From positions 4,548,501 through 4,612,500 of the forward strand of contig NZ_CP020700.1 in assembly GCF_003932715.1 (NCBI RefSeq): 64,000 nt of DNA, given 5' to 3'. The stretch's first letter is position 1; the number at the start of each line of letters is the position of its first letter. The position numbers and the translations under genes are program-made. Shown here piece by piece: positions 1 to 64,000 of the stretch. This DNA is from Streptomyces tsukubensis (GTDB taxonomy: Bacteria; Actinomycetota; Actinomycetes; Streptomycetales; Streptomycetaceae). Below the pieces are notes generated by a model that saw nothing but the letters and a program-made list of their open reading frames with translations, had not been told where the DNA came from and made no database searches.

Positions 1-1358
1 GCGGGCCGCTCCACGGTGTGCAGTGCCGTCTCCGGGGTCAGCTCGGCGCCCAGCGCGATGCCCAGATAGAGCACGCTCAGCACGCCCGTGACGATGCCGA
101 CGACCAGATACCCGACCTCCAGCAGCCGGGCGGCGGCCGTGATGTAGAAGCCGGTCAGCCCGTCCTGGACGCCCGCCACCAGCGCCCGCCCCGGGATCAG
201 CGCGAACAGGCCACCGGTGATGACCGCGGAGGCCCGGACGTCCAGCGAGGAGAGCGACAGCGCCACCCCCATCGCGGCCGGGGGCATCGCCGCCACCACG
301 AACTGGTAGAACTCCGGCAGTCCGCGCCCGGCGCAGAGCCACGCCAGCCGGTCGCCCAGCATCGCCGAGACGGCCGCCGCGACGAACACCAGATAGCCGC
401 CGCCGACGAGGACGGACGCCGCCCCCGCCAGCAGCCCGCCCGCGAGGGTGAGCGCCCAGCCGGGGAAGGGGTGCCGGTTCCGGCGGATCTCCGCGAGCCT
501 GCGGTACGCCTCCTCCAGCGATACCTCGGTGTCCGGGGTGCTGATGTCGTGGACCAGCTTGAAGACCGCCGACAGCCGCGTGTAGTCGGTGCCCCGGCGC
601 CGTACCGTCCGGTTCGCCGTCACCGGATCGTCCACCAGGGACGGCTGATAGGTGATCGACAGCAGGGTGAAGGTGACCGTCGGCTCGCAGCGGTCGAGCC
701 CGTACGAGCGCGAGATCGCGAACATGGCCGCCTCGACGTCCTCGGCGCCCTCCCCGCCCGCGAGCAGCAGCTCGCCGATCCTCAGGGTCAGGTCGAGGAC
801 CCGGGGCACGGCGGGCCCGGATTCGTCGTGCCGCTGTACGACCTCCGGAACGGGCCGTTCCCCGACCGGCATCCGCAGCATCGTGCGCATCCGGTCCTGC
901 CAGGGCGCGTCCTTCGTCAGCGTGACCTTGGGGATGCCGTCCGCGGGCGTGAAGGCGGTGGGGGAGCGGCGCGCCCGGTATGTGGACGGCGTGGCGAAGG
1001 CGGAACCTTCCTGCTCCGCCACGGCGGGCTCGGCGACCCCGGTGGGCACGGCGAACTCCGACGTCGTGTGCTCCTCCTCGGCCCCCTCGGGCGGCGCGAT
1101 GCCGTCGGGGACGGAGAACTCGGAGGAGGGGTGGTCGTCGGCGGGCGGCGCTTCGGAGGGCCGGGGGCGGTAGGAGTCGGCGCCGGACTTCGCCGTACCG
1201 GACCCCGTACCCGAGCCCGTACCCGAGCCCGTACCCGCGTCCGCATCGGACCCGGACGGCGGCCCACCCGCGTCCGTACCCTCGCCCGTGCCGTCCGTAC
1301 CCTCGCCGGTGCCTTCGCCCTCGTCCCTGTCACGTGCCGCTCCGGACTCCTCGGCCAC
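1..1358 (-). CDS. Threonine/serine exporter family membrane protein (ThrE-like), partial
   Basis: The gene runs off the left edge of the window, so its C-terminus is missing. The likely start is GTG at 1358, preceded by a GGAAGG-type ribosome binding site. About the first 115 residues are low complexity (Gly/Thr/Asp/Ser/Pro) and probably cytoplasmic. A DUF1212/ThrE-type domain follows, with the family-typical stretch LRIGELLLAGGEGAEDVEAA and then YGLDRCEPTVTFTLLSIT. After it come repeated hydrophobic helices rich in Gly/Ala/Leu/Val (for example GWALTLAGGLLAGAASVLVG). Known members export threonine and serine using the proton gradient. Substrate is inferred from family only. The upstream neighbour on the same strand is ppa, separated by a strong terminator, so this gene is probably transcribed on its own. 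Confidence 0.8.
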   Translation of the reverse strand, partial: MAEESGAARDRDEGEGTGEGTDGTGEGTDAGGPPSGSDADAGTGSGTGSGTGSGTAKSGADSYRPRPSEAPPADDHPSSEFSVPDGIAPPEGAEEEHTTSEFAVPTGVAEPAVAEQEGSAFATPSTYRARRSPTAFTPADGIPKVTLTKDAPWQDRMRTMLRMPVGERPVPEVVQRHDESGPAVPRVLDLTLRIGELLLAGGEGAEDVEAAMFAISRSYGLDRCEPTVTFTLLSITYQPSLVDDPVTANRTVRRRGTDYTRLSAVFKLVHDISTPDTEVSLEEAYRRLAEIRRNRHPFPGWALTLAGGLLAGAASVLVGGGYLVFVAAAVSAMLGDRLAWLCAGRGLPEFYQFVVAAMPPAAMGVALSLSSLDVRASAVITGGLFALIPGRALVAGVQDGLTGFYITAAARLLEVGYLVVGIVTGVLSVLYLGIALGAELTPETALHTVERP

Positions 1359-1474
1359 GCCCCTTCCCTTCCTTCACTCCTCGTTCCGATCAGTATGTGC
1401 GGGGATCGCGCAGGCGACGACCCCGGGATGACGCCTGCCCCTCCCGCCGCCCGGGACACCTCGGGACACAGCAG

Positions 1475-1509
1475 TGCGGGCGGGACACCCCGAGGGTGTC
1501 CCGCCCGCA
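1475..1509 (-). terminator. Rho-independent-like hairpin after ppa
   Basis: A perfect 15-bp stem (TGCGGGCGGGACACC with its complement) closes a 5-base loop. It lies 23 bases beyond the ppa stop codon and before the next minus-strand gene, so it should end the ppa transcript. There is no clear T-run, which is usual in Streptomyces. Confidence 0.75.
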
Positions 1510-1531
1510 CACGCCGGCGTACGGCTCGCGG

Positions 1532-2023
1532 TCAGTGGCCGCCGTGCGCCTCGAAGCGCTTGTACGAGGCTTCGATCTCGGCCTCGGCCTCGGTGCGGCC
1601 GACCCAGTCCGCGCCCTCGACGGACTTGCCGGGCTCCAGGTCCTTGTAGACCTCGAAGAAGTGCTGGATCTCCAGGCGGTCGAACTCCGAGACGTGGTGG
1701 ATGTCGCGGAGGTGCTCGACGCGCGGGTCGGATGCCGGGACGCACAGCAGCTTGTCGTCGCCGCCCGCCTCGTCCGTCATCCGGAACATGCCGATGGCCC
1801 GGCACTTGATGAGGCAGCCCGGGAAGGTCGGCTCGTCGAGAATGACGAGCGCGTCCAGCGGGTCGCCGTCCTCGCCGAGGGTGTTCTCGACGAAGCCGTA
1901 GTCGGCCGGGTAGCTGGTCGAGGTGAAGAGCCGACGGTCCAGGCGGATACGGCCCGTCTCGTGGTCGACCTCGTACTTGTTCCGCGAACCCTTCGGGATC
2001 TCGATGGTGACGTCGAACTCCAC
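1532..2023 (-). CDS. ppa: Inorganic pyrophosphatase
   Basis: Family I soluble pyrophosphatase, which hydrolyses pyrophosphate to two phosphates in the cytoplasm and drives biosynthetic reactions. I place the start at GTG 2023, giving [20 protein letters not shown], because a GGAGGA site lies at the right distance upstream. This gives 163 residues, the usual Streptomyces length. The metal-binding signature [10 protein letters not shown] is intact, as are the [12 protein letters not shown] segment and the C-terminal [13 protein letters not shown]. An in-frame upstream ATG (MEEPPVEF) would only add the ribosome binding site itself to the protein. The gene is divergent from the carboxypeptidase gene at 2218. 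Confidence 0.96.
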
Positions 2024-2217
2024 GGGTGGCTCCTCCATGATCAACACATACGTCTGGTACGTCAGGGTGGTGCTGTGCCCTTCCGGGCAATAACCCCGGA
2101 CCCCCGGCCGGGCGGTCTCGGCCCGCCGACCGGGGTGCCATGTTCGCGGCAAGACGCAGTTCTGGTGATTAAGTGTCTCTCACGCAGGTGTGTGATCGCG
2201 AAAGGGGCTGGTGCGAG

Positions 2218-3627
2218 GTGCCGGACATCCGAACGTGGCAGCTCGCGACGGGTGCCGCCGTGCTGGGACTGGTCCTGGCCGCCGGAGCCGTCACCGCGGC
2301 GGGACCCTGGGAATCCGGCCGGCGTACGGCGGAGCTGGACCGGGCCGCCGAGGCCCGCACCGAACCCGGCGGCGGCCACCGCAGACCCGCGGGCCCGGCA
2401 CCCGCGCCCAGCGCCCCGCCCGTCCTCACCGCGCTCGGCACCGCACCCGCGCCCGCGACCGCCGGCCGCGGCGAAGCCGCCGGGAATCCGGCCCGGGAAC
2501 TCGCCCGCCGCCTCGAACCGCTCCTGCGCGACCGCGGGCTCGGGCCGCGACCCGGAGTGTCCGTCGTCGACCTGACGACCGGACGGGAGCTGTACGGACG
2601 CGATGCGGACCGGACGATGATCCCCGCCTCCACCGTCAAGATCGCCACCGCGGCGGCGGCGCTCTCGGCCCTCGGGCCGTACCACCGCATCCCCACCACG
2701 GTCAGCGCCACGCCCGACGCCCGGACGCTCACGCTGGTCGGCGGCGGCGACGCCACCCTCGACCGGGCGGGACTGCGCACCCTCGCCCGGCGCACCGCCG
2801 GGGACCTCCGCGCGCGCAAGGTCACCGCGGTGACCCTCGGCTACGACACCTCGGCCTACCGGGGCCCCGATCTGCACCCCATCGGCGTCAACGGGAACAT
2901 CGCCCGGGTGACCCCGCTGATGGTCGACCAGGGGCGGACCGACCCCGGGTCCACGGGCGCGGCGGACCGGGTCGCGGATCCGGCCGGGGACGCCGCCAGG
3001 GTCTTCCGGGAGCTCCTGGAGAAGGAGGGCATCGCCGTCGGCGGTGACACCGCTCCCGGCCGCCCGGCCGCCGGATCGAAGCCGCTCACCGAGGTGCTGT
3101 CGCCGCCGCTGGCCGATGTCGTCGAGCAGATGCTCACCCGGTCCGACAACGACATCGCCGAATCTCTCGCCCGGCAGACCGCGATCGCCCGGCACGAGGA
3201 ACCGAGCTTCGCCGGAGCGGGCCGGGCGGTGCAGCAGCAGCTCGCCGTGCTGAAGGTCCCGCTGGCGGGGGCCCGGTTCGCCGACGGCAGCGGACTGGAC
3301 CGGGCGGGCCGGGTCACGCCCCGCCTGCTGACGGCCCTGCTGACCCGGGCGGCCGAACCGGCCCACCCGGGCCTGCGCCCGGTCCTCACCGGCCTCCCGG
3401 TCGGCGGCTTCACCGGCACGCTGGAGTCCCGCCACACCGGCACGGCGCCCGGCAGCGGTCTGATCCGGGCCAAGACGGGCACGCTGACGGGCGTCAACGC
3501 ACTGTCCGGCACGGTCCCGTCCCCCGACGGCACGCTGCTGGGCTTCGCGTTCCTGGCAAACGAAACGCGCTCCCCGACGGAAGCCCAACCCGCCCTGGAC
3601 CGCCTGACAGCTGCGCTGACCTCCTGA
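2218..3627 (+). CDS. dacB: D-alanyl-D-alanine carboxypeptidase/endopeptidase, PBP4 (DacB) family
   Basis: A low-molecular-mass penicillin-binding protein that trims or cuts peptidoglycan stem peptides outside the membrane. From GTG 2218 the protein has 469 residues: a short N-terminal signal anchor (ATGAAVLGLVLAAGAV), a Pro/Ala-rich linker to about residue 95, then the peptidase S13 domain. All three active-site motifs are present: SxxK as S138-T-V-K141, SDN at about 309, and KTG at 419-421. Starts at 2173 or 2188 would be in frame but add an uncharged-poor leader with no better ribosome binding site; GAAAGGGG lies 11 bases before 2218. The PASTA-less, S13-type architecture argues against a high-mass PBP. 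Confidence 0.9.
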   Translation: MPDIRTWQLATGAAVLGLVLAAGAVTAAGPWESGRRTAELDRAAEARTEPGGGHRRPAGPAPAPSAPPVLTALGTAPAPATAGRGEAAGNPARELARRLEPLLRDRGLGPRPGVSVVDLTTGRELYGRDADRTMIPASTVKIATAAAALSALGPYHRIPTTVSATPDARTLTLVGGGDATLDRAGLRTLARRTAGDLRARKVTAVTLGYDTSAYRGPDLHPIGVNGNIARVTPLMVDQGRTDPGSTGAADRVADPAGDAARVFRELLEKEGIAVGGDTAPGRPAAGSKPLTEVLSPPLADVVEQMLTRSDNDIAESLARQTAIARHEEPSFAGAGRAVQQQLAVLKVPLAGARFADGSGLDRAGRVTPRLLTALLTRAAEPAHPGLRPVLTGLPVGGFTGTLESRHTGTAPGSGLIRAKTGTLTGVNALSGTVPSPDGTLLGFAFLANETRSPTEAQPALDRLTAALTS

Positions 3628-3750
3628 CCGGCGCGGGTGACCCTGCGGGTGGCCGGGGTGACGTGCGCGGGTCGCTTCCCCGCGGCCGGATGTGACGCCC
3701 CGCGCCCAGCCGGGCCTATGCGGTCCGACGTCCCCCCGGCCACTCACAGC

Positions 3751-3976
3751 CCGCGGCCGCATCGCGACCTTCCCCAGCCGGGGATCGGTGCTCTTCCGAA
3801 GGACCTGGAGGGGAAGCACTCAGGGGCGCGAGGAACTGCGCGACAAGCCACCCACGGCCCGCGGCCGCATCGCGACCTTCCCCAGCCGGGGATCGGTGCC
3901 CTACGGAGGACCTGGAGGAAAGTACCTAGGGGCGCGGGGAACTGCGCGAACACCCACCGGCGGCCCGCGGCCGCAT
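3751..3976 (+). repeat. Two full tandem intergenic repeat units of about 107 bp plus a partial third
   Basis: The 544-base gap between dacB and the next gene contains no convincing gene. Units start at 3751, 3859 and 3965 (periods 108 and 106). Each begins CCGCGGCCGCATC, carries a CCCCAGCCGGGGATCGG hairpin-forming core, and ends with the GGGGCGCG(A/G)GGAACTGCGCGA box that I recall as common between Streptomyces genes. The first two units are close to identical over the first 45 bases. Function is unknown; a transcript-end or mRNA-stability role is possible. Confidence 0.75.
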
Positions 3977-4171
3977 CACTACAGCACCACGCCGGGCGCT
4001 CGGCGCCGCACAGGCCTCCCGCACCCCGCAACGCGCCGCCCCCCGGGCCGGAGGCCCAACGCGCGGGCGCCCCGCCCACCGCCCCCCGCCCCGGGGGACC
4101 GGGGGACCCCGGGCCCGAGGCCCTGGAACAACCTGCGACCTCCCCGGAGGGGACCACGTACCGTTGACGCC

Positions 4172-5299
4172 ATGACGCGCATCGGTGGAACCGAGATGGT
4201 CGACTGGAATCTCGCCGTGGCGACCGCGACCCGCTTCGTACGCCCCGGCCCCGACGTGAGCAAGGACGAGGCCCGCGCCGTCGTCGCCGAGCTCCGACGG
4301 CACGCCAAGGCTTCGGAGGAGCACGTCCGGGGCTTCACCCGGATGATCCCCGTGACGCACGAACCCGAGGACACCCCCGTCCTCGTCGTGGACCGGGCCG
4401 GCTGGATCCGGGCGAACGTCGCCGGGTTCCGCCAGCTCCTCCAGCCGCTGCTGGCGAAGATGCAGGACCGCAGGCCCACCGGCCCCACCGGCGCCGTACT
4501 CGGCGCCGTCGGCGGCAAGGTGACCGGCGTGGAGCTGGGCATGCTGCTGTCGTTCCTGGCGTCCCGGGTCCTCGGGCAGTACGAGACCTTCGCCCCGCCC
4601 ACCCGGGACCTCCCCGCGGGCAACGGCGGCGGACGCCTCCTCCTGGTGGCGCCGAACATCGTGCACGTCGAGCGGGAACTGGACGTCGACCCGCACGACT
4701 TCCGGCTCTGGGTCTGCCTGCACGAGGAGACCCACCGCACCCAGTTCACCGGGGTGCCGTGGCTGCGCGACCACCTCGAAGGAGAGATCCAGTCGTTCCT
4801 GGACCAGACCGAGGTCGACCCGATGACCGTGCTGGAGCGGCTGCGGGAGGCCGCCCAGTCGCTCGCGGGCGCCCGCCCGGAGGGCGAGGAGAACGACAGC
4901 GGGCGCTCCTTCGTGGAGCTGGTGCAGACACCGGCGCAGCGCGAGACCCTCGGCCGGCTGACGGCCGTGATGTCCCTCCTGGAGGGCCACGCCGACTTTG
5001 TGATGGACGGCGTCGGCCCCGCGGTCGTCCCGTCCGTGGCCGAGATCCGGGAGAAGTTCCAGCAGCGCCGGGCGCGCGGGGCGAGCAGACTGGACGTGGC
5101 ACTGCGCAAGCTGCTCGGGCTGGACGCCAAGCTGCGGCAGTACCGGGACGGCGAGCGGTTCGTCCGGGCCGTGGTCCAGGAGGTCGGCATGGACGGTTTC
5201 AACCGGGTCTGGACCTCCCCGAACACCCTCCCCACCAAGACGGAGATCGCCAAACCGGCGGACTGGGTCGCGCGGGTGCACGGGAAGACGGAGTCATGA
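4172..5299 (+). CDS. Zinc-dependent metalloprotease-like protein (DUF2342, F420-biosynthesis-associated family)
   Basis: A 375-residue protein starting at ATG 4172, with a GGAGGGG site about 20 bases upstream. It belongs to the actinobacterial DUF2342 family, which is annotated as zinc-dependent metalloprotease or F420-biosynthesis-associated because of co-occurrence. The metal site is visible as H184-E-E-T-H188 in the segment LWVCLHEETHRTQFTGVPWL. A downstream acidic residue in LLEGHADFVMD is a candidate third ligand. No signal peptide or membrane segment is seen, so the protein should be cytoplasmic. No substrate is known to me. It sits between dacB and tilS, as in other Streptomyces. Confidence 0.85.
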   Translation: MTRIGGTEMVDWNLAVATATRFVRPGPDVSKDEARAVVAELRRHAKASEEHVRGFTRMIPVTHEPEDTPVLVVDRAGWIRANVAGFRQLLQPLLAKMQDRRPTGPTGAVLGAVGGKVTGVELGMLLSFLASRVLGQYETFAPPTRDLPAGNGGGRLLLVAPNIVHVERELDVDPHDFRLWVCLHEETHRTQFTGVPWLRDHLEGEIQSFLDQTEVDPMTVLERLREAAQSLAGARPEGEENDSGRSFVELVQTPAQRETLGRLTAVMSLLEGHADFVMDGVGPAVVPSVAEIREKFQQRRARGASRLDVALRKLLGLDAKLRQYRDGERFVRAVVQEVGMDGFNRVWTSPNTLPTKTEIAKPADWVARVHGKTES

Positions 5300-5532
5300 G
5301 CGCACCAGGGGCGTACGCCGTCAGGGGGGCGGGAGCCGCCCCCTGGAGGGCACAGCATCACCCGTCCGAGGGACCGTAGGGCCGGGGATAGGCGTGCGAT
5401 GCTCGGAGAACGGCCCGCTTCTGTCACCATCGACGCACTCTGAGTGACGATTTCTGAGTCGGCAGCGCAACGCCAGCCGGAGGCGCCCCCAGAGGCCCCC
5501 TCCCGAAAACCTCTCCACGAAGGGCACCGGAT

Positions 5533-6903
5533 ATGGGTCCCCATCCAGCGGTCGCGGCGATACGCCTGGCGGTCCGCCGCGTACTCCACGACATTCTTAC
5601 CGAATACGCCGCAAGCCAGGCGACCACGGCAACCACCACGGCAACGGCCCAGGCCACCACCGCCACAGCCACTTCCACGGCAACGGGCACGGGCACGGGC
5701 ACCGGCATCGCGGCCGGAGCACCGGCCGGAGTCGGCGCCACCGCCGGACCCGGGACCGCCCGGTCACCGGAGCCCGGCACCGCAGCCGCCGGGACCACCA
5801 CCGCCCCCGGCGCGACGGGCCCCGCCGATCAGGGCCGCCCCGCCCCGGCGTTCCGCCCCGAGCGGCCCCTGCGCCTCGACCACCCCCCGGCCCCCTCGTC
5901 CCGGCTCCCCGAAGCCGCCGCGACCGCGCCCGTATCCGCGCTGCCGCGCCCCTCGACCCCCGCCTCCCACGCCGCGGCCACCGCCGCCACCGGCCCGCTG
6001 GTGCTCGTCGCCTGCTCCGGCGGCGCCGACTCGATGGCGCTCGCCTCCGCGCTCGCCTTCGAGGCCCGCAAACTCAATATCCGCGCCGGCGGCATCACCG
6101 TCGACCACGGCCTCCAGGACGGCTCCGACCTGCGCGCCGCCGAGGTCGCGAGCCGGCTCTCCGCCATGGGACTCGACCCCGTCGAGGCGGTCTCCGTCCG
6201 GGTGGGCCGGGACGGCGGCCCCGAGGCCGCGGCCCGCGACGCCCGCTACGGCGCGCTCGACGCCGCCGCCGAACGCCACGGCGCGGTCGCCGTACTCCTC
6301 GGCCACACCCGCGACGACCAAGCGGAAACCGTCCTGCTGGGACTCGCCAGGGGCTCCGGCATCCGGTCGCTCTCCGGAATGGCCGCCGTCTCCGGCCACC
6401 GCCGCCGCTACCGCCGCCCCTTCCTGGAGCTGGACCGGCAGACCGCCCGCAAGGCGTGCATGGTCCAGGCGCTGCCCGTCTGGGACGACCCGCACAACGC
6501 CGACCCCGCCTACACCCGCTCCCGGCTGCGCCACGAAGGCCTCCCGGCGCTGGAGAAGGCGCTCGGCAAGGGCGTCGTCGAAGCCCTCGCCCGTACCGCC
6601 CAGCTCTCCCGCGACGACGCCGACGCCCTCGACACCTGGGCGGCCGACGCGGACACCGCCGTACGGGACGAAACCGGGCATCTGGAGTGCGCCAAGCTGT
6701 ACGCGCTGCCGCCCGCCGTCCGCCGCCGGGTGCTGCGCCGCGCCGTCATCGACGCCGGTTCGCCCGCCGGTTCGCTGTTCGCCCGCCATATCGAGGAAGT
6801 CGACCGGCTGATCACCGGCTGGCGGGGCCAGGGTGCCATCAATCTGCCGGGCCGCGTCGAGGCCCGCCGGCAGAGTGGCAGACTTGTCATCCGGCAAGGC
6901 TGA
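5533..6903 (+). CDS. tilS: tRNA(Ile)-lysidine synthetase
   Basis: Attaches lysine to C34 of the CAU-anticodon tRNA(Ile) so that it reads AUA codons; ATP is used to activate the cytidine. The N-type ATP pyrophosphatase P-loop SGGADS lies at about residue 161 in [18 protein letters not shown]. The motifs [13 protein letters not shown] and later RPFLELDR are typical of the family. The ATG at 5533 has a GAAGGG site upstream. The protein has 456 residues, longer than usual, because about 110 residues of Ala/Thr/Gly/Pro low-complexity sequence lie between the first helix (residues 1-25) and the P-loop domain. hpt follows 82 bases later, a classic tilS-hpt-ftsH arrangement. Confidence 0.94.
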
Positions 6904-6985
6904 CAAGGCCCGCGGCCGACCAGGCCGAGGCGCCCCGGCGTCCGGGGTCACCAGCGCCTCCCCCGGCGAGACAGAAAGCGACCGC

Positions 6986-7540
6986 GTGAACGAGAAGGAC
7001 ATGGGTACCGACCTCCAGTCGGTGCTCATCACCAAGGAAGAGATCGACGCGAAGCTGGCGGAGCTGGCCGCGAAGATCGACGCGGAGTACGCGGGCAAGG
7101 ACCTCCTGCTCGTCGGTGTCCTCAAGGGCGCTGTGATGGTGATGGCGGACCTGGCACGGGCCCTGTCCAGCCCGGTCACCATGGACTGGATGGCCGTGTC
7201 GTCGTACGGCGCGGGCACCCAGTCCTCCGGTGTCGTCCGGATCCTCAAGGACCTCGACACCGACATCAAGGGCCGTCATGTCCTGATCGTCGAGGACATC
7301 ATCGACTCCGGACTGACCCTGTCCTGGCTGCTGTCGAACCTGGGATCGCGCGAGCCCGCGTCGATCGAGGTCTGCACGCTGCTGCGTAAGCCGGATGCCG
7401 CAAAGGTGTCGATCGACGTGAAGTGGATCGGCTTCGACATCCCGAACGAGTTCGTCGTCGGTTACGGCCTCGACTACGCCGAGAAGTACCGCAACCTCCC
7501 CTTCGTCGGCACCCTCGCGCCGCACGTCTACGGCGGCTGA
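6986..7540 (+). CDS. hpt: Hypoxanthine(-guanine) phosphoribosyltransferase
   Basis: Purine salvage enzyme that converts hypoxanthine or guanine and PRPP to IMP or GMP in the cytoplasm. The PRPP-binding signature [18 protein letters not shown] is complete. The GTG at 6986 gives [14 protein letters not shown] and 184 residues, matching the length I expect in Streptomyces. ATG 7001 is a possible alternative five codons later, but its GAGAAGG site would be only two bases away. The gene lies between tilS and ftsH on the same strand and is probably cotranscribed with tilS. Confidence 0.95.
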
Positions 7541-7748
7541 AGCCCCCTCGTCGCCCCCGCCCGGTTCCCGCCGGGAAACCCGGTGGGAACCAACCGGCCC
7601 CTCTCGCCGTTGATGCGTGGGAGGGCGGGTTTGTCGCCGTACCGTGCGGTCACGGTTGTCAAGCTGGGGTACCTTCCGAAGAACAGTCTTTTCTCACAGC
7701 AGCATTTACCTACGGGCAGGAGGAACGGGGCGAGTCCGCCCCGTATGG

Positions 7749-9770
7749 ATGGACGTGAAGCGATACTTCCGTGGGCCGGTCATGTGGATCGTGCTGGTCG
7801 TCCTTGCCGTGGTCGTGGTGATGCAGGTCGTCGGCTCCTCGGGCGGCTACAAGACGGTGGACACCGGCCAGGTCATTCAGGCGATCGACAAGAACCAGGT
7901 CGAACAGGTCAAGCTGACCACCGGAGACGACCAGATCATCAAGGCCGAGCTGAAGGACGGCCAGAAGATCAAGGGCAGCTCCAAGATCCAGGCGAGTTAT
8001 ATCGGGACCCAGGGCTCCGATCTCGCCGCGAAGCTCCAGCAGAAGTTCGAGGCCGGGGACATCTCCAAGGGCTACACAGTCTCGCCCTCGAAGCAGAGCC
8101 CGTTCGTCTCGATCCTGCTCTCGCTGCTGCCGTTCGTGCTGATCGTGCTGGTCTTCCTCTTCCTGATGAACCAGATGCAGGGCGGCGGCTCCCGAGTGAT
8201 GAACTTCGGGAAGTCCAAGGCCAAGCTGATCACCAAGGACACCCCCAAGACGACCTTCGCCGATGTGGCGGGGTCCGACGAGGCCGTCGAGGAGCTCCAC
8301 GAGATCAAGGAGTTCCTCCAGGAGCCGGCCAAGTTCCAGGCCGTCGGTGCCAAGATCCCCAAGGGTGTGCTGCTGTACGGCCCGCCCGGTACCGGCAAGA
8401 CCCTGCTGGCCCGCGCCGTCGCCGGTGAGGCCGGGGTCCCGTTCTACTCGATCTCGGGCTCCGACTTCGTCGAGATGTTCGTCGGTGTCGGTGCCTCCCG
8501 GGTCCGCGACCTCTTCGAGCAGGCCAAGGCCAATGCACCCGCGATCGTCTTCGTCGACGAGATCGACGCCGTCGGCCGGCACCGCGGAGCGGGCCTCGGC
8601 GGCGGCCACGACGAGCGCGAGCAGACCCTCAACCAGCTGCTGGTCGAGATGGACGGCTTCGACGTGAAGGGCGGCGTCATCCTGATCGCCGCCACCAACC
8701 GGCCCGACATCCTCGACCCGGCGCTGCTGCGCCCGGGCCGCTTCGACCGGCAGATCGCCGTCGACCGCCCCGATATGCAGGGCCGTCTGGAGATCCTCAA
8801 GGTCCACCAGAAGGGCAAGCCGGTCGCCCCGGACGTCGATCTGGGCGCCGTCGCCCGTCGCACCCCGGGCTTCACCGGTGCGGACCTCTCCAATGTGCTG
8901 AACGAAGCCGCGCTGCTCACCGCGCGCAGCGACAAGAAGCTGATCGACAACCACGCGCTGGACGAGGCGATCGACCGGGTGGTCGCGGGACCGCAGAAGC
9001 GGACCCGGATCATGTCGGACAAGGAGAAGAAGATCACCGCGTACCACGAGGGCGGTCACGCCCTGGTCGCGGCGGCCTCTCCGAACGCCGACCCGGTCCA
9101 CAAGATCACCATCCTGTCGCGCGGCCGGGCCCTCGGTTACACGATGGTTCTGCCGGACGAGGACAAGTACTCCACCACCCGCAACGAGATGCTCGACCAG
9201 CTCGCGTACATGCTGGGCGGGCGCGCGGCGGAGGAGCTGGTCTTCCACGACCCGACGACCGGCGCGGCCAACGACATCGAGAAGGCCACCGCCACCGCCC
9301 GGGCGATGGTCACCCAGTACGGCATGACCGAGCGCCTCGGCGCGATCAAGTTCGGCGGCGACAACACCGAGCCCTTCCTGGGCCGGGAGATGGCGCACCA
9401 GCGCGACTACTCGGAAGAGGTCGCCGCGCTCGTCGACGAAGAGGTCAAGAAGCTCATCGAGACCGCGCACAACGAGGCCTGGGAGATCCTCGTCGAGAAC
9501 CGCGACGTCCTCGACAACCTGGTTCTCGCGCTGCTGGAGAAGGAGACCCTCGGCAAGGAGGAGATCGCCGAGGTCTTCCGGCCGATCGTCAAGCGCCCGG
9601 CCCGCCCCGCGTGGACCGGATCCTCCCGCCGTACGCCCTCCACCCGGCCGCCGGTCCTCTCCCCCAAGGAGCTGGCCCTGACGAACACCGCCGGAGCGAA
9701 CGGCACCCCCGACACCACCACGGGCCCCGGCCTTGAGGTGGCCCCGGAGGACCGCCCCGAGCCCAGCTGA
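7749..9770 (+). CDS. ftsH: ATP-dependent zinc metalloprotease FtsH
   Basis: Membrane-anchored AAA+ protease that degrades misfolded membrane proteins and regulatory proteins. From ATG 7749 the protein is 673 residues and begins [20 protein letters not shown]. Two transmembrane segments lie near residues 11-28 and 118-137. The AAA domain has Walker A GPPGTGKT near residue 210 and Walker [10 protein letters not shown]. The zinc site HEGGH is near residue 432. The tail after about residue 620 is Pro/Thr-rich and variable. An AGGAGG sequence lies about 25 bases upstream, rather far, so the start rests mainly on family agreement. A strong terminator follows. Confidence 0.97.
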
Positions 9771-9824
9771 CGGAAAGGGTGAACGGGCCGTGTCGCCCGT
9801 GTCACACCCCGCCCCGGGATGGCT

Positions 9825-9862
9825 GCCGCGTCCCCCCAGGTTTTAGCCTGGGGGGACGCGGC
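9825..9862 (+). terminator. Terminator between ftsH and folE
   Basis: A perfect 16-bp stem (GCCGCGTCCCCCCAGG and its complement) closes a TTTTAG loop and is followed by ATTTCGC. It starts 54 bases after the ftsH stop and ends 41 bases before folE. It should terminate or attenuate read-through into folE. Confidence 0.85.
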
Positions 9863-9903
9863 ATTTCGCACGCCCGTGCGGAGCAACGAGGAACGAGGCA
9901 CTG

Positions 9904-10512
9904 ATGACCGACCCGGTGACGCTGGACGGCGACGCGCATCCGATCGGCGAGTTCGACGAGAAGCGCGCCGAGAACGCGATCCGCGAGCTGCTCATCGCGG
10001 TCGGTGAGGACCCCGACCGGGAGGGGCTGCTGGAGACCCCGGCGCGGGTGGCCCGGGCGTACCGCGAGATATTCGCCGGGCTCTGGCAGCGCCCCGAGGA
10101 TGTTCTCACCACCACGTTTGACCTGGGCCACGACGAGATGGTCCTGGTCAAGGACATCGAGGTGATGAGCTCCTGCGAGCACCACCTGGTGCCGTTCGTG
10201 GGCGTGGCCCATGTCGGATACATCCCGTCCGCCGACGGCAAGATCACCGGCCTGTCGAAGCTGGCCCGCCTGGTCGACGTCTTCGCCCGCCGCCCCCAGG
10301 TCCAGGAGCGCCTGACCACCCAGATCGCGGACTCCCTGATGGAGATCCTCGAACCGAGGGGCGTGATCGTGGTCGTCGAGTGCGAGCACATGTGCATGAC
10401 GATGCGGGGCGTCCGCAAGCCCGGTGCGAAGACGATCACCTCCGCGGTCCGCGGCCAGCTCCGCGACCCGGCGACCCGCGCGGAGGCGATGAGCCTCATC
10501 ATGGCCCGCTGA
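9904..10512 (+). CDS. folE: GTP cyclohydrolase I
   Basis: First enzyme of folate synthesis; converts GTP to 7,8-dihydroneopterin triphosphate. The 202-residue protein has the zinc motif [10 protein letters not shown] and the second cysteine region [13 protein letters not shown], plus [17 protein letters not shown]. It starts at ATG 9904 with an AACGAGGAACGAGG region upstream. In other Streptomyces that I recall, the remaining folate genes follow directly; here about 9.2 kb of other genes separates folE from DUF3180-folK-folB-folP. Confidence 0.96.
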
Positions 10513-10858
10513 CCCCGCGCCGCTGGGGGCCTGGGGCTTCCGGCCCCTGCGGTGCAGGGCCCTGCGATGTGCAGGGTCCCCGAAGGCCCGGGGGTGCGGG
10601 CACCTGTGGTGTGCGGGCCCTGCGCTGGTCGAGTCGCGTTACCCCGTGGGGTAGGCCCGGGGCCTTGTCAGGCGCGGCCGGGTCGGTGGCCTCCGGGCTC
10701 ACCTCCTCGCGGCCTGCGATGCACTGCCCTCCGGCGAACCCTCCTTGTCGCAGCCCACTGCGGGGGCGACCCTGCACCCCCCTCCCGAGACACCCCACTT
10801 GACCAGGGGGACAATGCCCCACATCATCCGAGCGCCAGGGGCGCGGGCTCGTCGGTGC
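10513..10858. other. Intergenic gap between convergent folE and the S41 peptidase gene
   Basis: This 346-base stretch lies between two convergent genes. Short open frames are present on both strands, but their arginine/proline/glycine composition is that of out-of-frame GC-rich DNA. Several GC-rich palindromes such as GCAGGGCCCTGC-like segments near 10553-10565 could act as transcription ends. I see no RNA gene and no convincing protein gene. Confidence 0.5.
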
Positions 10859-11740
10859 TCAGCCCAGGGCGGTCTTGAGCGCCTCATCGAGGGCTTGGCC
10901 CGCCGGGACCGGAACGTCCGGGGCGACCCCCACGCCCTCCCAGTTGGTGCCCGTGACAGTGCTGATGGTCCGTGCCGTCGGTACCGTCACCAGGATGTGC
11001 TCGGTGATCGGGTGGCGGTCCGTGGGGTGGGCGCCGCCCCGGGTGGTCGCGCCGACGACGACGGCCCGGCCGTGGGCCTGGAGGGTGTAGGCGATGTCCT
11101 CGGCCGCGGAGAACGTGGCCTCGCCGGTGAGTACGTACACCGGGCGGTCCAGGTAGCGCGGTGCGGGAAGGTGCCCGGCCGTCCAGAGCTGGCGGGTCGT
11201 ATCCGTACACCGGTCGTAGATATCGTTCAGATGCACCTGGTCGTCCGGGAAGAAGTAGCTGCACCACATCGCGGCCCCTTCCGGGGACCCGCCGCGGCAG
11301 GCCCGCAGGTCCAGTACCAGCGCGGAGGTGCCCGCGACCAGCTCCATGGCCGCGCCGATTGCCCTCGCGCCCTCGACGGCGGTCGCGATCCGCCGCAGCT
11401 CGATGAGCCCGATGTTCCCTTCCAGCCGCTCGACGCGGTGAATCCCCTGCCCCTCGGCCCGGAGCAGCGCGCGGAACGCGGCGTCCCCTCCGTCGTCGTC
11501 CACGGGCTCCAACGACCGCGGCTCCTCGGTCCAGAGCAGCCGCAGATGCCTGTCCGGACACGCCCTTTGGAGATCTTCCGTCACCGCCTCGCAGAGAGCG
11601 GGCCCGTCGAGCCCCTCGTAGGCGCCGTCCGCGAGACGGTCCCGGATCATGCTCTCGACGGCGGCGGTCTTCTCGGGGAAGACGTATCCCGCGTCGATCC
11701 GCTCCAGGGCCTGCTCGACTATGTGCTGGTTGGAAGGCAT
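10859..11740 (-). CDS. S41 family (IRBP-like/tricorn-core-like) serine peptidase
   Basis: A 293-residue protein with the N-terminal helical region typical of IRBP-like S41 members (HIVEQALERIDAGYVFPEKT) and then the S41 core. DLRACRGGSPEGA matches the DLRxNxGG segment, and the likely nucleophile is the Ser in GEATFSAAEDIAYTLQ. A lysine base as in CtpA is not present; VVGATTRGGAHPT stands where many relatives have VGETTxGGAHP, which points to the tricorn/IRBP branch. No signal peptide is seen. The start ATG 11740 has a TAGCAT box 8 bases upstream and no ribosome binding site, so the mRNA may be leaderless. The biological substrate is unknown. Confidence 0.8.
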   Translation of the reverse strand: MPSNQHIVEQALERIDAGYVFPEKTAAVESMIRDRLADGAYEGLDGPALCEAVTEDLQRACPDRHLRLLWTEEPRSLEPVDDDGGDAAFRALLRAEGQGIHRVERLEGNIGLIELRRIATAVEGARAIGAAMELVAGTSALVLDLRACRGGSPEGAAMWCSYFFPDDQVHLNDIYDRCTDTTRQLWTAGHLPAPRYLDRPVYVLTGEATFSAAEDIAYTLQAHGRAVVVGATTRGGAHPTDRHPITEHILVTVPTARTISTVTGTNWEGVGVAPDVPVPAGQALDEALKTALG

Positions 11741-11902
11741 AACGGATCATGCTAGGTGCCGGGTCCCCTTCGGCCACAGGCGTTTTCCCGGGGCCGCTCG
11801 TGGCGGCAGTCGACGATCGCCGTGGAACGGCGGGCGCCCGGCCGTAGCCCGCCACGGACCACGCCGTTTCGCCAGGCTCCGTCCTGTGGCGAACTACGGC
11901 GG

Positions 11903-12859
11903 TCAGGCGCCCGCAACCAGCGTGCCGAGGGCCGTGCGCCGGTGGGTGACCGAGCGGCCTGTGCGGGTCGTTGTCACCATGCCCGCCGATCTGAGCGCCG
12001 CCGCGTGGGACGAGGCCGTCGCGTTGCTGACGTGGAGGGCGCGTGCCAGGGATGTCGTGGTGTGAGGTTCGGCGAGGAGGCGCAGGGCGTCCAGCCGGGT
12101 GCGACCCAGGACGGCGGCCAGGGCCTCGGCGGGGACGGCCGGGCGCCCCGCGGTGGGCGGGAGCCCGGGACCGGCCGGGTACGTCAGGACCGCAGGACGG
12201 CCCGGGGTGTCGTGGAGAAGGGGGCCCGCCGGGTGGTGGAAGGTGGGCAGCAGAACCAGGCCGCGCCCGTTGAGGCGGACATCGCGGTCCGGCGCTGCGC
12301 CGGGCCATTCCCACACACCCTCGTGGAGCCGGCTGCCCGGGGCCAGGCCGGTCAAGGCGGCGGCCACGCCGTGCTCGGCGACCGTCAGGGCGTAGCGGGT
12401 GAACTCCTCACGGTGCAGATCCTGTACGACGGACCAGACCGGGGCGAGGACCGTCTGGTACGCGGCCTGCTGGGCGCGGTGCAGGGTGCGCCAGGCAGTC
12501 TCGTCGCCCGCGTGCAGGTCACGGACCCAGCGAGGTGCGGGCATCGTCCCGTAGACCCGTTCCAGCTCGGAGCGGACGAGTGTGGGGCCGGTGGCGCGGA
12601 TCTGTTCGAAGCCGTCGGCCATGGTGTCGCCGAGGACGTCGAGGAAGGAAGGAGGGCGGCCCGCCGGAACCAGTTCGGCGAGCGGGCCGGTTGCGGTCGG
12701 GAGGGAGCGCAGGACGCGTCCGCGCCACGGCGCGAACAGCGGCCCGCCGCGCTGGGCCACGGCTGTCGTCAGGGCGGCGTGCAGCTCCTGGAGCGGTGCC
12801 GGGCGGGGTGTGAAGCGGATCCGGACGAAGTCCTCTGCGGTGAAGTGGATGCGCAGCAC
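11903..12859 (-). CDS. ArsR-type winged-helix regulator with DUF5937 N-terminal domain
   Basis: A 318-residue protein from GTG 12859 (VLRIHFTAEDFVRIRF), with GAGGAG 8 bases upstream; a GTG six bases earlier is possible. The first 240 residues resemble the DUF5937 domain of Streptomyces regulators. The last 80 hold a winged helix: LGRTRLDALRLLAEPHTTTSLARALHVSNATASSHAAALRSAGMVTTTRTGRSVTHRRT. No metal-binding cysteines are present, so metal sensing is unlikely. It is divergent from the alpha/beta hydrolase at 12945, and an inverted repeat (12874-12900) lies between the two starts. I infer autoregulation and control of the hydrolase. A second DUF5937/ArsR protein is encoded at 37588-38706. Confidence 0.82.
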   Translation of the reverse strand: MLRIHFTAEDFVRIRFTPRPAPLQELHAALTTAVAQRGGPLFAPWRGRVLRSLPTATGPLAELVPAGRPPSFLDVLGDTMADGFEQIRATGPTLVRSELERVYGTMPAPRWVRDLHAGDETAWRTLHRAQQAAYQTVLAPVWSVVQDLHREEFTRYALTVAEHGVAAALTGLAPGSRLHEGVWEWPGAAPDRDVRLNGRGLVLLPTFHHPAGPLLHDTPGRPAVLTYPAGPGLPPTAGRPAVPAEALAAVLGRTRLDALRLLAEPHTTTSLARALHVSNATASSHAAALRSAGMVTTTRTGRSVTHRRTALGTLVAGA

Positions 12860-12873
12860 TCTCACGGCTCCTC

Positions 12874-12900
12874 GCCCTGGGCCGGCCTTTCGGCCAGGGC
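12874..12900. promoter_or_regulatory. Inverted repeat between the divergent regulator and hydrolase genes
   Basis: GCCCTGG and CCAGGGC arms flank a 13-base centre that itself contains GGCCGG/CGGCC. The repeat begins 15 bases upstream of the regulator start and ends 45 bases before the hydrolase start. It is a plausible operator for the adjacent winged-helix protein; this is inference from position and symmetry. Confidence 0.4.
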
Positions 12901-12944
12901 CTGAACCTTCGCACCGTGATGGCCCCCGCCTCAAGGATGTTCGT

Positions 12945-14036
12945 ATGACTTCTCGACGCATTCTCTTGAAAGGCACGCTGTTCGGGGGTGCCGCCGCCCT
13001 GCTGCCCGCGGCTGCGTCAGCCTCCGGTGACGGCTCGATCCTCCGGTTGCCCGCGCCCGTCGGCCCGTACCCCGTAGGCATGCAGAGGGTCCATCTGACG
13101 GACCCGTCCCGGACCGACCCATGGGTGGGCGGCGTCCGGGAGTTGATGCTGACCGTCCTGTACCCGGCCCGATCGGTACGCGGCTTCTCCCGGGCTCCGC
13201 AGCTCACCCCGGCCGAGGCCAGGGAGTTCGCCGGCCTCGCGCCCCGTATCCGTCCCGGGCTGCCGGAGCCGGGAACGGTGGACTGGGGCGCGGTCCTCAC
13301 TCACGGGTACATGGGCGCGCCGCCGCTGCCCGGGCGGCGGCCGGTGCTGGTGTACTCACCCGGCGGTGGTGACTCCCGCACGCTCGGCACGACCCTCGCA
13401 GAGGATCTGGCGAGCCACGGCCGGGTGGTCGTCCTCGTCGACCATCCCGGTGACGCTTCTCAGGTGGAGCTGCCCACCGGAATGCGGACGACCGTCCTGA
13501 TCGGACCCCCGGATCCGGCGACCTTCCGCATGATGGTGGACACCCGGATCGCGGACCTCCGCCTGGTCGTGGACCGGCTCGACGACCTGCCGCTCGCACC
13601 GGTTGTGGACTTGCGCCGGATCGGGATGTACGGGCACTCCGCAGGCGGCACGGCGGCGGTGTACGCGGCCCGCCGCGACCGCAGGGTCGGCGCGGTGGCG
13701 AACCTGGAGGGCTATCTCGACCTGTACCCGACACCGGTCGTGTACCCGACACCGGTCGGCCTCGGCCGGCCGCTGCTGCTGTTCCGCACCGACGGATTCG
13801 ATGGTGCCGCCCGTATCGCATCGTCCTGGGCAAGCCTTCCCGGGCACCGCAGGCTGCTCCCCGACGCGAACCACTGGGCGTTCACCGACTACGGCTCGTT
13901 CGTCCCTCGGCTCCGGACTTCCGGCCTTGTGACAGCGACGGCGCGGAACGCGCTCGTCGGCCCCGGCGACCCTGCGGTGACACTCACTGAGGTGCGGCGC
14001 CGGGTGGGGACCTTCTTTGCCTGTCATCTGGAGTAA
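12945..14036 (+). CDS. Secreted or exported alpha/beta hydrolase (PAF acetylhydrolase/lipase-like)
   Basis: A 363-residue protein starting at ATG 12945, with AAGGA upstream. The N-terminus MTSRRILLKGTLFGGAAALL has a twin-arginine and a hydrophobic stretch ending ASASG, so Tat or Sec export is likely. The nucleophile elbow is G-H-S-A-G in RRIGMYGHSAGGTAAVYAAR, and a C-terminal DANHWAFTDYG supplies the probable catalytic His. The order and spacing resemble platelet-activating-factor acetylhydrolase-type carboxyl esterases. A 15-base tandem duplication at 13725-13757 repeats the residues YPTPV. The substrate cannot be named from sequence. Confidence 0.82.
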   Translation: MTSRRILLKGTLFGGAAALLPAAASASGDGSILRLPAPVGPYPVGMQRVHLTDPSRTDPWVGGVRELMLTVLYPARSVRGFSRAPQLTPAEAREFAGLAPRIRPGLPEPGTVDWGAVLTHGYMGAPPLPGRRPVLVYSPGGGDSRTLGTTLAEDLASHGRVVVLVDHPGDASQVELPTGMRTTVLIGPPDPATFRMMVDTRIADLRLVVDRLDDLPLAPVVDLRRIGMYGHSAGGTAAVYAARRDRRVGAVANLEGYLDLYPTPVVYPTPVGLGRPLLLFRTDGFDGAARIASSWASLPGHRRLLPDANHWAFTDYGSFVPRLRTSGLVTATARNALVGPGDPAVTLTEVRRRVGTFFACHLE

Positions 14037-14074
14037 CGGAACTACTCGGAGAGCGTCGGTCGGGCGCAGGAGGA

Positions 14075-14102
14075 GCCCCGTTCGGCAGGTGCCGAACGGG
14101 GC
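14075..14102 (+). terminator. Terminator after the alpha/beta hydrolase
   Basis: GCCCCGTTCGGCA pairs perfectly with TGCCGAACGGGGC (13 bp), followed by TTGTTCTCT. It lies between the plus-strand hydrolase and the convergent minus-strand small genes and may serve both strands. Confidence 0.8.
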
Positions 14103-14121
14103 TTGTTCTCTGCCCTGAGAC

Positions 14122-14319
14122 CTAGCGAATCTCGTCGGCCGGTGATGGCCCGGCGCCGTACCTCACCGCGTCCTCGGGGCATGCGTACTGGACCAGCGGG
14201 GCACTGCTTCCACGCTCCATGACCCCGACTTCAACAGGGGCGGACGTCCGGCGTCCGCAGTGCACGCACCAGGCGGTGAGCGGTTCCGGGGTGTCGTTCA
14301 CAAGGGCATCGCGGGTCAT
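14122..14319 (-). CDS. Small zinc-ribbon-like protein
   Basis: A 65-residue protein starting at ATG 14319. It contains C-V-H-C-G-R and a later A-C-P-E-D, so three cysteines that, with a His, could bind one zinc ion. Its ATG overlaps the stop of the upstream 108-residue gene (ATGA), so translation is probably coupled. The same protein family occurs as a frameshifted copy at 38999-39191: both share CVxCGRxTxAPVxVG and VQYACPxDAxRYGAGPSP. I recall such proteins as frequent companions of small regulator cassettes in Streptomyces, with no known function. Confidence 0.75.
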   Translation of the reverse strand: MTRDALVNDTPEPLTAWCVHCGRRTSAPVEVGVMERGSSAPLVQYACPEDAVRYGAGPSPADEIR

Positions 14320-14642
14320 GCGGCCACCCCCCTCGTGACCTGGTGGACGCCTTCGGCGACGTACGGATAGTCGACCCCCGCGAGAGCGAGGACGACGGCC
14401 AAGCGGCGTTCCCGTTGCTTCCAGGCTTCTCGCCGCCGTTCGATGTGCTCCGGAGCCATATAGGGCGGGATGCGGAACGGCTCGCGTGTGGGCACGGTCC
14501 GGGCGAGGACATGAACCGGGACGGGGCTGCGGGGGGTGCAGATGACGACCGGTGCGGGTGGCTCGGGGGTGCGGTGTCGTCCCCGAGCGGGTAAGCAGAA
14601 GCAGAGCACCCATGCGAATGCACGGGCGATAGAGTCGCGCAT
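14316..14642 (-). CDS. Small basic protein with N-terminal hydrophobic segment
   Basis: A 108-residue protein from ATG 14642 with GGGAG nine bases upstream. It begins MRDSIARAFAWVLCFCLPAR, a short amphipathic or membrane-anchoring segment, followed by a basic Pro/Arg-rich region and RREAWKQRERRLAVVLALAG. It is divergent from the GntR gene at 14815 and coupled to the zinc-ribbon gene downstream. The function is not known. The GTCTAG-containing divergent region suggests GntR control. Confidence 0.7.
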   Translation of the reverse strand: MRDSIARAFAWVLCFCLPARGRHRTPEPPAPVVICTPRSPVPVHVLARTVPTREPFRIPPYMAPEHIERRREAWKQRERRLAVVLALAGVDYPYVAEGVHQVTRGVAA

Positions 14643-14675
14643 GTCGTTTCAGCTCCCTTGAAGCTGATCGGCGGA

Positions 14676-14712
14676 GCCCCGAGCGGACCGGTCCTAAGCG
14701 GTCCCTCGGGGC
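14676..14712 (+). terminator. Hairpin in the divergent GntR/small-gene region
   Basis: GCCCCGAG...CTCGGGGC with an inner GGACCG...CGGTCC stem and one bulged base is followed on the plus strand by GTTTTCGTG. It looks like a plus-strand terminator that insulates the GntR promoter, but in the minus direction it lies in the 5' leader of the 14642 gene, where it could also act on expression. Confidence 0.5.
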
Positions 14713-14722
14713 GTTTTCGTGT

Positions 14723-14776
14723 TTGACGCTAGACCAACCTGTATAGGTCCGTCTAGCCCTGTTCAACTCTGTCTAG
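14723..14776. promoter_or_regulatory. Divergent promoter region with repeated GTCTAG half-sites
   Basis: CTAGAC at 14729-14734, GTCTAG at 14751-14756 and GTCTAG at 14771-14776 form inverted and direct repeats. ACCT-GTAT-AGGT (14737-14748) sits inside the first pair. TTGACG at 14723 resembles a -35 box. GntR-family repressors of Streptomyces plasmids and cassettes bind short inverted repeats of this kind, so this is the likely operator for the adjacent GntR protein. The assignment is inferred. Confidence 0.5.
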
Positions 14777-14814
14777 TCGGGTGACGGTACAGGGCGGTGG
14801 CTACGCTCTGCGGT

Positions 14815-15072
14815 ATGGCAGCGCGTGAAATCGACCCCCGGGCCCCGGAGCCCCCTTATCGGCAGATCGCTGCCGACTTGACCGCCGAGATCGCGCGAGG
14901 CGACTTGGCCCCGGGCAGTCCCCTGCCGTCCGAGAAGGAACTCACGGAGCGGTACGGGGTCGCGCGGAACACGGCGCGGAGCGCGCTCGGCGTTCTTCGG
15001 GAAGCGGGTCTCGTATACACCGTTCCGGGGCGGGGCACGTACGTGACCGACCGGCCCGAGGGCGTCGTGTAG
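14815..15072 (+). CDS. Small GntR-family winged-helix regulator
   Basis: An 85-residue protein beginning at ATG 14815. It consists only of the GntR winged helix: PPYRQIAADLTAEIARGDLA, then LPSEKELTERYGVARNTARSA and GRGTYVTDRPEG; there is no effector-binding domain. Single-domain GntR proteins of this type are frequent in Streptomyces accessory segments. No ribosome binding site is obvious. It is divergent from two small genes and sits 90 bases before the hemC-like gene, so it may control either. An effector cannot be deduced. Confidence 0.88.
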   Translation: MAAREIDPRAPEPPYRQIAADLTAEIARGDLAPGSPLPSEKELTERYGVARNTARSALGVLREAGLVYTVPGRGTYVTDRPEGVV

Positions 15073-15162
15073 CGGCGCCGTTTCCGACCCGGTGTCTGCA
15101 TGAGCACGCGTACGAGCCCCATAGCCTGGTGACACTCTGTCAGGCTTCGGAATGGGGTCCCT

Positions 15163-16107
15163 GTGGCCACGTACCTTGTCGGTTCCCGCGCCAGCAACCT
15201 CGCCAAAGCGCAAGTGCGCGAATATCTGCGCCCCTTGCGCGAACGGCTCCCCGGAGTCACCTTCACGCATCGGGTGATCCTGGAAGGGGGCGACAAGGAC
15301 CGTAAGTCGGCTCTGTCCGCCGTATCGGCTGTCAGCGGCGGATCGGCGTTCAGCAGCGAACAGGAAGCGGCGCTCGCCCGGGGTGACGTCGATGTGGTGG
15401 TTCACTCGTTGAAAGACCTTCCTACGTCGAACCCGCAGGGGCTTACCTTGTTGGCCCCGCCCGGACGTGAGGACGTGCGCGACGCTCTGTGCGGGTCCAC
15501 CCTCGCGGGGCTCCGGAAAGGGGCCCGGGTCGGCACGGGAGCTCCTCGCCGCGTTGCTCAGCTACTCGCCGTGCGTCCCGATCTCGACGTTGTGCCCATC
15601 CGGGGGAACGTCCCACCCCGCCTCAAGAAGATCGAAACCATGGGGCTCGACGCCGTGGTCCTCGCGGTGGCGGGGCTTCGCCGGCTCGGGCTCGATGACG
15701 CCATCGGGGAAGTGCTGCCGCTCGACCTCTTCCCGCCGAGCCCGGGACAGGGCGCGCTCGGTATTCAGGTCCGGACGGATGACGATTCAGCGCCATTGCG
15801 CGCTCTGCTGTCCGCGGTTGGGGATGCGGCCGCCGATGCTGCGGTCCGGGCCGAGCGCGCGCTTCTTGCCGAACTGCACGGGGGGTGCAGTGTGCCCGTG
15901 GGCGCGTACGGTGAGACCTTGCCCAATGGGGAACTCTCCCTCGCGGGTCAGGTCACGTCACTGGACGGACGCGTACGGGTCGCAGGGACCGTGACAGGTC
16001 CGTCTGCGGAACCGGAGAAGCTCGGCGCATCCCTGGCCACTCTGCTCATCGACCAGGGAGCGCATGCGATCCTCGACGAGGTCCGGGCCGCTCTCGGCTC
16101 TAGGTGA
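15163..16107 (+). CDS. Hydroxymethylbilane synthase homologue, accessory copy (HemC-like)
   Basis: A 314-residue protein from GTG 15163, with GGGG six bases upstream. It keeps the main porphobilinogen deaminase features: VGSRASNLAKAQ, HSLKDLP with catalytic Asp85, PIRGNV, and the cofactor-attaching cysteine in LHGGCSVPVGAYG. One substrate-binding segment differs: the usual SSxRRxxQL is GAPRRVAQL. The canonical reaction joins four porphobilinogens to hydroxymethylbilane. From memory, the housekeeping hemC of Streptomyces lies in a hemACDB cluster elsewhere, so this is probably a second copy. It converges on the hemB-like gene, with their ends overlapping by 8 bases. Whether it feeds heme or a specialised tetrapyrrole is unknown. 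Confidence 0.88.
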   Translation: MATYLVGSRASNLAKAQVREYLRPLRERLPGVTFTHRVILEGGDKDRKSALSAVSAVSGGSAFSSEQEAALARGDVDVVVHSLKDLPTSNPQGLTLLAPPGREDVRDALCGSTLAGLRKGARVGTGAPRRVAQLLAVRPDLDVVPIRGNVPPRLKKIETMGLDAVVLAVAGLRRLGLDDAIGEVLPLDLFPPSPGQGALGIQVRTDDDSAPLRALLSAVGDAAADAAVRAERALLAELHGGCSVPVGAYGETLPNGELSLAGQVTSLDGRVRVAGTVTGPSAEPEKLGASLATLLIDQGAHAILDEVRAALGSR

Positions 16108-17083
16108 GCCGACGCGCGATGTCGAGAGCTGCATAGGTCAGGCTCGCGGATGCGCCCGCGCGTTTCAGCATGGTGAACAGCTCGACCAACAGCCGTAGGT
16201 CTCGCGTCCCTGTTGCCGGGTCCATGCGGGCCAGGGTCTGGTACTCCCCGGACACCGAGAACGGGAACAGGGGCGCGCGAGTCTGTGTCCGTAGCGTGGC
16301 GAGTACGTCCGCCGTGAATTGCGCGGGCTCCAACAAGATCATGTCGGCCCCGTTCGTTTCCATCTGTAAGGCCGTGTCGACGAACTGATCGGCCTTGCCG
16401 GGGTTGATCTGGAACTCTCGGTCGAGTCCTGCTTTCGGAGTCGCACCCATCGTTTCGCGGAACGCGTCGTACAGGGAACTCCAGAAGATCACGTGGGGCA
16501 TCACGCTGACCCCGTAGTGTCCGGTCTCGTCCAGCGCCTTGCGCGCGGCGCCCACGGTTCCGAGCACCATGGACGCCGGACCGACGATGTCCGCTCCCGC
16601 CTCCGCGTGGGCGAGTGCCTGCGCAGCAGTAGCCCGGACGGTGGCCCTGATGTCTGGGCGTCCGTGCTGGTCCGTGAGATAGCAGAGCCCATCCGGGGTG
16701 TACGAGCACAGGCATGTTTCCGTCATGACCGCGAGGGCTGGCGCGGTGTCCTTACAGGCATGGATGGCGCGGGACATCAGCGAGTCGGCAGCCAGTGCGA
16801 CTTCGCCGAGGGTGTCCCGCTCTGCGGACTCCGCGAACAGTTTTACGGACCGGATGCCGAGTTGTGCGGCCTCCCGCACCACGGCGGGAATCTCGGCGGT
16901 GGTGACGGTGGGCATGGGCCGGTCGGCGGGTTCTTCGGTGACCAGGAGCACCATGCCGAGATCGGCAGGAGTGAGAGTCTGCGGTTCCAGCAGGTTCCGA
17001 ACGGCTCGGCGGGTACGTAACGGGCTGGTCGCCTTGGTCGGGGGTGGAAGCTGCGATGGTTCGGTAAGGGTCACGGTGTCCAT
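16100..17083 (-). CDS. Porphobilinogen synthase (HemB) homologue lacking both catalytic lysines
   Basis: A 327-residue protein with the HemB fold sequence along its whole length, from RTRRAVRNLL to LTYAALDIARRL. The three metal cysteines are kept: C124, C126 and C134 in MTETCLCSYTPDGLCY. In HemB the two Schiff-base lysines lie in the motifs SYxxKxASxxYGPFR and MVKPA. Here these segments read VMPHVIFWSSLYDAFR and ILLEPAQF, putting Ile199 and Glu252 at those places. The enzyme therefore should not condense two 5-aminolevulinates by the normal mechanism. Start ATG 17083 has no good ribosome binding site; TAGCCA lies just upstream. It is possibly a new activity or a metal/substrate-binding partner of the hemC-like protein. 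Confidence 0.85.
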   Translation of the reverse strand: MDTVTLTEPSQLPPPTKATSPLRTRRAVRNLLEPQTLTPADLGMVLLVTEEPADRPMPTVTTAEIPAVVREAAQLGIRSVKLFAESAERDTLGEVALAADSLMSRAIHACKDTAPALAVMTETCLCSYTPDGLCYLTDQHGRPDIRATVRATAAQALAHAEAGADIVGPASMVLGTVGAARKALDETGHYGVSVMPHVIFWSSLYDAFRETMGATPKAGLDREFQINPGKADQFVDTALQMETNGADMILLEPAQFTADVLATLRTQTRAPLFPFSVSGEYQTLARMDPATGTRDLRLLVELFTMLKRAGASASLTYAALDIARRLT

Positions 17084-17220
17084 CCCTGGCTAGTCGGGTT
17101 CGGTCGTACGGCACTTGCGGACAGGCTTCGTGGATTCCGCCCCGCCGGGTGTGTCGCATGGGTGGGTGACGTCCCTTGTGTGTGGGGGCGCCGGGATTGC
17201 ATGGGCGATCCGAGGTCTGC

Positions 17221-17667
17221 TCATGTCTGCTCGGTGAGGCCCCGGACGGAAGTGATGCGGGGGTCGTACTGACCGAGGAAGTAGGCCGCGCCGACGGCTG
17301 CGATGAAAACGGCCTGTTCGTCGCTCGGTTCATACGAGTGCCCCGGGTCGTGGCCCTCGTACAGACCACAGTCGGTTCCCCTGTTCAGGCAGTTCCGGCA
17401 GTGCGTCCGGGCGTGCATCCCCCACTCGAAGCTATTGCCGACGCGCCACCATGTGAGCCAGACATGCCCTGGGTCCGGTTGCACCAGTTCCCACACCAGG
17501 CCGACGTGTCGGCCACTGTGACGAGTGCCGAGCGGACATTGGATCCGCGCCTTGAATCGTGCGGGATCCTCACCCGGGAAGCACGGGATCACCAGTTCCC
17601 GTATCTCTTCGCACACCACCAGCTCTTCCCCGCAGACAAAGGAGGCCCCCTTCCCCGGGGCAGTCAC
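17221..17667 (-). CDS. Cysteine-rich hypothetical protein, last gene of a small-protein operon
   Basis: A 148-residue protein starting at GTG 17667, overlapping the stop of the preceding 35-residue gene (GTGA). It has paired cysteines, CGEELVVCEE and later HCRNCLNRGTDC, together with histidines (HARTHC, GHDPGHSYE), so a metal-binding fold is possible. RFKARIQCPLGTRHSGRHVGLVWELV and VWLTWWRVGNSFEWG are distinctive but I do not recognise a named domain. It is the distal member of a four-gene operon divergent from the TTA-containing regulator. The function is unknown. Confidence 0.7.
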   Translation of the reverse strand: MTAPGKGASFVCGEELVVCEEIRELVIPCFPGEDPARFKARIQCPLGTRHSGRHVGLVWELVQPDPGHVWLTWWRVGNSFEWGMHARTHCRNCLNRGTDCGLYEGHDPGHSYEPSDEQAVFIAAVGAAYFLGQYDPRITSVRGLTEQT

Positions 17668-17771
17668 AGTTGCCCGAGGATGGAGAGGGCGATCACGAAG
17701 GCGGCGGTGATGATCTGCACGGTCATCCACACCGCCTCCGTCACTGCTGCCCGCCGGTCGATGATCTTCAT
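17664..17771 (-). CDS. Very small single-span membrane protein
   Basis: A 35-residue protein beginning MKIIDRRAAVTEAVWM, followed by a hydrophobic helix (IITAAFVIALSIL). The ATG at 17771 has GGGAG five bases upstream. Its stop overlaps the GTG of the cysteine-rich gene downstream. Too short for conventional gene callers but its operon position, ribosome binding site and clear hydrophobic span support it. Unknown function. Confidence 0.62.
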   Translation of the reverse strand: MKIIDRRAAVTEAVWMTVQIITAAFVIALSILGQL

Positions 17772-18001
17772 GGAACTCCCTTGCTGCTGCGCTGGTTTGT
17801 TTTGGCGACGGCTGCACTGAGCAGGTCGGACGTGGTGACCGGGCGAAGATCGCCGGATCGTGCTTCCCATTCGCGTCCGCCTGTGAGCGGCCGGAGGGAG
17901 TAGCGGGCACCAAAGCGGTCCATGACCCGTCCGATCCGGTTGGACCCGGCATCCCGGACGATGTCGTCGACCTGTGGTTCCCACGAGCTGTCAGTGACCA
18001 C
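17768..18001 (-). CDS. Small hypothetical protein in a regulator-linked operon
   Basis: A 77-residue protein from GTG 18001, chosen because GGAGG lies seven bases upstream; GTG 18022 is an in-frame alternative. The sequence VDDIVRDAGSNRIGRVMDRFGARYSLRPLTGGREWEARSGDLRPV has the look of the small SH3-like beta proteins often found beside Streptomyces helix-turn-helix regulators. Its start overlaps the end of the upstream gene by 11 bases and its stop overlaps the start of the 35-residue gene. Unknown function. Confidence 0.68.
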   Translation of the reverse strand: MVTDSSWEPQVDDIVRDAGSNRIGRVMDRFGARYSLRPLTGGREWEARSGDLRPVTTSDLLSAAVAKTNQRSSKGVP

Positions 18002-18209
18002 GGCCGTACCTCCGGCGTGCACTGATCGACTCGCCCTGAAGGATCCGGACCAGCCCGGCCCGGCAGCGGATCAGGGTGTCCCGGTCCCGGACATAGCCGG
18101 CACGGGGCACCCACGCCGGGGCGAGCCCCCAGAAACCGCCCGCCGTAAGGAGATCTGCGAGTGCGTCTGGATCGCGGGTCTGCCCGCGGAGTCTGCTGTG
18201 CCGGTTCAC
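17991..18209 (-). CDS. Small hypothetical protein, first gene of the operon
   Basis: A 72-residue protein starting at GTG 18209 with a strong GGAGG site five bases upstream. It contains RDPDALADLLTAGGFWGLAP, and a basic tail. No known domain is recognised. It heads a tightly coupled operon of four genes (18209 to 17221) that is divergent from the regulator at 18334; the 124-base gap presumably holds both promoters. Confidence 0.68.
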   Translation of the reverse strand: MNRHSRLRGQTRDPDALADLLTAGGFWGLAPAWVPRAGYVRDRDTLIRCRAGLVRILQGESISARRRYGRGH

Positions 18210-18333
18210 GTCGCCCTCCTTTCGTAACCTTGCTCGCAACAGGTAACCGGTCAGCTACGCGGAGCGGTAGCGTGGAGGGCGAGGCAGGACTTAAGAGCTT
18301 TAAGCCCCCGCTTGACGCAGAGGTGATGCGCAC

Positions 18334-19641
18334 ATGGTCATGAACGAACCGACCAGGTTTGAGCGCCTGTACCAGCAGACCGGTTGGACCATGCGGCAAA
18401 TGGCGCAGGCTGTGAACCGACTCGGCACGGAGTGCGGTATCCCGCTGAGATACCGGGAGCCGTCAGTGCACCAGTGGCGCGGCGGCGCTCTGCCTAGGGA
18501 TGTCGTGCGCCCGCTCGTACTGGAGGTTCTATCGCGGCGATTAGATCGTCCGGTGACCGACTTAGAAGCCGGCTTTCCTGTCGCATGCACCCAACTCGCC
18601 AGTACCGTAGAAGGATTACTAGACCTGGGGAGCTGTGACATGGATCCGTCCCGGCGTGGCGTCATGGGAGCAGCAACTGCCTTTTCCGTAGCTATGGCTA
18701 CTCCAGCGTGGGCCGATGTGGCCGGACGGATGGAAGCAGTACAGAGTGGGCGGCGCATCGGCATGCCCGACGTCGACATGGTCACGAGAATGACCGATCG
18801 CCTCGCCAAGCTCGACGGTGAATTCGGTGGACGTCGAGTGCGCCCTATGGCGTCTTCTTTCCTCGTCAACACGGTCGTTCCGTGCTTGCGCGCCGAAGCG
18901 CCGTCCGACGTACGGAGCGCCATGCTGTCCGCCGCAGCCTTTCTGAGCTATCTCACCGGGTGGATGGCCGTTGACGAAGGCGCACACGGGCTTGCCCAGC
19001 GTTACTACACCAAGGGCCTTGAACTTGCCGGAGCCGCCGGGGACCACAGCACGTACTGCCATATCCTCCGCGGCATGTCCGTCCAGGCCGCAGGGCTCGG
19101 ACACGGCCCATCCGCGGTACGCCTCGCCAACGCTGCAACCGCATCAGCGCCGATCACCGGGCCGCGGATGGTTGCCTTCATGGCGGGCCAGCAGGCACAT
19201 GCCTACGCCGTAGCCGGAGACAAAACGGCCGCGTTCGGCTCCCTCCGGGAGACCGAAAAGGCTCTGGACCAGGCGAGTACGACGACCACGTTCGGGGGGT
19301 TCAGCGCATCCACCCTGGCCTACCTGTCCGCGCAGGTTCGCTACTCCCTGGGAGACGTGCCGGGCAGCATCCGGTCCTTGGAGGAGCACTTCCGGGTACG
19401 CGACGACGGGGATTCGCATCGCAGTTTCCTGCGGTTCAGCGCGCTCCTGGCGGAGCGGCGCCTTGAAGTCGGTCACCTGGAGTCTGCGTGTGCCACATGG
19501 AACGCTGTGCTCGACGACTATCCGACGATGCAGAGCGGCCAGGTCGACCGGCACGTTCAGCAGATCGCGGTCCGACTGCGGCCGTACCGTTCCAACGCCG
19601 TCGCGAGAGCTACCTATGAGCGGGCAGCGAGCGCTGCTTAG
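18334..19641 (+). CDS. XRE-like transcriptional regulator with C-terminal helical repeat domain; three TTA codons
   Basis: A 435-residue protein from ATG 18334 with GAGGTG eight bases upstream. The N-terminal 80 residues look like a helix-turn-helix (LYQQTGWTMRQMAQAVNRLG, then SVHQWRGGALPRDVVRPLVLEVLSRRL). The remainder is alpha-helical and TPR-like, typical of large Streptomyces regulators beside small-protein operons. Leucines 70, 77 and 95 are encoded by TTA (18541, 18562 and 18616). TTA is very rare in Streptomyces and needs the bldA tRNA, so full translation should be tied to development. Neighbouring codons such as CTA, CTT and GTA also suggest foreign or relaxed codon use. Probable target: the divergent operon. 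Confidence 0.8.
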   Translation: MVMNEPTRFERLYQQTGWTMRQMAQAVNRLGTECGIPLRYREPSVHQWRGGALPRDVVRPLVLEVLSRRLDRPVTDLEAGFPVACTQLASTVEGLLDLGSCDMDPSRRGVMGAATAFSVAMATPAWADVAGRMEAVQSGRRIGMPDVDMVTRMTDRLAKLDGEFGGRRVRPMASSFLVNTVVPCLRAEAPSDVRSAMLSAAAFLSYLTGWMAVDEGAHGLAQRYYTKGLELAGAAGDHSTYCHILRGMSVQAAGLGHGPSAVRLANAATASAPITGPRMVAFMAGQQAHAYAVAGDKTAAFGSLRETEKALDQASTTTTFGGFSASTLAYLSAQVRYSLGDVPGSIRSLEEHFRVRDDGDSHRSFLRFSALLAERRLEVGHLESACATWNAVLDDYPTMQSGQVDRHVQQIAVRLRPYRSNAVARATYERAASAA

Positions 19642-19757
19642 CCCTTGTTAGGGCAGGATCGTGGTGGTCGGCCGAGTGCGAGATCAGAAGCATCTCGGTG
19701 GCGTGGGGCAGCTTGTGTGATCAGACCCCTCAGTGGAAGGTACCCCCGCCGGAGGCG

Positions 19758-20249
19758 TTACGCCGGGGCGTGGCCCTTCGGGTGTGCACCCGGCTCCGGG
19801 TCGTCCGGGAGTTTGCAGACCCGTTCCAGGAACAGCGCCGCCGCCACCACCGCGGCGCCCGCGAGGACCGAAGCGCCCGCGTAGATCGCCTGGTCGCGGC
19901 GGGCCGGGACGTCCAGGGAGCCGAGGAGGAAGACGCCCACGCCTCCGTACATCCCGCTGATGAGCGCCGCGACCAGCGCACTGGCCTGGCCGAAGACCAG
20001 CGCCCGCGCGGCCATCAGCGGCTCGACGCCCTTCGCGTCGGGCCGCCGCTCGCGCTGGGCCTTGAGGCGGGAGCGCAGGGAGAGCGCCGTCGCCGTGAGG
20101 ACCGCGGCGATCACGGCCAGCACGATCGGCGCGGCCAGCGGCACCGCGGGCAGGGTGCCCAGGGAGTCCCACAGCCGGGCCGCCGCCCAGGAGAGCACTC
20201 CCGCCACGGCGAAGAGCCCGGCCAGCACCCCGAGGTGTAGCTGCTTCAC
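19758..20249 (-). CDS. DUF3180 membrane protein of the folate cluster
   Basis: A 163-residue protein from GTG 20249 (VKQLHLGVLAGLFAVAGVLS), with GAAGGA upstream. Four hydrophobic segments are visible, near residues 7-22, 38-56, 87-108 and 120-140, so it is an integral membrane protein of four spans. This family regularly follows folK in actinobacteria, but its role is not known. It is the last gene of the minus-strand folP-NTF2-folB-folK operon; 50 bases separate it from folK. Confidence 0.85.
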   Translation of the reverse strand: MKQLHLGVLAGLFAVAGVLSWAAARLWDSLGTLPAVPLAAPIVLAVIAAVLTATALSLRSRLKAQRERRPDAKGVEPLMAARALVFGQASALVAALISGMYGGVGVFLLGSLDVPARRDQAIYAGASVLAGAAVVAAALFLERVCKLPDDPEPGAHPKGHAPA

Positions 20250-20299
20250 CGGGCGCCCACGTCCTTCCGTCCTTCGTATGTCTGCAACGAGCCTAACGA

Positions 20300-20887
20300 C
20301 TACTCGGGCAGCCGGAGTTCCAGATCGGCACGGACGGTGACGCCGTCCCGGCCCACCGCGGCCAGCAGCCCGGCGACCGCGCCCCGGCCCGGCAGCTCGG
20401 CGGCGGGTTCCACGTCGTGCCACGGGGCGAGCACAAAGGCGCGCTCATGGGCCCGGGGGTGCGGCAGGGTGAGCACGGGGTCGTCCGAGACCACGTCCGC
20501 GTACGCCACGATGTCGACGTCGATGGTCCGCGGGCCCCACCGCTCGTCGCGCACCCGGTCGTACGCCTCCTCGATGGCCTGGCCCCGCTCCAGCAGGGAC
20601 TTCGGCGGGAGGGTGGTGCGGACGACGACGACCGCGTTGAAATACGCCGGCTGGGAGCCGGGCTCGACGCCCCACGGCTCCGTCTCGTAGACCGGGGAGA
20701 CCGCCTTGACCCGGACGCCGGGGGTGTCCTCCAGCGCGTCGACCGCGCCCTGGAGGGTCTCCAGCCGGTTGCCCAGATTGGCGCCGAGGGCGATGACCGC
20801 CCGGCGGGGGTTGGACAGGGTGGTGTCCGCGGCGTCGACCTGCTCGACGACGGACGCGGGGACCGGCTGCACCGTGGGGTCGCTCAT
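20300..20887 (-). CDS. folK: 2-amino-4-hydroxy-6-hydroxymethyldihydropteridine pyrophosphokinase
   Basis: Transfers pyrophosphate from ATP to 6-hydroxymethyl-7,8-dihydropterin in folate synthesis. The 195-residue protein has the family segments AVIALGANLGNRLETLQGAV, VSPVYETEPWG, and the signature RWGPRTIDVDIVAYAD, then LPHPRAHERAFVLAPW. It starts at ATG 20887, overlapping the stop of folB by four bases (ATGA), which indicates coupled translation. The first 28 residues are a variable extension. Confidence 0.95.
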   Translation of the reverse strand: MSDPTVQPVPASVVEQVDAADTTLSNPRRAVIALGANLGNRLETLQGAVDALEDTPGVRVKAVSPVYETEPWGVEPGSQPAYFNAVVVVRTTLPPKSLLERGQAIEEAYDRVRDERWGPRTIDVDIVAYADVVSDDPVLTLPHPRAHERAFVLAPWHDVEPAAELPGRGAVAGLLAAVGRDGVTVRADLELRLPE

Positions 20888-21243
20888 ACTCGGCTCCGCC
20901 TGATCGTGATCGTCACATCGTCGAAGGGCACGGTGATCGGCGCGTCCGGCTTGTGCACGACGACCTCCACCTCCTCCACGCCGTCGTACTTCAGACAGGC
21001 CTGGGCGATCCGCTCGGCGAGGGTCTCGATGAGGTCCACCGGATCGCCCTCGACGATCGCGACGACCTCCTCGGCCACGACCCCGTAGTGGACGGTCTTC
21101 GCGAGATCGTCGTCGGCGGCCGCGGGCCTGGTGTCCAGTCCCAGCTCCAGGTCGACGATGAAGGTCTGGCCCTCCTCGCGCTCCCGGGGGAAGACGCCGT
21201 GGTGCCCGCGGGCCTTGAGGCCGCGCAGCGCGACACGATCCAC
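20884..21243 (-). CDS. folB: Dihydroneopterin aldolase
   Basis: Splits dihydroneopterin to 6-hydroxymethyl-dihydropterin and glycolaldehyde. I start it at GTG 21243 (VDRVALRGLKARGHHGVFP), which gives 119 residues, the usual Streptomyces length, and places AGGAG about 10 bases upstream; GTG 21252 would put the same site only one base away. Family residues include the GHHGVFPREREEGQ segment, LIETLAERIA, and VHKPDAPI with the catalytic Lys. Confidence 0.94.
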   Translation of the reverse strand: MDRVALRGLKARGHHGVFPREREEGQTFIVDLELGLDTRPAAADDDLAKTVHYGVVAEEVVAIVEGDPVDLIETLAERIAQACLKYDGVEEVEVVVHKPDAPITVPFDDVTITIRRSRV

Positions 21244-21398
21244 GCGAATCACTCCTGCTGTCGATAATCGGTAAGCCGTCTGTTGTGCTTCTGCGTCGTG
21301 GTCGGCCGGAAGGCCGGCGGGGCGAGCCGCGTACCGCGGGTGCCTCTGCCCGTTTCGAATCTACCTGCGCCCACTGACAGCATTCGCGCCCGGGGGGT

Positions 21399-21884
21399 TC
21401 AGCGCCCCGCGGCCTCGTCGTCGTCCGGCGCCGGGCCCGCGTCGTCGGCTGTCTCTTCCATGAGCACCGGCGATCCGTGGTGCGACCAGAGCCGCCAGCC
21501 CTCGGGGGTGCGGCGGAACACGTTCGTGGCGACGGCGTGCTGGCCGACCAGCGGTCCCAGCTCCCCGGCCGACTCCGCGGGCCCGCCGCTGAGGATGTTC
21601 TCGGTGCAGGTGACCACCGCGGTGTCCCCGGCGACCTGGGCCCGGACATCGGTGAGGAAGAACTGGATGTACTCCGTGTGCGCCATGATCAGCGCGTACG
21701 AGCGGAGCACCTCGCCCCGCCCCGACAGCACCGGCCAGCCCGGGTGGACGCACGACACCCCGTCGTCGAGGAGCCACAGATCGTCCATGGCGGCGGCGTC
21801 GCCGCGCTCCAGGGTCTCGTAGAAGGCGGCGTTCGCGGCCTCGACCTCGGCGGTCCGGGGATCCCGGGTCTCCTCGGGGCTCAC
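21399..21884 (-). CDS. NTF2-like (SnoaL-type) protein of the folate cluster
   Basis: A 161-residue protein from GTG 21884, overlapping the folP stop (GTGA). It has the NTF2-like fold signature EAANAAFYETLERGDAAAMDDLW with CVHPGWPVLSGRGEVLRSYALI, and a strand-rich remainder (VVTCTENI, ATNVFRRTPEGWRLWSHHGSPV). Members bind small molecules or act as hydrolases or isomerases; this one is conserved between folP and folB in Streptomyces. No enzymatic role can be fixed. Confidence 0.85.
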   Translation of the reverse strand: MSPEETRDPRTAEVEAANAAFYETLERGDAAAMDDLWLLDDGVSCVHPGWPVLSGRGEVLRSYALIMAHTEYIQFFLTDVRAQVAGDTAVVTCTENILSGGPAESAGELGPLVGQHAVATNVFRRTPEGWRLWSHHGSPVLMEETADDAGPAPDDDEAAGR

Positions 21885-22729
21885 CGGGCGGCCCCGATAG
21901 CCCGGGCGACCCGGACGGCGTCGGCCGTGGCCCGTACCTCGTGCACCCGGACCGCCCAGGCGCCTTCGTACGCGGCGATCGCGGAGACCGCGGCCGTGGC
22001 GGCGTCCCGCTCCCGGGCCCGCGGCGGCAGCCCGTCCCTGGTGTCCCCGGCCAGTACGCTGCCGAGGAATCGTTTCCGGGAGGCGGCGACCAGCAGCGGG
22101 CGGCCCAGCTCCTTGAGGGCGTCGATCCTGGCGACCAGCGCGAGATCGTGCGCGGCCTCCTTGGCGAAGCCGAGACCGGGGTCGATGACGATGAGCTCCG
22201 GCGGGATCCCGCCGTCGACGACCGCCTCCATCCGGGTCCGCAGCTCCCCGACGACCTCGGTGACCACGTCTGTGTAGACGGCCCTGCTGTTCATGTCGTG
22301 GCTGAAACCACGCCAGTGCATGACCACGAAGGGAACACCCGCGGCGGCGACCGCCGGGACCATCCCCGGGTCGGCGAGGCCCCCGCTGACATCGTTGACG
22401 AGGACGGCCCCGGCGGCGACGGCCCGGTCGGCGACGCTCGCCCGCATGGTGTCGACGGAGACCGTGACGCCCTCCGCGGCCAGCCCGCGCACGACGGGGA
22501 CCACCCGCCGCAGCTCCTCCTCCTCGTCGACCCGGCTGGCGCCGGGCCGGGTGGACTCGCCGCCGACGTCCACCAGGTCGGCGCCGTCCGCGACGAGGTC
22601 TATGCCCCGTTTGACGGCGGCGGTGGTGTCGAACCAGCGACCGCCGTCGGAGAAGGAGTCCGGGGTGACGTTGACCACGCCCATGACCGCACAGCGGTCC
22701 CACTCCGGCAATCCGCGCAACGTACTCAT
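21881..22729 (-). CDS. folP: Dihydropteroate synthase
   Basis: Joins 4-aminobenzoate to dihydropterin pyrophosphate; the target of sulfonamides. The 282-residue protein shows both family signatures: MGVVNVTPDSFSDGGRW and ESTRPGASRVDEEEELRRV, followed by VLVNDVSGG and IDPGLGFAKE. It starts at ATG 22729 with no ribosome binding site visible, so it may be leaderless. It heads the folate operon folP-NTF2-folB-folK-DUF3180. Confidence 0.95.
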   Translation of the reverse strand: MSTLRGLPEWDRCAVMGVVNVTPDSFSDGGRWFDTTAAVKRGIDLVADGADLVDVGGESTRPGASRVDEEEELRRVVPVVRGLAAEGVTVSVDTMRASVADRAVAAGAVLVNDVSGGLADPGMVPAVAAAGVPFVVMHWRGFSHDMNSRAVYTDVVTEVVGELRTRMEAVVDGGIPPELIVIDPGLGFAKEAAHDLALVARIDALKELGRPLLVAASRKRFLGSVLAGDTRDGLPPRARERDAATAAVSAIAAYEGAWAVRVHEVRATADAVRVARAIGAAR

Positions 22730-22800
22730 AGGGCCAGCGTAGGCCGTGCCCCGGTGGATCACGCGGGGTGCCGTCCGGGCCCGCCGGGCCTGCGTACGGT

Positions 22801-24630
22801 TCAGGCCGCGCGGCCCACCCCGGACGCGGCGCGGGCGGCCACCGGGATCACATGGGTGCAGGGGCGCTCGGGCCGTGGCGACCGGCGGGCCGAGAAGGGG
22901 CGGGGCGGACCGGGCGGGACGAAACCTTCCGCCTGCATCGCCGCGAACCCGATCCGCGGCAGGTCGCCGCTCTTGCGGAAGACCACGAACCGCGGCTCCC
23001 ACCGGGGCCGGAACTTGGCGTTGAACTTGTACAGCGATTCGATCTGGAACCAGCGCGACAGGAACACCAGCAGCCCCCGCCACAGCCGCAGCACCGGCCC
23101 CGCGCCGATCTTCTCGCCGCGGGCGAGCGCCGAGCGGAACATGGCGAAGTTGAGGGAGACCCGGGCCACCGAGAGCCCGGGCGCGGCCTGCAGGGCGGCC
23201 ACGATCAGCAGCTCGTTCATTCCGGGGTCGGCGGAGCGGTCGCGCCGCATCAGCTCCAGCGACATCCCGTCCGTACCCCACGGAACGAAGTGGATGATCG
23301 CCTTCAGATCGCCGTACGGGGAGTCCGGATCGTCCTTGTGGGCGGTGGCGATCACCGCGTCGCCGTCCGCCGGATCGCCGATCCGCCCGAGCGCCATGGA
23401 GAAGCCGCGCTCCGTGTCCGTACCGCGCCAGTCCTCGGCGGCCCGCCGGACCTGCGCCAGCTCCGCGGCGGAGAGGTCACGGGCGCGGCGGACGCGGGTG
23501 GTGTAGCCGTTGCGTTCGATCCGTTTCACCATCTGGCGCACATTGCGCATCGCGCGCCCGCCGAGGGAGAAATCCGCGACGTCCACCACCGCCTCGTCGC
23601 CCAGCTCCAGGGCGTCGAGGCCGGTCTCCCGGGTCCAGACCTGGCCGCCGGTCTCGGAGCAGCCCATCACGGCGGGCGTCCACGAGTGGGCCTTCGCCTC
23701 GTCCATGAAGCGTTCGATCGCGCCGGGCCAGGCCTCGACGTCACCGATGGGGTCGCCGCTGGCGAGCATCACACCGGACACCACGCGGTAGCAGACCGCG
23801 GCCTTGCCGCTGGGCGAGAAGACGACGCTCTTGTCCCGGCGGAGCGCGAAGTGGCCGAGGGAGTCGCGGCCGCCGTGCTGGGCGAGCAGCTCGCGCAGCC
23901 GGCGCTCCTCGTCGTCGGTGAGCCGGGCCGTGGGGTGCTCGGGCCGGAAGGCGAAGTAGATGGTGGTGACGGCGGTCAGCAGGCCGAGCGCGCCCAGGGA
24001 GTAGCCGACGGTCCAGGAGTCGTCGCCGGTGTAGGCGATGGGGCCTTCGAAGCCGAAGAGGCCGTAGAGGGTGTGCTCCAGCCGGTCGGCCAGTCCGGCG
24101 CTGCCGATCTCGTGGCCGGAGTGGGTGCTGACGACGACCAGTCCGAGGCCCAGTGAGCCGCTGCCCATCAGGACGAAGTTGGCCAGCGCCTTCCAGCGGC
24201 TGCGGGGGTCGGGCAGGGCGGAGAACTGGCCCCGGTGGAGCAGCAGCAGGGCCAGCACGGCCAGGGAGACGACCGTACCGATGACGGACTGCCGGTAGGC
24301 GAACTGGAGGTACGCGCCGAGCGGCAGCAGGACGACCGCGGCCCGCCAGGCCCGCCGCTTGTGCCGTTTGAGGCCGTGGGCGAGGAGCAGCAGCAGGACG
24401 CCGACGGAGAGGGAGAGCGCGGCGGCGAAGGGGCCGGTCGCGCCGGGGAGGACCTCGACGAGGGCGTGGGCGGAGCTGTGCCGGAAGCGGGGAAGGATTC
24501 CGGAGGCGATGTCGATCAGGCCGACGAGGGTGCAGGCGGTTCCGACGAGGGCGGGTACGGCTTCGGGGCGGGGGCCGCGCAGGATCCGCCGGGCACCGGT
24601 CGTGGCCCGCTGTATTCGTTCCCTCATCAT
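22801..24630 (-). CDS. Phosphatidylglycerol lysyltransferase-like membrane protein (MprF/LysX C-terminal domain)
   Basis: A 609-residue protein starting at ATG 24630 with GAAGGAA upstream. About six hydrophobic segments occupy residues 25-240. The C-terminal half is a DUF2156 GNAT-like catalytic domain: FALRRDKSVVFSPSGKAAVCYRVV, GDPIGDVEAWPGAI, and later VPWGTDGMSLELMRRD and MNELLIVAA. Family members transfer lysine or alanine from tRNA to phosphatidylglycerol, altering surface charge and peptide resistance. No lysyl-tRNA synthetase domain is fused. The exact amino acid used is not known. The gene ends 71 bases before folP and is divergent from the esterase at 25018. Confidence 0.85.
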   Translation of the reverse strand: MMRERIQRATTGARRILRGPRPEAVPALVGTACTLVGLIDIASGILPRFRHSSAHALVEVLPGATGPFAAALSLSVGVLLLLLAHGLKRHKRRAWRAAVVLLPLGAYLQFAYRQSVIGTVVSLAVLALLLLHRGQFSALPDPRSRWKALANFVLMGSGSLGLGLVVVSTHSGHEIGSAGLADRLEHTLYGLFGFEGPIAYTGDDSWTVGYSLGALGLLTAVTTIYFAFRPEHPTARLTDDEERRLRELLAQHGGRDSLGHFALRRDKSVVFSPSGKAAVCYRVVSGVMLASGDPIGDVEAWPGAIERFMDEAKAHSWTPAVMGCSETGGQVWTRETGLDALELGDEAVVDVADFSLGGRAMRNVRQMVKRIERNGYTTRVRRARDLSAAELAQVRRAAEDWRGTDTERGFSMALGRIGDPADGDAVIATAHKDDPDSPYGDLKAIIHFVPWGTDGMSLELMRRDRSADPGMNELLIVAALQAAPGLSVARVSLNFAMFRSALARGEKIGAGPVLRLWRGLLVFLSRWFQIESLYKFNAKFRPRWEPRFVVFRKSGDLPRIGFAAMQAEGFVPPGPPRPFSARRSPRPERPCTHVIPVAARAASGVGRAA

Positions 24631-25017
24631 CCGTTTCCGTTCCTTCTTCGTTCTCTGCGCCGCCGTCCGTCGCGCCGTCCGTCCCGCCGTCCGTCCCGCG
24701 GTGCGGGCTGTGGGCTGCCCGGTGGGCCGGGTCGTTTTCCGGCCCCGGTGACTCTCCGTACCGCCGATCGGGTCCGCCGCTGGGGAACCGATGATGATTT
24801 GTCACCATCTAGGGGGTCGGACATGGCAGTGCTGTGCTCCGGTGCGTCTCGTGTTGCGCGAGAGGTTGCTGTGCCCGGGGGCCGTTGGTCGGACGGCACG
24901 GGCGATGTGCGCCCTGTAGGACGGAAGTCCTTCTGACCGGGTTCCGTACCCGAAGGGGATTTCTGATCGGATCGACAGGTCCCGGTTTCCGGGGCCCGGA
25001 CAAGGAAGGCCGTGCTC
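24631..25017. other. Divergent promoter region between the lysyltransferase and esterase genes
   Basis: This 387-base gap holds no credible gene. Near its left end three 12-bp tandem copies of GCCGTCCGTC(C/G)C occur (24662-24697). The segment ATGATGATTTGTCACCATCTAG near 24790-24811 is relatively AT-rich and could hold promoter elements, but I cannot assign -35 and -10 boxes firmly. Confidence 0.45.
24662..24697. repeat. 12-bp tandem repeat, three copies
   Basis: Three consecutive copies of GCCGTCCGTC(C/G)C just upstream of the lysyltransferase start. The number of copies could vary between strains. No function is seen. Confidence 0.7.
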
Positions 25018-26130
25018 ATGGGGCTGACCAGTACCCCCGTCCTGGCCCTGGCCGTCACGGCGGCCGTGCTGCTGTTCGCGGTGACGATCTGGCAGTGGCC
25101 GCGGCTCGCGGGCCCCGGCTGGCGGGCGCTGACCGGCCGGATCGGTCTCTTCCTCGCCACCCAGGTGGCCGTCTTCGCCTCCGTCGGCCTGGCGGCGAAC
25201 AACGCGTTCCTCTTCTACGGCTCCTGGGCGGACCTCTTCGGCCAGGAGCAGGACCTGGGGGTCGTCGTCGACCATTCGGCGGGCGGCAAGCGGGTCAAGG
25301 TGATGGGGGTCCAGTCGCTCGACGTCCCCGGCGGCGGCCGGCCCGAGAAGGGCGGCCGGATCCAGAAGGTCGCGGTGGAGGGCGAGAAATCGGGCATCAA
25401 GAGTCCGGCGTACGTCTATCTGCCGCCCGAGTACTTCCAGCCCGCGTACGCGAAGAAGCGCTTCCCGGCGGCGATCGTCCTCACCGGCTACCCCGGCACC
25501 GCGGAGAACCTGATCAAAGGGCTGAAGTATCCGCGGACCGCCCACGAACTGGCGGCGAAAGGCCGGATGCAGCCGATGGTCCTGGTGTTGCTGCGGCCGA
25601 CCGTGGCACCGCCCCGGGACACCGAATGCGTGGACATCCCGGGCGGTCCGCAGACCGAGACGTTCTTCGCGTCCGATCTGCCCGCCGCGGTCTCCGGGGC
25701 CTACCGGGTCGGCACCGGGCCCGCGAACTGGGGCGTCATCGGCAACTCCACCGGCGGCTACTGCGCCCTGAAGATCGCGCTCCACCACCCGGACCGGTTC
25801 GCGGCCGGGGCCGGACTGTCCGCGTACTACAAGGCCGCCGAGGACACCACGACCGGCGACCTCTTCCACGGCAGGCAGGAGCTGCGGAACCACGCCAACC
25901 TGCTGTGGAGCCTCGACAACAAGCCGCCGGGGAAGACGTCCTTCCTGGTCGCCACCTCCAAGAAGGGCGAGTCCAACCTGAAGGACACGCTCCGGTTCAT
26001 TGAGAAGGTGAAGGAGCCCGCCCGGGTGTCGTCGATCACCCTGGACAGCGGCGGGCACAACTTCACGACCTGGCGGCGGGAGATCCCCCCGGCGCTGGAG
26101 TGGCTGAGCGGCAGGCTGACGGCGGGGTGA
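25018..26130 (+). CDS. Membrane-anchored alpha/beta hydrolase (esterase D-like)
   Basis: A 370-residue protein. I choose ATG 25018 because AAGGAAGG lies eight bases upstream; GTG 25012 is two codons earlier. Two or three hydrophobic helices occupy residues 5-65, followed by an extracytoplasmic esterase domain. YVYLPPEYFQPAY and FPAAIVLTGYPGT are typical of esterase-D folds; the nucleophile is Ser in GNSTGGYCALK, and SGGHNFTTWRRE carries the catalytic His. Relatives include mycolyltransferase-like enzymes, but no mycolic acids exist in Streptomyces. The substrate is unknown. Confidence 0.85.
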   Translation: MGLTSTPVLALAVTAAVLLFAVTIWQWPRLAGPGWRALTGRIGLFLATQVAVFASVGLAANNAFLFYGSWADLFGQEQDLGVVVDHSAGGKRVKVMGVQSLDVPGGGRPEKGGRIQKVAVEGEKSGIKSPAYVYLPPEYFQPAYAKKRFPAAIVLTGYPGTAENLIKGLKYPRTAHELAAKGRMQPMVLVLLRPTVAPPRDTECVDIPGGPQTETFFASDLPAAVSGAYRVGTGPANWGVIGNSTGGYCALKIALHHPDRFAAGAGLSAYYKAAEDTTTGDLFHGRQELRNHANLLWSLDNKPPGKTSFLVATSKKGESNLKDTLRFIEKVKEPARVSSITLDSGGHNFTTWRREIPPALEWLSGRLTAG

Positions 26131-26280
26131 CCACTCCGGGCCGACCCCGGGCGCGCCGGAGTGTTGTCCGCGCCCGGGGGCGGTACGGCCTCGCGGCCCG
26201 TTGCGGTCCGGGCCCGGGGCCGTACCCGCTCAGGCCCGGCGGCCGGCCGGGGCCGTACCTTCGCCCGGACAGAGCCCGGG

Positions 26281-26378
26281 CCCGGCGGTCGGCAGGGCCC
26301 GGGGTCCGTACCGGTTCAGGCCCGGCGGTCGGCCGGGCTCGGGGTCCGTACCGGTTCAGGCCCGGCGGTCGGCCGGGG
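26281..26378. repeat. 40-bp tandem repeats (two and a half copies) overlapping a gene end
   Basis: Units beginning CCCGGCGGTCGGC start at 26281, 26321 and 26361, with GGGGTCCGTACCGGTTCAGG in each full copy. More divergent copies extend leftwards to about 26200. The stop codon and last codons of the convergent ABC ATPase gene (26356) lie within the repeat array, so copy number changes could alter its C-terminus. Confidence 0.75.
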
Positions 26379-27549
26379 CCGGGAGGCTTTCGACCGATTC
26401 GAGGGCGACCTCGGTACGGGGGACGGCCCGCTCGTCCGCGTCGATGGAGCGCCGCAGCGCCTCGTGCAGCCGCGCCGGGGTGAGCACCCCGAGGAAACGT
26501 CCCTTCTCCTCCTTGTCGATCACCGCTATCCACCCCGCGTCGTGCTGGAGCATCGTGGCGAACGCCTGCTTCAGGGAGGCGCCCAGCGGCAGCCAGGCGT
26601 CCATCCGGCGGGCGTGTTCGCGTACGGTGCCGCCCGCGCTGGTGCCCGCCGCACCGGTCCCCCGGGCGTGTTCCGCAGCGATCCAGCCGTGGAGGTTGTC
26701 CTGTCCGTCCAGGACGACGGCCCAGCGGGCGCCCAGATCGCGGGGGAGGGGATCGTCGAGGTGGACCACCGGCGGCTGCTCCAGGTCGCCCTCTTCGATG
26801 GGGGTGACCGACAGCCGCTTCAGCCCGCGGTCCGCACCCACGAAATCGGCGACGTACGGGGTGGCGGGGGCGCCCAGGACGGCGGCGGGGGCGTCGAACT
26901 GCTCGATCCGGCCCTGCCCGTAGACGGCGATCCGGTCGCCGAGGCGGACCGCCTCCTCGATGTCGTGGGTGACGAACAGGACGGTCTTCCGCATCTGCTG
27001 CTGGAGGCGGAGGAACTCGTTCTGGAGGTGCTCGCGGACCACCGGGTCGACCGCCCCGAAGGGCTCGTCCATCAGCAGCACCGGCGGGTCGGCGGCGAGC
27101 GCCCTGGCCACCCCGACCCGCTGGCGCTGACCGCCCGAGAGCTGGTCGGGGTAGCGGTCGCCGTGGACGGCCGGGTCGAGGCCGACCAGGTCGAGGAGTT
27201 CGGCGGCCCGGGCGCGGGCCTTCTTCCGGGGCCAGTTCAGGAGGTGCGGGACGGTCGCGGTGTTGTCGAGGACCGTACGGTGCGGGAAGAGCCCGACCTG
27301 CTGGATGACGTAGCCGATCCGGCGCCGCAACTTCACCGGGTCGACCGTGGATATGTCCTCGCCGTCGAGGAGTATGCGCCCGCTGCTGGGCTCGATGAGC
27401 CGGTTGACCATCTTCATGGTGGTGGTCTTGCCGCAGCCGGACGGGCCGACGAGCGTGATCAGTTCGCCCTCGTTCACCTCGAACGACAGATCGTCGACGG
27501 CCGTCGTGCCGTCCGGATACCGCTTGGTGACGTGCTCGAAACGGATCAT
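26356..27549 (-). CDS. Osmoprotectant (glycine betaine/choline-type) ABC transporter ATP-binding protein with CBS region
   Basis: A 397-residue ATPase starting at ATG 27549 with GGGGAA upstream. Walker A GPSGCGKTT is at 35-43, the Q-loop IGYVIQQVGLFPH follows, then the signature LSGGQRQRVGVARAL and Walker B VLLMDEPFGAVD. The C-terminal part (about 250-380) includes a CBS-like stretch (WIAVIDKEEKGRFLGVLTPARLHEAL), as in ProV/OpuCA-type transporters that sense ionic strength. The permease and binding protein genes are divergent, starting at 27686. The final residues fall inside a 40-bp repeat array. Confidence 0.92.
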   Translation of the reverse strand: MIRFEHVTKRYPDGTTAVDDLSFEVNEGELITLVGPSGCGKTTTMKMVNRLIEPSSGRILLDGEDISTVDPVKLRRRIGYVIQQVGLFPHRTVLDNTATVPHLLNWPRKKARARAAELLDLVGLDPAVHGDRYPDQLSGGQRQRVGVARALAADPPVLLMDEPFGAVDPVVREHLQNEFLRLQQQMRKTVLFVTHDIEEAVRLGDRIAVYGQGRIEQFDAPAAVLGAPATPYVADFVGADRGLKRLSVTPIEEGDLEQPPVVHLDDPLPRDLGARWAVVLDGQDNLHGWIAAEHARGTGAAGTSAGGTVREHARRMDAWLPLGASLKQAFATMLQHDAGWIAVIDKEEKGRFLGVLTPARLHEALRRSIDADERAVPRTEVALESVESLPAPADRRA

Positions 27550-27685
27550 GGTTCCCCATTGTGGCGGGTGGTGTGTGAAGCCCATGTTGCCGTCGGATGG
27601 CACCCCAGGGCGATTGTCGGTGGCGGGAGTTAGGGTCTTTCCAGGCGGCGGACATATGTTCGCCGGCGCGGGGGAGGTGGGGGAT

Positions 27686-28432
27686 ATGAGCATCGGCGCG
27701 GCCGCGCGGCAGAACTGCCTGACGGCCAACGACTGGGTCTGCGGGGAGTATCTCCGCACCCGGAGCGAGGAGCTGACCGAAGCGACGGTCCAGCATGTGT
27801 GGATCACGGTCGTCTCGGTGCTGATCGGGCTGCTCGTGGCCTTTCCACTGGCCCTGCTCGCCCGGGCCAGGCCCGGATTCGCGGGCCCGGTCCTCGGCCT
27901 GACGACCCTGCTGTACACGATTCCGTCGCTGGCGATGTTCTCCCTGCTGCTGCCCGTGTTCGGGCTCTCCGCGGCCCTGGTCGTCACCGGTCTGGTGCTG
28001 TACTCCCTGACCATCCTGGTACGGAACATCCTGGCCGGACTGGACGCGGTGCCCGCCGAGGTGCGGGAAGCCGCCCGCGGTATGGGGTACGGGACGTGGC
28101 GGCTGTTCCGCGAGGTGGAACTGCCCCTGGCGCTCCCCGCGCTGATGGCCGGCCTCCGGATAGCCACGGTGTCGACGATCGCGCTGACCACCGTCGGCGC
28201 GCTGGTCGGCAAGGGCGGTCTGGGCAATCTCATCGACGAGGGCGTGCAGACCACCTTCAAGGCGCAGGTGCTCACCGCCTCGGTGATCTGTGTGCTGCTG
28301 GCGGTCACCGCCGATCTGCTGCTGCTCGGGGCGCAGCGGCTGCTGACGCCGTGGACCCGGGTGCCGAAGGCGGCAGGCAGGAGCCGCCGCCTCCTGATGC
28401 CCCGGATACCGGCGGCGGGGAAGGGGGCCTGA
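27686..28432 (+). CDS. Osmoprotectant ABC transporter permease 1
   Basis: A 248-residue inner-membrane permease starting at ATG 27686 behind GGGGAGG. About five or six hydrophobic helices are present, and the ATPase-coupling loop EVREAARGMGYGTWRLFREVELPLALPALMAG is typical of ProW/OpuCB-type proteins. Its stop overlaps the start of the second permease (TGATG), so the two are cotranslated and probably form a heterodimer. Confidence 0.92.
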   Translation: MSIGAAARQNCLTANDWVCGEYLRTRSEELTEATVQHVWITVVSVLIGLLVAFPLALLARARPGFAGPVLGLTTLLYTIPSLAMFSLLLPVFGLSAALVVTGLVLYSLTILVRNILAGLDAVPAEVREAARGMGYGTWRLFREVELPLALPALMAGLRIATVSTIALTTVGALVGKGGLGNLIDEGVQTTFKAQVLTASVICVLLAVTADLLLLGAQRLLTPWTRVPKAAGRSRRLLMPRIPAAGKGA

Positions 28433-29148
28433 TGGGGGTGCTGGCCGATGCCTGGACCTGGCTGGCCACCGGGTCCAACTGGTCGGGGGAGAGCGGTGTC
28501 TGGCACCGGCTGGGCGAGCATGTGTACGTGAGCGGCGCCGCCCTGGTGGTGGCCGCCGCGATCGCCCTGCCGCTCGCCTTCTGGCTGGGCCATATCGGCC
28601 GGGGTGGCGCCCTCGCGGTGAACATCTCCAACGTGGGCCGGGCGATTCCGGTGTTCGCCGTCCTCGCGCTGCTGATGCTCACCCCGCTGCGCAGCGAGGG
28701 CTATCTGCCGACGATCATCGCCCTGGTGCTGTTCGCCGTGCCGCCGCTGCTGACCAACGCCTATGTCGGGATGCGCGAGGTCGACCGGTCGGTGGTGGAG
28801 GCCGCGCGCGGTATGGGCATGTCGGGGCCGCAGGTGTTCCGCCGGGTCGAGCTCCCGCTGGCCTACCCCCTGCTGATGACCGGGATCCGGTCGGCGTCCG
28901 TCCAGGTCGTCGCCACGGCCACCATCGCGTCGATGGTCGGCCAGGGAGGTCTCGGCCGGATCATCACCGCCGGATTCGCCACCTACAACACCCCTCAGGT
29001 GGTGGCCGGGGCGCTGCTCGCGGCGCTGCTGGCGCTGGTGGTGGAGGCGGTGCTGCTCGCGGTGGACCGGCTGGCGGGCCCCGGTGCCGCGCGCCGCAGG
29101 GCCCGGCGCGGGGAGGCCCGTCCGCTGCCTTCCGGGGCCGGTGCATGA
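28432..29148 (+). CDS. Osmoprotectant ABC transporter permease 2
   Basis: A 238-residue permease, ATG 28432, with the coupling motif VEAARGMGMSGPQVFRRVELPLAYPLLMTG. It has five or six transmembrane helices and a short Arg-rich tail. It is paired with the preceding permease and with the substrate-binding lipoprotein gene that follows after 268 bases. Confidence 0.92.
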   Translation: MGVLADAWTWLATGSNWSGESGVWHRLGEHVYVSGAALVVAAAIALPLAFWLGHIGRGGALAVNISNVGRAIPVFAVLALLMLTPLRSEGYLPTIIALVLFAVPPLLTNAYVGMREVDRSVVEAARGMGMSGPQVFRRVELPLAYPLLMTGIRSASVQVVATATIASMVGQGGLGRIITAGFATYNTPQVVAGALLAALLALVVEAVLLAVDRLAGPGAARRRARRGEARPLPSGAGA

Positions 29149-29416
29149 GGCGTATCCGTATCCCGTGCGGGCCTACTGCTTCCCGTCGGCCCCGTACCGC
29201 CCGGTGTGCCGTTGCGGGCACCGCGCGGCGCCGACCGGTCCCGTGCGCCGCCGGGCGTCCGACCGCCTGTTCCATGACCCGGTGTCCGGCCCGGCCGGTC
29301 CCCGGCCGACAGGGGTCCCTCTTCCGGACCGGACCGGGCCGGTGAGCCCGGCGATTTCCGCCAGACCCCGGCTGTACGAGCCGCAGGGCCGCAGCCTTCC
29401 GAACGGAGAAACAGTC

Positions 29417-30403
29417 ATGTCCCTGAGCTTCCGGCCGTCTCGGCCGCTGCGTGCCGCCGCTGCCGCACTGACCGCTGTTGCCCTCGCGGGCTCCCTCGCC
29501 GCCTGCGGTGACGGTGACAGCCTGGAGAAGTCGAAGAACGGGTCGGGAGGAGGTTCGGAAGGAAAGGGCGGCTCCCTGGTCGTCGGGGCCGCGTCCTTCA
29601 CCGAGTCCAAGATCCTCGCCGAACTGTATGCACAACTCCTTGCGGATAACGGCTATAAGACGTCCGTCACCACGGTGAAGAACCGCGAGCTGTACGAACC
29701 GGCGCTGGAGAGAGGCGAGATCGACATCGTTCCGGAATATGCGGCGACCCTCGCCGAATTCCTGAACGCGAAGGCGAACGGCCCGAAGGCGCCGGAGGAG
29801 AAGCCGGTCGCGTCCAGCGATGTCACGGCCACCGTCGCCGCCCTCACCGAGCTGGCCGGACCGCGCGGGCTGAAGGTCCTCCCCGCGGGCGGCGCCGTCG
29901 ACCAGAACGCCTTCGCCGTGAGCAAGGAGTTCGCGGAGAAGAACAGCCTGAAGACGCTCTCCGATCTGGGCCGGGCCAAGCTGAAGGTGCGGATCGCTGC
30001 GGGCGACGAGTGCGCGGTACGGCCGTTCTGCGCGCCCGGACTGAAGAAGATGTACGGCATCGACGTCTCGGGGATCGACCCCAAGGGCGTCGGCACCCCG
30101 CAGTCCAAGCAGGCGGTGAAGGACGGCGCGGCGCAGTTGGTGCTCACCACGACCACGGATGCGGTGATGGACGGTCTGGTCTTCCTCGACGACGACAAGA
30201 AGCTCCAGAACGCCGACAACGTCCTTCCGGTGGTGAACGCGAAGGACGCGGGCGACCCGAAGATAGCCGCCGCCCTCGACCGGCTGACCAAGGTGCTCAC
30301 TACCGGCGACCTCGCCGCGCTGAACCGCAAGGTGGACGCCGAGCGGGCCAAGCCGGAGGACGTGGCGAAGGAGTACCTCCGGTCGAAGTCGCTGCTGAAG
30401 TAG
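29417..30403 (+). CDS. Osmoprotectant ABC transporter substrate-binding lipoprotein (ProX/OpuCC-like)
   Basis: A 328-residue protein with a lipoprotein signal peptide: twin-Arg-containing start, hydrophobic core and lipobox LAGSLAAC with the lipidated cysteine at residue 30. A Gly/Ser/Lys linker is followed by the binding domain, VVGAASFTESKILAELYAQLL, VPEYAATLAEFLNAKA and QLVLTTTTDAVMDGLVFLDDD. This matches OpuAC-family proteins that bind quaternary amines such as glycine betaine or choline. The ATG at 29417 has GGAGA seven bases upstream. The whole transporter is ATPase (divergent), two permeases and this protein. Confidence 0.92.
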   Translation: MSLSFRPSRPLRAAAAALTAVALAGSLAACGDGDSLEKSKNGSGGGSEGKGGSLVVGAASFTESKILAELYAQLLADNGYKTSVTTVKNRELYEPALERGEIDIVPEYAATLAEFLNAKANGPKAPEEKPVASSDVTATVAALTELAGPRGLKVLPAGGAVDQNAFAVSKEFAEKNSLKTLSDLGRAKLKVRIAAGDECAVRPFCAPGLKKMYGIDVSGIDPKGVGTPQSKQAVKDGAAQLVLTTTTDAVMDGLVFLDDDKKLQNADNVLPVVNAKDAGDPKIAAALDRLTKVLTTGDLAALNRKVDAERAKPEDVAKEYLRSKSLLK

Positions 30404-30844
30404 GGCCTGCGGGGCGGCGCTGACGTCGTGCTCGCGGGCGGCTTCCGGGCGGCTTGCGGGCGGGCGGCACCGGGCCGGTGGCCGCCCGCTGCCGCAGGCG
30501 CCTCGGGGTCCGGGCCGGGTTGTCGGCGGGACTGTCCGGCGGGCCGGGGCAGGTCTCTTGGGGCCGGGGCCCCGGTTGCCCGGCGGGCCGTCCGCGCCCG
30601 GCTCGAACACCGTCGGCCCCATCCGCCCCGGCTATCCCGGCCGTAACGCCCAAGGCGTTCCCTAAGCGCCGTGGAGAGAAGGTGAAGAAGCGGCAGAACA
30701 TCCCGCTCATGGCCGAGTTCGCCCTACACGGAGTTGCCTGTCCGGTGAATCGGAGGGTGTCGGGGACGGCGATCCGGCCTTAGCGGCGGGATATTTGCCG
30801 ACCCGCCATCCCATTCCCGCTCAACGCACGGTAAATTTCGGGCC
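30404..30844. other. Intergenic gap between the binding-protein gene and a coiled-coil membrane protein gene
   Basis: A 441-base stretch with no convincing gene. A 33-codon frame from GTG near 30681 (VKKRQNIPLMAEF...) has a GAGAAGG site, but it is short and without family support. The right end (30780-30840) is relatively AT-rich, containing GATATTTGCC and GGTAAATTTC, and probably holds the promoter of the next gene, whose ATG has no ribosome binding site. Confidence 0.45.
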
Positions 30845-32281
30845 ATGCCCCGTGGACGCCACCGCCATTCCCCTCCCCTGCACAGGCTGCTGCCGCCGTC
30901 GGCGGTGGCCGGAGCGTCGGTGCTGAGTGCCGCCGGCGCATGGCTGCTCACCGATCCGGTGCTGCTGCGGTCCTTGGCCGCGGTGGCCGCCGCGGCCGCC
31001 GTCAGCGGCGCGGTGCTGATGCGCCGCTGGGACCGGTCCGCGGGCCGCCGGGTCGCTGAGGTCACCCGGGGCCGGGCCAACGACGCCTGGCAGCACGAGG
31101 AGCGGGTGGCGGAGCTGGAGTCCGAGGTCGACGAGGCGCGCGAGCTGCGGGCCAAGCTGGAGACCAAGCTCCGGGCCAAGCGGGTCGAGCTGGCCAAGCT
31201 CCGCAACGAGCACGCCGAGCTGCTCCGTCGCTATGCCGCCGCGGAGACCGGCCGGGCGAGCGCCCTGGAAGGCCGCCGCAAGCTCGCGGTGGAGGCCACG
31301 GCGCCCCAGGACCCCAAGGAGCTTGCGGTGCCGGGCGCGAGCCCCACCGCCGCAACGTATCTGCGCGCTGCGAAGGCGCTGGAGGCCTTGACCCGTAACG
31401 CCGAGGCCCAGGGGCGGCGCGCGGCCGGGGCGACGGCCCGCCCGGGCGGAAGGCCCGCGCTGGAGCCGGTGGCCGCGCCGGGGACGAAAGCCCGGCCCGG
31501 AGGCACCGGAGGCACCGGAGGCACCGGCGGCAACCCGGCGGGCCCCGGGTCGGGCAAGAAGGCCGCGGCGAGTGCGCCGAAGGAGGCCAACACCCCCGCG
31601 GGCGCCCCGAAGGCCCCGGCAGGCAGCAGCGACTCCACAGCGGACGCCGCTCCGAGCACCACAGCGAACACCGCCGCTCCGGACGCAGGAGCCCCGGCCG
31701 ACGGTGCGGCCGAGGCAGCCGCGGGCCCGGTTCCCGCCCCGCGGCCCGACGGCACCCCGGACGGCGACGGCGGCGGCAGCCGTACCCCCGCGAAGCCGGA
31801 CGCCCCCGCCGCCCCGCAGACCGCTCCCCGTACCGCCGCGGCCACCGGCCCCCGTACGGCACCGGCACCGGCAACCGCGCCCGCGCTTCCGGCCGGTCCC
31901 GCCGCCCGCGCCCTCCCCGCCGCCCCGGCACCGGCCGCCGGGCCCGGCGCGATCGTTCCGTACGGCCCCCGCCGCGTCCCCGGTACGACCGTGCGCAGGC
32001 CCGAGGGCGGATTCGACTTCTTCGGCGCGAACACCGGCGCCCCGGCCCCCGGACAGCGCCCCGACGACACCGCGGCCGACGACGGAGAGGCGGCGATCGC
32101 CGCCGCCCAGCGGGCGGACCTCGCGGACGTCGTCGGTGACGAGGCCCTCGCCGAGCACCGGCAGCACACCGGCCGCCCGCACCCGGCCCCCGCTCCGGCG
32201 GGCGAGGTCATCGACCTCACCGCGCACGACGAGACCGAGAAGCTGGACATGTCCGGCCTGCGGAACGCCCTCAGCTCGTAA
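30845..32281 (+). CDS. Membrane protein with coiled coil and long disordered tail
   Basis: A 478-residue protein from ATG 30845. Two hydrophobic stretches lie near residues 20-36 and 42-60 (SLAAVAAAAAVSGAVLM). A charged coiled coil of about 75 residues follows (HEERVAELESEVDEARELRAKLETKLRAKR...). Residues 190-400 are Ala/Pro/Gly/Thr-rich and probably disordered, and the tail EGGFDFFGANTG and EVIDLTAHDETEKLDMSGLRNALS is conserved-looking. This resembles Streptomyces membrane scaffold-type proteins, but I recognise no named domain. Its transcript ends at a strong hairpin shared with nuoD. Confidence 0.8.
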   Translation: MPRGRHRHSPPLHRLLPPSAVAGASVLSAAGAWLLTDPVLLRSLAAVAAAAAVSGAVLMRRWDRSAGRRVAEVTRGRANDAWQHEERVAELESEVDEARELRAKLETKLRAKRVELAKLRNEHAELLRRYAAAETGRASALEGRRKLAVEATAPQDPKELAVPGASPTAATYLRAAKALEALTRNAEAQGRRAAGATARPGGRPALEPVAAPGTKARPGGTGGTGGTGGNPAGPGSGKKAAASAPKEANTPAGAPKAPAGSSDSTADAAPSTTANTAAPDAGAPADGAAEAAAGPVPAPRPDGTPDGDGGGSRTPAKPDAPAAPQTAPRTAAATGPRTAPAPATAPALPAGPAARALPAAPAPAAGPGAIVPYGPRRVPGTTVRRPEGGFDFFGANTGAPAPGQRPDDTAADDGEAAIAAAQRADLADVVGDEALAEHRQHTGRPHPAPAPAGEVIDLTAHDETEKLDMSGLRNALSS

Positions 32282-32307
32282 CCCCGGCGGATAGAACCCC
32301 CAACGCG

Positions 32308-32347
32308 AGGCACCCGGCCCGGACCGCACGGTCCGCACCGGGTGCCT
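32308..32347. terminator. Bidirectional terminator between convergent genes
   Basis: AGGCACCCGG pairs with CCGGGTGCCT around an inner GGACCG/CGGTCC stem. It lies between the plus-strand coiled-coil gene and the minus-strand nuoD homologue, 35 bases before the latter's stop. Confidence 0.75.
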
Positions 32348-32381
32348 TCGAGTTATCCCAGCTACTTCGCCCTGCTCGGCC

Positions 32382-33524
32382 TTACTTGTCGATGTCTCCG
32401 ACGACGAAGAACAGCGACCCCAGGATCGCCACCATGTCCGCGACCAGCGTCCCCGGCAGCAGTACCGCCAGCGCCTGGATGTTGTTGTACGACGCCGAGC
32501 GCAGCTTCAGCCGGTAGGGCGTCTTCTCGCCCTTGGAGACCAGGTAGTAGCCGTTGATCCCGAGCGGGTTCTCCGTCCAGGCGTACGTATGCCCCTCGGG
32601 CGCCTTCAGCACCTTCGGCAGCCGCTGGTTCACCGGCCCCGGCGGCAGTTCGGCCAGCCGGTCGAGACAGGCGTCCGCCAGGTCCAGGGAGTTGTGCGTC
32701 TGCTCCAGCAGCACCTCGAACCGGGCCAGGCAGTCCCCGTCGGGCCGGGTCACGACCTTCAGGGTGTCCGCGAGTTCCCCGTACGCCAGATACGGCTCGT
32801 CGCGCCGCAGGTCGAAGTCGACGCCCGAGGCACGGGCGATCGGACCGCTGACGCCGTACGCGTGGACCGCGTCCGCGCCGAGCACCCCCACGCCCCTGGT
32901 ACGGCCCCGGAAGATCTCGTTGCCGAGCACCAGCTTGTCGTAGACGTCCATCCGGGACCGTACGTCGGCGACCGCGTGCCGCACCCGGCCCGCCCAGCCC
33001 GCCGGAAGGTCCTCCTTCAGCCCGCCGACCCGGTTGAACATGTAGTGCATCCGGCCGCCGGACACCTCCTCCATCACCGTCTGGAGCTCCTCGCGCTCCC
33101 GGAAGGCGTGGAAGACGGGCGTGATCCCGCCCAGCTCCAGCGGATAGGAGCCGAGGAACATCAGATGGTTCAGCACCCGGTTCAACTCGGCGAGCAGGGT
33201 CCGCAGCCAGACCGCGCGCTCCGGCACCTCCATGCCGAGCATCCGCTCCACGGCCATCACGACGCCCAGCTCGTTCGAGAACGCGGACAGCCAGTCGTGG
33301 CGGTTGGCGAGCATGACGATCTGGCGGTAGTCGCGCGCCTCGAAGAGCTTCTCGGCGCCGCGGTGCATATAGCCGATGACGGGTTCGGCGTGCCGCACGA
33401 TCTCGCCGTCGAGGACCAGCCGGAGCCGGAGCACCCCGTGGGTGGACGGATGCTGGGGCCCGATGTTGAGCACCATGTCGGTGCTTTCCGCGGTGCCGCC
33501 GAGGCTGAACGTCGTCTCCGTCAT
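32382..33524 (-). CDS. Orphan NADH-quinone oxidoreductase subunit D homologue
   Basis: A 380-residue NuoD-family protein standing alone, without other complex I genes nearby. It keeps [29 protein letters not shown] and the C-terminal ending [20 protein letters not shown]. In respiratory NuoD a tyrosine in the RxDYxxxxxNE segment binds quinone; here the segment is [14 protein letters not shown], with Trp78 at that place. I recall such a second NuoD outside the nuo operon in other Streptomyces (nuoD2). It may be an alternative subunit or may serve another hydrogenase-like complex. Confidence 0.88.
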
Positions 33525-33597
33525 GGGCTCAGTATCTCCCGCGGTACCGCCCGCCGGGTCCGCCCTGCTGTCGCCGTCCCTGCCCGCTCCGTCCCCG

Positions 33598-34611
33598 TCA
33601 CGGTACGGGCTGGTGCAGCCAGAGGAAGTCGCCGAGACCGCCGCGGGCGAGCAGCTCCCCGGCCTCCCCGGCCGCGGACAGCGCCCGCAGATACGCCCCC
33701 GGGTCGGTGGAGGCCAGCGCCAGCGGCGGCCGGGCGGCGGTGACGCCGAGCGCGGCCAGGGCCTCGCGCTGGGTGGTGAGCCGGGCCCCCGGCAGGGCGC
33801 AGGCGTCCAGGGCGACGTGCGAGGTCAGATCGCAGGTGCCGTCCGGTACGGGGGGTACCTCGCGCCCGCCGCGGAAGCCGGTGAGGGTGCCGTACGGGGG
33901 CCGGGCCCCCGCGAGGTGCCCGTAGTCGACGGCGACCGCGAGCCCGGCGCGCAGACTGCCGACGGCCGCCGCCCAGGCCTCGTCGCGCGGCCGCCCGATC
34001 TCGGCCCGGGCCCCGGGCCCGTCCGGCGGCCACCAGCGGGCCAGCCACGCGGCGTCCGCACCGGCGACGGGCGGGCCGAGCCGCTCGCTGCCGTCGGCCC
34101 GGACCTGGACCAGCCGCGGTACGCCCGCTTCGTCGGTCTCGGCGATGTCGACGGGCACATTGTCGAGCCACTCGTTGGCGAAGAGCAGCCCGCCGACCCC
34201 TTCGGGCGGTGTCGCCGTCCAGACGATCCGCGGGTCGAGACCGGCGGGCCGGGGCGCCAGCTCCACGGCGTACGCCCGTACCGGAAAGTCCTCGGGAAGG
34301 GCCGCCAACACCCCGCCGGCCAGCTCGCCCCGGCCCGCGCCCAGATCGACGAAGGCGGGCGGCCCGGCGGCGGGGTCCAGACCGGCGGCCGTCTCGACGA
34401 GCAGCCGGGCGACGGCGGCGGCGAAGAGGGGGGAGGCGTGGACGGAGGTACGGAAGTGGCCCGCGGGCCCCTCGGGACGGAGATAGAACCCGCCGGGGTC
34501 GCCGTAGAGGGCCCGCTCGGTAGCTTCCCGCCAGCCGAGCCACCCGTCCCCTCGGCCCTTGTGGCTCTCGTGGGCGACGCGACCCGGGCCGCGACCCGGG
34601 CCGGATGCCAT
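33598..34611 (-). CDS. MidA-like SAM-dependent methyltransferase family protein (DUF185)
   Basis: A 337-residue protein from ATG 34611, with AGAGGTGG four bases upstream. An in-frame GTG at 34845 would give 415 residues, but the extra 78 residues are low complexity, so I prefer the shorter form. [22 protein letters not shown] is the SAM-binding loop, and [29 protein letters not shown] is the family-typical N-terminus. MidA/NDUFAF7 relatives methylate an arginine in the 49-kDa/NuoD subunit of complex I in mitochondria. The NuoD homologue lies immediately downstream on the same strand, 74 bases away, so a functional link is suggested. Confidence 0.82.
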
Positions 34612-34941
34612 CGGGCCACCTCTGGAGGGAACTCCGGACGGAACCCCGGATGAAACGTGTCGTACTTCACTTTCGTCCGGGTGACACCCGGCTTCGCCGC
34701 CGCTCACCACCGGGAGTTCCCTCCGGTCCCCGCCACCATCGCCGTCCGGACCGCCGGACCTCCGCCCCGCCCGCTCACCGATTCGGCGGTCAGGGCCCTG
34801 ACCAGCGGACTCTTCCGCCACACCGATCGTCTCCTCGTCCGTCACGCCCAGCAGTCTCCACCTTGTGGAGTATGCCCTCGCGATCGGGATCGCTCTGACG
34901 GTTGACCTCTACACCTGTCGGCCTTCCCTACGCTGGGTTAC
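34612..34941. promoter_or_regulatory. Divergent region between the MidA-like gene and the two-component system
   Basis: If the MidA-like gene starts at 34611, this 330-base region contains both promoters. TTGACC (34902) and TACGCT (34929-34934) precede GTG 34942 of the kinase; the TACGCT box would give a leaderless mRNA. An alternative start at 34845 for the MidA-like protein would make most of this coding. Confidence 0.45.
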
Positions 34942-36138
34942 GTGCAGCGTTTTTACGACTTCCTCCGCAGACACCCCACGGGCGTCGACTGCTTCTGGGC
35001 CGTCGTCCTCATGGGGTTTTCGGTCCTGGCGTGGGCCGAGCCGGCCGGCCCGGTCGAGCGGTCATGGGTCATGCTCCCGCTCGGTGTGGGGCTGAGCCTC
35101 GTCGTGGCGCTGCGCCGCAAGATGCCCGAGAAGATGCTGGTGCTGGCGGCCCTGATCGGCGTCGCCCAGCTGGTGACCGATGTCGAGCAGGGCCCCGGCA
35201 ACTTCGCCATGCTGGTGATCATCTACACCGTCGCGGCGCAGTCCACCTCGCGGTGGGCCTCGCGGTTCGCGCTGATCGGCGGGTTGAGCGCGGCCACGTT
35301 CTCGCAGATCCGCTGGCCGCAGCCGAACACCACCGCCCTCGGCCAGATCTTCATCACCATCATCCTGACGGTGCCCTTCGCCCTGGCCTGGGTCCTCGGT
35401 GACTCCATCAGGACCCGCCGCGCCTACTTCGCCGAGCTGGAGGAGCGGGCCCACCGGCTGGAGAAGGAGCGCGAGGCCCAGGGGAAGGTCGCCGTGGCCG
35501 CCGAGCGCGCCCGGATCGCCCGCGAGCTGCATGATGTCGTCGCGCACAACGTGTCCGTGATGGTGGTCCAGGCCGACGGCGCCGCCTATGTCCTCGATGC
35601 CGCCCCCGACCAGGCCAAACAGGCCCTGGAGACGATCTCCACCACGGGCCGCCAGGCGCTGGCGGAGATGCGGCGGCTCCTCGGCGTACTGCGCACCGGG
35701 GACGACCCCGAGAGCGGCGAGTACGTGCCGCAGCCGGATGTCCAGCAGATCGAAGACCTGGTGGAACAGGTCCGCAGGTCCGGACTGACCGTCGACTTCA
35801 AGATCGAAGGGACGCCGCGGCAGCTGCCGAGCGGGGTGGAGCTGACCGCGTACCGCATCGTGCAGGAAGCCCTGACGAACACCCGGAAGCACGGCGGGCC
35901 GGAGGTGGGGGCCAGTGTCCGGCTCGTGTACTTCGACGACGGGCTCGGACTGCTCGTCGAGGACGACGGCCGTGGCGCGGCGCACGAGCTGTACGAGGAC
36001 GGCGGCGCGGACGGGCAGGGCCACGGGCTCATCGGCATGCGCGAGCGCGTCGGTATGGTCGGCGGCACGCTGGACGCCGGCCCGCGCCCCGGCGGAGGGT
36101 TCCGGATCAGCGCGCTGCTCCCCCTCCGTACCGCCTGA
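34942..36138 (+). CDS. Two-component sensor histidine kinase (HPK7/NarX-type)
   Basis: A 398-residue kinase starting at GTG 34942. Four or five hydrophobic segments occupy residues 15-150. The dimerisation and phosphoacceptor motif is ARELHDVVAHNVSVMVVQADGA with His197, and the HATPase domain shows TAYRIVQEALTNTRKHG and GLIGMRERVGMVGGTL. This class partners with NarL-type regulators, and the next gene encodes one. The stimulus is unknown. A TACGCT box eight bases upstream and no ribosome binding site suggest leaderless translation. Confidence 0.93.
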   Translation: MQRFYDFLRRHPTGVDCFWAVVLMGFSVLAWAEPAGPVERSWVMLPLGVGLSLVVALRRKMPEKMLVLAALIGVAQLVTDVEQGPGNFAMLVIIYTVAAQSTSRWASRFALIGGLSAATFSQIRWPQPNTTALGQIFITIILTVPFALAWVLGDSIRTRRAYFAELEERAHRLEKEREAQGKVAVAAERARIARELHDVVAHNVSVMVVQADGAAYVLDAAPDQAKQALETISTTGRQALAEMRRLLGVLRTGDDPESGEYVPQPDVQQIEDLVEQVRRSGLTVDFKIEGTPRQLPSGVELTAYRIVQEALTNTRKHGGPEVGASVRLVYFDDGLGLLVEDDGRGAAHELYEDGGADGQGHGLIGMRERVGMVGGTLDAGPRPGGGFRISALLPLRTA

Positions 36139-36207
36139 CCGGCCCCTCCACGACGCGTCACGACGCACCACACGACAGCTCACTACAGATATGAGGAACC
36201 AGCAGAC

Positions 36208-36894
36208 ATGTCCATCCGGGTGATGCTCGTCGACGATCAGGTGCTGCTGCGGACCGGATTCCGGATGGTGCTCGCCGCCCAGCCGGACATGGAGGTCGTC
36301 GCGGAGGCCGGGGACGGCGCGGAGGCGATCGACATCCTCCGTGCCACGGCGGTCGACGTCGTCCTGATGGACGTCCGCATGCCGCGGCTGGACGGGGTGG
36401 AGGCCACCCGGCGGATCTGCGCCGAGCCGAACGCCCCGAAGGTGCTGATCCTGACCACCTTCGACCTCGACGAGTACGCGTTCTCCGGGCTGAAGGCGGG
36501 GGCCAGCGGGTTCATGCTGAAGGACGTACCGCCCGGGGAGCTGCTGGCGGCGATCCGCTCCGTGCACAGCGGGGACGCGGTGGTGGCGCCGTCGACCACC
36601 CGGCGGCTGCTGGACCGGTTCTCCCCGATGCTGCCGAGCCACGGCGCGGAGCCCGCCAACAAGGACATGGAACGGCTCACCGACCGCGAGCGCGAGGTGA
36701 TGCTGCTGGTCGCGCAGGGCATGTCGAACGGCGAGATCGCCGCGAGGCTGGTGCTCTCCGAGGCGACGGTGAAGACGCACGTGGGACGGATCCTGACCAA
36801 GCTGGGGCTGCGGGACCGGGTCCAGGTGGTGGTGCTGGCGTACGAGTCCGGGCTGGTGCGTGCGGGCGGCGGCGGCCCGGTCGGCGGGCGCTGA
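36208..36894 (+). CDS. Two-component response regulator, NarL/LuxR family
   Basis: A 228-residue protein with a receiver domain (phosphoacceptor Asp55 in VLMDVRMP, Lys in GFMLKDVPP) and a C-terminal LuxR-type helix-turn-helix (LTDREREVMLLVAQGMSNGEIAARLVLSEATVKTHVGRIL). It is cotranscribed with the preceding kinase, 69 bases downstream, with GAGGA upstream of its ATG. Regulated genes are unknown. Confidence 0.94.
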   Translation: MSIRVMLVDDQVLLRTGFRMVLAAQPDMEVVAEAGDGAEAIDILRATAVDVVLMDVRMPRLDGVEATRRICAEPNAPKVLILTTFDLDEYAFSGLKAGASGFMLKDVPPGELLAAIRSVHSGDAVVAPSTTRRLLDRFSPMLPSHGAEPANKDMERLTDREREVMLLVAQGMSNGEIAARLVLSEATVKTHVGRILTKLGLRDRVQVVVLAYESGLVRAGGGGPVGGR

Positions 36895-36917
36895 ACCGGG
36901 CGGGCGGCTCCGTGGGT

Positions 36918-36945
36918 CCGGCTCGGTAGGGCCGGCTCGGTAGGG
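36918..36945 (+). repeat. 14-bp tandem duplication carrying a duplicated -10-like box
   Basis: CCGGCTCGGTAGGG is present twice in direct succession just before the ATP-binding protein gene. Each copy carries TAGGG(C/T); the second, TAGGGT at 36941-36946, is eight bases before ATG 36954 and fits a leaderless promoter. The duplication thus doubles the candidate -10 element. Confidence 0.6.
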
Positions 36946-36953
36946 TCGGCCGC

Positions 36954-37556
36954 ATGCTGCTGTGGATCAACGGCCCCTTCGGGGGCGGCAAGACCCAGAC
37001 CGCACACGAGCTGCTGCGCAGGCTGCCCGGCGGCTTCGTCGCGGATCCGGAGCGGGTGGGCTTCGGGCTGCACGGTATGACCCCGAAGGCCCTCAGAACC
37101 GACTTCCAGACCTATCCGGCCTGGCGGCAGGGGGTTTTCGAGGCCCTGGACCGGACGCTGAGGTCGTACCGGGGGGTGGTCATCGCGCCCATGACGGTGG
37201 TCGAACCCCGCTATTTCGAGGAGACCGTCGGCCGACTGCGGGAGGCGGGCCACGAGGTGCGCCACTTCGCGCTTCTCGCGGAGCGGGAGACGGTCCTGCG
37301 GCGGCTGCAGGAGCGCGGTCTGGGGCGCGGGCTGAAGAGTGAAAGTTTCGCGGTGGGGATGCTGGACCGCTGTCTGGAGGGGCTGCGGGATCCGATGTTC
37401 GCGGAGCACATCCGGACCGACGGGATCGGGGTGCCGCAGGTCGCGGACCGGATCGCGGCCTCGGCGGGCCTGGCGCTGCGGCCCAACACGGACGGGCCGC
37501 TGACCCACCGGCTGCGGAAGGCGTGGACGGGCCTGCGGCATATCCGCATCGTCTGA
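36954..37556 (+). CDS. P-loop ATP-binding protein (TmrB/AAA-like)
   Basis: A 200-residue protein with a P-loop kinase-like Walker A, GPFGGGKT, at residues 7-14. The rest (VVIAPMTVVEP, EVRHFALLAERETVLRRLQERG) resembles TmrB-type tunicamycin-resistance ATPases. In Bacillus, TmrB binds tunicamycin at the membrane. Here only the family relationship is claimed. The start ATG 36954 lies close to a -10-like box, so it may be leaderless. Confidence 0.8.
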   Translation: MLLWINGPFGGGKTQTAHELLRRLPGGFVADPERVGFGLHGMTPKALRTDFQTYPAWRQGVFEALDRTLRSYRGVVIAPMTVVEPRYFEETVGRLREAGHEVRHFALLAERETVLRRLQERGLGRGLKSESFAVGMLDRCLEGLRDPMFAEHIRTDGIGVPQVADRIAASAGLALRPNTDGPLTHRLRKAWTGLRHIRIV

Positions 37557-37587
37557 CCGGCGGCCCCGGCGGCTTCTGCGGCGGTTT

Positions 37588-38706
37588 TCAGCGGAGTACG
37601 GTCTCCAGGAAGTCGCTGCCGAGCCTGGCGACGACGGCGACATCGAGCTGGTGCAGTACGTAGCGGCCCCGGCGCCGGGTGGTGATCACCCCGGCCTTCT
37701 TCAGTACGGCCAGATGGCGGGAGACCTCGGGAGCGGTGATGCCGTGCGCCTCGGCCAGCTCGCTGGTGGTGTGCGGGGTGCGCGCCAGATTGCGGCAGAG
37801 CTGGATGCGCATGGGGTGCGCGAGGGCCTCCATCCGGAGCTTCAGCAGCTCGACGGAGCCCGGGCCGGTGAATTCGGGACCGCCGCCGACCGGGTAGAGG
37901 ATCACCGGCCGCCAGCCGGGGGCGTGCAGCACCAGGAGATGGGGCCGGCCGAAGACCGAAGGGACCAGCATCAGCCCGGTGCCGACGGCCGGATCCACCG
38001 CGGTGGTCCGGCCGAGGACGAGCTTGTCGACGGTGATCCGGGTCAGCCCCTCGTCCACGGAGACCGCGGGCGACACGGCGTGCAGCGCCTCGGCGAGGCC
38101 CTTGTGGCGCAGGATCTCCGCCTTGTGCCGGGCGTCGGCCGCGAGCTGCGGCGCGACCCGGCGCCAGGCGTCCGCGAAGAAGGCCTCGTCGCAGTCCTCC
38201 AGGAGCCTGCGCAGCCAGGCCCGGAAGGCCGGGAGGTCGTCCAGGAGCTGCCGGGCGGCGGCCAGCACCTGGGGCCCGCGGGCGGCGGCCAGGGCCAGCA
38301 TCCGGTCCCGGTACACCGGATCGCCCAGTACGTCGCCGCCCTTCCCGTACGACATACCGCAGGTGAAGTCGAGGGCGGCCGCGGCGAACCGCTCGTCGTC
38401 GAGCCGGTCCACCAGGTCCAGCTCCTCGGCGAGCGTGGCGCCCGGCCGCCGGGGGGACGACAGCAGCCCCGCGAAGGGCATGAGCACATCGGAGTGGGTG
38501 GTCTGCCAGAGGAACTCGGCCTCGTGGAGACGGTCCGCGAGATCGGGCGCGAGCCCGGCGGCGGTGGCGGTCGCCCAGCCGTGCAGCCCGGGGTGGTGCC
38601 CGGGCGTGGACAGGGCGTGCAGGGCCATCCCCAGCTCCGCGAGGGGGGAGATCTCGAAGGCGGTGTGCTCGCGGGGGAGCCCGGCGATGTCGATGGTGAC
38701 GCTCAC
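37588..38706 (-). CDS. ArsR-type winged-helix regulator with DUF5937 domain
   Basis: A 372-residue protein from GTG 38706 (VSVTIDIAGLPREHTAFEIS); an ATG three codons earlier (38715) is possible. Residues 1-250 match the DUF5937 type. The C-terminal HTH is LKLRMEALAHPMRIQLCRNLARTPHTTSELAEAHGITAPEVSRHLAVLKKAGVITTRRRGRYVLHQLD. It lacks metal-sensing cysteine pairs in the DNA-binding helices. A perfect TTGACG-N5-CGTCAA repeat lies 43 bases upstream, between this gene and the divergent small gene pair, and is a probable operator. Confidence 0.85.
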   Translation of the reverse strand: MSVTIDIAGLPREHTAFEISPLAELGMALHALSTPGHHPGLHGWATATAAGLAPDLADRLHEAEFLWQTTHSDVLMPFAGLLSSPRRPGATLAEELDLVDRLDDERFAAAALDFTCGMSYGKGGDVLGDPVYRDRMLALAAARGPQVLAAARQLLDDLPAFRAWLRRLLEDCDEAFFADAWRRVAPQLAADARHKAEILRHKGLAEALHAVSPAVSVDEGLTRITVDKLVLGRTTAVDPAVGTGLMLVPSVFGRPHLLVLHAPGWRPVILYPVGGGPEFTGPGSVELLKLRMEALAHPMRIQLCRNLARTPHTTSELAEAHGITAPEVSRHLAVLKKAGVITTRRRGRYVLHQLDVAVVARLGSDFLETVLR

Positions 38707-38748
38707 GCATCCCATTCTGCGGGCCCGCCGAGCCCGTCGGGACGACGG

Positions 38749-38765
38749 TTGACGGGGGTCGTCAA
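38749..38765. promoter_or_regulatory. Perfect inverted repeat TTGACG-N5-CGTCAA, candidate ArsR/DUF5937 operator
   Basis: Six-base arms with perfect symmetry are placed 43 bases before the regulator gene and 34 bases before the divergent small gene. TTGACG could also be a -35 box for either direction. Position and symmetry suggest autoregulation. Confidence 0.5.
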
Positions 38766-38798
38766 TCGACGTGACGGAGCCGGAGGGCCGGGCGGAGC

Positions 38799-39002
38799 GT
38801 GAAGGACATGAACGCTCTCCACCAGCACATGATCGACAGCTACCGCACCACGGCCCACGGCACCCGCATCCCGCCCCACCCCGGCACCCTGGACTGGCAG
38901 GCAACCCGCGAACTGGTCTCCCAGGCCGCACTCACCCGCCGCCGGAAACGCTCCCTCCGCGAACGCTGGGCCGGTCGGCGCGGCTCGGGGGAGCGGGGGT
39001 GA
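38799..39002 (+). CDS. Small hypothetical protein (MNALHQHM-type)
   Basis: A 67-residue protein from GTG 38799, with GGAGGG 11 bases upstream; ATG 38808 (MNALHQHMIDSYR) is an alternative that would place GAAGGA only one base away. The body is basic (RRRKRSLRERWAGRRGSG). I recognise no domain. It is divergent from the DUF5937/ArsR regulator and its TGA overlaps a GTG that would start the zinc-ribbon gene downstream, as if the two were translationally coupled. Confidence 0.65.
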   Translation: MKDMNALHQHMIDSYRTTAHGTRIPPHPGTLDWQATRELVSQAALTRRRKRSLRERWAGRRGSGERG

Positions 39003-39191
39003 GCCCGGCGGAGCCCCGTACGGGATGGGTCCGTCCGCACCCTCTGCGTCCGCTGCGGGCGCGAGACCGCCGCGCCCGTCGTCGTCGGGGCGGTGGAGCG
39101 GGCCAGCGGGCCACCGGCCGTCCAGTACGCCTGCCCGCAGGACGCGGCCAGGTACGGCGCCGGGCCGTCACCGGACGACCTGATCACCTAG
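38999..39191 (+). pseudogene. Frameshifted zinc-ribbon gene (tandem GTCC duplication)
   Basis: GTG 38999 overlaps the previous stop (GTGA) and encodes VSPAEPRTGWV; the frame then runs out of register. The remaining protein, TLCVRCGRETAAPVVVG and VQYACPQDAARYGAGPSP down to TAG 39189, is in another frame. At 39029-39036 the sequence is GTCCGTCC; removing one GTCC restores one open frame of 62 codons. The intact paralogue is at 14122-14319. It is a pseudogene, a phase-variable gene or a sequencing artefact. Confidence 0.78.
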
Positions 39192-39194
39192 GTC

Positions 39195-39472
39195 GTCTCT
39201 TTCGGATCTTGCCGGGCTCGCGTGCCTCCCCCAGCTACCGCTGGGGGTGCCCCCAGCCACGCCCTCCCCCTGTGCCCTTCGGGCACGGGAGGTGCCCCCA
39301 CGCCGCGTTGTCGTCAGTCGCCGACGGCCCCCTGGGCCTGGCGGCCCGGGTGGTACCCCCACCGCGTGGACTCCCTCCTCCGCCTTGCGATCGAACGCAC
39401 CAGACCCTCCCCCTACGCCCAAGGGCGTGGGTGGTGCCCCCACTCGCTGATCCGGCCTGATCCGAAAGAAAC
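39195..39472. mobile_element. MITE-like 278-bp element with 21-bp terminal inverted repeats
   Basis: Left end 39195-39215 (GTCTCTTTCGGATCTTGCCGG) and right end 39452-39472 are inverted repeats with three mismatches over 21 bases. The inside has hairpins (CCCCCAG...CTGGGGG at 39229-39248; GTGCCCTTCGGGCAC) and no coding capacity. No obvious target-site duplication is seen. I recall similar GATCCGAAAGAAAC-ended sequences between Streptomyces genes. It begins four bases after the stop of the frameshifted zinc-ribbon gene. Confidence 0.6.
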
Positions 39473-39564
39473 TCCCTGGCCCGGCCCCCGGCGCGGCCCG
39501 GCCTGTCGGTGGGGGGTGGCATGCTGGCGGCCGCCGGGACCGGCAGGGCGAGGGGAGATCACGG

Positions 39565-39885
39565 ATGGGTGCCGACTATTACAGGGCCGACAGCGAAGAC
39601 GGCGACCGGATCGACGACCCGTCCGAGGACGCGCTGTTCATGATGATCAGCGACCTCAACGGCTCCGACAACACCTTCCTTAATGTCCGGCCCGACGGGC
39701 CCGCCCCGCACTGGTCCGCCACGGTGACCCTCGTGGGCACGGTGGGCGGCAACGCCTACGAGGTCATCCGGCGCGACACGGCGAGGAACGAGCACGAGGT
39801 CACCGTCTCCTCCGATATCGACGGCATCGCCCGCGAACTCACCATCTGGATGGCCGCCCGCGACCGGCCCGGCGGGCCCGTCTGA
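39565..39885 (+). CDS. Hypothetical protein
   Basis: A 106-residue acidic protein starting at ATG 39565, with GGGGAG seven bases upstream. It reads SATVTLVGTVGGNAYEVIRRD, and EHEVTVSSDIDGIARELTIWM, with no cysteine and no hydrophobic span; probably a small soluble alpha/beta protein. No domain is recognised. It lies alone between the MITE-like element and the convergent aldolase-like gene. Confidence 0.7.
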   Translation: MGADYYRADSEDGDRIDDPSEDALFMMISDLNGSDNTFLNVRPDGPAPHWSATVTLVGTVGGNAYEVIRRDTARNEHEVTVSSDIDGIARELTIWMAARDRPGGPV

Positions 39886-39961
39886 GCCGACCGACCCCGC
39901 GACCGGCCCGGGCAGGCGGGCTGAACCCGGCCCGCCCGGGCCCGGGCACGGCCCGCCCTGC

Positions 39962-41125
39962 TCAGTCGTCCTCCTGCGCCGCGGCTTCCCTGAGCACTCT
40001 CACCATGAACTCCGCCACCGCCTCCTTCACATCGGCCTCCGTCCACTCCAGGCCCGCCTCGGCCACCGTCACCTCCGATGCCGAGATCCCCGGGACCCGG
40101 GACTCCTCGGACCAGAAGTGGAAGAGGGTCGTCCCGGTCTCCTCGGACAGGGCGAGGGACGCCGCCATCAGCACCTCCGGCGGATACGGCAGCCACACCA
40201 GGAACTGGTGCGTATGCGGTGTCCCCGGGTGGACCCGGAACCAGGGCGCGGGGGACTCCCCGAACGCCTCCGTCATCGCCGCCGCGACCACCTTCGCCTG
40301 CGCCGCGTACGACGGGAGCTTCGGCAGCTCCCGCTCCAGGCCGATCAGCGCCGAGAGGACCGCCGGGAACTGCTGGAAGGCCAGGCCCCCGTACCGGTGG
40401 CGCCAGGCGCGGGCCTCCGCGACCACATCCTCCGGACCCGCCAGCGCCGCACCCGCCAGACCGCCCAGCGATTTGTAGAACGACACGTACACACTGTCCG
40501 CGAGGGCCGCGATCTCGTGCAGCGGGCGGCCGAAGTGCGACGGGCACTCCCACAGCCGCGCCCCGTCGAAGTGGACCACCGCATCCCGCTCGCGCGCCGC
40601 CTCCGTGACCTCGGTCAGCTCCTCCCAGGACGGCAGCACGAACCCCGCCTCCCGCAGCGGCAGCTCCAGCATCAGCGCCCCGAACGGCTCCTCGAAACCC
40701 CGGACCTCCTCGGCCGTCGGCAGCCGGGGCTCCGCCGTCGGATGCACCGTACGCAACCCGCTGACCGCGCCGAACGCACCCCGCTCGTGCAACTCGGGAT
40801 GGGCCAGCGGATGCAGCGCCACCGTCCGGCTGCCGGTCCGCTCCGCCCAGCAGCGGAGCGCGACCTGCTGCGCCATCGTGCCCGTCGGGAAGTAGACCGC
40901 GGCGGGCAGCCCCAGCAGCCCGGCCACCCGGCGCTCCAGCTCCTCGACCACCCCGCTGCCGTACCAGTCGGGGAAGGCGCCGAGATCGGACACCTCGCCC
41001 GCCCCGGCCGTCAGCTCAGCGAGGCGCTCGCCCATCGTGAGCTCCGTCGGCCGCCGCCACAGCGCCCGCTCGGCCGCCCGCCAGACGGTCCTCCTGCGCG
41101 TCTGGAGATCCTCTTCGTCCGTCAC
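39962..41125 (-). CDS. PLP-dependent threonine aldolase/beta-eliminating lyase family enzyme
   Basis: A 387-residue fold-type I PLP enzyme from GTG 41125, with GGGGGA upstream. The PLP lysine is in VYVSFYKSLGGLAGAALAG, preceded by AVVHFDGARLWECPSHFGRPLHEIA. The earlier VYFPTGTMAQQVALRCWAER belongs to the PLP phosphate region. Low-specificity threonine aldolases split threonine to glycine and acetaldehyde; the exact substrate is uncertain. It is divergent from the DUF2520 gene of the pantothenate operon. Confidence 0.86.
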   Translation of the reverse strand: MTDEEDLQTRRRTVWRAAERALWRRPTELTMGERLAELTAGAGEVSDLGAFPDWYGSGVVEELERRVAGLLGLPAAVYFPTGTMAQQVALRCWAERTGSRTVALHPLAHPELHERGAFGAVSGLRTVHPTAEPRLPTAEEVRGFEEPFGALMLELPLREAGFVLPSWEELTEVTEAARERDAVVHFDGARLWECPSHFGRPLHEIAALADSVYVSFYKSLGGLAGAALAGPEDVVAEARAWRHRYGGLAFQQFPAVLSALIGLERELPKLPSYAAQAKVVAAAMTEAFGESPAPWFRVHPGTPHTHQFLVWLPYPPEVLMAASLALSEETGTTLFHFWSEESRVPGISASEVTVAEAGLEWTEADVKEAVAEFMVRVLREAAAQEDD

Positions 41126-41377
41126 TGCCGATTCCCCCGTCCACACCGTGCGAGGCCGTGCGGACGGAGCCCGTCCGCACGGTCCCGGTGGATCCGCCAC
41201 CGGTCCCTCCAGGATCACCAACGATCGTTCCCCCGATGATTCACCAGCCCCCGGCAGCCGTCCACGCCCTGTGGATAACTCGCCTGTGGACAACCGGAGG
41301 GGCGCCGACAGCGCTGGCGTAGCATGACGGAACATCGTCCGGTACCCGCCGCGGACTGGAACGGAAGGCCCCACCGC

Positions 41378-42340
41378 GTGAACGCATCAGCCCCCCAGCA
41401 GCAACCGCCCGACCCCCGCGACCGCCCCGCCCGGCTGACCGTGGGCGTCGTCGGAGCAGGCCGGGTCGGACCGGCGCTCGCCGCCGCGCTCCGGCTCGCC
41501 GGACACCGTCCCGTCGCGGTCTCCGGAGTCTCCGACGCCTCCCGCCGCCGGGCCGCCGAGCTCCTCCCCGATGTGCCCCTGGTCCCGCCCGCCGAGGTGC
41601 TCGCGCGCGCGGAGCTGGTCCTGCTGACCGTCCCCGACGACGCCCTGCCCGCGCTCGTCGAAGGCCTCGTCGGCACCGGCGCCGTCCGCCCGGGACAGCT
41701 CCTCGTCCACACCTCCGGCCGGTACGGCACGGCGGTGCTCGACCCGGCGACCCGGGTCGGCGCGCTGCCGCTCGCCCTCCATCCGGCGATGACGTTCACC
41801 GGCACCGCGGTGGACGTCCAGCGGCTCGCGGGCTGCTCCTTCGGTGTCACCGCGCCCGAGGAGCTGCGGCTGGCCGCCGAGGCGCTGGTCATCGAGATGG
41901 GCGGCGAGCCCGAGTGGATCGCCGAGCAGGCCCGTCCGCTTTATCACGCGGCGCTCGCCCTCGGCGCGAACCACCTGGTGACCCTGGTGGCCCAGTCGAT
42001 GGAGCTGCTCCGCGCGGCGGGCGTCGCCGCCCCCGACCGGATGCTCGGCCCCCTCCTGGGCGCCGCTCTCGACAACGCCCTGCGCTCGGGTGACGCGGCC
42101 CTCACCGGCCCTGTCGCCCGCGGTGACGCCGGTACGGTCGCGGCGCACGTCGCGGAGCTGCGCAAGCACGCCCCGGGGACGGTCGCCGGATATCTGGCCA
42201 TGGCCCGCACCACCGCGGACCGCGCCCTGGCCCACGGCCTGCTCAAGCCCGAACTGGCCGAGGACCTGCTGGGCGTCCTCGCCGACGGCCGCGACTCCCG
42301 CGACGGCGGCCGCGACGGGCAGGAGGACGACCGCCCATGA
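41378..42340 (+). CDS. Rossmann-like/DUF2520 protein, first gene of the panC-nad operon
   Basis: A 320-residue protein from GTG 41378, with GGAAGG nine bases upstream (an ATG at 41324 would have no ribosome binding site at proper distance). The N-terminal NAD(P)-binding motif is [22 protein letters not shown], and the C-terminal DUF2520 has [25 protein letters not shown]. Position before panC suggests a ketopantoate reductase-like role, as its fold resembles PanE, but this is inference. Its stop overlaps panC (ATGA). Confidence 0.85.
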
Positions 42341-43431
42341 GCCGCGACCTCGACCACGCGCCCGACCACGCGCCCGACCAGGTGTCCGGCCATGCGCCCG
42401 ACCAGGTGCCGGATGTGCCCCAGGGCCTCGCCCTGCTCCGTACCAAGACCGAACTGCACACCTGGACCGCCCCCGGCCGGGCGGACCCGGCGTCCCGTAC
42501 CGCCGTCGTCATGACGATGGGCGCCCTCCACGAGGGCCACGCCACCCTCGTCCGCACCGCCAGGGCCCGGGTCGGAGCCGCCGGCCGCGTCGTCGTCACC
42601 GTCTTCGTCAACCCCCTCCAGTTCGGCGCGGGCGAAGACCTCGACCGCTATCCCCGCACCCTCGCCGCCGACCTGGCGGTCGCCGCCGCAGCGGGCGCCG
42701 ACGCCGTCTTCGCCCCCTCCGCCGCCGAGATGTATCCCGGCGGGCAGCCGCAGGTCCGGATCACCGCGGGCCCGATGGGCGAGCGCCTCGAAGGCGCAAG
42801 CCGGCCCGGACACTTCGACGGCATGCTGACGGTCGTCGCCAAACTCCTCCAGCTCACCCGCCCCGACCTGGCCTTCTTCGGCCAGAAGGATGCCCAGCAG
42901 CTGGCGCTGATCCGGCGGATGGCCCATGACCTCGACTTCCCCGTGGAGATCGTCGGCGTCGACACCGTCCGGGAGCCCGACGGCCTGGCCCTGTCCAGCC
43001 GTAACCGCTATCTGTCGACGGCCGAGCGGCACACCGCGCTCGCCCTGTCCGCCGCCCTGTTCGCCGCCCGCGACCGGCTCGCCGCCCAGCAGGCGCTCTA
43101 CGCCAGAGCGGCCTCGGGTAAACACCCCCAGGCCCGTGCCGAGGCGCTGTCCAAGATGGGCGAGGCCCGCGCCGCGGCCGATGCCGCGGCGGTCGCCCTC
43201 GCGGGTCCCGGCGGCGCCGACGCGGTCCTGGCCGCCGCCCGTACCGTCCTCGACGACGCGACCCGCGCCACCACGCCGCTGACCGTCGACTATCTGGCCC
43301 TCGTCGACCCCGCCGACTTCACCGACGTCCCCGACGACCACCGGGGCGATGCCGTCCTCGCCGTCGCCGCCAGAGTCGGCACGACCCGGCTGATCGACAA
43401 CATCCCGCTGAGTTTCGGAGCCGCGCCGTGA
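42337..43431 (+). CDS. panC: Pantoate-beta-alanine ligase
   Basis: Joins pantoate to beta-alanine using ATP to make pantothenate, the vitamin precursor of CoA. The 364-residue protein has the HxGH motif in [18 protein letters not shown] and the KMSKS-equivalent [10 protein letters not shown], plus [10 protein letters not shown]. The first 30 residues are an unusual His/Asp/Pro repeat ([20 protein letters not shown]). It is cotranslated with the preceding and following genes. Confidence 0.95.
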
Positions 43432-45296
43432 CCGCCCGCCACCGCCACCCGGCCCCGGTGCTCCCCGCCCCCGGGATACGGCTCGACGCGCCCGCGCCCG
43501 GCTGGGCGATCGACGCCGACGTCGTCGTGGTCGGCTCCGGCGTCGCCGGACTCACCGCCGCCCTGCGCTGTGCCGCCGCCGGTCTGTCGACCGTCGTCGT
43601 CACCAAGGCCAGGCTCGACGACGGCTCCACCCGCTGGGCCCAGGGCGGCATAGCCGCCGCCCTCGGTGAGGGCGACAGCCCCGAGCAGCATCTCGCCGAC
43701 ACCCTGGTCGCGGGCGCGGGCCTCTGCGACGAGGAGGCCGTACGGCTGCTCGTCACCGAGGGCCCCGGTGCCGTCCGCAGGCTCATCGCCACCGGCGCGC
43801 ACTTCGACACCTCCCCCGAGACGGGCGAGATAGAACTGACCCGCGAGGGCGGCCACCACCGCCGCCGGATCGCCCACGCGGGCGGCGATGCGACCGGCGC
43901 CGAAATCTCCCGCGCCCTCGTCGAAGCGGTCCGCACCGCCGGTCTGCGCACCATCGAGAACGCCCTTGTGCTCGACCTCCTCACCGACGCCTCCGGGCGC
44001 ACCGCGGGCATCAGCCTCCATGTCATGGGCGAGGGACAGCACGACGGAGTCGGCGCCGTCCGCGCCCCCGCGGTCGTCCTCGCCACCGGCGGCATGGGCC
44101 AGATCTTCTCCGCGACCACCAACCCCGCCGTGTCCACCGGCGACGGCGTCGCGCTCGCCCTGCGCGCCGGGGCCGAGGTCTCGGACCTGGAGTTCGTCCA
44201 GTTCCACCCCACCGTGCTCTTCCTGGGCGCGGGCTCGGAGGGCCAGCAGCCGCTGGTGTCCGAAGCGGTACGGGGCGAGGGCGCCCATCTCGTCGACGCG
44301 TCCGGCACCCGCTTCATGCTCGGACAGCACGAGCTGGCCGAGCTGGCGCCCCGGGACATCGTCGCCAAGGCGATCATGCGGCGGATGCGGGAACAGGGCG
44401 CCGACCACATGTATCTCGACGCCCGGCACTTCGGCGCGGAGATGTGGGAGCACCGCTTCCCCACCATCCTCGCCGCCTGCCGGGCCCATGGCATCGACCC
44501 CGTCAGCGAGCCGATCCCCGTCGCCCCCGCCGCGCACTACGCCTCCGGCGGCGTCCGGACCGACTCGTACGGCCGGACCACCGTCCCCGGTCTCTACGCC
44601 TGCGGGGAAGTCGCCTGTACGGGGGTGCACGGCGCGAACCGCCTCGCCTCCAACTCCCTCCTCGAAGGGCTGGTCTTCGCCGAGCGCATCGCCGCGGACA
44701 TCGCAGAAGGCGACGGCGGCGCCGACGGTGACGGTACGGCTTCCGGCACCGCCCCGGCCGGTGCCCCGGTCCCCGTAGCGGCCACCGTCCTCCCGCTGAT
44801 CGACCCCGGCGCCCGCGCCCATATCCAGCGGGTCATGTCCCTCGGGGCGGGTGTCCTGCGCTCCGCCGAGAGCCTCGCGGAGGCGGCCCGCGCCCTGGAG
44901 GCCATCCGGGCGGAGACCGAGCCCGCGCCCGGCCCCACGGCACCCGCGCCCGGCCCCGCAGCCGCACCCGCCCCCGGCCCGGGCTCCGAGGAGCCCCTCG
45001 GCACCCACTCCGCCCCGGACCCCGATACCGTCTCCGGTACGGCCAAGCCCGCCGTCCCCGGTGTCGACGCCTGGGAGACCACCAACCTCCTCTGCGTCGC
45101 CCGCGTCCTCACCGCCGCGGCACTGGAGCGCGAGGAGACCCGCGGCTGCCACTGGCGGGAGGACCGTCCCGACCGCGACGACCGGGCCTGGCACCGCCAT
45201 CTGGTGATCCGTCTCGCCCCCGACCGGACGCTCGTCGTCCACCGCACCGAGAGCACCGCTTTCCCCCCGACATCCTCCAGGGAGCACCAGCCGTGA
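43428..45296 (+). CDS. nadB: L-aspartate oxidase
   Basis: FAD enzyme that oxidises aspartate to iminoaspartate, the first step of de novo NAD synthesis. The 622-residue protein starts at GTG 43428, overlapping panC. FAD-binding motif [20 protein letters not shown] is near residue 28, and [34 protein letters not shown] and [16 protein letters not shown] are typical. An Ala/Pro-rich insertion of about 50 residues interrupts the C-terminal helical domain. Quinolinate synthase (nadA) is not in this window. Confidence 0.95.
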
Positions 45297-46375
45297 GCAC
45301 GCCCGAAGAACGTCCGGTCCCCGTGGACGTACCCCTCATCCAGATCGGCGTCCCCGCCGCGGGCGGAGGCTGCGGGGACTCCTGCGGCTGCGGCGGCGCG
45401 GCGGACGGCGGAGCACCCGACGACGAGCTGTACGAATGCGGTCTCGACCCCGCCCTCGCCGTCCTCCTTGCCGAGGCCGGTCTCGACCCCGTCCAGGTCG
45501 AGGACATCGCCCACCTCGCGCTCAGCGAGGACCTCGACGGCGGCGTGGACGTGACGAGCGTGGCGACCGTCCCCGGCGACGCCGTCGCCACCGGCGACTT
45601 CACCGCCCGCGAAGCAGGCACGGTCGCGGGCATCCAGATCGCCGAGGCCGTCCTCTCCATCGTCGCCACCGACGAGTTCGAGGTGGAGCGGCACGTTGCC
45701 GACGGCGACCGCGTCGAGGCGGGGCAGAAGCTGCTCTCCGTCACCACCCGCACCCGCGAACTGCTCACCGGCGAGCGCAGCGCGCTCAACATCCTCTGCC
45801 GTCTCTCCGGTATCGCGACCGCCACCCGCGCCTGGGCCGACACCCTGGAGGGCACCGGAGCGAAGGTCCGCGACACCCGCAAGACGACGCCCGGACTGCG
45901 CGCCCTGGAGAAGTACGCGGTGCGCTGCGGCGGCGGCGTCAACCACCGGATGTCCCTCTCGGACGCGGCCCTGGTCAAGGACAACCACGTGGTCGCGGCG
46001 GGCGGTGTCGCCGAGGCGTTCAAGGCGGTACGGGACGTCTTCCCCGGCGTGCCGGTGGAGGTCGAGGTCGACACCCTCGACCAGGTCCGGGAGGTCATCG
46101 AGGCGGGCGCGGACCTGATCCTGCTCGACAACTTCACCCCCGCGCAGACCGCGGAGGCCGTGGCGCTGGTCGCGGGCCGCGCGGTCCTCGAATCCTCCGG
46201 CCGGCTCACCCTGGACAACGCCCGGGCGTACGCGGACACCGGCGTCGACTATCTCGCGGTCGGCGCCCTCACCCACTCGTCGCGCATCCTCGACATCGGC
46301 CTCGACCTGCGCGAACCCGATCCCGCAGGGACCGGCGGCGCCGGCCCGGCGGACCCCCGCGAGGGGACTGCCTGA
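45293..46375 (+). CDS. nadC: Nicotinate-nucleotide pyrophosphorylase (carboxylating)
   Basis: Converts quinolinate and PRPP to nicotinate mononucleotide. The 360-residue protein overlaps nadB by four bases. Conserved parts are LALSEDLDGGVDVTS, LLTGERSALNILCRLSGIAT, DTRKTTPGLRALEKYAVRCGGGVNHR and LVKDNHVVAAGG. A distinct N-terminal extension has four cysteines in GCGDSCGCGG, not found in typical NadC, whose purpose is unknown; metal binding is possible. Confidence 0.95.
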   Translation: MSTPEERPVPVDVPLIQIGVPAAGGGCGDSCGCGGAADGGAPDDELYECGLDPALAVLLAEAGLDPVQVEDIAHLALSEDLDGGVDVTSVATVPGDAVATGDFTAREAGTVAGIQIAEAVLSIVATDEFEVERHVADGDRVEAGQKLLSVTTRTRELLTGERSALNILCRLSGIATATRAWADTLEGTGAKVRDTRKTTPGLRALEKYAVRCGGGVNHRMSLSDAALVKDNHVVAAGGVAEAFKAVRDVFPGVPVEVEVDTLDQVREVIEAGADLILLDNFTPAQTAEAVALVAGRAVLESSGRLTLDNARAYADTGVDYLAVGALTHSSRILDIGLDLREPDPAGTGGAGPADPREGTA

Positions 46376-47175
46376 TGCTGCTCACCATTGATGTCGGCAA
46401 CACCCATATGGTCCTGGGGCTCTTCGACGGCGAGGAGATCGTCGAACACTGGCGGATCTCCACCGACGCCCGCCGCACCGCCGACGAGCTGGCGGTCCTC
46501 CTCCAGGGGCTGATGGGAATGCACCCCCTGCTCGGGATGGAGCTGGGGGACGGCATCGAGGGCATCTGCATCTGCTCCACGGTCCCCGCGGTCCTCCACG
46601 AACTGCGCGAGGTCACCCGCCGCTACTACGGCGACGTACCGGCGATCCTGGTGGAGCCGGGCGTCAAGACCGGGGTGCCCGTCCTCACCGACCATCCCAA
46701 GGAGGTCGGCGCGGACCGCATCATCAACTCCGTCGCGGCGGTCGAGCTGTACGGCGGCCCGGCGATCGTCGTCGACTTCGGCACGGCGACCACGTTCGAC
46801 GCGGTCAGCGCGCGCGGGGAGTACGTGGGCGGGGTCATCGCCCCCGGTATCGAGATCTCCGTCGACGCGCTCGGCGTCAAGGGCGCCCAGCTCCGCAAGA
46901 TCGAACTGGCCCGGCCGCGGAGCGTCATCGGCAAGAACACGGTCGAGGCGATGCAGTCGGGCATCGTGTACGGCTTCGCGGGCCAGGTCGACGGCGTCGT
47001 CCACCGCATGAAGCGCGAGCTGAGCCCCCAGGACCCCGACGAGGTCACCGTGATCGCGACCGGCGGTCTTGCGCCGATGGTGCTGGGGGAGTCGTCGGAG
47101 ATCGACGAGCACGAACCGTGGCTCACGCTGATCGGCCTCCGCCTGGTGTACGAGCGCAACATCACGCGCCTCTGA
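46375..47175 (+). CDS. coaX: Type III pantothenate kinase
   Basis: Phosphorylates pantothenate, the first committed step of CoA synthesis. A 266-residue ASKHA-fold protein with LLTIDVGNTHMVLGLFDG at the N-terminus, ADRIINSVAAVELYGGPAIVVDFGTATTFDAV and GVIAPGIEISVDAL. It overlaps nadC (TGATG) and is the last gene of the cofactor operon (DUF2520-panC-nadB-nadC-coaX). Confidence 0.95.
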   Translation: MLLTIDVGNTHMVLGLFDGEEIVEHWRISTDARRTADELAVLLQGLMGMHPLLGMELGDGIEGICICSTVPAVLHELREVTRRYYGDVPAILVEPGVKTGVPVLTDHPKEVGADRIINSVAAVELYGGPAIVVDFGTATTFDAVSARGEYVGGVIAPGIEISVDALGVKGAQLRKIELARPRSVIGKNTVEAMQSGIVYGFAGQVDGVVHRMKRELSPQDPDEVTVIATGGLAPMVLGESSEIDEHEPWLTLIGLRLVYERNITRL

Positions 47176-47372
47176 CGGCCCGGGCGCCCGCCGCCCGGGC
47201 CGCCCGGCCGTCCGGGCACCCGGTGCCGTCCCGCCCCGGGCCCGTACCCCTTGCCTCGTACTTTCCCCTGCTTCCCCCGGCTTCCCCGTGCCCTCCGCGC
47301 CACCGCCGAGGGGACGCGCCCGGGGAATAGGAATAGCCCGATATTGCCGAAAAATGCGCCTATCGTCGGGCC

Positions 47373-48023
47373 ATGCCCACGCCTTACGGTTCCCGCGGCG
47401 GTATGGCCTTCAGCGCAGACGAGCTGCGTGTGCTCCGACGCGCCCTCGCCGTTGCCCTTCATCCCGTCCCACTCGCCGACGAGGACGTCCAGGACTGTCT
47501 GCGGCTCGCAGGCTCCGTGGACGAGGCGGCGCTGGAGGCCGGACGGCTGCGCGCGTTCCTGCTCGCCGATCTCGACCGGTACCGCGCGGCCCTGCCCGGC
47601 GCCGGTGCCGGATATCTGGAGCTGCTCCAGGACGCGCTGGCCGCCGGGTACGACCCCCGTCCGGAGGATCTCGCCGCCCTGCGCGGACTGCGCGGGCACG
47701 TCGTCGCCGAAGCCGTACTGGAACGGTGCCAGATCCTGGCCGAGCGTTCGGTACGCGCCCGGCTCGCCGGACGGCAGGTCACCACTCCCGCGCCCCGCAC
47801 CCGGCTGCTCGCCCTGCCCGGCGGCCGGGCCGAGGCCGCCGGGTCCGACGAAGGGGCGGAGGAGAAGCCTCAGCCGCGCCCGGTGCCCAAGCCCGCCCCG
47901 AAGCCGGCACCCGAACCGGCCGCCCCGCCGGCGCCCGGCGAGCGCCCGGTGCCCAAACCGTCCGAGGTCTTCCCGCCCCGCCGCAGGCCCGTACCCCCGC
48001 CGGAGCAGCTGGCCACGGCCTGA
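47373..48023 (+). CDS. Hypothetical protein with disordered proline-rich tail
   Basis: A 216-residue protein starting at ATG 47373. Residues 1-125 are mostly helical (SADELRVLRRALAVALHPVPLADEDVQDCLRLA) and the rest is Pro/Lys/Glu-rich (KPQPRPVPKPAPKPAPEPA). It is a conserved-type Streptomyces protein between coaX and lsr2 in my memory, without a known role. No ribosome binding site; TATCGT lies six bases upstream and might be a -10 for a leaderless mRNA. Confidence 0.72.
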   Translation: MPTPYGSRGGMAFSADELRVLRRALAVALHPVPLADEDVQDCLRLAGSVDEAALEAGRLRAFLLADLDRYRAALPGAGAGYLELLQDALAAGYDPRPEDLAALRGLRGHVVAEAVLERCQILAERSVRARLAGRQVTTPAPRTRLLALPGGRAEAAGSDEGAEEKPQPRPVPKPAPKPAPEPAAPPAPGERPVPKPSEVFPPRRRPVPPPEQLATA

Positions 48024-48113
48024 GCGGTGTTCCGCGCTGCCGCGCCTCCGGGTCGCCCGGGGTGACCCGGCCCCCGGCGGTGGCGCGGAACGGCCCTTGG
48101 CTACCCTGAATCC

Positions 48114-48320
48114 ATGGACTACGTATCGGCGCTCGTGCCTCCCGTGGTGATGGCCACCTTTTTCACGATCCTGATCGTGACGATCGTGAAGAGTCAGGGC
48201 GGCCCGAACAAGACCAAGGAAGACGCCTACGTGGACGCCGCGCTGGCGCGATCCGAAGCCGGCCCGCAGTCCTCCGCGGGCGACGGCGCCGCCGTCCCGG
48301 CCACGGCCGGCAGCGACTGA
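48114..48320 (+). CDS. Small single-span membrane protein
   Basis: A 68-residue protein, MDYVSALVPPVVMATFFTIL..., with a single transmembrane helix at residues 5-25 and a polar C-terminal tail (QGGPNKTKEDAYVDAALARSE). TACCCT seven bases before the ATG suggests a leaderless mRNA. Function unknown. Confidence 0.75.
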   Translation: MDYVSALVPPVVMATFFTILIVTIVKSQGGPNKTKEDAYVDAALARSEAGPQSSAGDGAAVPATAGSD

Positions 48321-48503
48321 TCCCAGCGGCTTCCGCAGCCCCGACCGGGTGCATCGCGCGCCCGGCTCCGCGGGCATGCGGGCACGCGCGCACAGGACGT
48401 ACGGCAGGGTCACAGCGCCCACCGTGCGTCCTTTTTGTTCCGGTATTGCGAAATATATAGAGTTGTTCATAGCTTTTGGGGTTTCCGCCGCTATGGTGGC
48501 AAT

Positions 48504-49112
48504 GTGCCCCGTCAATTGGGAGAGCTCGAAGACGCCGTGATGACACGCGTCTGGCAATGGAACCGGCCGGTCACTGTCCGGGAAGTCCTGGAAGACCTTC
48601 AACAGGATCGTTCCATCGCCTACACGACCGTCATGACCGTCATGGACAATCTCCACCAGAAGGGCTGGGTCCGCAGGGAAGTCGAAGGCCGCGCCTATAG
48701 ATACACGGCGGTCTCCACCCGGGCCGCGTACTCGGCCGCTCTGATGAACGAGGCCTGGGCCCAGAGCGACAACCCCGCCGCCGCGCTCGTTGCCTTCTTC
48801 GGGATGATGTCGCCGGAGCAGCGGGAAGCCCTCCAGGCGGCCGTCCGCATGGTGCAGACCGAACCTTCTCCTTCCCCGGAACAGAACCCGGAACCCGCTC
48901 CGGAACAAGCGCCTGAACAGGCCCCCGAACCGGCCCGCGAACCTGAATCGCCACCCGAAACGCCATCCGAAACGCCCTCCGAAACGAAGACGGCCGGGGA
49001 GGCGGCCCCGGAAGCCGGAAGTGCCCCGGAAGACGCCCCGGCGCCCGCGGCCGAAGAGCCCGGCGACGACCCCGGAGAGGGTGCCGACGAGGACCGTTCC
49101 CCGGGGCGATAG
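48504..49112 (+). CDS. BlaI/MecI-family transcriptional regulator
   Basis: A 202-residue protein from GTG 48504 (VPRQLGELEDAVMTRVWQWN). The N-terminal winged helix reads VREVLEDLQQDRSIAYTTVMTVMDNLHQKGWVRREVEGRAYRYTAV, as in BlaI/MecI repressors that are released by proteolysis. The C-terminal 80 residues are Pro/Glu-rich repeats (PEQAPEQAPEPAREPE). A partner BlaR-type sensor is not next to it. The AT-rich stretch at 48432-48478, with GCGAAATATATAG, is its likely promoter. Confidence 0.9.
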   Translation: MPRQLGELEDAVMTRVWQWNRPVTVREVLEDLQQDRSIAYTTVMTVMDNLHQKGWVRREVEGRAYRYTAVSTRAAYSAALMNEAWAQSDNPAAALVAFFGMMSPEQREALQAAVRMVQTEPSPSPEQNPEPAPEQAPEQAPEPAREPESPPETPSETPSETKTAGEAAPEAGSAPEDAPAPAAEEPGDDPGEGADEDRSPGR

Positions 49113-49122
49113 CGTCTGGCCC

Positions 49123-49641
49123 ATGTCGAATCCCGCAGCAAATGCCATCACCGTCCGCCGCGCCCGGACGGTCGATGTGCGCGCGGTCCGCCGGCTCCTC
49201 GACCCCTACGTGACTGCGGGCATCCTGCTCGACAAAGCGACTGTCACTCTTTACGAAGACATCCAGGAGTTCTGGGTAGCGGAAGGCGCGGACGGCACCG
49301 TCGTCGGCTGTGGCGCGCTCCACGTCATGTGGGAAGACCTCGCGGAAGTGCGCACTCTCGCCGTCGACCCCCGCCACAAGGGGTCCGGCATCGGCCATCG
49401 GCTGCTCGACGAGCTGTTGCACACAGCGCGCAGGCTCGGCGTCAGCCGGGTTTTCTGTCTCACCTTCGAAGTCGACTTCTTCAGCAAGCACGGCTTCGTC
49501 GAGATCGGTGAGACCCCGGTCGACGGAGATGTCTACACCGAGCTGCTGCGCTCCTATGACGAGGGTGTCGCCGAGTTCCTCGGACTCGAACGCGTGAAGC
49601 CGAACACCCTCGGCAACAGTCGCATGCTTCTCCAGCTCTGA
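49123..49641 (+). CDS. GNAT acetyltransferase, N-acetylglutamate synthase-like
   Basis: A 172-residue GNAT protein from ATG 49123. It has ITVRRARTVDVRAVRRLLDPYVTAGILLDK, then EVRTLAVDPRHKGSGIGHRLLDELL (acetyl-CoA loop) and FSKHGFVEIGE. This fits the short stand-alone amino-acid N-acetyltransferases that make N-acetylglutamate for arginine synthesis in actinobacteria. TAGCGT seven bases upstream and no ribosome binding site suggest a leaderless mRNA. Confidence 0.85.
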   Translation: MSNPAANAITVRRARTVDVRAVRRLLDPYVTAGILLDKATVTLYEDIQEFWVAEGADGTVVGCGALHVMWEDLAEVRTLAVDPRHKGSGIGHRLLDELLHTARRLGVSRVFCLTFEVDFFSKHGFVEIGETPVDGDVYTELLRSYDEGVAEFLGLERVKPNTLGNSRMLLQL

Positions 49642-49840
49642 TCCGGCTCCGATCACCCGTCCGCGTGACCCGCCGAGGCATCACCGAGACATCGGCGGGG
49701 CATCAGCGAAGCGATCCCTATGTCCGAATCGCGCACGTTTCCCGCCCTCTCCGCCTTCTGAACCTGTCCCAAGGGTTTGAGTTTTTCAGAGAAAAGCGGT
49801 TTCCTTTCCGCGTACTGCATTTTCGATGAAAGGAAATCCG

Positions 49841-50173
49841 GTGGCACAGAAGGTTCAGGTCCTTCTTGTCGATGACATCGACGGCGGCGAAGCGGACGAG
49901 ACCGTGACGTTCGCGCTGGACGGCAAGACGTACGAGATCGACCTCACCACCGCCAATGCGGACAAGCTCCGCTCGCTGCTGGAGCCGTACGCCAAGAACG
50001 GCCGCCGCACCGGCGGTCGCGCTTCCACGGGCCGCAGCAAGGGCCGGGCCGCGAGCGACAACAAGAACACCGCGGAAGTCCGTGCCTGGGCCAAGGCGAA
50101 CGGTTACGAGGTCAACGACCGCGGGCGCGTCCCCGCCACGGTCCGCGAGGCCTACGAGAAGGCCAACGGCTGA
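49841..50173 (+). CDS. lsr2: Lsr2-type nucleoid-associated protein
   Basis: A 110-residue DNA-bridging protein, start GTG 49841 with AAAGGAAA before it. The N-terminal dimerisation domain is VAQKVQVLLVDDIDGGEADETVTFALDGKTYEIDL, and the C-terminal AT-hook-like domain has the RGR motif in AKANGYEVNDRGRVPATVREAYEKANG. Lsr2 silences AT-rich, often foreign, genes in Streptomyces and mycobacteria. The upstream gap is moderately AT-rich and holds a GCGG...CCGC hairpin. Confidence 0.95.
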   Translation: MAQKVQVLLVDDIDGGEADETVTFALDGKTYEIDLTTANADKLRSLLEPYAKNGRRTGGRASTGRSKGRAASDNKNTAEVRAWAKANGYEVNDRGRVPATVREAYEKANG

Positions 50174-50196
50174 CAACGGCCCACCAGGGCCGATCG

Positions 50197-50214
50197 GCGG
50201 GCGCCGGCGCCCGC
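50197..50214. terminator. Bidirectional palindrome after lsr2
   Basis: A perfect 18-base palindrome, GCGGGCGCC/GGCGCCCGC, lies between convergent lsr2 and the primase-like gene and touches the latter's stop codon at 50214. Confidence 0.55.
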
Positions 50215-50969
50215 TAATCGGCCGCGTATTCACAGGCTGCGCATTCGTACACGTATCCGGTTCCGGTGGGCGGTCCGGTGCGGGTATTCGTCCGCAGCAA
50301 TCGGGCCCGGTGGCATTCCGTTGCCGCCGTGTCCAGGAGTCTCACGAGATCGGGCCCCCGTACGCGTCCGGGGTGCCCGTCCGCTCCGGTGCCCGGCAGG
50401 CCCGGCAGCTCCGACTCCGGCTCGCGCCCCGGCGCGGGGGGTCGCAGCCATACGGCGGCCCCCCGGGGGCCCGTCCAGCCTGGCGGCAGGGGTGCGGGCA
50501 TCCGGCCCCCCGCCCCGACGGCGACCAGGTCGAGGGTGACGCCGCCCCACTCCAGCCAGGACAGCAGCCCCGGCACCTCATCGGCGGAACCGGCGGCGAC
50601 GAGCAGTCGCATCCGGTCCCCGTGCAGGGCGACCGGTCCGGTCCGCACCCCCCGCCGCAGCACCGCCGCACCCGCGTCGGCAGGCAGCTCCAGCACGTCG
50701 AAACCGATCCCCGTGAGCAGCCGCACCGGCTCCCCGGGCCCGGCAGGCCCGGCGACCGGCCACCCCAGCCGGGTGCCGTACCAGCGCGCCACGGCCGCCC
50801 GGGCGGCCACAGGGCGCCCACGGCGTCCGGAGCCGCCCGGAAGGCCGAGAGGTCCGCGCGGGGACGGCAGCACGGCCGGAGCCGGTCCGGACGCCGGTGG
50901 CGGCGGAGGAGCCGGCCGCCGGGACGCCCGGGGTGGCAGCGGAGGCGGTACGGGCGGCGCTGCGCTCAT
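50214..50969 (-). CDS. Bifunctional primase/polymerase N-terminal-like protein of unknown role
   Basis: A 251-residue protein from ATG 50969, with GGGGAG 11 bases upstream; GTG/ATG codons further upstream would add a low-complexity leader. Residues 70-200 (ARWYGTRLGWPVAGP..., EPVRLLTGIGFDVLELPADAG, GPVALHGDRMRLLVAAG) resemble the small Streptomyces proteins annotated as prim-pol N-terminal domain proteins. The catalytic acidic residues of true primase-polymerases are not obvious, so activity is doubtful. The C-terminus has CAACEYAAD. Confidence 0.65.
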   Translation of the reverse strand: MSAAPPVPPPLPPRASRRPAPPPPPASGPAPAVLPSPRGPLGLPGGSGRRGRPVAARAAVARWYGTRLGWPVAGPAGPGEPVRLLTGIGFDVLELPADAGAAVLRRGVRTGPVALHGDRMRLLVAAGSADEVPGLLSWLEWGGVTLDLVAVGAGGRMPAPLPPGWTGPRGAAVWLRPPAPGREPESELPGLPGTGADGHPGRVRGPDLVRLLDTAATECHRARLLRTNTRTGPPTGTGYVYECAACEYAAD

Positions 50970-51401
50970 GATTCCGGGAACTCCCCGAACCCCCCGAGGG
51001 TTACGCAGAGTGGCGAATCGTACGCACTCCGTGGCCCCGTGGCGGGCGATCACGGTCGTTCGGCCCCCGGACCTTGTTCGCCCGTAGCTGAGGGAACCGG
51101 GGCGTGCCGCATGGAGTGTCAGTGCTTACGGGTAAGACATTCCTAGTGAGGAGGGGCGACACGCTCGCACGGAGGCCGTGCGTTCGCCATCGGCGTACAG
51201 ATGGTGAGAGTAACTGCCTGGCCTGCGGGAACATCGTCTCGCACCATCGGGTTGGAGCAGGTGTCGGCGTTCAGGGGTCAGGAGGCCACAGACGGGTGTC
51301 GGCAGTTGGAATGAGCGGTCCCCGCTTGCGGGACTAAGCTGCGGAAGGACAGGGAGGGGACCGACCCCTTACTGCCTGACCGCTCTGAGGAGCGATTAAC
51401 G
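50970..51401 (+). promoter_or_regulatory. clpC upstream regulatory region
   Basis: A 432-base gap between divergent genes. A 77-codon frame at 51104 is not convincing. GTTCGC-CATCG-GCGTAC at 51182-51198 resembles the ClgR operator of actinobacteria. GTCCCCGC-TT-GCGGGAC (51318-51334) can form a hairpin. The GAGGAG site nine bases before ATG 51402 is strong. Confidence 0.5.
51182..51198 (+). promoter_or_regulatory. Candidate ClgR operator upstream of clpC
   Basis: GTTCGC and GCGTAC half-sites are separated by five bases; the ideal second arm would be GCGAAC, so there is one mismatch. ClgR in Streptomyces and Corynebacterium activates clpC, clpP and lon through CGC-N5-GCG sites. The spacing and target gene fit. 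Confidence 0.55.
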
Positions 51402-53927
<2,526 letters not shown>

Positions 53928-53969
53928 CAGCACCGCCGCGGGGACAGCCCCTCTGCGGCGTTGACGATT

Positions 53970-54010
53970 GAGGCCTTGGCCCGTACCGACGAGGTACGGG
54001 CCAAGGCCTC
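53970..54010. terminator. Strong hairpin after clpC
   Basis: An 18-bp perfect stem, GAGGCCTTGGCCCGTACC with its complement, closes a five-base loop. It sits between clpC and the convergent NACHT operon and can end both transcripts. Confidence 0.85.
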
Positions 54011-54028
54011 GGTCATGTCACGGGCGGT

Positions 54029-56386
54029 TCAGGCTCCGGCGGCGGAACTGCCGCCCGGGGGTCTTTCGCGGGCCAGACGGAGGGCCAGCCGTTCGGCGTA
54101 GACGCGGGCGGCGGGATCGTCGATGCGGCGCACCAGACGGGCGGTGGGGGCGAGGGCCTCGGCGGGCAGCTCCTCGGGCTCGGGCAGCAGGGTCAGTACG
54201 GACAGGCCGAGGCCGGACAGGACGTCCGCCATGGTCGTGCTGAGCGGCGGCAGGTACGCGTACAGAGTCCGCTCCACGGTCTCGCGGACATCGGGTTCGA
54301 GTGTGCTCGCGTGCTGAATGCAGAGTGCAGCCAGGACGGAGAGCCGTGCCTTGCCGTTCAGGTCCCGGGCGCTGTCCGCGGTGGCGAGGAGCCCCAGGGC
54401 CAGCCGGGCCAACTGCAGGCGGCTGCACTGACCGGCTGCCAGCAGGACGACATCGGACCACTGCTCGTCCTCGGCCCGGATGAACAGCTCCCCCAGGTAA
54501 TCCCCTTCGACGACTTCCTTCGCCGTAAGGAAGGACTGGAAGGCGCGGTGCAGGAAGCGGAGGGAGCCGTCCGACTGTTCTGTGAGGAGGCCGCTGCGAT
54601 TGAGGAGGTACCTCAGCAACCGGTCGGCGGGGCCCTGCGAAAGGAGGGCGGGGGCGGCGATGAGGGCGCTTTCGAGTTGGACGAGGGCCTGTGCCCGGCT
54701 GATCTCGCTCCGGTCGTTGCGCATCAGCCAGACGGCCAGCTGCTGAAGCAGGTGGCAGTGTTCCTCGATGGAGAGAGCGACGCCTTCGGACGGTCTGGAG
54801 AGGTGCACCACCCCCCAGGAGTCCCCGTCCCCCAGCAGCATCCTCAGGGCTTGGCCGTAGAGCACCCAGGGCTGCTCGGGGGGATCACCGCCGTGCTGCA
54901 GATGGAGAGCACAGACGACGCCGCAGAGCAGAGGGGTGCGGGCGAAGTCTCGCAGGGTGCGGTCGTGGGCGAGCCGCCGGAGCAGCCCGGCTTCCAGGAG
55001 GGACGGTTCCGAACCGGATCTGCCACAGGCGCGCGCCGCTGCGAACCAGGCGCTGACGAACCCCTCGATATCGGAGTCGCCCAACGGCAGGAGGAGCCCC
55101 TCGTCGAAATCATCGGAGGCCAGCCAGTCCTGGACCACGGCCGACGGCCGTACGGTGACGACGCAGCGGGTCTCCGGGAACTCCCGCAGCAGCTCGCCCA
55201 GCCAGTGGCGGGCGGCCTCCCGCTCCCTCGCCGGTACCTCGTCCACCCCGTCGACCAGGAGCAGCGCCCGGCCTTCTGACAGAACGCGCAGTGCCCAGCC
55301 TTCGGGGGCATCTGGTCCGACTATCCGTGTCACTTTGGGAAGCCGCTCGGGCCCCGGCAGGCCCGGTTCCTTTCCGGACACGCTGCACAGCGGAATCAGG
55401 AAGGGGACCAAGCCGTTGAGTTCCCTCAACTCGGAGGGGAAGCTACGGGTGACTGCCCGGGCCGCGAGCCACATCAGCAAGGTGGTCTTTCCGGAGCCCG
55501 CTTCACCGCGCAGCAGTACCCGGTGGCGACCCCCGAGCAAGGTGTCGACCCTCTCGACATCACTCGGATCGGTCGTCGGGGCCCGGCCCTCGAATGCGGC
55601 CGCCAGGCTCAGATACGCAGTGTCGAGATCCCACTGGGACTCCAGTACGTCGAGCGCGTCCAGACCGAAGACCATGGTCTTGCGGTAGGCGTGGACGAGG
55701 GCCGCTCCGTACTCCTCCTCGTACCGGATGTCGTCGGGGCGGCCGTGGACGACCGTCTCCAGGGACGACGGAATCCAGGGCGCCAGCGCGCACAGGCCCG
55801 GGTGCTCGGCCAGGCGCCGGGTGGGGAGGCAGTGGGCGCGGATCCGGCCGCCGTTGCCGGAGAGCCGCTGGACCAGGCCGAGAAGGGTGTCCCCGGCGAA
55901 GAGGGGTGCGCCGATCAGACTGGTGACGGAGTGGGGGTCGGTGGGGTCGGCGGGGTCGGCGGGGTCGTCCTCGGGAGGGGTGTCGAAGTCGAAGAGCAGT
56001 GTCCCGGGGTCGGTGACCGGCGGGACGGTGCCGGTGAACCAGCGGGCCTTGAACCCGCCCCGGGCGGAACCGCGTCCCACGGGGTGGCCGATGATCCGGC
56101 CGGGAACGGGCCGGTCGGTGGCGAGGGCACCGAGCCGGGGCTGGAATCCGAGCCGCCCGTTGCCCGCGAGGAGGACCGCCGCGTCGAGCCGGGAATCGGA
56201 CCAGATCACCGGATGGTCGCCCCGGCCGACGCTGGTCGCGGGGTTGATGACGCGGGCGCTCTGCCGGGCACCGACGACCCGGGCACAGGTCAGTACGAGA
56301 TGGGGCGAGATGCGCACCCCGGTGCCCTGGACCTCGCCCGCGACCATCACCACCAGGTCCTCGTGCCCGGGGCGGCCGGGGGTCAC
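54029..56386 (-). CDS. NACHT NTPase with degenerate trypsin-like N-terminal domain
   Basis: A 785-residue STAND-type protein from GTG 56386, overlapping the Trypco2 stop (GTGA). Residues 12-200 align with the trypsin-like domain of the paralogue at 56754-60065, but LTCARVV has Arg36 where the catalytic His should be and SLIGAPLF has Ile158 where Ser should be; only Asp68 of the triad remains. A shared linker (MVFGLDALDVLESQWDLDTAYLSL) leads to the NACHT domain with Walker A GEAGSGKTT (294-302) and Walker B ALLLVDGVDEVP. The C-terminal 250 residues are helical, without the leucine-rich repeat of the paralogue. A DDPADPADPTDP repeat lies at about 140-151. The arm probably binds but does not cut. 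Confidence 0.87.
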   Translation of the reverse strand: MTPGRPGHEDLVVMVAGEVQGTGVRISPHLVLTCARVVGARQSARVINPATSVGRGDHPVIWSDSRLDAAVLLAGNGRLGFQPRLGALATDRPVPGRIIGHPVGRGSARGGFKARWFTGTVPPVTDPGTLLFDFDTPPEDDPADPADPTDPHSVTSLIGAPLFAGDTLLGLVQRLSGNGGRIRAHCLPTRRLAEHPGLCALAPWIPSSLETVVHGRPDDIRYEEEYGAALVHAYRKTMVFGLDALDVLESQWDLDTAYLSLAAAFEGRAPTTDPSDVERVDTLLGGRHRVLLRGEAGSGKTTLLMWLAARAVTRSFPSELRELNGLVPFLIPLCSVSGKEPGLPGPERLPKVTRIVGPDAPEGWALRVLSEGRALLLVDGVDEVPAREREAARHWLGELLREFPETRCVVTVRPSAVVQDWLASDDFDEGLLLPLGDSDIEGFVSAWFAAARACGRSGSEPSLLEAGLLRRLAHDRTLRDFARTPLLCGVVCALHLQHGGDPPEQPWVLYGQALRMLLGDGDSWGVVHLSRPSEGVALSIEEHCHLLQQLAVWLMRNDRSEISRAQALVQLESALIAAPALLSQGPADRLLRYLLNRSGLLTEQSDGSLRFLHRAFQSFLTAKEVVEGDYLGELFIRAEDEQWSDVVLLAAGQCSRLQLARLALGLLATADSARDLNGKARLSVLAALCIQHASTLEPDVRETVERTLYAYLPPLSTTMADVLSGLGLSVLTLLPEPEELPAEALAPTARLVRRIDDPAARVYAERLALRLARERPPGGSSAAGA

Positions 56387-56751
56387 GGCAGATCCGGGCC
56401 GGGGTGGGTGCGGCCGAAGTCGCTGGTGTCGCCCAGGTCGTCGTGGCCGACCAGCCAGGCGCCGCCGGTCCGGGGGTCCTGCGGTCTGAGGGTGAGGGCC
56501 ACGCGGTGGGTGCCGGTGCTGCCGCGGGTGTGGTCGGCGCCCGCGTCCACGACCCAGGCCCTCACCCTGCCCCCGGCGGTGGTGTCGCGGCGCAGTTCGA
56601 CGGTGAACTCCAGCTCGACGTCGCCGACCTGGAACTGGACGGCGGAGCCGTTGCCGCGGGCGGCGGCGGTGATGAGCTGGGCCCGGACGGCGTCGACGGC
56701 GTCGGCGAGGTCGATGAGGGGGGAGGGGAGGGTGGGGTCGGTGGAGGACAT
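56383..56751 (-). CDS. Trypco2-family protein (trypsin-co-occurring domain 2)
   Basis: A 122-residue protein, ATG 56751, two bases after the upstream NACHT gene stop. It reads IDLADAVDAVRAQLITAAARGNGSAVQFQVGDVELEFTVELRR, then HRVALTLRPQDP, which matches the beta-rich Trypco2 domain that comparative genomics has placed beside trypsin-like peptidases in actinobacterial conflict systems. It probably acts as a partner or inhibitor of the peptidase modules. It is coupled to the downstream NACHT gene by a GTGA overlap. Confidence 0.85.
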   Translation of the reverse strand: MSSTDPTLPSPLIDLADAVDAVRAQLITAAARGNGSAVQFQVGDVELEFTVELRRDTTAGGRVRAWVVDAGADHTRGSTGTHRVALTLRPQDPRTGGAWLVGHDDLGDTSDFGRTHPGPDLP

Positions 56752-56753
56752 GG

Positions 56754-59700
56754 TCAGCCTTCCGGTGGTATGGGCTTGAGCAGGGGGAACGTGAGCCGGC
56801 TGCCGAAGTGTTCATGACCGGTCAGTTGGAGTGGATTGGTGCAGAAAATCTTGATGCGCAGTTGATCCGCAGCGCTGTGCAGCGGGGTGAGGTCGATTTC
56901 GTATGGGGGCGCTGCGGTGAGGTCGAATTGAAGGGCTTCCAACTCGGGGAAGGCGCGGGCAATGATGTCCAGCTCGGTGGCGGAGGGGAAGTGGTGGAAC
57001 CCGAGGCGTTTGATCCAGGAGGAGAGGACGCCAGCGCTGTCGATCTCCACTTGCCGGTTCAACCGGAGGTCGCGCAGGGATCGGATCGGGTTCGCCGTCC
57101 CGATCAACGAGGAGAGCCGGGCCGGTCCCTCCAGGGACAACATCTGAGGCATCCAGCTTTCCAGGGCGCGATAGGGAATTTCCTGGTTGCCGAGCACATG
57201 GAGCTGATCGACCATCGGCCGGGGGCCGGGCAGACTCAGCGCTTGGATATCAGTGGTGAAGGAGGAGAGCCGCTGGTTCGACAGTGCGCTCAACGAGGTC
57301 AACGCCGGGCAGTCCTCCAGTTCGAGGTGGAGGACGGACCGACGTTCGGCTACGGCCCGGAGATCGGTGAGGACGGTGTTCCCCCGGAGGCCGACTCTGA
57401 ACAGCCCGTTCTCCGGTAGTCCGGAGTGCAGCTCGTCCGATGAGTGGTCTCCGTACACCGTGACGATGGTGATCGACCCCAGGCCTTTGAGCAGGTCGAG
57501 ATGCTCTCGTGTGGTGACGGGCACATTCACGTTGTGCAGAGAGACGCGGGACAGCACCTCGTGGGCGTACCGTCGCGCGGGGAAGCCGGACCAGGCATCG
57601 GCGAGGGCCCAGACATGTCCTGGACGTTCGGCCTCGGTGAACTTGCCCAGGCGGGGGATCGCGGATTCGTCGCCCACGAAGGCATACACGCGGATGACGC
57701 GCCGGTCGGCGTAATGGTCGCCGGAAGGGCCGGGTAGCAGCGGCAGGATGTAGTCCCCCAACTCGGCCAGGAGCCGGACCTCCCGCTCGTTCCGGGGCGG
57801 CATCACGCTCCGTACCGCCCCCTCCGCCCTCGCCCTCGTCCCGGCGTCCAGAAAGACGGCGTTGGCTGCGCACTGGCCCGCGAGGATCAGCAGGGCACGA
57901 TCTTCCGGGCCGCCGTCCGGGGCGACCTTGTCGATCAGGCCGTTGACGAGGCGGCCCACCCGGCGGTCCAGATGGCCGACCGAGAGCAGGATGACGTCCC
58001 GCCACAGCTCGTCCCCGGCGCGGATCACGATCTCCTCGACGCTGTCGGTCTCGGCCAGCTCCTTCGCCGCCAGATAGTCCTGGAAGGTGCGGTGGATGAA
58101 CTGGATCGCGTCGTCGGCGCGCTGCTGGAGCAGTCCGCTGCGGTTGATCAGGTGGGTCAGGATCCGGCGGGCGTCGGCCTGCTCCCTCACCTGGGGCATA
58201 TAGCCCGTGGCCTGGTCGATCCGCTGGACCGCCTCGTCGGGGGTGAACTGGGTCCGGCCGCAGCGCACCAGCCAGACGGCGATGTGCTGGAGCAGCAGCC
58301 GGTGCTCGTCGACGCCGATGTTCAGGCCCTCGGGGGCGTCGATGCCCCGGTCCCGGTCGCGTTTGCCCAGCAGCATGTCGAGGGTGGCCCGGTACAGCTC
58401 CCAGCGGGTGTGCGGGAGCCGGCCGCGGCGTTTGCGGTGCAGCGCGCAGATGACGGCGCAGAGCAGGGGCGTACGGGCGAGATCGCGCAGGACGCGGTTG
58501 CCGGTGAACTCGCGGGTGAGCTGCTGCCGCAGTTCGTCCAGGCGCCGGGCTTCGGCGGCGGCGCGGCCCTGGTCGCGTCCGGCGTATTCAAGGTGGGCGG
58601 CGCGGTGCCAGGCGGCGACGAAGGCGGTGATGTCGTCGTCGCTCATCGGCAGGAGCAGCAGATCGGTGAAGCCCTCGCCGGTCAGCCAGTCCCTCTCGAC
58701 GGCGCCCGGGCGGACGGTGGCCAGGCAGCGGGTGTCGGGGTAGCGGGCCAGGAGCCGGGTCAGCCAGGCGCGGGCCCGGTCGCGGTCGTCCTGGGGAAGC
58801 TCGTCGACCCCGTCGACCAGGAGGAAGCCGCGGCCGGATTCGAGGATGCGTTCCGCCCAGCCGTCCGGGGCGCGGCCGACGGCGAGCCCGGCGACGTGCC
58901 CCAGCTCGTCGGGAGTGGGGAAGGCAACCTTCTGGTCCGGGAGCCTGCGCAGGCTGCGCATCGGGACGACGAGGGGGACCAGGCCGTTCAGCTCGTCCAG
59001 CTCGCCGGGGAGGGTGCCGCAGGCGGCGTGGGCTGCCAGCCACCACACCAGGGTGGTCTTGCCCGCCCCGGCCTCCCCGCGCAGCAGGATGCGGTTGCTG
59101 CGGCCGAGTAACTGCTCCACCCGGCGTGGGCGGTCGTCGAGGGAAGGGCCGGACCGGACGCCCACGCCCACGACATCGTCAAAGTCGCGGAGGGTGACGG
59201 CGTCGGGCTCGTCCGGCAACGGTTCGCGCATCCCGGCCGACAGCTTCCCGGGCCCGCGCCGCAGCTCCTCGTCCCGCCCCGTCGCCTCCAGGCTCAGATA
59301 CGCGGTGTCCAGGTCCCAGCTCGACTCGCTGACGCCCAGCTCGTCGATGCCGAAGATCTCCGTCTTGCCGTACTGGGCCTTCACCGCGTCCGCGTACCGC
59401 TCCTCGAAGGGGGCGTCCGCGGGGTCGAAGCCGGACATCCGCTCCAGCCGGGGGGTGGCCGGGAGGCTGCCGAAGGCCCAGCTCGCCAGGGCTTCGATGG
59501 GGACGGCTTCGAGCTGCTGGCCGTGGACCCCGCTGACCTTCGCGACGATGCCCAGCAGGACGGGGCCCGCGAGGACGGGGGCGCCGGAGAGCCCGGCGAG
59601 GGGGGAGCGGCCGTCGGGGGACGGCGGGCCCGGGGTGTGGTCCAGCCAGAGGGTGAGGGCGCCCCGGGCCTGTCCGGCGGCGGGCAGGACGGTCCCCGTG

Positions 59701-60065
59701 TACTGGCCGAAGTCGAGCTTGTTGCCGCCGTAGCGCTGATGGCCGGGGAAGCCGGTGGTCTGGATGTGGTGCAGGGGATCGTCCCTGGTCAGAGCGGCGA
59801 TACGGAGGCGGCCGAGGCGATCGGCGGAGACGATGTCCTCGCCCGCGCGCAGCAGGACCGCATCCCGGCCCGGCCAGACCTTCACCACGTCGCAGGGGAA
59901 GGGCCGGCTGCTGGTCAGATGCAGCACGCTCGGCCCGCCGCGCCGGCCGTTCAGGACATGTGCGCAGGTCAGCACGTGTCTGGGGGTGAGAAGGACGCCG
60001 GTGCCCTGCTGACTGCCGAGGACGGCGACCACTCGCATGGAAGGGCCGTTCCGCACGCTTTCCAC
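56754..60065 (-). CDS. NACHT NTPase with intact trypsin-like peptidase and leucine-rich C-terminus
   Basis: An 1103-residue protein from GTG 60065; ATG 60038 (MRVVAVLGSQQGTG) is an alternative. The N-terminal trypsin-like domain has a complete triad: His36 in LTCAHVL, Asp68 in PGRDAVLL, and Ser160 in GLSGAPVL. A conserved linker (EIFGIDELGVSESSWDLDTAYLSL) is followed by a NACHT domain, Walker A GEAGAGKTT (330-338) and Walker B GFLLVDGVDEL (413-423). The helical middle (IQFIHRTFQDYLAAKEL) is typical of NACHT proteins. Beyond about residue 850 are leucine-rich-repeat-like strands (VLHLELEDCPALTSLSAL). STAND proteins of this build sense a ligand, oligomerise, and release an effector, here the protease. 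It is the first gene of the operon. Confidence 0.9.
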   Translation of the reverse strand: MESVRNGPSMRVVAVLGSQQGTGVLLTPRHVLTCAHVLNGRRGGPSVLHLTSSRPFPCDVVKVWPGRDAVLLRAGEDIVSADRLGRLRIAALTRDDPLHHIQTTGFPGHQRYGGNKLDFGQYTGTVLPAAGQARGALTLWLDHTPGPPSPDGRSPLAGLSGAPVLAGPVLLGIVAKVSGVHGQQLEAVPIEALASWAFGSLPATPRLERMSGFDPADAPFEERYADAVKAQYGKTEIFGIDELGVSESSWDLDTAYLSLEATGRDEELRRGPGKLSAGMREPLPDEPDAVTLRDFDDVVGVGVRSGPSLDDRPRRVEQLLGRSNRILLRGEAGAGKTTLVWWLAAHAACGTLPGELDELNGLVPLVVPMRSLRRLPDQKVAFPTPDELGHVAGLAVGRAPDGWAERILESGRGFLLVDGVDELPQDDRDRARAWLTRLLARYPDTRCLATVRPGAVERDWLTGEGFTDLLLLPMSDDDITAFVAAWHRAAHLEYAGRDQGRAAAEARRLDELRQQLTREFTGNRVLRDLARTPLLCAVICALHRKRRGRLPHTRWELYRATLDMLLGKRDRDRGIDAPEGLNIGVDEHRLLLQHIAVWLVRCGRTQFTPDEAVQRIDQATGYMPQVREQADARRILTHLINRSGLLQQRADDAIQFIHRTFQDYLAAKELAETDSVEEIVIRAGDELWRDVILLSVGHLDRRVGRLVNGLIDKVAPDGGPEDRALLILAGQCAANAVFLDAGTRARAEGAVRSVMPPRNEREVRLLAELGDYILPLLPGPSGDHYADRRVIRVYAFVGDESAIPRLGKFTEAERPGHVWALADAWSGFPARRYAHEVLSRVSLHNVNVPVTTREHLDLLKGLGSITIVTVYGDHSSDELHSGLPENGLFRVGLRGNTVLTDLRAVAERRSVLHLELEDCPALTSLSALSNQRLSSFTTDIQALSLPGPRPMVDQLHVLGNQEIPYRALESWMPQMLSLEGPARLSSLIGTANPIRSLRDLRLNRQVEIDSAGVLSSWIKRLGFHHFPSATELDIIARAFPELEALQFDLTAAPPYEIDLTPLHSAADQLRIKIFCTNPLQLTGHEHFGSRLTFPLLKPIPPEG

Positions 60066-60531
60066 CCCCGTTTACGCCCCCGCTTTCCCCTCCGACATTA
60101 GTGGCGGGGGCCACAATGGCGCCGCCGAATCCGTGACAAGGCACACAGGCCGTTTCGGGCCTACTAGCCGTTTTAGGAGTGCGGTCCGGGTGGGCCCGGG
60201 GAGCCGGGGGCGGTGCGGGGCCCGGGGCGGGGCCGGTTTCGCGGGTACGGGCGCCGGGGCCCGGTTCCGGGGTGCGGCGGGTGCCCGGGGGGACCGGGCG
60301 TACATGCGGTTAAACCCCATTTCAGGGCGGAAATTCCGGGCCTTTTGATCATGCCTGAAGTAAATGATCGAAAGGTGTCAATGGGGTGAATCACCACGTC
60401 GCCGCTACGACGGAATGTCGTAGTTGGGGGGTTTGAGGTGAAGTGCCGGGGTCGGTTACCAAGGGATGGCGACAACGCACCCCCGGCGCAATTCCGCGTC
60501 GGGTCACTTTCTGCCCGGAGGCATTTCTCTT
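60066..60531. other. Divergent region between the NACHT operon and the M23 peptidase gene
   Basis: A 466-base stretch. 60180-60300 is extremely GC-rich without a gene. 60303-60440 is less GC-rich and contains GATCAT-N11-ATGATC (60347-60369) and a perfect hairpin CTACGAC-GGAAT-GTCGTAG (60405-60423), so the M23 promoter and leader probably lie here. I looked for the c-di-AMP (ydaO) riboswitch found before some Streptomyces wall hydrolases and do not see its core. Confidence 0.5.
60405..60423 (+). promoter_or_regulatory. Perfect 7-bp inverted repeat in the M23 peptidase leader
   Basis: CTACGAC and GTCGTAG flank GGAAT, about 110 bases before the start codon. It may be an operator or an mRNA hairpin; no known motif is matched. 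Confidence 0.4.
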
Positions 60532-61209
60532 ATGACGCGCGTCACTTCCCGATTCCCCCGCCCGGCGTTTCTCCGCACCCGCGCCGGCATCCTGGTCGCA
60601 GGCCTGGGAGCAACCGCCGTGCTCGGAACGGGCGCCGCGTTTGCCGTAGAGGCCACCGGCTCCCCGTCCGCCGCCCCCGTCAAGGCCGCCGAGAAGGCCC
60701 CTGCGGCCGCCAAGGCCGCCGCGCCGGTCAAGGCCGTCCCGCAGGCCGCCCCCAAGGCTGCTCCCCAGGCCGCCCCGAAGGCCGCCGCCCCGGCCTGGGT
60801 GAAGCCCCTCGGCTCGTACACGCTGAGCGCCACCTACGGCAAGGCCGGCGGCATGTGGGCCAGCAACCACTCCGGCCAGGACTTCGCCGTCCCGACCGGC
60901 ACCCCGGTCGTCTCCATCGGCGCCGGTACCGTCGTGAAGGCCGGCCCGAACGGCGCCGGTGACGGTCCCGCCTACGGCAATGCCGTCGTCGTCAAGCACA
61001 ACAACGGCATGTACTCGCAGTACGCCCACCTCTCCACGGTGAACGTCTCCGCGGGCCAGACCGTCAAGGCCGGTCAGCTGATCGCCAAGTCCGGCAACAC
61101 CGGAAACTCCAGCGGTCCGCACCTGCACATGGAGATCCGTACGACCCCGAACTACGGCAGCTCCGTCGACCCGGTCGGCTTCCTGCGCTCCGTCGGCGTC
61201 AGCATCTGA
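60532..61209 (+). CDS. Secreted M23 (LytM-type) peptidoglycan endopeptidase
   Basis: A 225-residue protein from ATG 60532 with GGAGG 10 bases upstream. A signal peptide (LRTRAGILVAGLGATAVLG) ends near AFA-V39. An Ala/Lys/Pro repeat linker (residues 46-87) is followed by the M23 domain with zinc ligands His113 and Asp117 (NHSGQDFA), His166 in QYAHLS, and H197-x-H199 in SGPHLHMEI. The enzyme cuts cross-bridges of peptidoglycan outside the cell. Confidence 0.93.
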   Translation: MTRVTSRFPRPAFLRTRAGILVAGLGATAVLGTGAAFAVEATGSPSAAPVKAAEKAPAAAKAAAPVKAVPQAAPKAAPQAAPKAAAPAWVKPLGSYTLSATYGKAGGMWASNHSGQDFAVPTGTPVVSIGAGTVVKAGPNGAGDGPAYGNAVVVKHNNGMYSQYAHLSTVNVSAGQTVKAGQLIAKSGNTGNSSGPHLHMEIRTTPNYGSSVDPVGFLRSVGVSI

Positions 61210-61229
61210 CCCGAGGCGTACGCCACCGT

Positions 61230-61252
61230 GTACCGGCCGTAACGGCCGGTAC
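61230..61252 (+). terminator. First hairpin after the M23 peptidase gene
   Basis: A perfect 10-bp stem GTACCGGCCG/CGGCCGGTAC with a three-base loop, 20 bases after the stop codon, followed by a C-run. Confidence 0.6.
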
Positions 61253-61262
61253 CCCCCCGTGT

Positions 61263-61307
61263 GCCACGACCCCGAGAACGGCTTCCCGCCGTCCTCGGGG
61301 TCGTGGC
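61263..61307. terminator. Bidirectional terminator between the M23 gene and cseC
   Basis: GCCACGACCCCGAG pairs perfectly with CTCGGGGTCGTGGC (14 bp), with an inner ACGG/CCGT pair and a following GTTTCCCC. It lies between convergent genes. Confidence 0.8.
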
Positions 61308-61364
61308 GTTTCCCCCGCGCACTCCCGGTGCCGGTGCCGGTGCCGGGGCCTGGTCCGATGCCGG

Positions 61365-62957
61365 TCAGGGGTCGAGCGCCCGCAGCTCGTCCTCCGACAG
61401 CATCGGGAAGCTGCCCGTGTTCGTCGGAGCGTGTTCGGGCAGCCACAGCACGGCGATCGCGCCACCCGGCTCCGCCGCGGGAGCGGCGCCCGTGGGACCG
61501 GCGCCCGCCGACGGCCCGGAGCCCCGCCGGGACGCGCAGTCCCGCCGGGGCCCGGATCCCGTCCCCGTACCCGAGCCGTCTCCCGCACCGGCCCCCGCCG
61601 CCTTCCGCGGCACCGGCCCGCTCGGCCCGGCGTTGCGGAACGTCAGCCGGGCGCCCAGCACCCGCGCCTGCCCCGCCGCGATCGTCAGCCCCAGCCCATG
61701 GCCCGTACCCGCCCGGTCACTGGCCCCGGTACGGAACCGGCTCGGCCCGTCCCGCAGCAGTGCCTCCGGGAAACCGGGCCCGTGGTCCCGTACCCGTACC
61801 ACCCGGCCCTCGACGGTGACCTCCACCGGCGCCGCCCCGTACTTCACCGCGTTCGTCAGCAGATTCAGCAGAATGCGCTCCAGCCGCCGCGGATCGGTCG
61901 CCACCCACGACTCGTGCACCACCTGGACCCGGACATCCGGATTGAGCAGGGCCACCCGGCGGCTGACGAACTCGCCCAGCGCGATCTCCTGAAGCTCCGC
62001 CCGCTCCGAAGCGCCGTCGAGCCTGGCCACCTCCAGCACGTCCTCCACCAGCGTCCGCATCGCCTGCGCCCGGTCCCGTACCAGCTCCGAAGGCCGCCCC
62101 GGCGGCAGCAGCTCGGCCGCCGTCAGCAGCCCCGTCACCGGGGTCCGCAGCTCGTGCGCGATATCGGCGGTGACCCGCCGCTCCGCCTCGATCCGCTCGT
62201 GCAGCGCGTCCGTGAGCGCGTCCACGGCCCGCGCGAGATCGTCCGTCTCGTCCCGGACGACCCCGCCGATCGCATCCCGGACCCGGACCTCCGTCCGGCC
62301 CGCGGCCACCGTCGCGGCGGCCGAAGCCGCCTTCCGCAGCCTCCGCGAGATCTGCCCGCCGACCAGCACCCCGAGCGCACAGCCGCCGAAGACGACCGAC
62401 ACCGAGCCGATGATCAGCGCACGGTTGAGATCGCCCAGGACGGTCGCCGTACGCCCGGTGAACTGGATCCGCAGGGACAGCACGTGTCCGTCGGTGGTCG
62501 GGACCGCAGCCCACACCTCCGGCGGCCCGTCGCCGTCGTCCACGACATACGTCCCCTGGCGGTGCTGCGCCGTGAGCCGCCGCAGCTCCCGCGGCAGCTC
62601 CCGGTCGTCGATCTTGGCGCCGAAGCGGGGCTCCTTGTTCTTGGTCGTCTCGTACCAGCGCTGGGCCAGCAGCACCCGGTCCATCTGGACGTCACGGGTG
62701 TTGTCGAGCATGGAGACCCGCGCCGCGTTGTGCACCACCAGACTGAGAGTGACCGCGATCAGCGCGCCCACGGCCGCGATCGCGATGCTGATCTTCCAGC
62801 GGATGCCGGTACGGATCACGGGCCGCCGGAACAGCGGCGGCCGGGCCGCCGGCTCCGTCCCGCCCGGGCGGGGATCCGGCACCCCGGCGGATGCCGTAGT
62901 TTCGGCGGGCCCGGCAGCCTCAGCGGCCGCGGCGGGCTTGTTCGGTGGCCGCTTCAT
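61365..62957 (-). CDS. cseC: Sensor histidine kinase of the cell-envelope stress system
   Basis: A 530-residue kinase whose ATG (62957) overlaps the stop of the response regulator gene (ATGA). One transmembrane helix lies at about 53-75, an extracytoplasmic sensor domain at 75-175, and a second helix at about 178-200. HAMP, then HisKA with His268 in DIAHELRTPVTG, and HATPase with LLNLLTNAVKYGAAP and GHGLGLTIAAGQ follow. An Ala/Gly/Ser/Arg-rich insertion of about 50 residues precedes the last beta strand, GAIAVLWLPEHAP. In Streptomyces CseC and CseB activate sigE on wall damage. The assignment rests on the partner and on gene order. Confidence 0.88.
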   Translation of the reverse strand: MKRPPNKPAAAAEAAGPAETTASAGVPDPRPGGTEPAARPPLFRRPVIRTGIRWKISIAIAAVGALIAVTLSLVVHNAARVSMLDNTRDVQMDRVLLAQRWYETTKNKEPRFGAKIDDRELPRELRRLTAQHRQGTYVVDDGDGPPEVWAAVPTTDGHVLSLRIQFTGRTATVLGDLNRALIIGSVSVVFGGCALGVLVGGQISRRLRKAASAAATVAAGRTEVRVRDAIGGVVRDETDDLARAVDALTDALHERIEAERRVTADIAHELRTPVTGLLTAAELLPPGRPSELVRDRAQAMRTLVEDVLEVARLDGASERAELQEIALGEFVSRRVALLNPDVRVQVVHESWVATDPRRLERILLNLLTNAVKYGAAPVEVTVEGRVVRVRDHGPGFPEALLRDGPSRFRTGASDRAGTGHGLGLTIAAGQARVLGARLTFRNAGPSGPVPRKAAGAGAGDGSGTGTGSGPRRDCASRRGSGPSAGAGPTGAAPAAEPGGAIAVLWLPEHAPTNTGSFPMLSEDELRALDP

Positions 62958-63655
62958 GCCTTGAGCTTGTAGCCGAACCCGCGGACCGTTTCGATCCGGT
63001 CCTGGCCGATCTTGACCCGCAGCCGCTGGACATGGACGTCCACGACCCGGGTGTCGCCGCCCCACCCGTAGTCCCAGACCCGCTCCAGCAGCTTCTCGCG
63101 GGAGAGCACGGTCCCCGGCGCCGACGAGAACTCCAGCAGCAGCCGCATCTCCGTCGGCGTCAGCGCCACCGGCACCTCGCCCCGGCGGACCTCCATACCC
63201 TCCGTGTCCACCACCAGATCACCGAAGGTGAGCACCGGCCCCTGGCCCCCGGGACCGTCGCCCGCCGCGCCGTCGCCGCCGCCCGCATGGCCGAAACGGC
63301 GCAGGACCGCCCGGATCCGGGCGACGAGCACCGCACCGTCGAACGGCTTCGTGACGTAGTCGTCGGCACCCGCCTCCAGACCGAGGACCACGTCGATGGA
63401 GTCCGCGCGCGCCGACAGCATGATGACCGGCACGGTCGACTCGTCCCGGATCCGGCGGCACAGGCTGACCCCGTCCAGCCCGGGCACCATCACATCGAGC
63501 AGTGCGATATCCGGCCGGTCCGCGCGGAACGCCTCCAGCCCGAGGAGCCCGTCGGGCATCGCCGTCACCGTGAAACCCTGCCGTTCGAGGGCGAGTTGGG
63601 TGGCTTCCCGGATGACGTCGTCGTCCTCGACGAACAGGACATGGGTCTCGGCCAT
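62954..63655 (-). CDS. cseB: Response regulator of the cell-envelope stress system
   Basis: A 233-residue OmpR/PhoB-type regulator. The receiver has FVEDDDVIREATQLALERQG, phosphoacceptor Asp54 in ALLDVMVPGLDG, and YVTKPFDGAVL. The C-terminal winged helix has LTPTEMRLLLEFSS and DTRVVDVHVQRLRVKIGQ. The segment LGLEAGADDYVTKPF is as in CseB as I remember it. It is cotranslated with cseC, and 8 bases separate it from the cseA-like gene. Confidence 0.92.
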   Translation of the reverse strand: MAETHVLFVEDDDVIREATQLALERQGFTVTAMPDGLLGLEAFRADRPDIALLDVMVPGLDGVSLCRRIRDESTVPVIMLSARADSIDVVLGLEAGADDYVTKPFDGAVLVARIRAVLRRFGHAGGGDGAAGDGPGGQGPVLTFGDLVVDTEGMEVRRGEVPVALTPTEMRLLLEFSSAPGTVLSREKLLERVWDYGWGGDTRVVDVHVQRLRVKIGQDRIETVRGFGYKLKA

Positions 63656-63663
63656 CGGGTCTC

Positions 63664-64000
63664 TCAGCTCTTCTCTCGGTCGGCAGCCGGGGCCTGGGCG
63701 GCCGTGGTCGGGGGGATCGTGGCACGGTGCGGAAACGGGGCGGCGGGCAGGACGGTGGTGACGGGCCCGGACCGGCCGCCCTGCACGATGGTGCGCCCCG
63801 GGTTGACGGGCTGTGAGCCGGGCTCGAACACGCCGCCGTCCGCCGACGGCAGCCCGCCGTACTCGGTCCGGGTCCAGTGCGCCCGCGTGAACCGTCCGGA
63901 GGTGCCGCCGGACCAGCGGTACGTCGACACCTCCTCGGCCGTCGGCGTGGCGACCGGATCGGACTTCCCGTACACCTGCTTGGTGACCACCAGCTCGTCC
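63664..64000 (-). CDS. CseA-like protein, partial
   Basis: The gene enters from the right edge of the window, so its N-terminus, where a lipoprotein signal would be, is missing. The visible 111 residues include DELVVTKQVYGKSD, YRWSGGTSGRFTRAHWTRTEYGG and a Pro/Thr/Ala-rich tail. Position directly before cseB matches cseA of the sigE-cseA-cseB-cseC operon, a negative regulator in S. coelicolor. sigE itself is outside the window. Confidence 0.6.
   Translation of the reverse strand, partial: DELVVTKQVYGKSDPVATPTAEEVSTYRWSGGTSGRFTRAHWTRTEYGGLPSADGGVFEPGSQPVNPGRTIVQGGRSGPVTTVLPAAPFPHRATIPPTTAAQAPAADREKS

Follow-up and report, generated by a model that had tools for sequence, protein, structure and literature searches.

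The operon of two trypsin-like/NACHT genes and one Trypco2 gene in Streptomyces tsukubensis is best read as one allele of an exchangeable locus for NLR-like receptors. Its long upstream gene (A) encodes a complete catalytic triad and a putative leucine-rich sensor, whereas in the short downstream gene (B) the catalytic His and Ser are replaced and the sensor region is missing.

Organization of the operon

The operon is located in the window, i.e. the whole stretch of 64,000 nt that was analysed (Table 1). The coordinates of the three genes, the gap of 2 nt between A and Trypco2, the overlap of 4 nt (GTGA) between the Trypco2 stop and the B start, and the common motifs including the linker motif WDLDTAYLSL in A and B were all confirmed as given in the preliminary description, as were, by Pfam, the neighbours clpC and M23. 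B and clpC converge, and the hairpin between them (-41.5 kcal/mol, z -10.5) is probably a terminator common to both genes. Positions 1-49700 of the window were covered for repeats, tRNA, Rfam and composition. The window gave no Rfam match at the gathering score, no sigma-70-like promoter was found in 53800-60700, and no gene for a killing effector or substrate was recognised in the operon.

Table 1. Features of the operon and its borders (positions within the window)
Feature	Position	Strand	Remarks
Gene A: trypsin-like peptidase, NACHT and C-terminal LRR-like region	56754..60065	-	1103 aa, GTG start
Trypco2 gene	56383..56751	-	122 aa
Gene B: inactive trypsin-like domain and NACHT, without LRR region	54029..56386	-	785 aa, GTG start
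A protease domain	59466..60038	-	residues 10-200
A triad codons	His36 59958-59960, Asp68 59862-59864, Ser160 59586-59588	-	
A NACHT domain	58599..59093	-	residues 325-489; Pfam and intact Walker motifs
A leucine-rich putative sensor	56796..57545	-	residues about 841-1090; family profile, borders approximate
B pseudoprotease domain	55787..56359	-	residues 10-200
B substituted triad codons	Arg36 56279-56281 (His site), Ile158 55913-55915 (Ser site)	-	
B 9-bp tandem repeat	55934..55967	-	codes DPADPADPTDP, residues 141-151
B NACHT domain	55037..55522	-	residues 289-450; Walker motifs intact
Hairpin between 3' ends of B and clpC	53965..54012	.	18-pair stem
clpC	51402..53927	+	Clp_N, AAA_2, UVR, ClpB_D2-small (Pfam); left locus border
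Peptidase_M23 gene	60466..61209	+	Pfam; right locus border

Both A and B match the NACHT profile (75.4 and 76.6 bits, cut-off 26.7) and have intact Walker A and B motifs, which in A read GEAGAGKTT and LLVDGVDEL. With Trypsin_2, A scores 31.5 bits and B 23.2 bits, the latter below the cut-off of 27.6. Since the triad-bearing gene in the B position of S. inusitatus is likewise below it (24.7 bits), such a score alone is uninformative on activity. The Trypco2 protein matches PF19631 with 95.2 bits (cut-off 24.2, E 2.8e-27); its gene is the only match to this family found in the genome, and it adjoins trypsin-like peptidase genes on both sides.

The leucine-rich character claimed earlier holds for A, indirectly, and fails for B. 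Pfam finds no LRR in A alone, and the motif count in this protein is weak (3 against a shuffled mean of 0.74, with 64 of 2000 shuffles as high). The claim for A is instead derived from a profile of 64 family members, which at profile positions of about 840-1010 matches LRR structures, the best being a 'Rab family protein' (8.9e-24), with internalin A at 7e-21. B ends ahead of this region. Thus, the tripartite NLR-like layout of N-terminal effector, STAND centre and C-terminal repeat sensor is present in A only, and the sequence supports a predicted effector-NACHT-LRR architecture of A, in line with the earlier reading of an NLR-like protein beside clpC and M23. The suggested division of labour, in which one member senses and the other signals, does not fit in the form proposed: A combines the putative sensor with the intact protease and B has neither.

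The mobile unit is a pair

The unit that travels is a Trypco2 gene with a trypsin-NACHT gene, mostly without a second NACHT gene. Trypco2 is the next gene upstream in 97 of the 112 non-redundant trypsin-NACHTs (A left out), and in 82 of these 97 pairs, the one in the window included, the two genes overlap by 4 nt. A second NACHT gene upstream was flagged in just 14 of the 112 (10 NNH1-NACHT and 4 A-type; over-long frames hid two further cases, L207 and L219, from the count), and it is present at one of the 13 trypsin-NACHT loci in a census of 70 genomes. The order A-type, Trypco2, B-type was found again at three further loci, all of which have an extra gene for an S13 peptidase. Both NACHT genes and Trypco2 therefore do not always travel together, and the trio is not fixed, contrary to the preliminary description; the outcome named there as a refutation, homologues that mostly occur alone, applies to the trio but not to the pair of Trypco2 and trypsin-NACHT.

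Across 72 loci the divergence of Trypco2, given that of clpC, follows that of the protease (partial r.58) and of NACHT (.67) and, less so, that of the C-terminus (.34), which is the most variable part of the protein (mean distance.69 vs.30 for NACHT).

An exchangeable locus between clpC and M23

The usual home of the pair is the interval between the convergent clpC and the divergent M23 gene. We found clpC in 79 of 80 genomes, and all of these 79 except G037, G047, G050 and G078 were examined. Of 70 sampled Streptomyces genomes, 36 have a NACHT gene in the interval, whereas 34 have none there or just a fragment; the gene content of the latter intervals was assessed with the profiles used. The interval switches among three states, with about 20 changes in 63 genomes, and a NACHT gene is absent here from G030, the nearest relative of the window in the tree of flanking genes. 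This high turnover speaks against a housekeeping role. A Streptomyces plasmid also carries the pair, and its 13 annotated features shown include none by the name of clpC or M23; phage-borne homologues of A were not found at E 1e-10.

The locus could also serve as a developmental or cell-wall regulator, with NACHT proteins timing lysis or wall remodelling instead of acting in defence. The M23 neighbourhood is recurrent, the S13 gene of the three other A-type loci is also found elsewhere at the clpC-M23 locus, and a related CARD-NLR-like system serves programmed lysis in Caulobacter, according to the part on lysis in PMC13236601. Nevertheless, the many genomes whose interval holds no NACHT gene or just a fragment of one, the repeated exchange of its three states and the plasmid-borne pair make a developmental role quite improbable.

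Loss of the catalytic triad in B

The triad of A is complete (H36, D68, S160), and from these residues A is predicted to be active. In B the corresponding positions are R36, D68 and I158, and an Asp-Pro repeat stands just before the dead Ser site. In a census of 113 non-redundant trypsin-NACHT family members, A and B included, H-D-S was found in 107, A among them; B reads R-D-I, and no other full-length frame carries substitutions in the triad. The other exceptions are frame-broken as read, with the His motif in another frame (L050, L121, L267), interrupted by a stop (L067) or devoid of the Ser region by deletion (L251). The Walker residues K/T/D/D are intact in 111 of the 113, the remaining two being fragments.

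In S. inusitatus and S. albipurpureus, where the gene in the B position likewise follows one of the A type, the triad has been kept; the pair therefore does not depend on an inactive protease. Protease loss was counted in 2 of 13 genes with an upstream partner and in 0 of 95 without (Fisher p 0.013), but this comparison is post hoc, ignores relatedness and miscounts L207 and L219 as partnerless, and is not relied on here.

A and B share 38% identity over 801 positions. A recent tandem duplication of A as the origin of B is disfavoured: the AU test rejects a tree that joins B to the A lineage (p 0.03) but not one that joins it to the genes in the B position of S. inusitatus and G187 (p 0.14), although the free tree does not put B beside the latter. 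This evidence is weak because the branch of B is long. No close relatives of B were found. A single-protein scan of genome contigs yielded none, and in searches of 150 and of 324 genomes, which largely overlap, the best other matches were 46-47% identical to B across most of its length, or 49% across a part.

Is B maintained?

The main competing reading is that B is a dying gene, whose catalytic site is already gone while a stop codon has yet to arise, and that A and Trypco2 are functional and took over from an older pair of Trypco2 and B. The branch of B is very long (1.86 vs a median of 0.16) and, in three of the four domains (protease, NACHT and post-NACHT), no other of the 50 scored proteins retains so few conserved columns, so that a general relaxation has to be taken seriously. 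Compared with the B-position gene of S. inusitatus, divergence at codon positions 1/2/3 is nearly equal in the protease (.45/.37/.47) and in the linker (.35/.39/.40). Further, the B-position gene is broken in G094, and frame-broken trypsin-NACHTs exist elsewhere at the locus (L050, L121, L068, L267), although these may be errors of draft assemblies.

On the other hand, B contains no frameshift and no stop codon, while a crude neutral simulation at equal divergence predicted 13.4 stops on average, with no stop-free run in 1000. In the comparison with S. inusitatus, codon position 3 has changed more than positions 1 and 2 in NACHT (.29/.28/.45) and in the post-NACHT part (.37/.35/.51). All ATPase motifs are retained, as are 26/37 conserved columns of the protease, 18/18 of the linker, 69/78 of NACHT and 69/89 of the post-NACHT part, and the GC contrast between codon positions 1, 2 and 3 (.753/.510/.865). 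The protease columns are kept even though this domain shares just 34-38% identity with those of four compared relatives. The adjoining Trypco2 gene, whose branch is also long (1.48 vs a median of 0.14), keeps 30/34 conserved positions. The absent LRR is not in itself a sign of decay, because other complete members with intact triads (L061, L112, L245, L248, L249) have little or no tail. Taken together, we regard the decay of B as a serious but rather unlikely alternative.

Retention of much of the fold framework after loss of catalysis would also suit a decoy, in which phage-encoded inhibitors aimed at the active protease are baited by the dead domain of B, and its NACHT module signals the interference. 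Such an inhibitor is purely hypothetical here, B has no separate sensor, and for inactive trypsins of related conflict systems the relevant part of PMC7159879 proposes dominant-negative regulation or peptide binding instead. We consider a decoy function improbable.

Proposed mode of action

The analysis shows the anatomy of the genes, the loss of the triad with retention of the protease framework, the turnover of the locus and the co-divergence of Trypco2 with NACHT. On this basis we propose, at somewhat less than an even chance, that in this exchangeable NLR-like locus A is sensor and enzyme, that Trypco2 acts as an adaptor or regulator, and that B is a NACHT subunit without catalytic function. 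Trypco2 with a trypsin-NACHT-LRR protein is one two-gene unit among the occupants of the locus, with Trypco2 as putative partner of the protease-NACHT core. The LRR end may do the sensing, upon which ATP-driven NACHT assembly would bring the N-terminal proteases into a cluster, and proteolysis could set off a response, most likely abortive death, possibly in defence against phages. In the window, the canonical Trypco2-linked position is taken by B, in which the linker, the ATPase motifs and a large part of the protease framework persist in spite of the missing His, Ser and LRR, and the intact distant paralogue A stands upstream of Trypco2 and B. Trypco2 might then serve both A and B, and B might co-assemble with A and either raise the threshold of its activation or scaffold it. 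Analogues of this scheme are the AVAST trypsin proteases, LypABC of Caulobacter and the inactive trypsins of related conflict systems.

The proposal for B follows a FLIP-like logic. In animal cell death, FLIP and caspase-8 exemplify a pseudoenzyme regulating its active twin, and paired plant receptors also show such regulation. It is tempting to speculate that the operon is a bacterial NLR pair in which the protease and sensor A is gated by the maintained pseudoprotease NACHT B, at a site where trypsin-NACHT, NNH1-NACHT and empty states are swapped; in this specific form the idea is possible but somewhat doubtful.

If true, a bacterial NLR would show the regulation of an enzyme by its inactive twin in prokaryotic immunity, which is directly testable, and the pair of active and inactive proteases may be a bacterial version of the active/inactive immune-receptor pair. 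Moreover, a single interval with NLR-like receptors swapped among Streptomyces species offers a natural panel of alleles for finding the ligands sensed.

Comparison with known systems

Within the open-access literature, to which the search was confined, we found no published description of the clpC-M23 receptor locus. Modules of trypsin-like peptidases with Trypco1 or Trypco2 belong to the MoxR-vWA-VMAP ternary systems, as outlined in the corresponding part of Kaur et al. 2020 (PMC7159879). Compared with these modules, the partner here is a NACHT-LRR protein, Trypco2 usually overlaps its gene by 4 nt, and of the two paralogous proteases one has lost its catalytic site.

With the bNACHT anti-phage proteins, as portrayed in an excerpt of PMC12169576, the operon has in common an N-terminal effector, a central NACHT and a C-terminal sensor. 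However, the effector of bNACHT25 is a nuclease and here it is a protease, with two paralogues and Trypco2; and A reaches only 21.4 bits with the NCBIfam model of the NACHT anti-phage protein EruA, far under the cut-off of 1000. In AVAST/Avs and Lamassu a trypsin-like protease is combined with a gated pro-nuclease, which in AVAST is activated once sensing has occurred (section on these systems in PMC12799240), whereas no nuclease gene was recognised in our operon and the ATPase is of the NACHT type. The PADLOC profile LmuA matches the protease region of A (residues 13-191, E 1.2e-05); the Avs profiles did not identify a member, Avs2 on B being the best (E 0.089). MamO, in the extract of PMC4794232, resembles B as a bacterial serine-protease fold put to another task, but it binds metal in magnetite formation, an unrelated pathway.

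The CARD-NLR system LypABC of Caulobacter is similar in being tripartite, with trypsin-like peptidases, an NLR-like ATPase and one degenerate subunit, the LypA ATPase without Walker residues; lysis depends on the peptidase serines and on the Walker motifs of LypB (description of LypABC in PMC13236601). In contrast to the operon described here, its peptidases are on separate proteins, one of them with a CARD, while in our case it is the protease that has degenerated, next to an ATPase with intact motifs.

The operon and its surroundings

The preliminary description had proposed a three-gene operon, and its coordinates and gene order were recovered: the Trypco2 gene lies between the two NACHT genes, 2 nt from A and joined to B by a GTGA overlap. 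Aligned over 801 positions, A and B share 38% identity. The trypsin match of B is below the curated Pfam cut-off, as is that of a triad-bearing S. inusitatus gene. According to Pfam, the operon is flanked by Clp on one side and Peptidase_M23 on the other, with an 18-pair hairpin between B and the convergent clpC. Its Trypco2 gene is the sole match found in the 8.02-Mb host genome (28/28 candidates scored). An Lsr2 homologue is found upstream of clpC in the window and in many fetched loci.

Features of the window and of collected loci (L-numbers)
Feature	Position	Strand	Remark
A, 1103 aa	56754-60065	minus	Pfam Trypsin_2 + NACHT
Trypco2, 122 aa	56383-56751	minus	Pfam Trypco2
B, 785 aa	54029-56386	minus	Pfam NACHT
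Lsr2 gene	49826-50173		dimerization and DNA-binding domains
Tandem repeat	3740-3977		106-bp unit, 2.2 copies, 87% matches
GC-rich segment	31001-32000		GC 80%, AT skew 0.36, both maxima of the window's 1-kb table
Trypsin-NACHT, S. palmae	L251:8968-11676		behind NNH1-type NACHT and Trypco2
S13 gene	L067:6658-8325
S13 gene	L189:12307-13953
S13 gene	L190:6069-7697
S13 gene	L116:8860-10527
S13 gene	L192:6936-8558
S13 gene	L129		genome G030; clpC-M23 interval without any NACHT
S13 gene	L130
S13 gene	L131

B has lost the catalytic residues

The triad of A consists of His36, Asp68 and Ser160, while B has Arg36, Asp68 and Ile158 at these positions; directly before the dead serine site, a 9-bp tandem repeat encodes DPADPADPTDP. 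We compared 113 non-redundant trypsin-NACHT proteins, A and B included. H-D-S is present in 107 of them and R-D-I in B; three are frame-broken as read but carry the histidine motif in a different frame, a further one has an internal stop, and one (L251) lacks the serine region. Since all other exceptions are broken, interrupted or deleted, B is the sole full-length frame with substituted catalytic residues in this set. The deletion in L251 is a second route to a dead protease. Walker residues are intact in 111/113 proteins, the other two being fragments. B also misses the LRR tail, but this is not peculiar to it: five members with an intact triad (L061, L112, L245, L248 and L249; frames of 776-903 aa) have tails of at most 25 residues.

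B may be in recent decay. In line with this, its branch exceeds the median length more than 10-fold, its column retention is the lowest of 50 scored proteins in the protease, NACHT and post-NACHT regions, and relative to the S. inusitatus B-position gene (the trypsin-NACHT directly downstream of Trypco2) its protease and linker changed almost equally at all codon positions. However, third-position change predominates in the NACHT and post-NACHT regions, conserved columns are still largely kept (linker 18/18, NACHT 69/78, post-NACHT 69/89, protease 26/37), and B contains no stop codon, whereas a crude neutral simulation with divergence set equal to that from the S. inusitatus gene gave a mean of 13.4 (0/1000 runs stop-free). 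Judged from these sequences, B was coding through most of its divergence and may have begun to decay recently. Genome and contig searches revealed no relative of B above approximately 50% identity. The window's Trypco2 branch is also long (1.48 vs median 0.14), and this protein retains 30/34 conserved positions.

Trypco2 travels with the protease-NACHT core

In sets picked by similarity to A or B, which include related species, Trypco2 is next upstream in 97/112 trypsin-NACHTs (A left out), and 82 of these 97 pairs (within 300 nt) overlap by 4 nt. A second upstream NACHT was flagged in only 14/112, comprising ten NNH1-type proteins and four A-lineage trypsin-NACHTs. Thus, the suggested fixed trio of two NACHT genes and Trypco2 is not upheld. 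NNH1 (PF22733) was present in 7/7 non-trypsin NACHTs scanned.

At 72 loci, likewise from sets picked by similarity and including related species, Trypco2 distances correlate more strongly with the distances of the protease, linker, NACHT and post-NACHT regions (r.83-.86; partial r.58-.67 once clpC is accounted for) than with those of the C-terminus (r.65; partial.34); none of the raw values was reached in 500 permutations. Trypco2 therefore co-diverges more with the core than with the C-terminus. The Trypco2/trypsin-NACHT pair also occurs on a 68-kb Streptomyces jietaisiensis plasmid (L269, NZ_CP108340.1), with no second NACHT in the stretch shown.

The clpC-M23 interval in Streptomyces

For a census independent of receptor similarity, clpC was sought in the first 80 genomes of the genus and found in 79; the flank was obtained for 75, and an M23 match was reached in 70. 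The interval contains NACHT genes in 36/70 genomes: NNH1-type alone in 20 (two in G064), trypsin-NACHT with Trypco2 in 12 (frame-broken in G057), NNH1-type with an S13 gene in two, NNH1-type with Trypco2 in one, and all of NNH1-type, trypsin-NACHT and Trypco2 in one. The remaining 34 comprise 31 without any of the profiles, two with fragments and one with an S13 gene only. In four of the five genomes without an M23 match, an NNH1-type NACHT adjoins clpC.

A tree of flanking two-component proteins covered the 63 genomes that have both genes; a mixed locus counted as a single state and a fragment as none. On it, the three locus states require 20 changes, while shuffled labels average 27.3, so turnover is high yet non-random. 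The nearest relative of the window on this tree, G030, has only an S13 gene here and a Trypco2/trypsin-NACHT pair elsewhere (L065). The interval has the look of a site at which receptors are exchanged and lost, and resembles neither a fixed trio nor a housekeeping locus, the alternative raised earlier.

The S13 gene, D-Ala-D-Ala carboxypeptidase-like, recurs in this interval: three loci have it between A and Trypco2, and in some it accompanies other NACHT genes. The order A, S13, Trypco2, B was found in S. inusitatus, S. albipurpureus (G187) and G094, each with a single Trypco2; the window differs from these A-lineage loci in having no S13 gene. An in-frame stop and a deletion disrupt the B-position gene of G094. 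Another paired-receptor form, tandem NNH1-type NACHTs without Trypco2, occupies the same interval in other species (L069-L072, L263).

Possible mode of action

B occupies the canonical Trypco2-linked position without catalytic residues or sensor. Its simplest active role would be that of a non-catalytic subunit in the assembly of A. By analogy, the most likely scheme is that the LRR of A would sense, its NACHT would then assemble, and proteolysis would set off the response, with Trypco2 as a putative adaptor, regulator or substrate of the core. Neither a nuclease nor any other killing gene was recognised within the operon.

NACHT defences are already known, as is the association of Trypco2 with trypsin-like domains (PMC7159879). 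In the open-access literature, where absence is weak evidence, we found no description of the Streptomyces clpC-M23 receptor site or of an active/pseudoprotease NACHT pair. The sensing, NACHT assembly and proteolysis proposed for A are modelled on bacterial NACHT proteins (PMC12169576), AVAST proteins (PMC12799240) and LypABC (PMC13236601).
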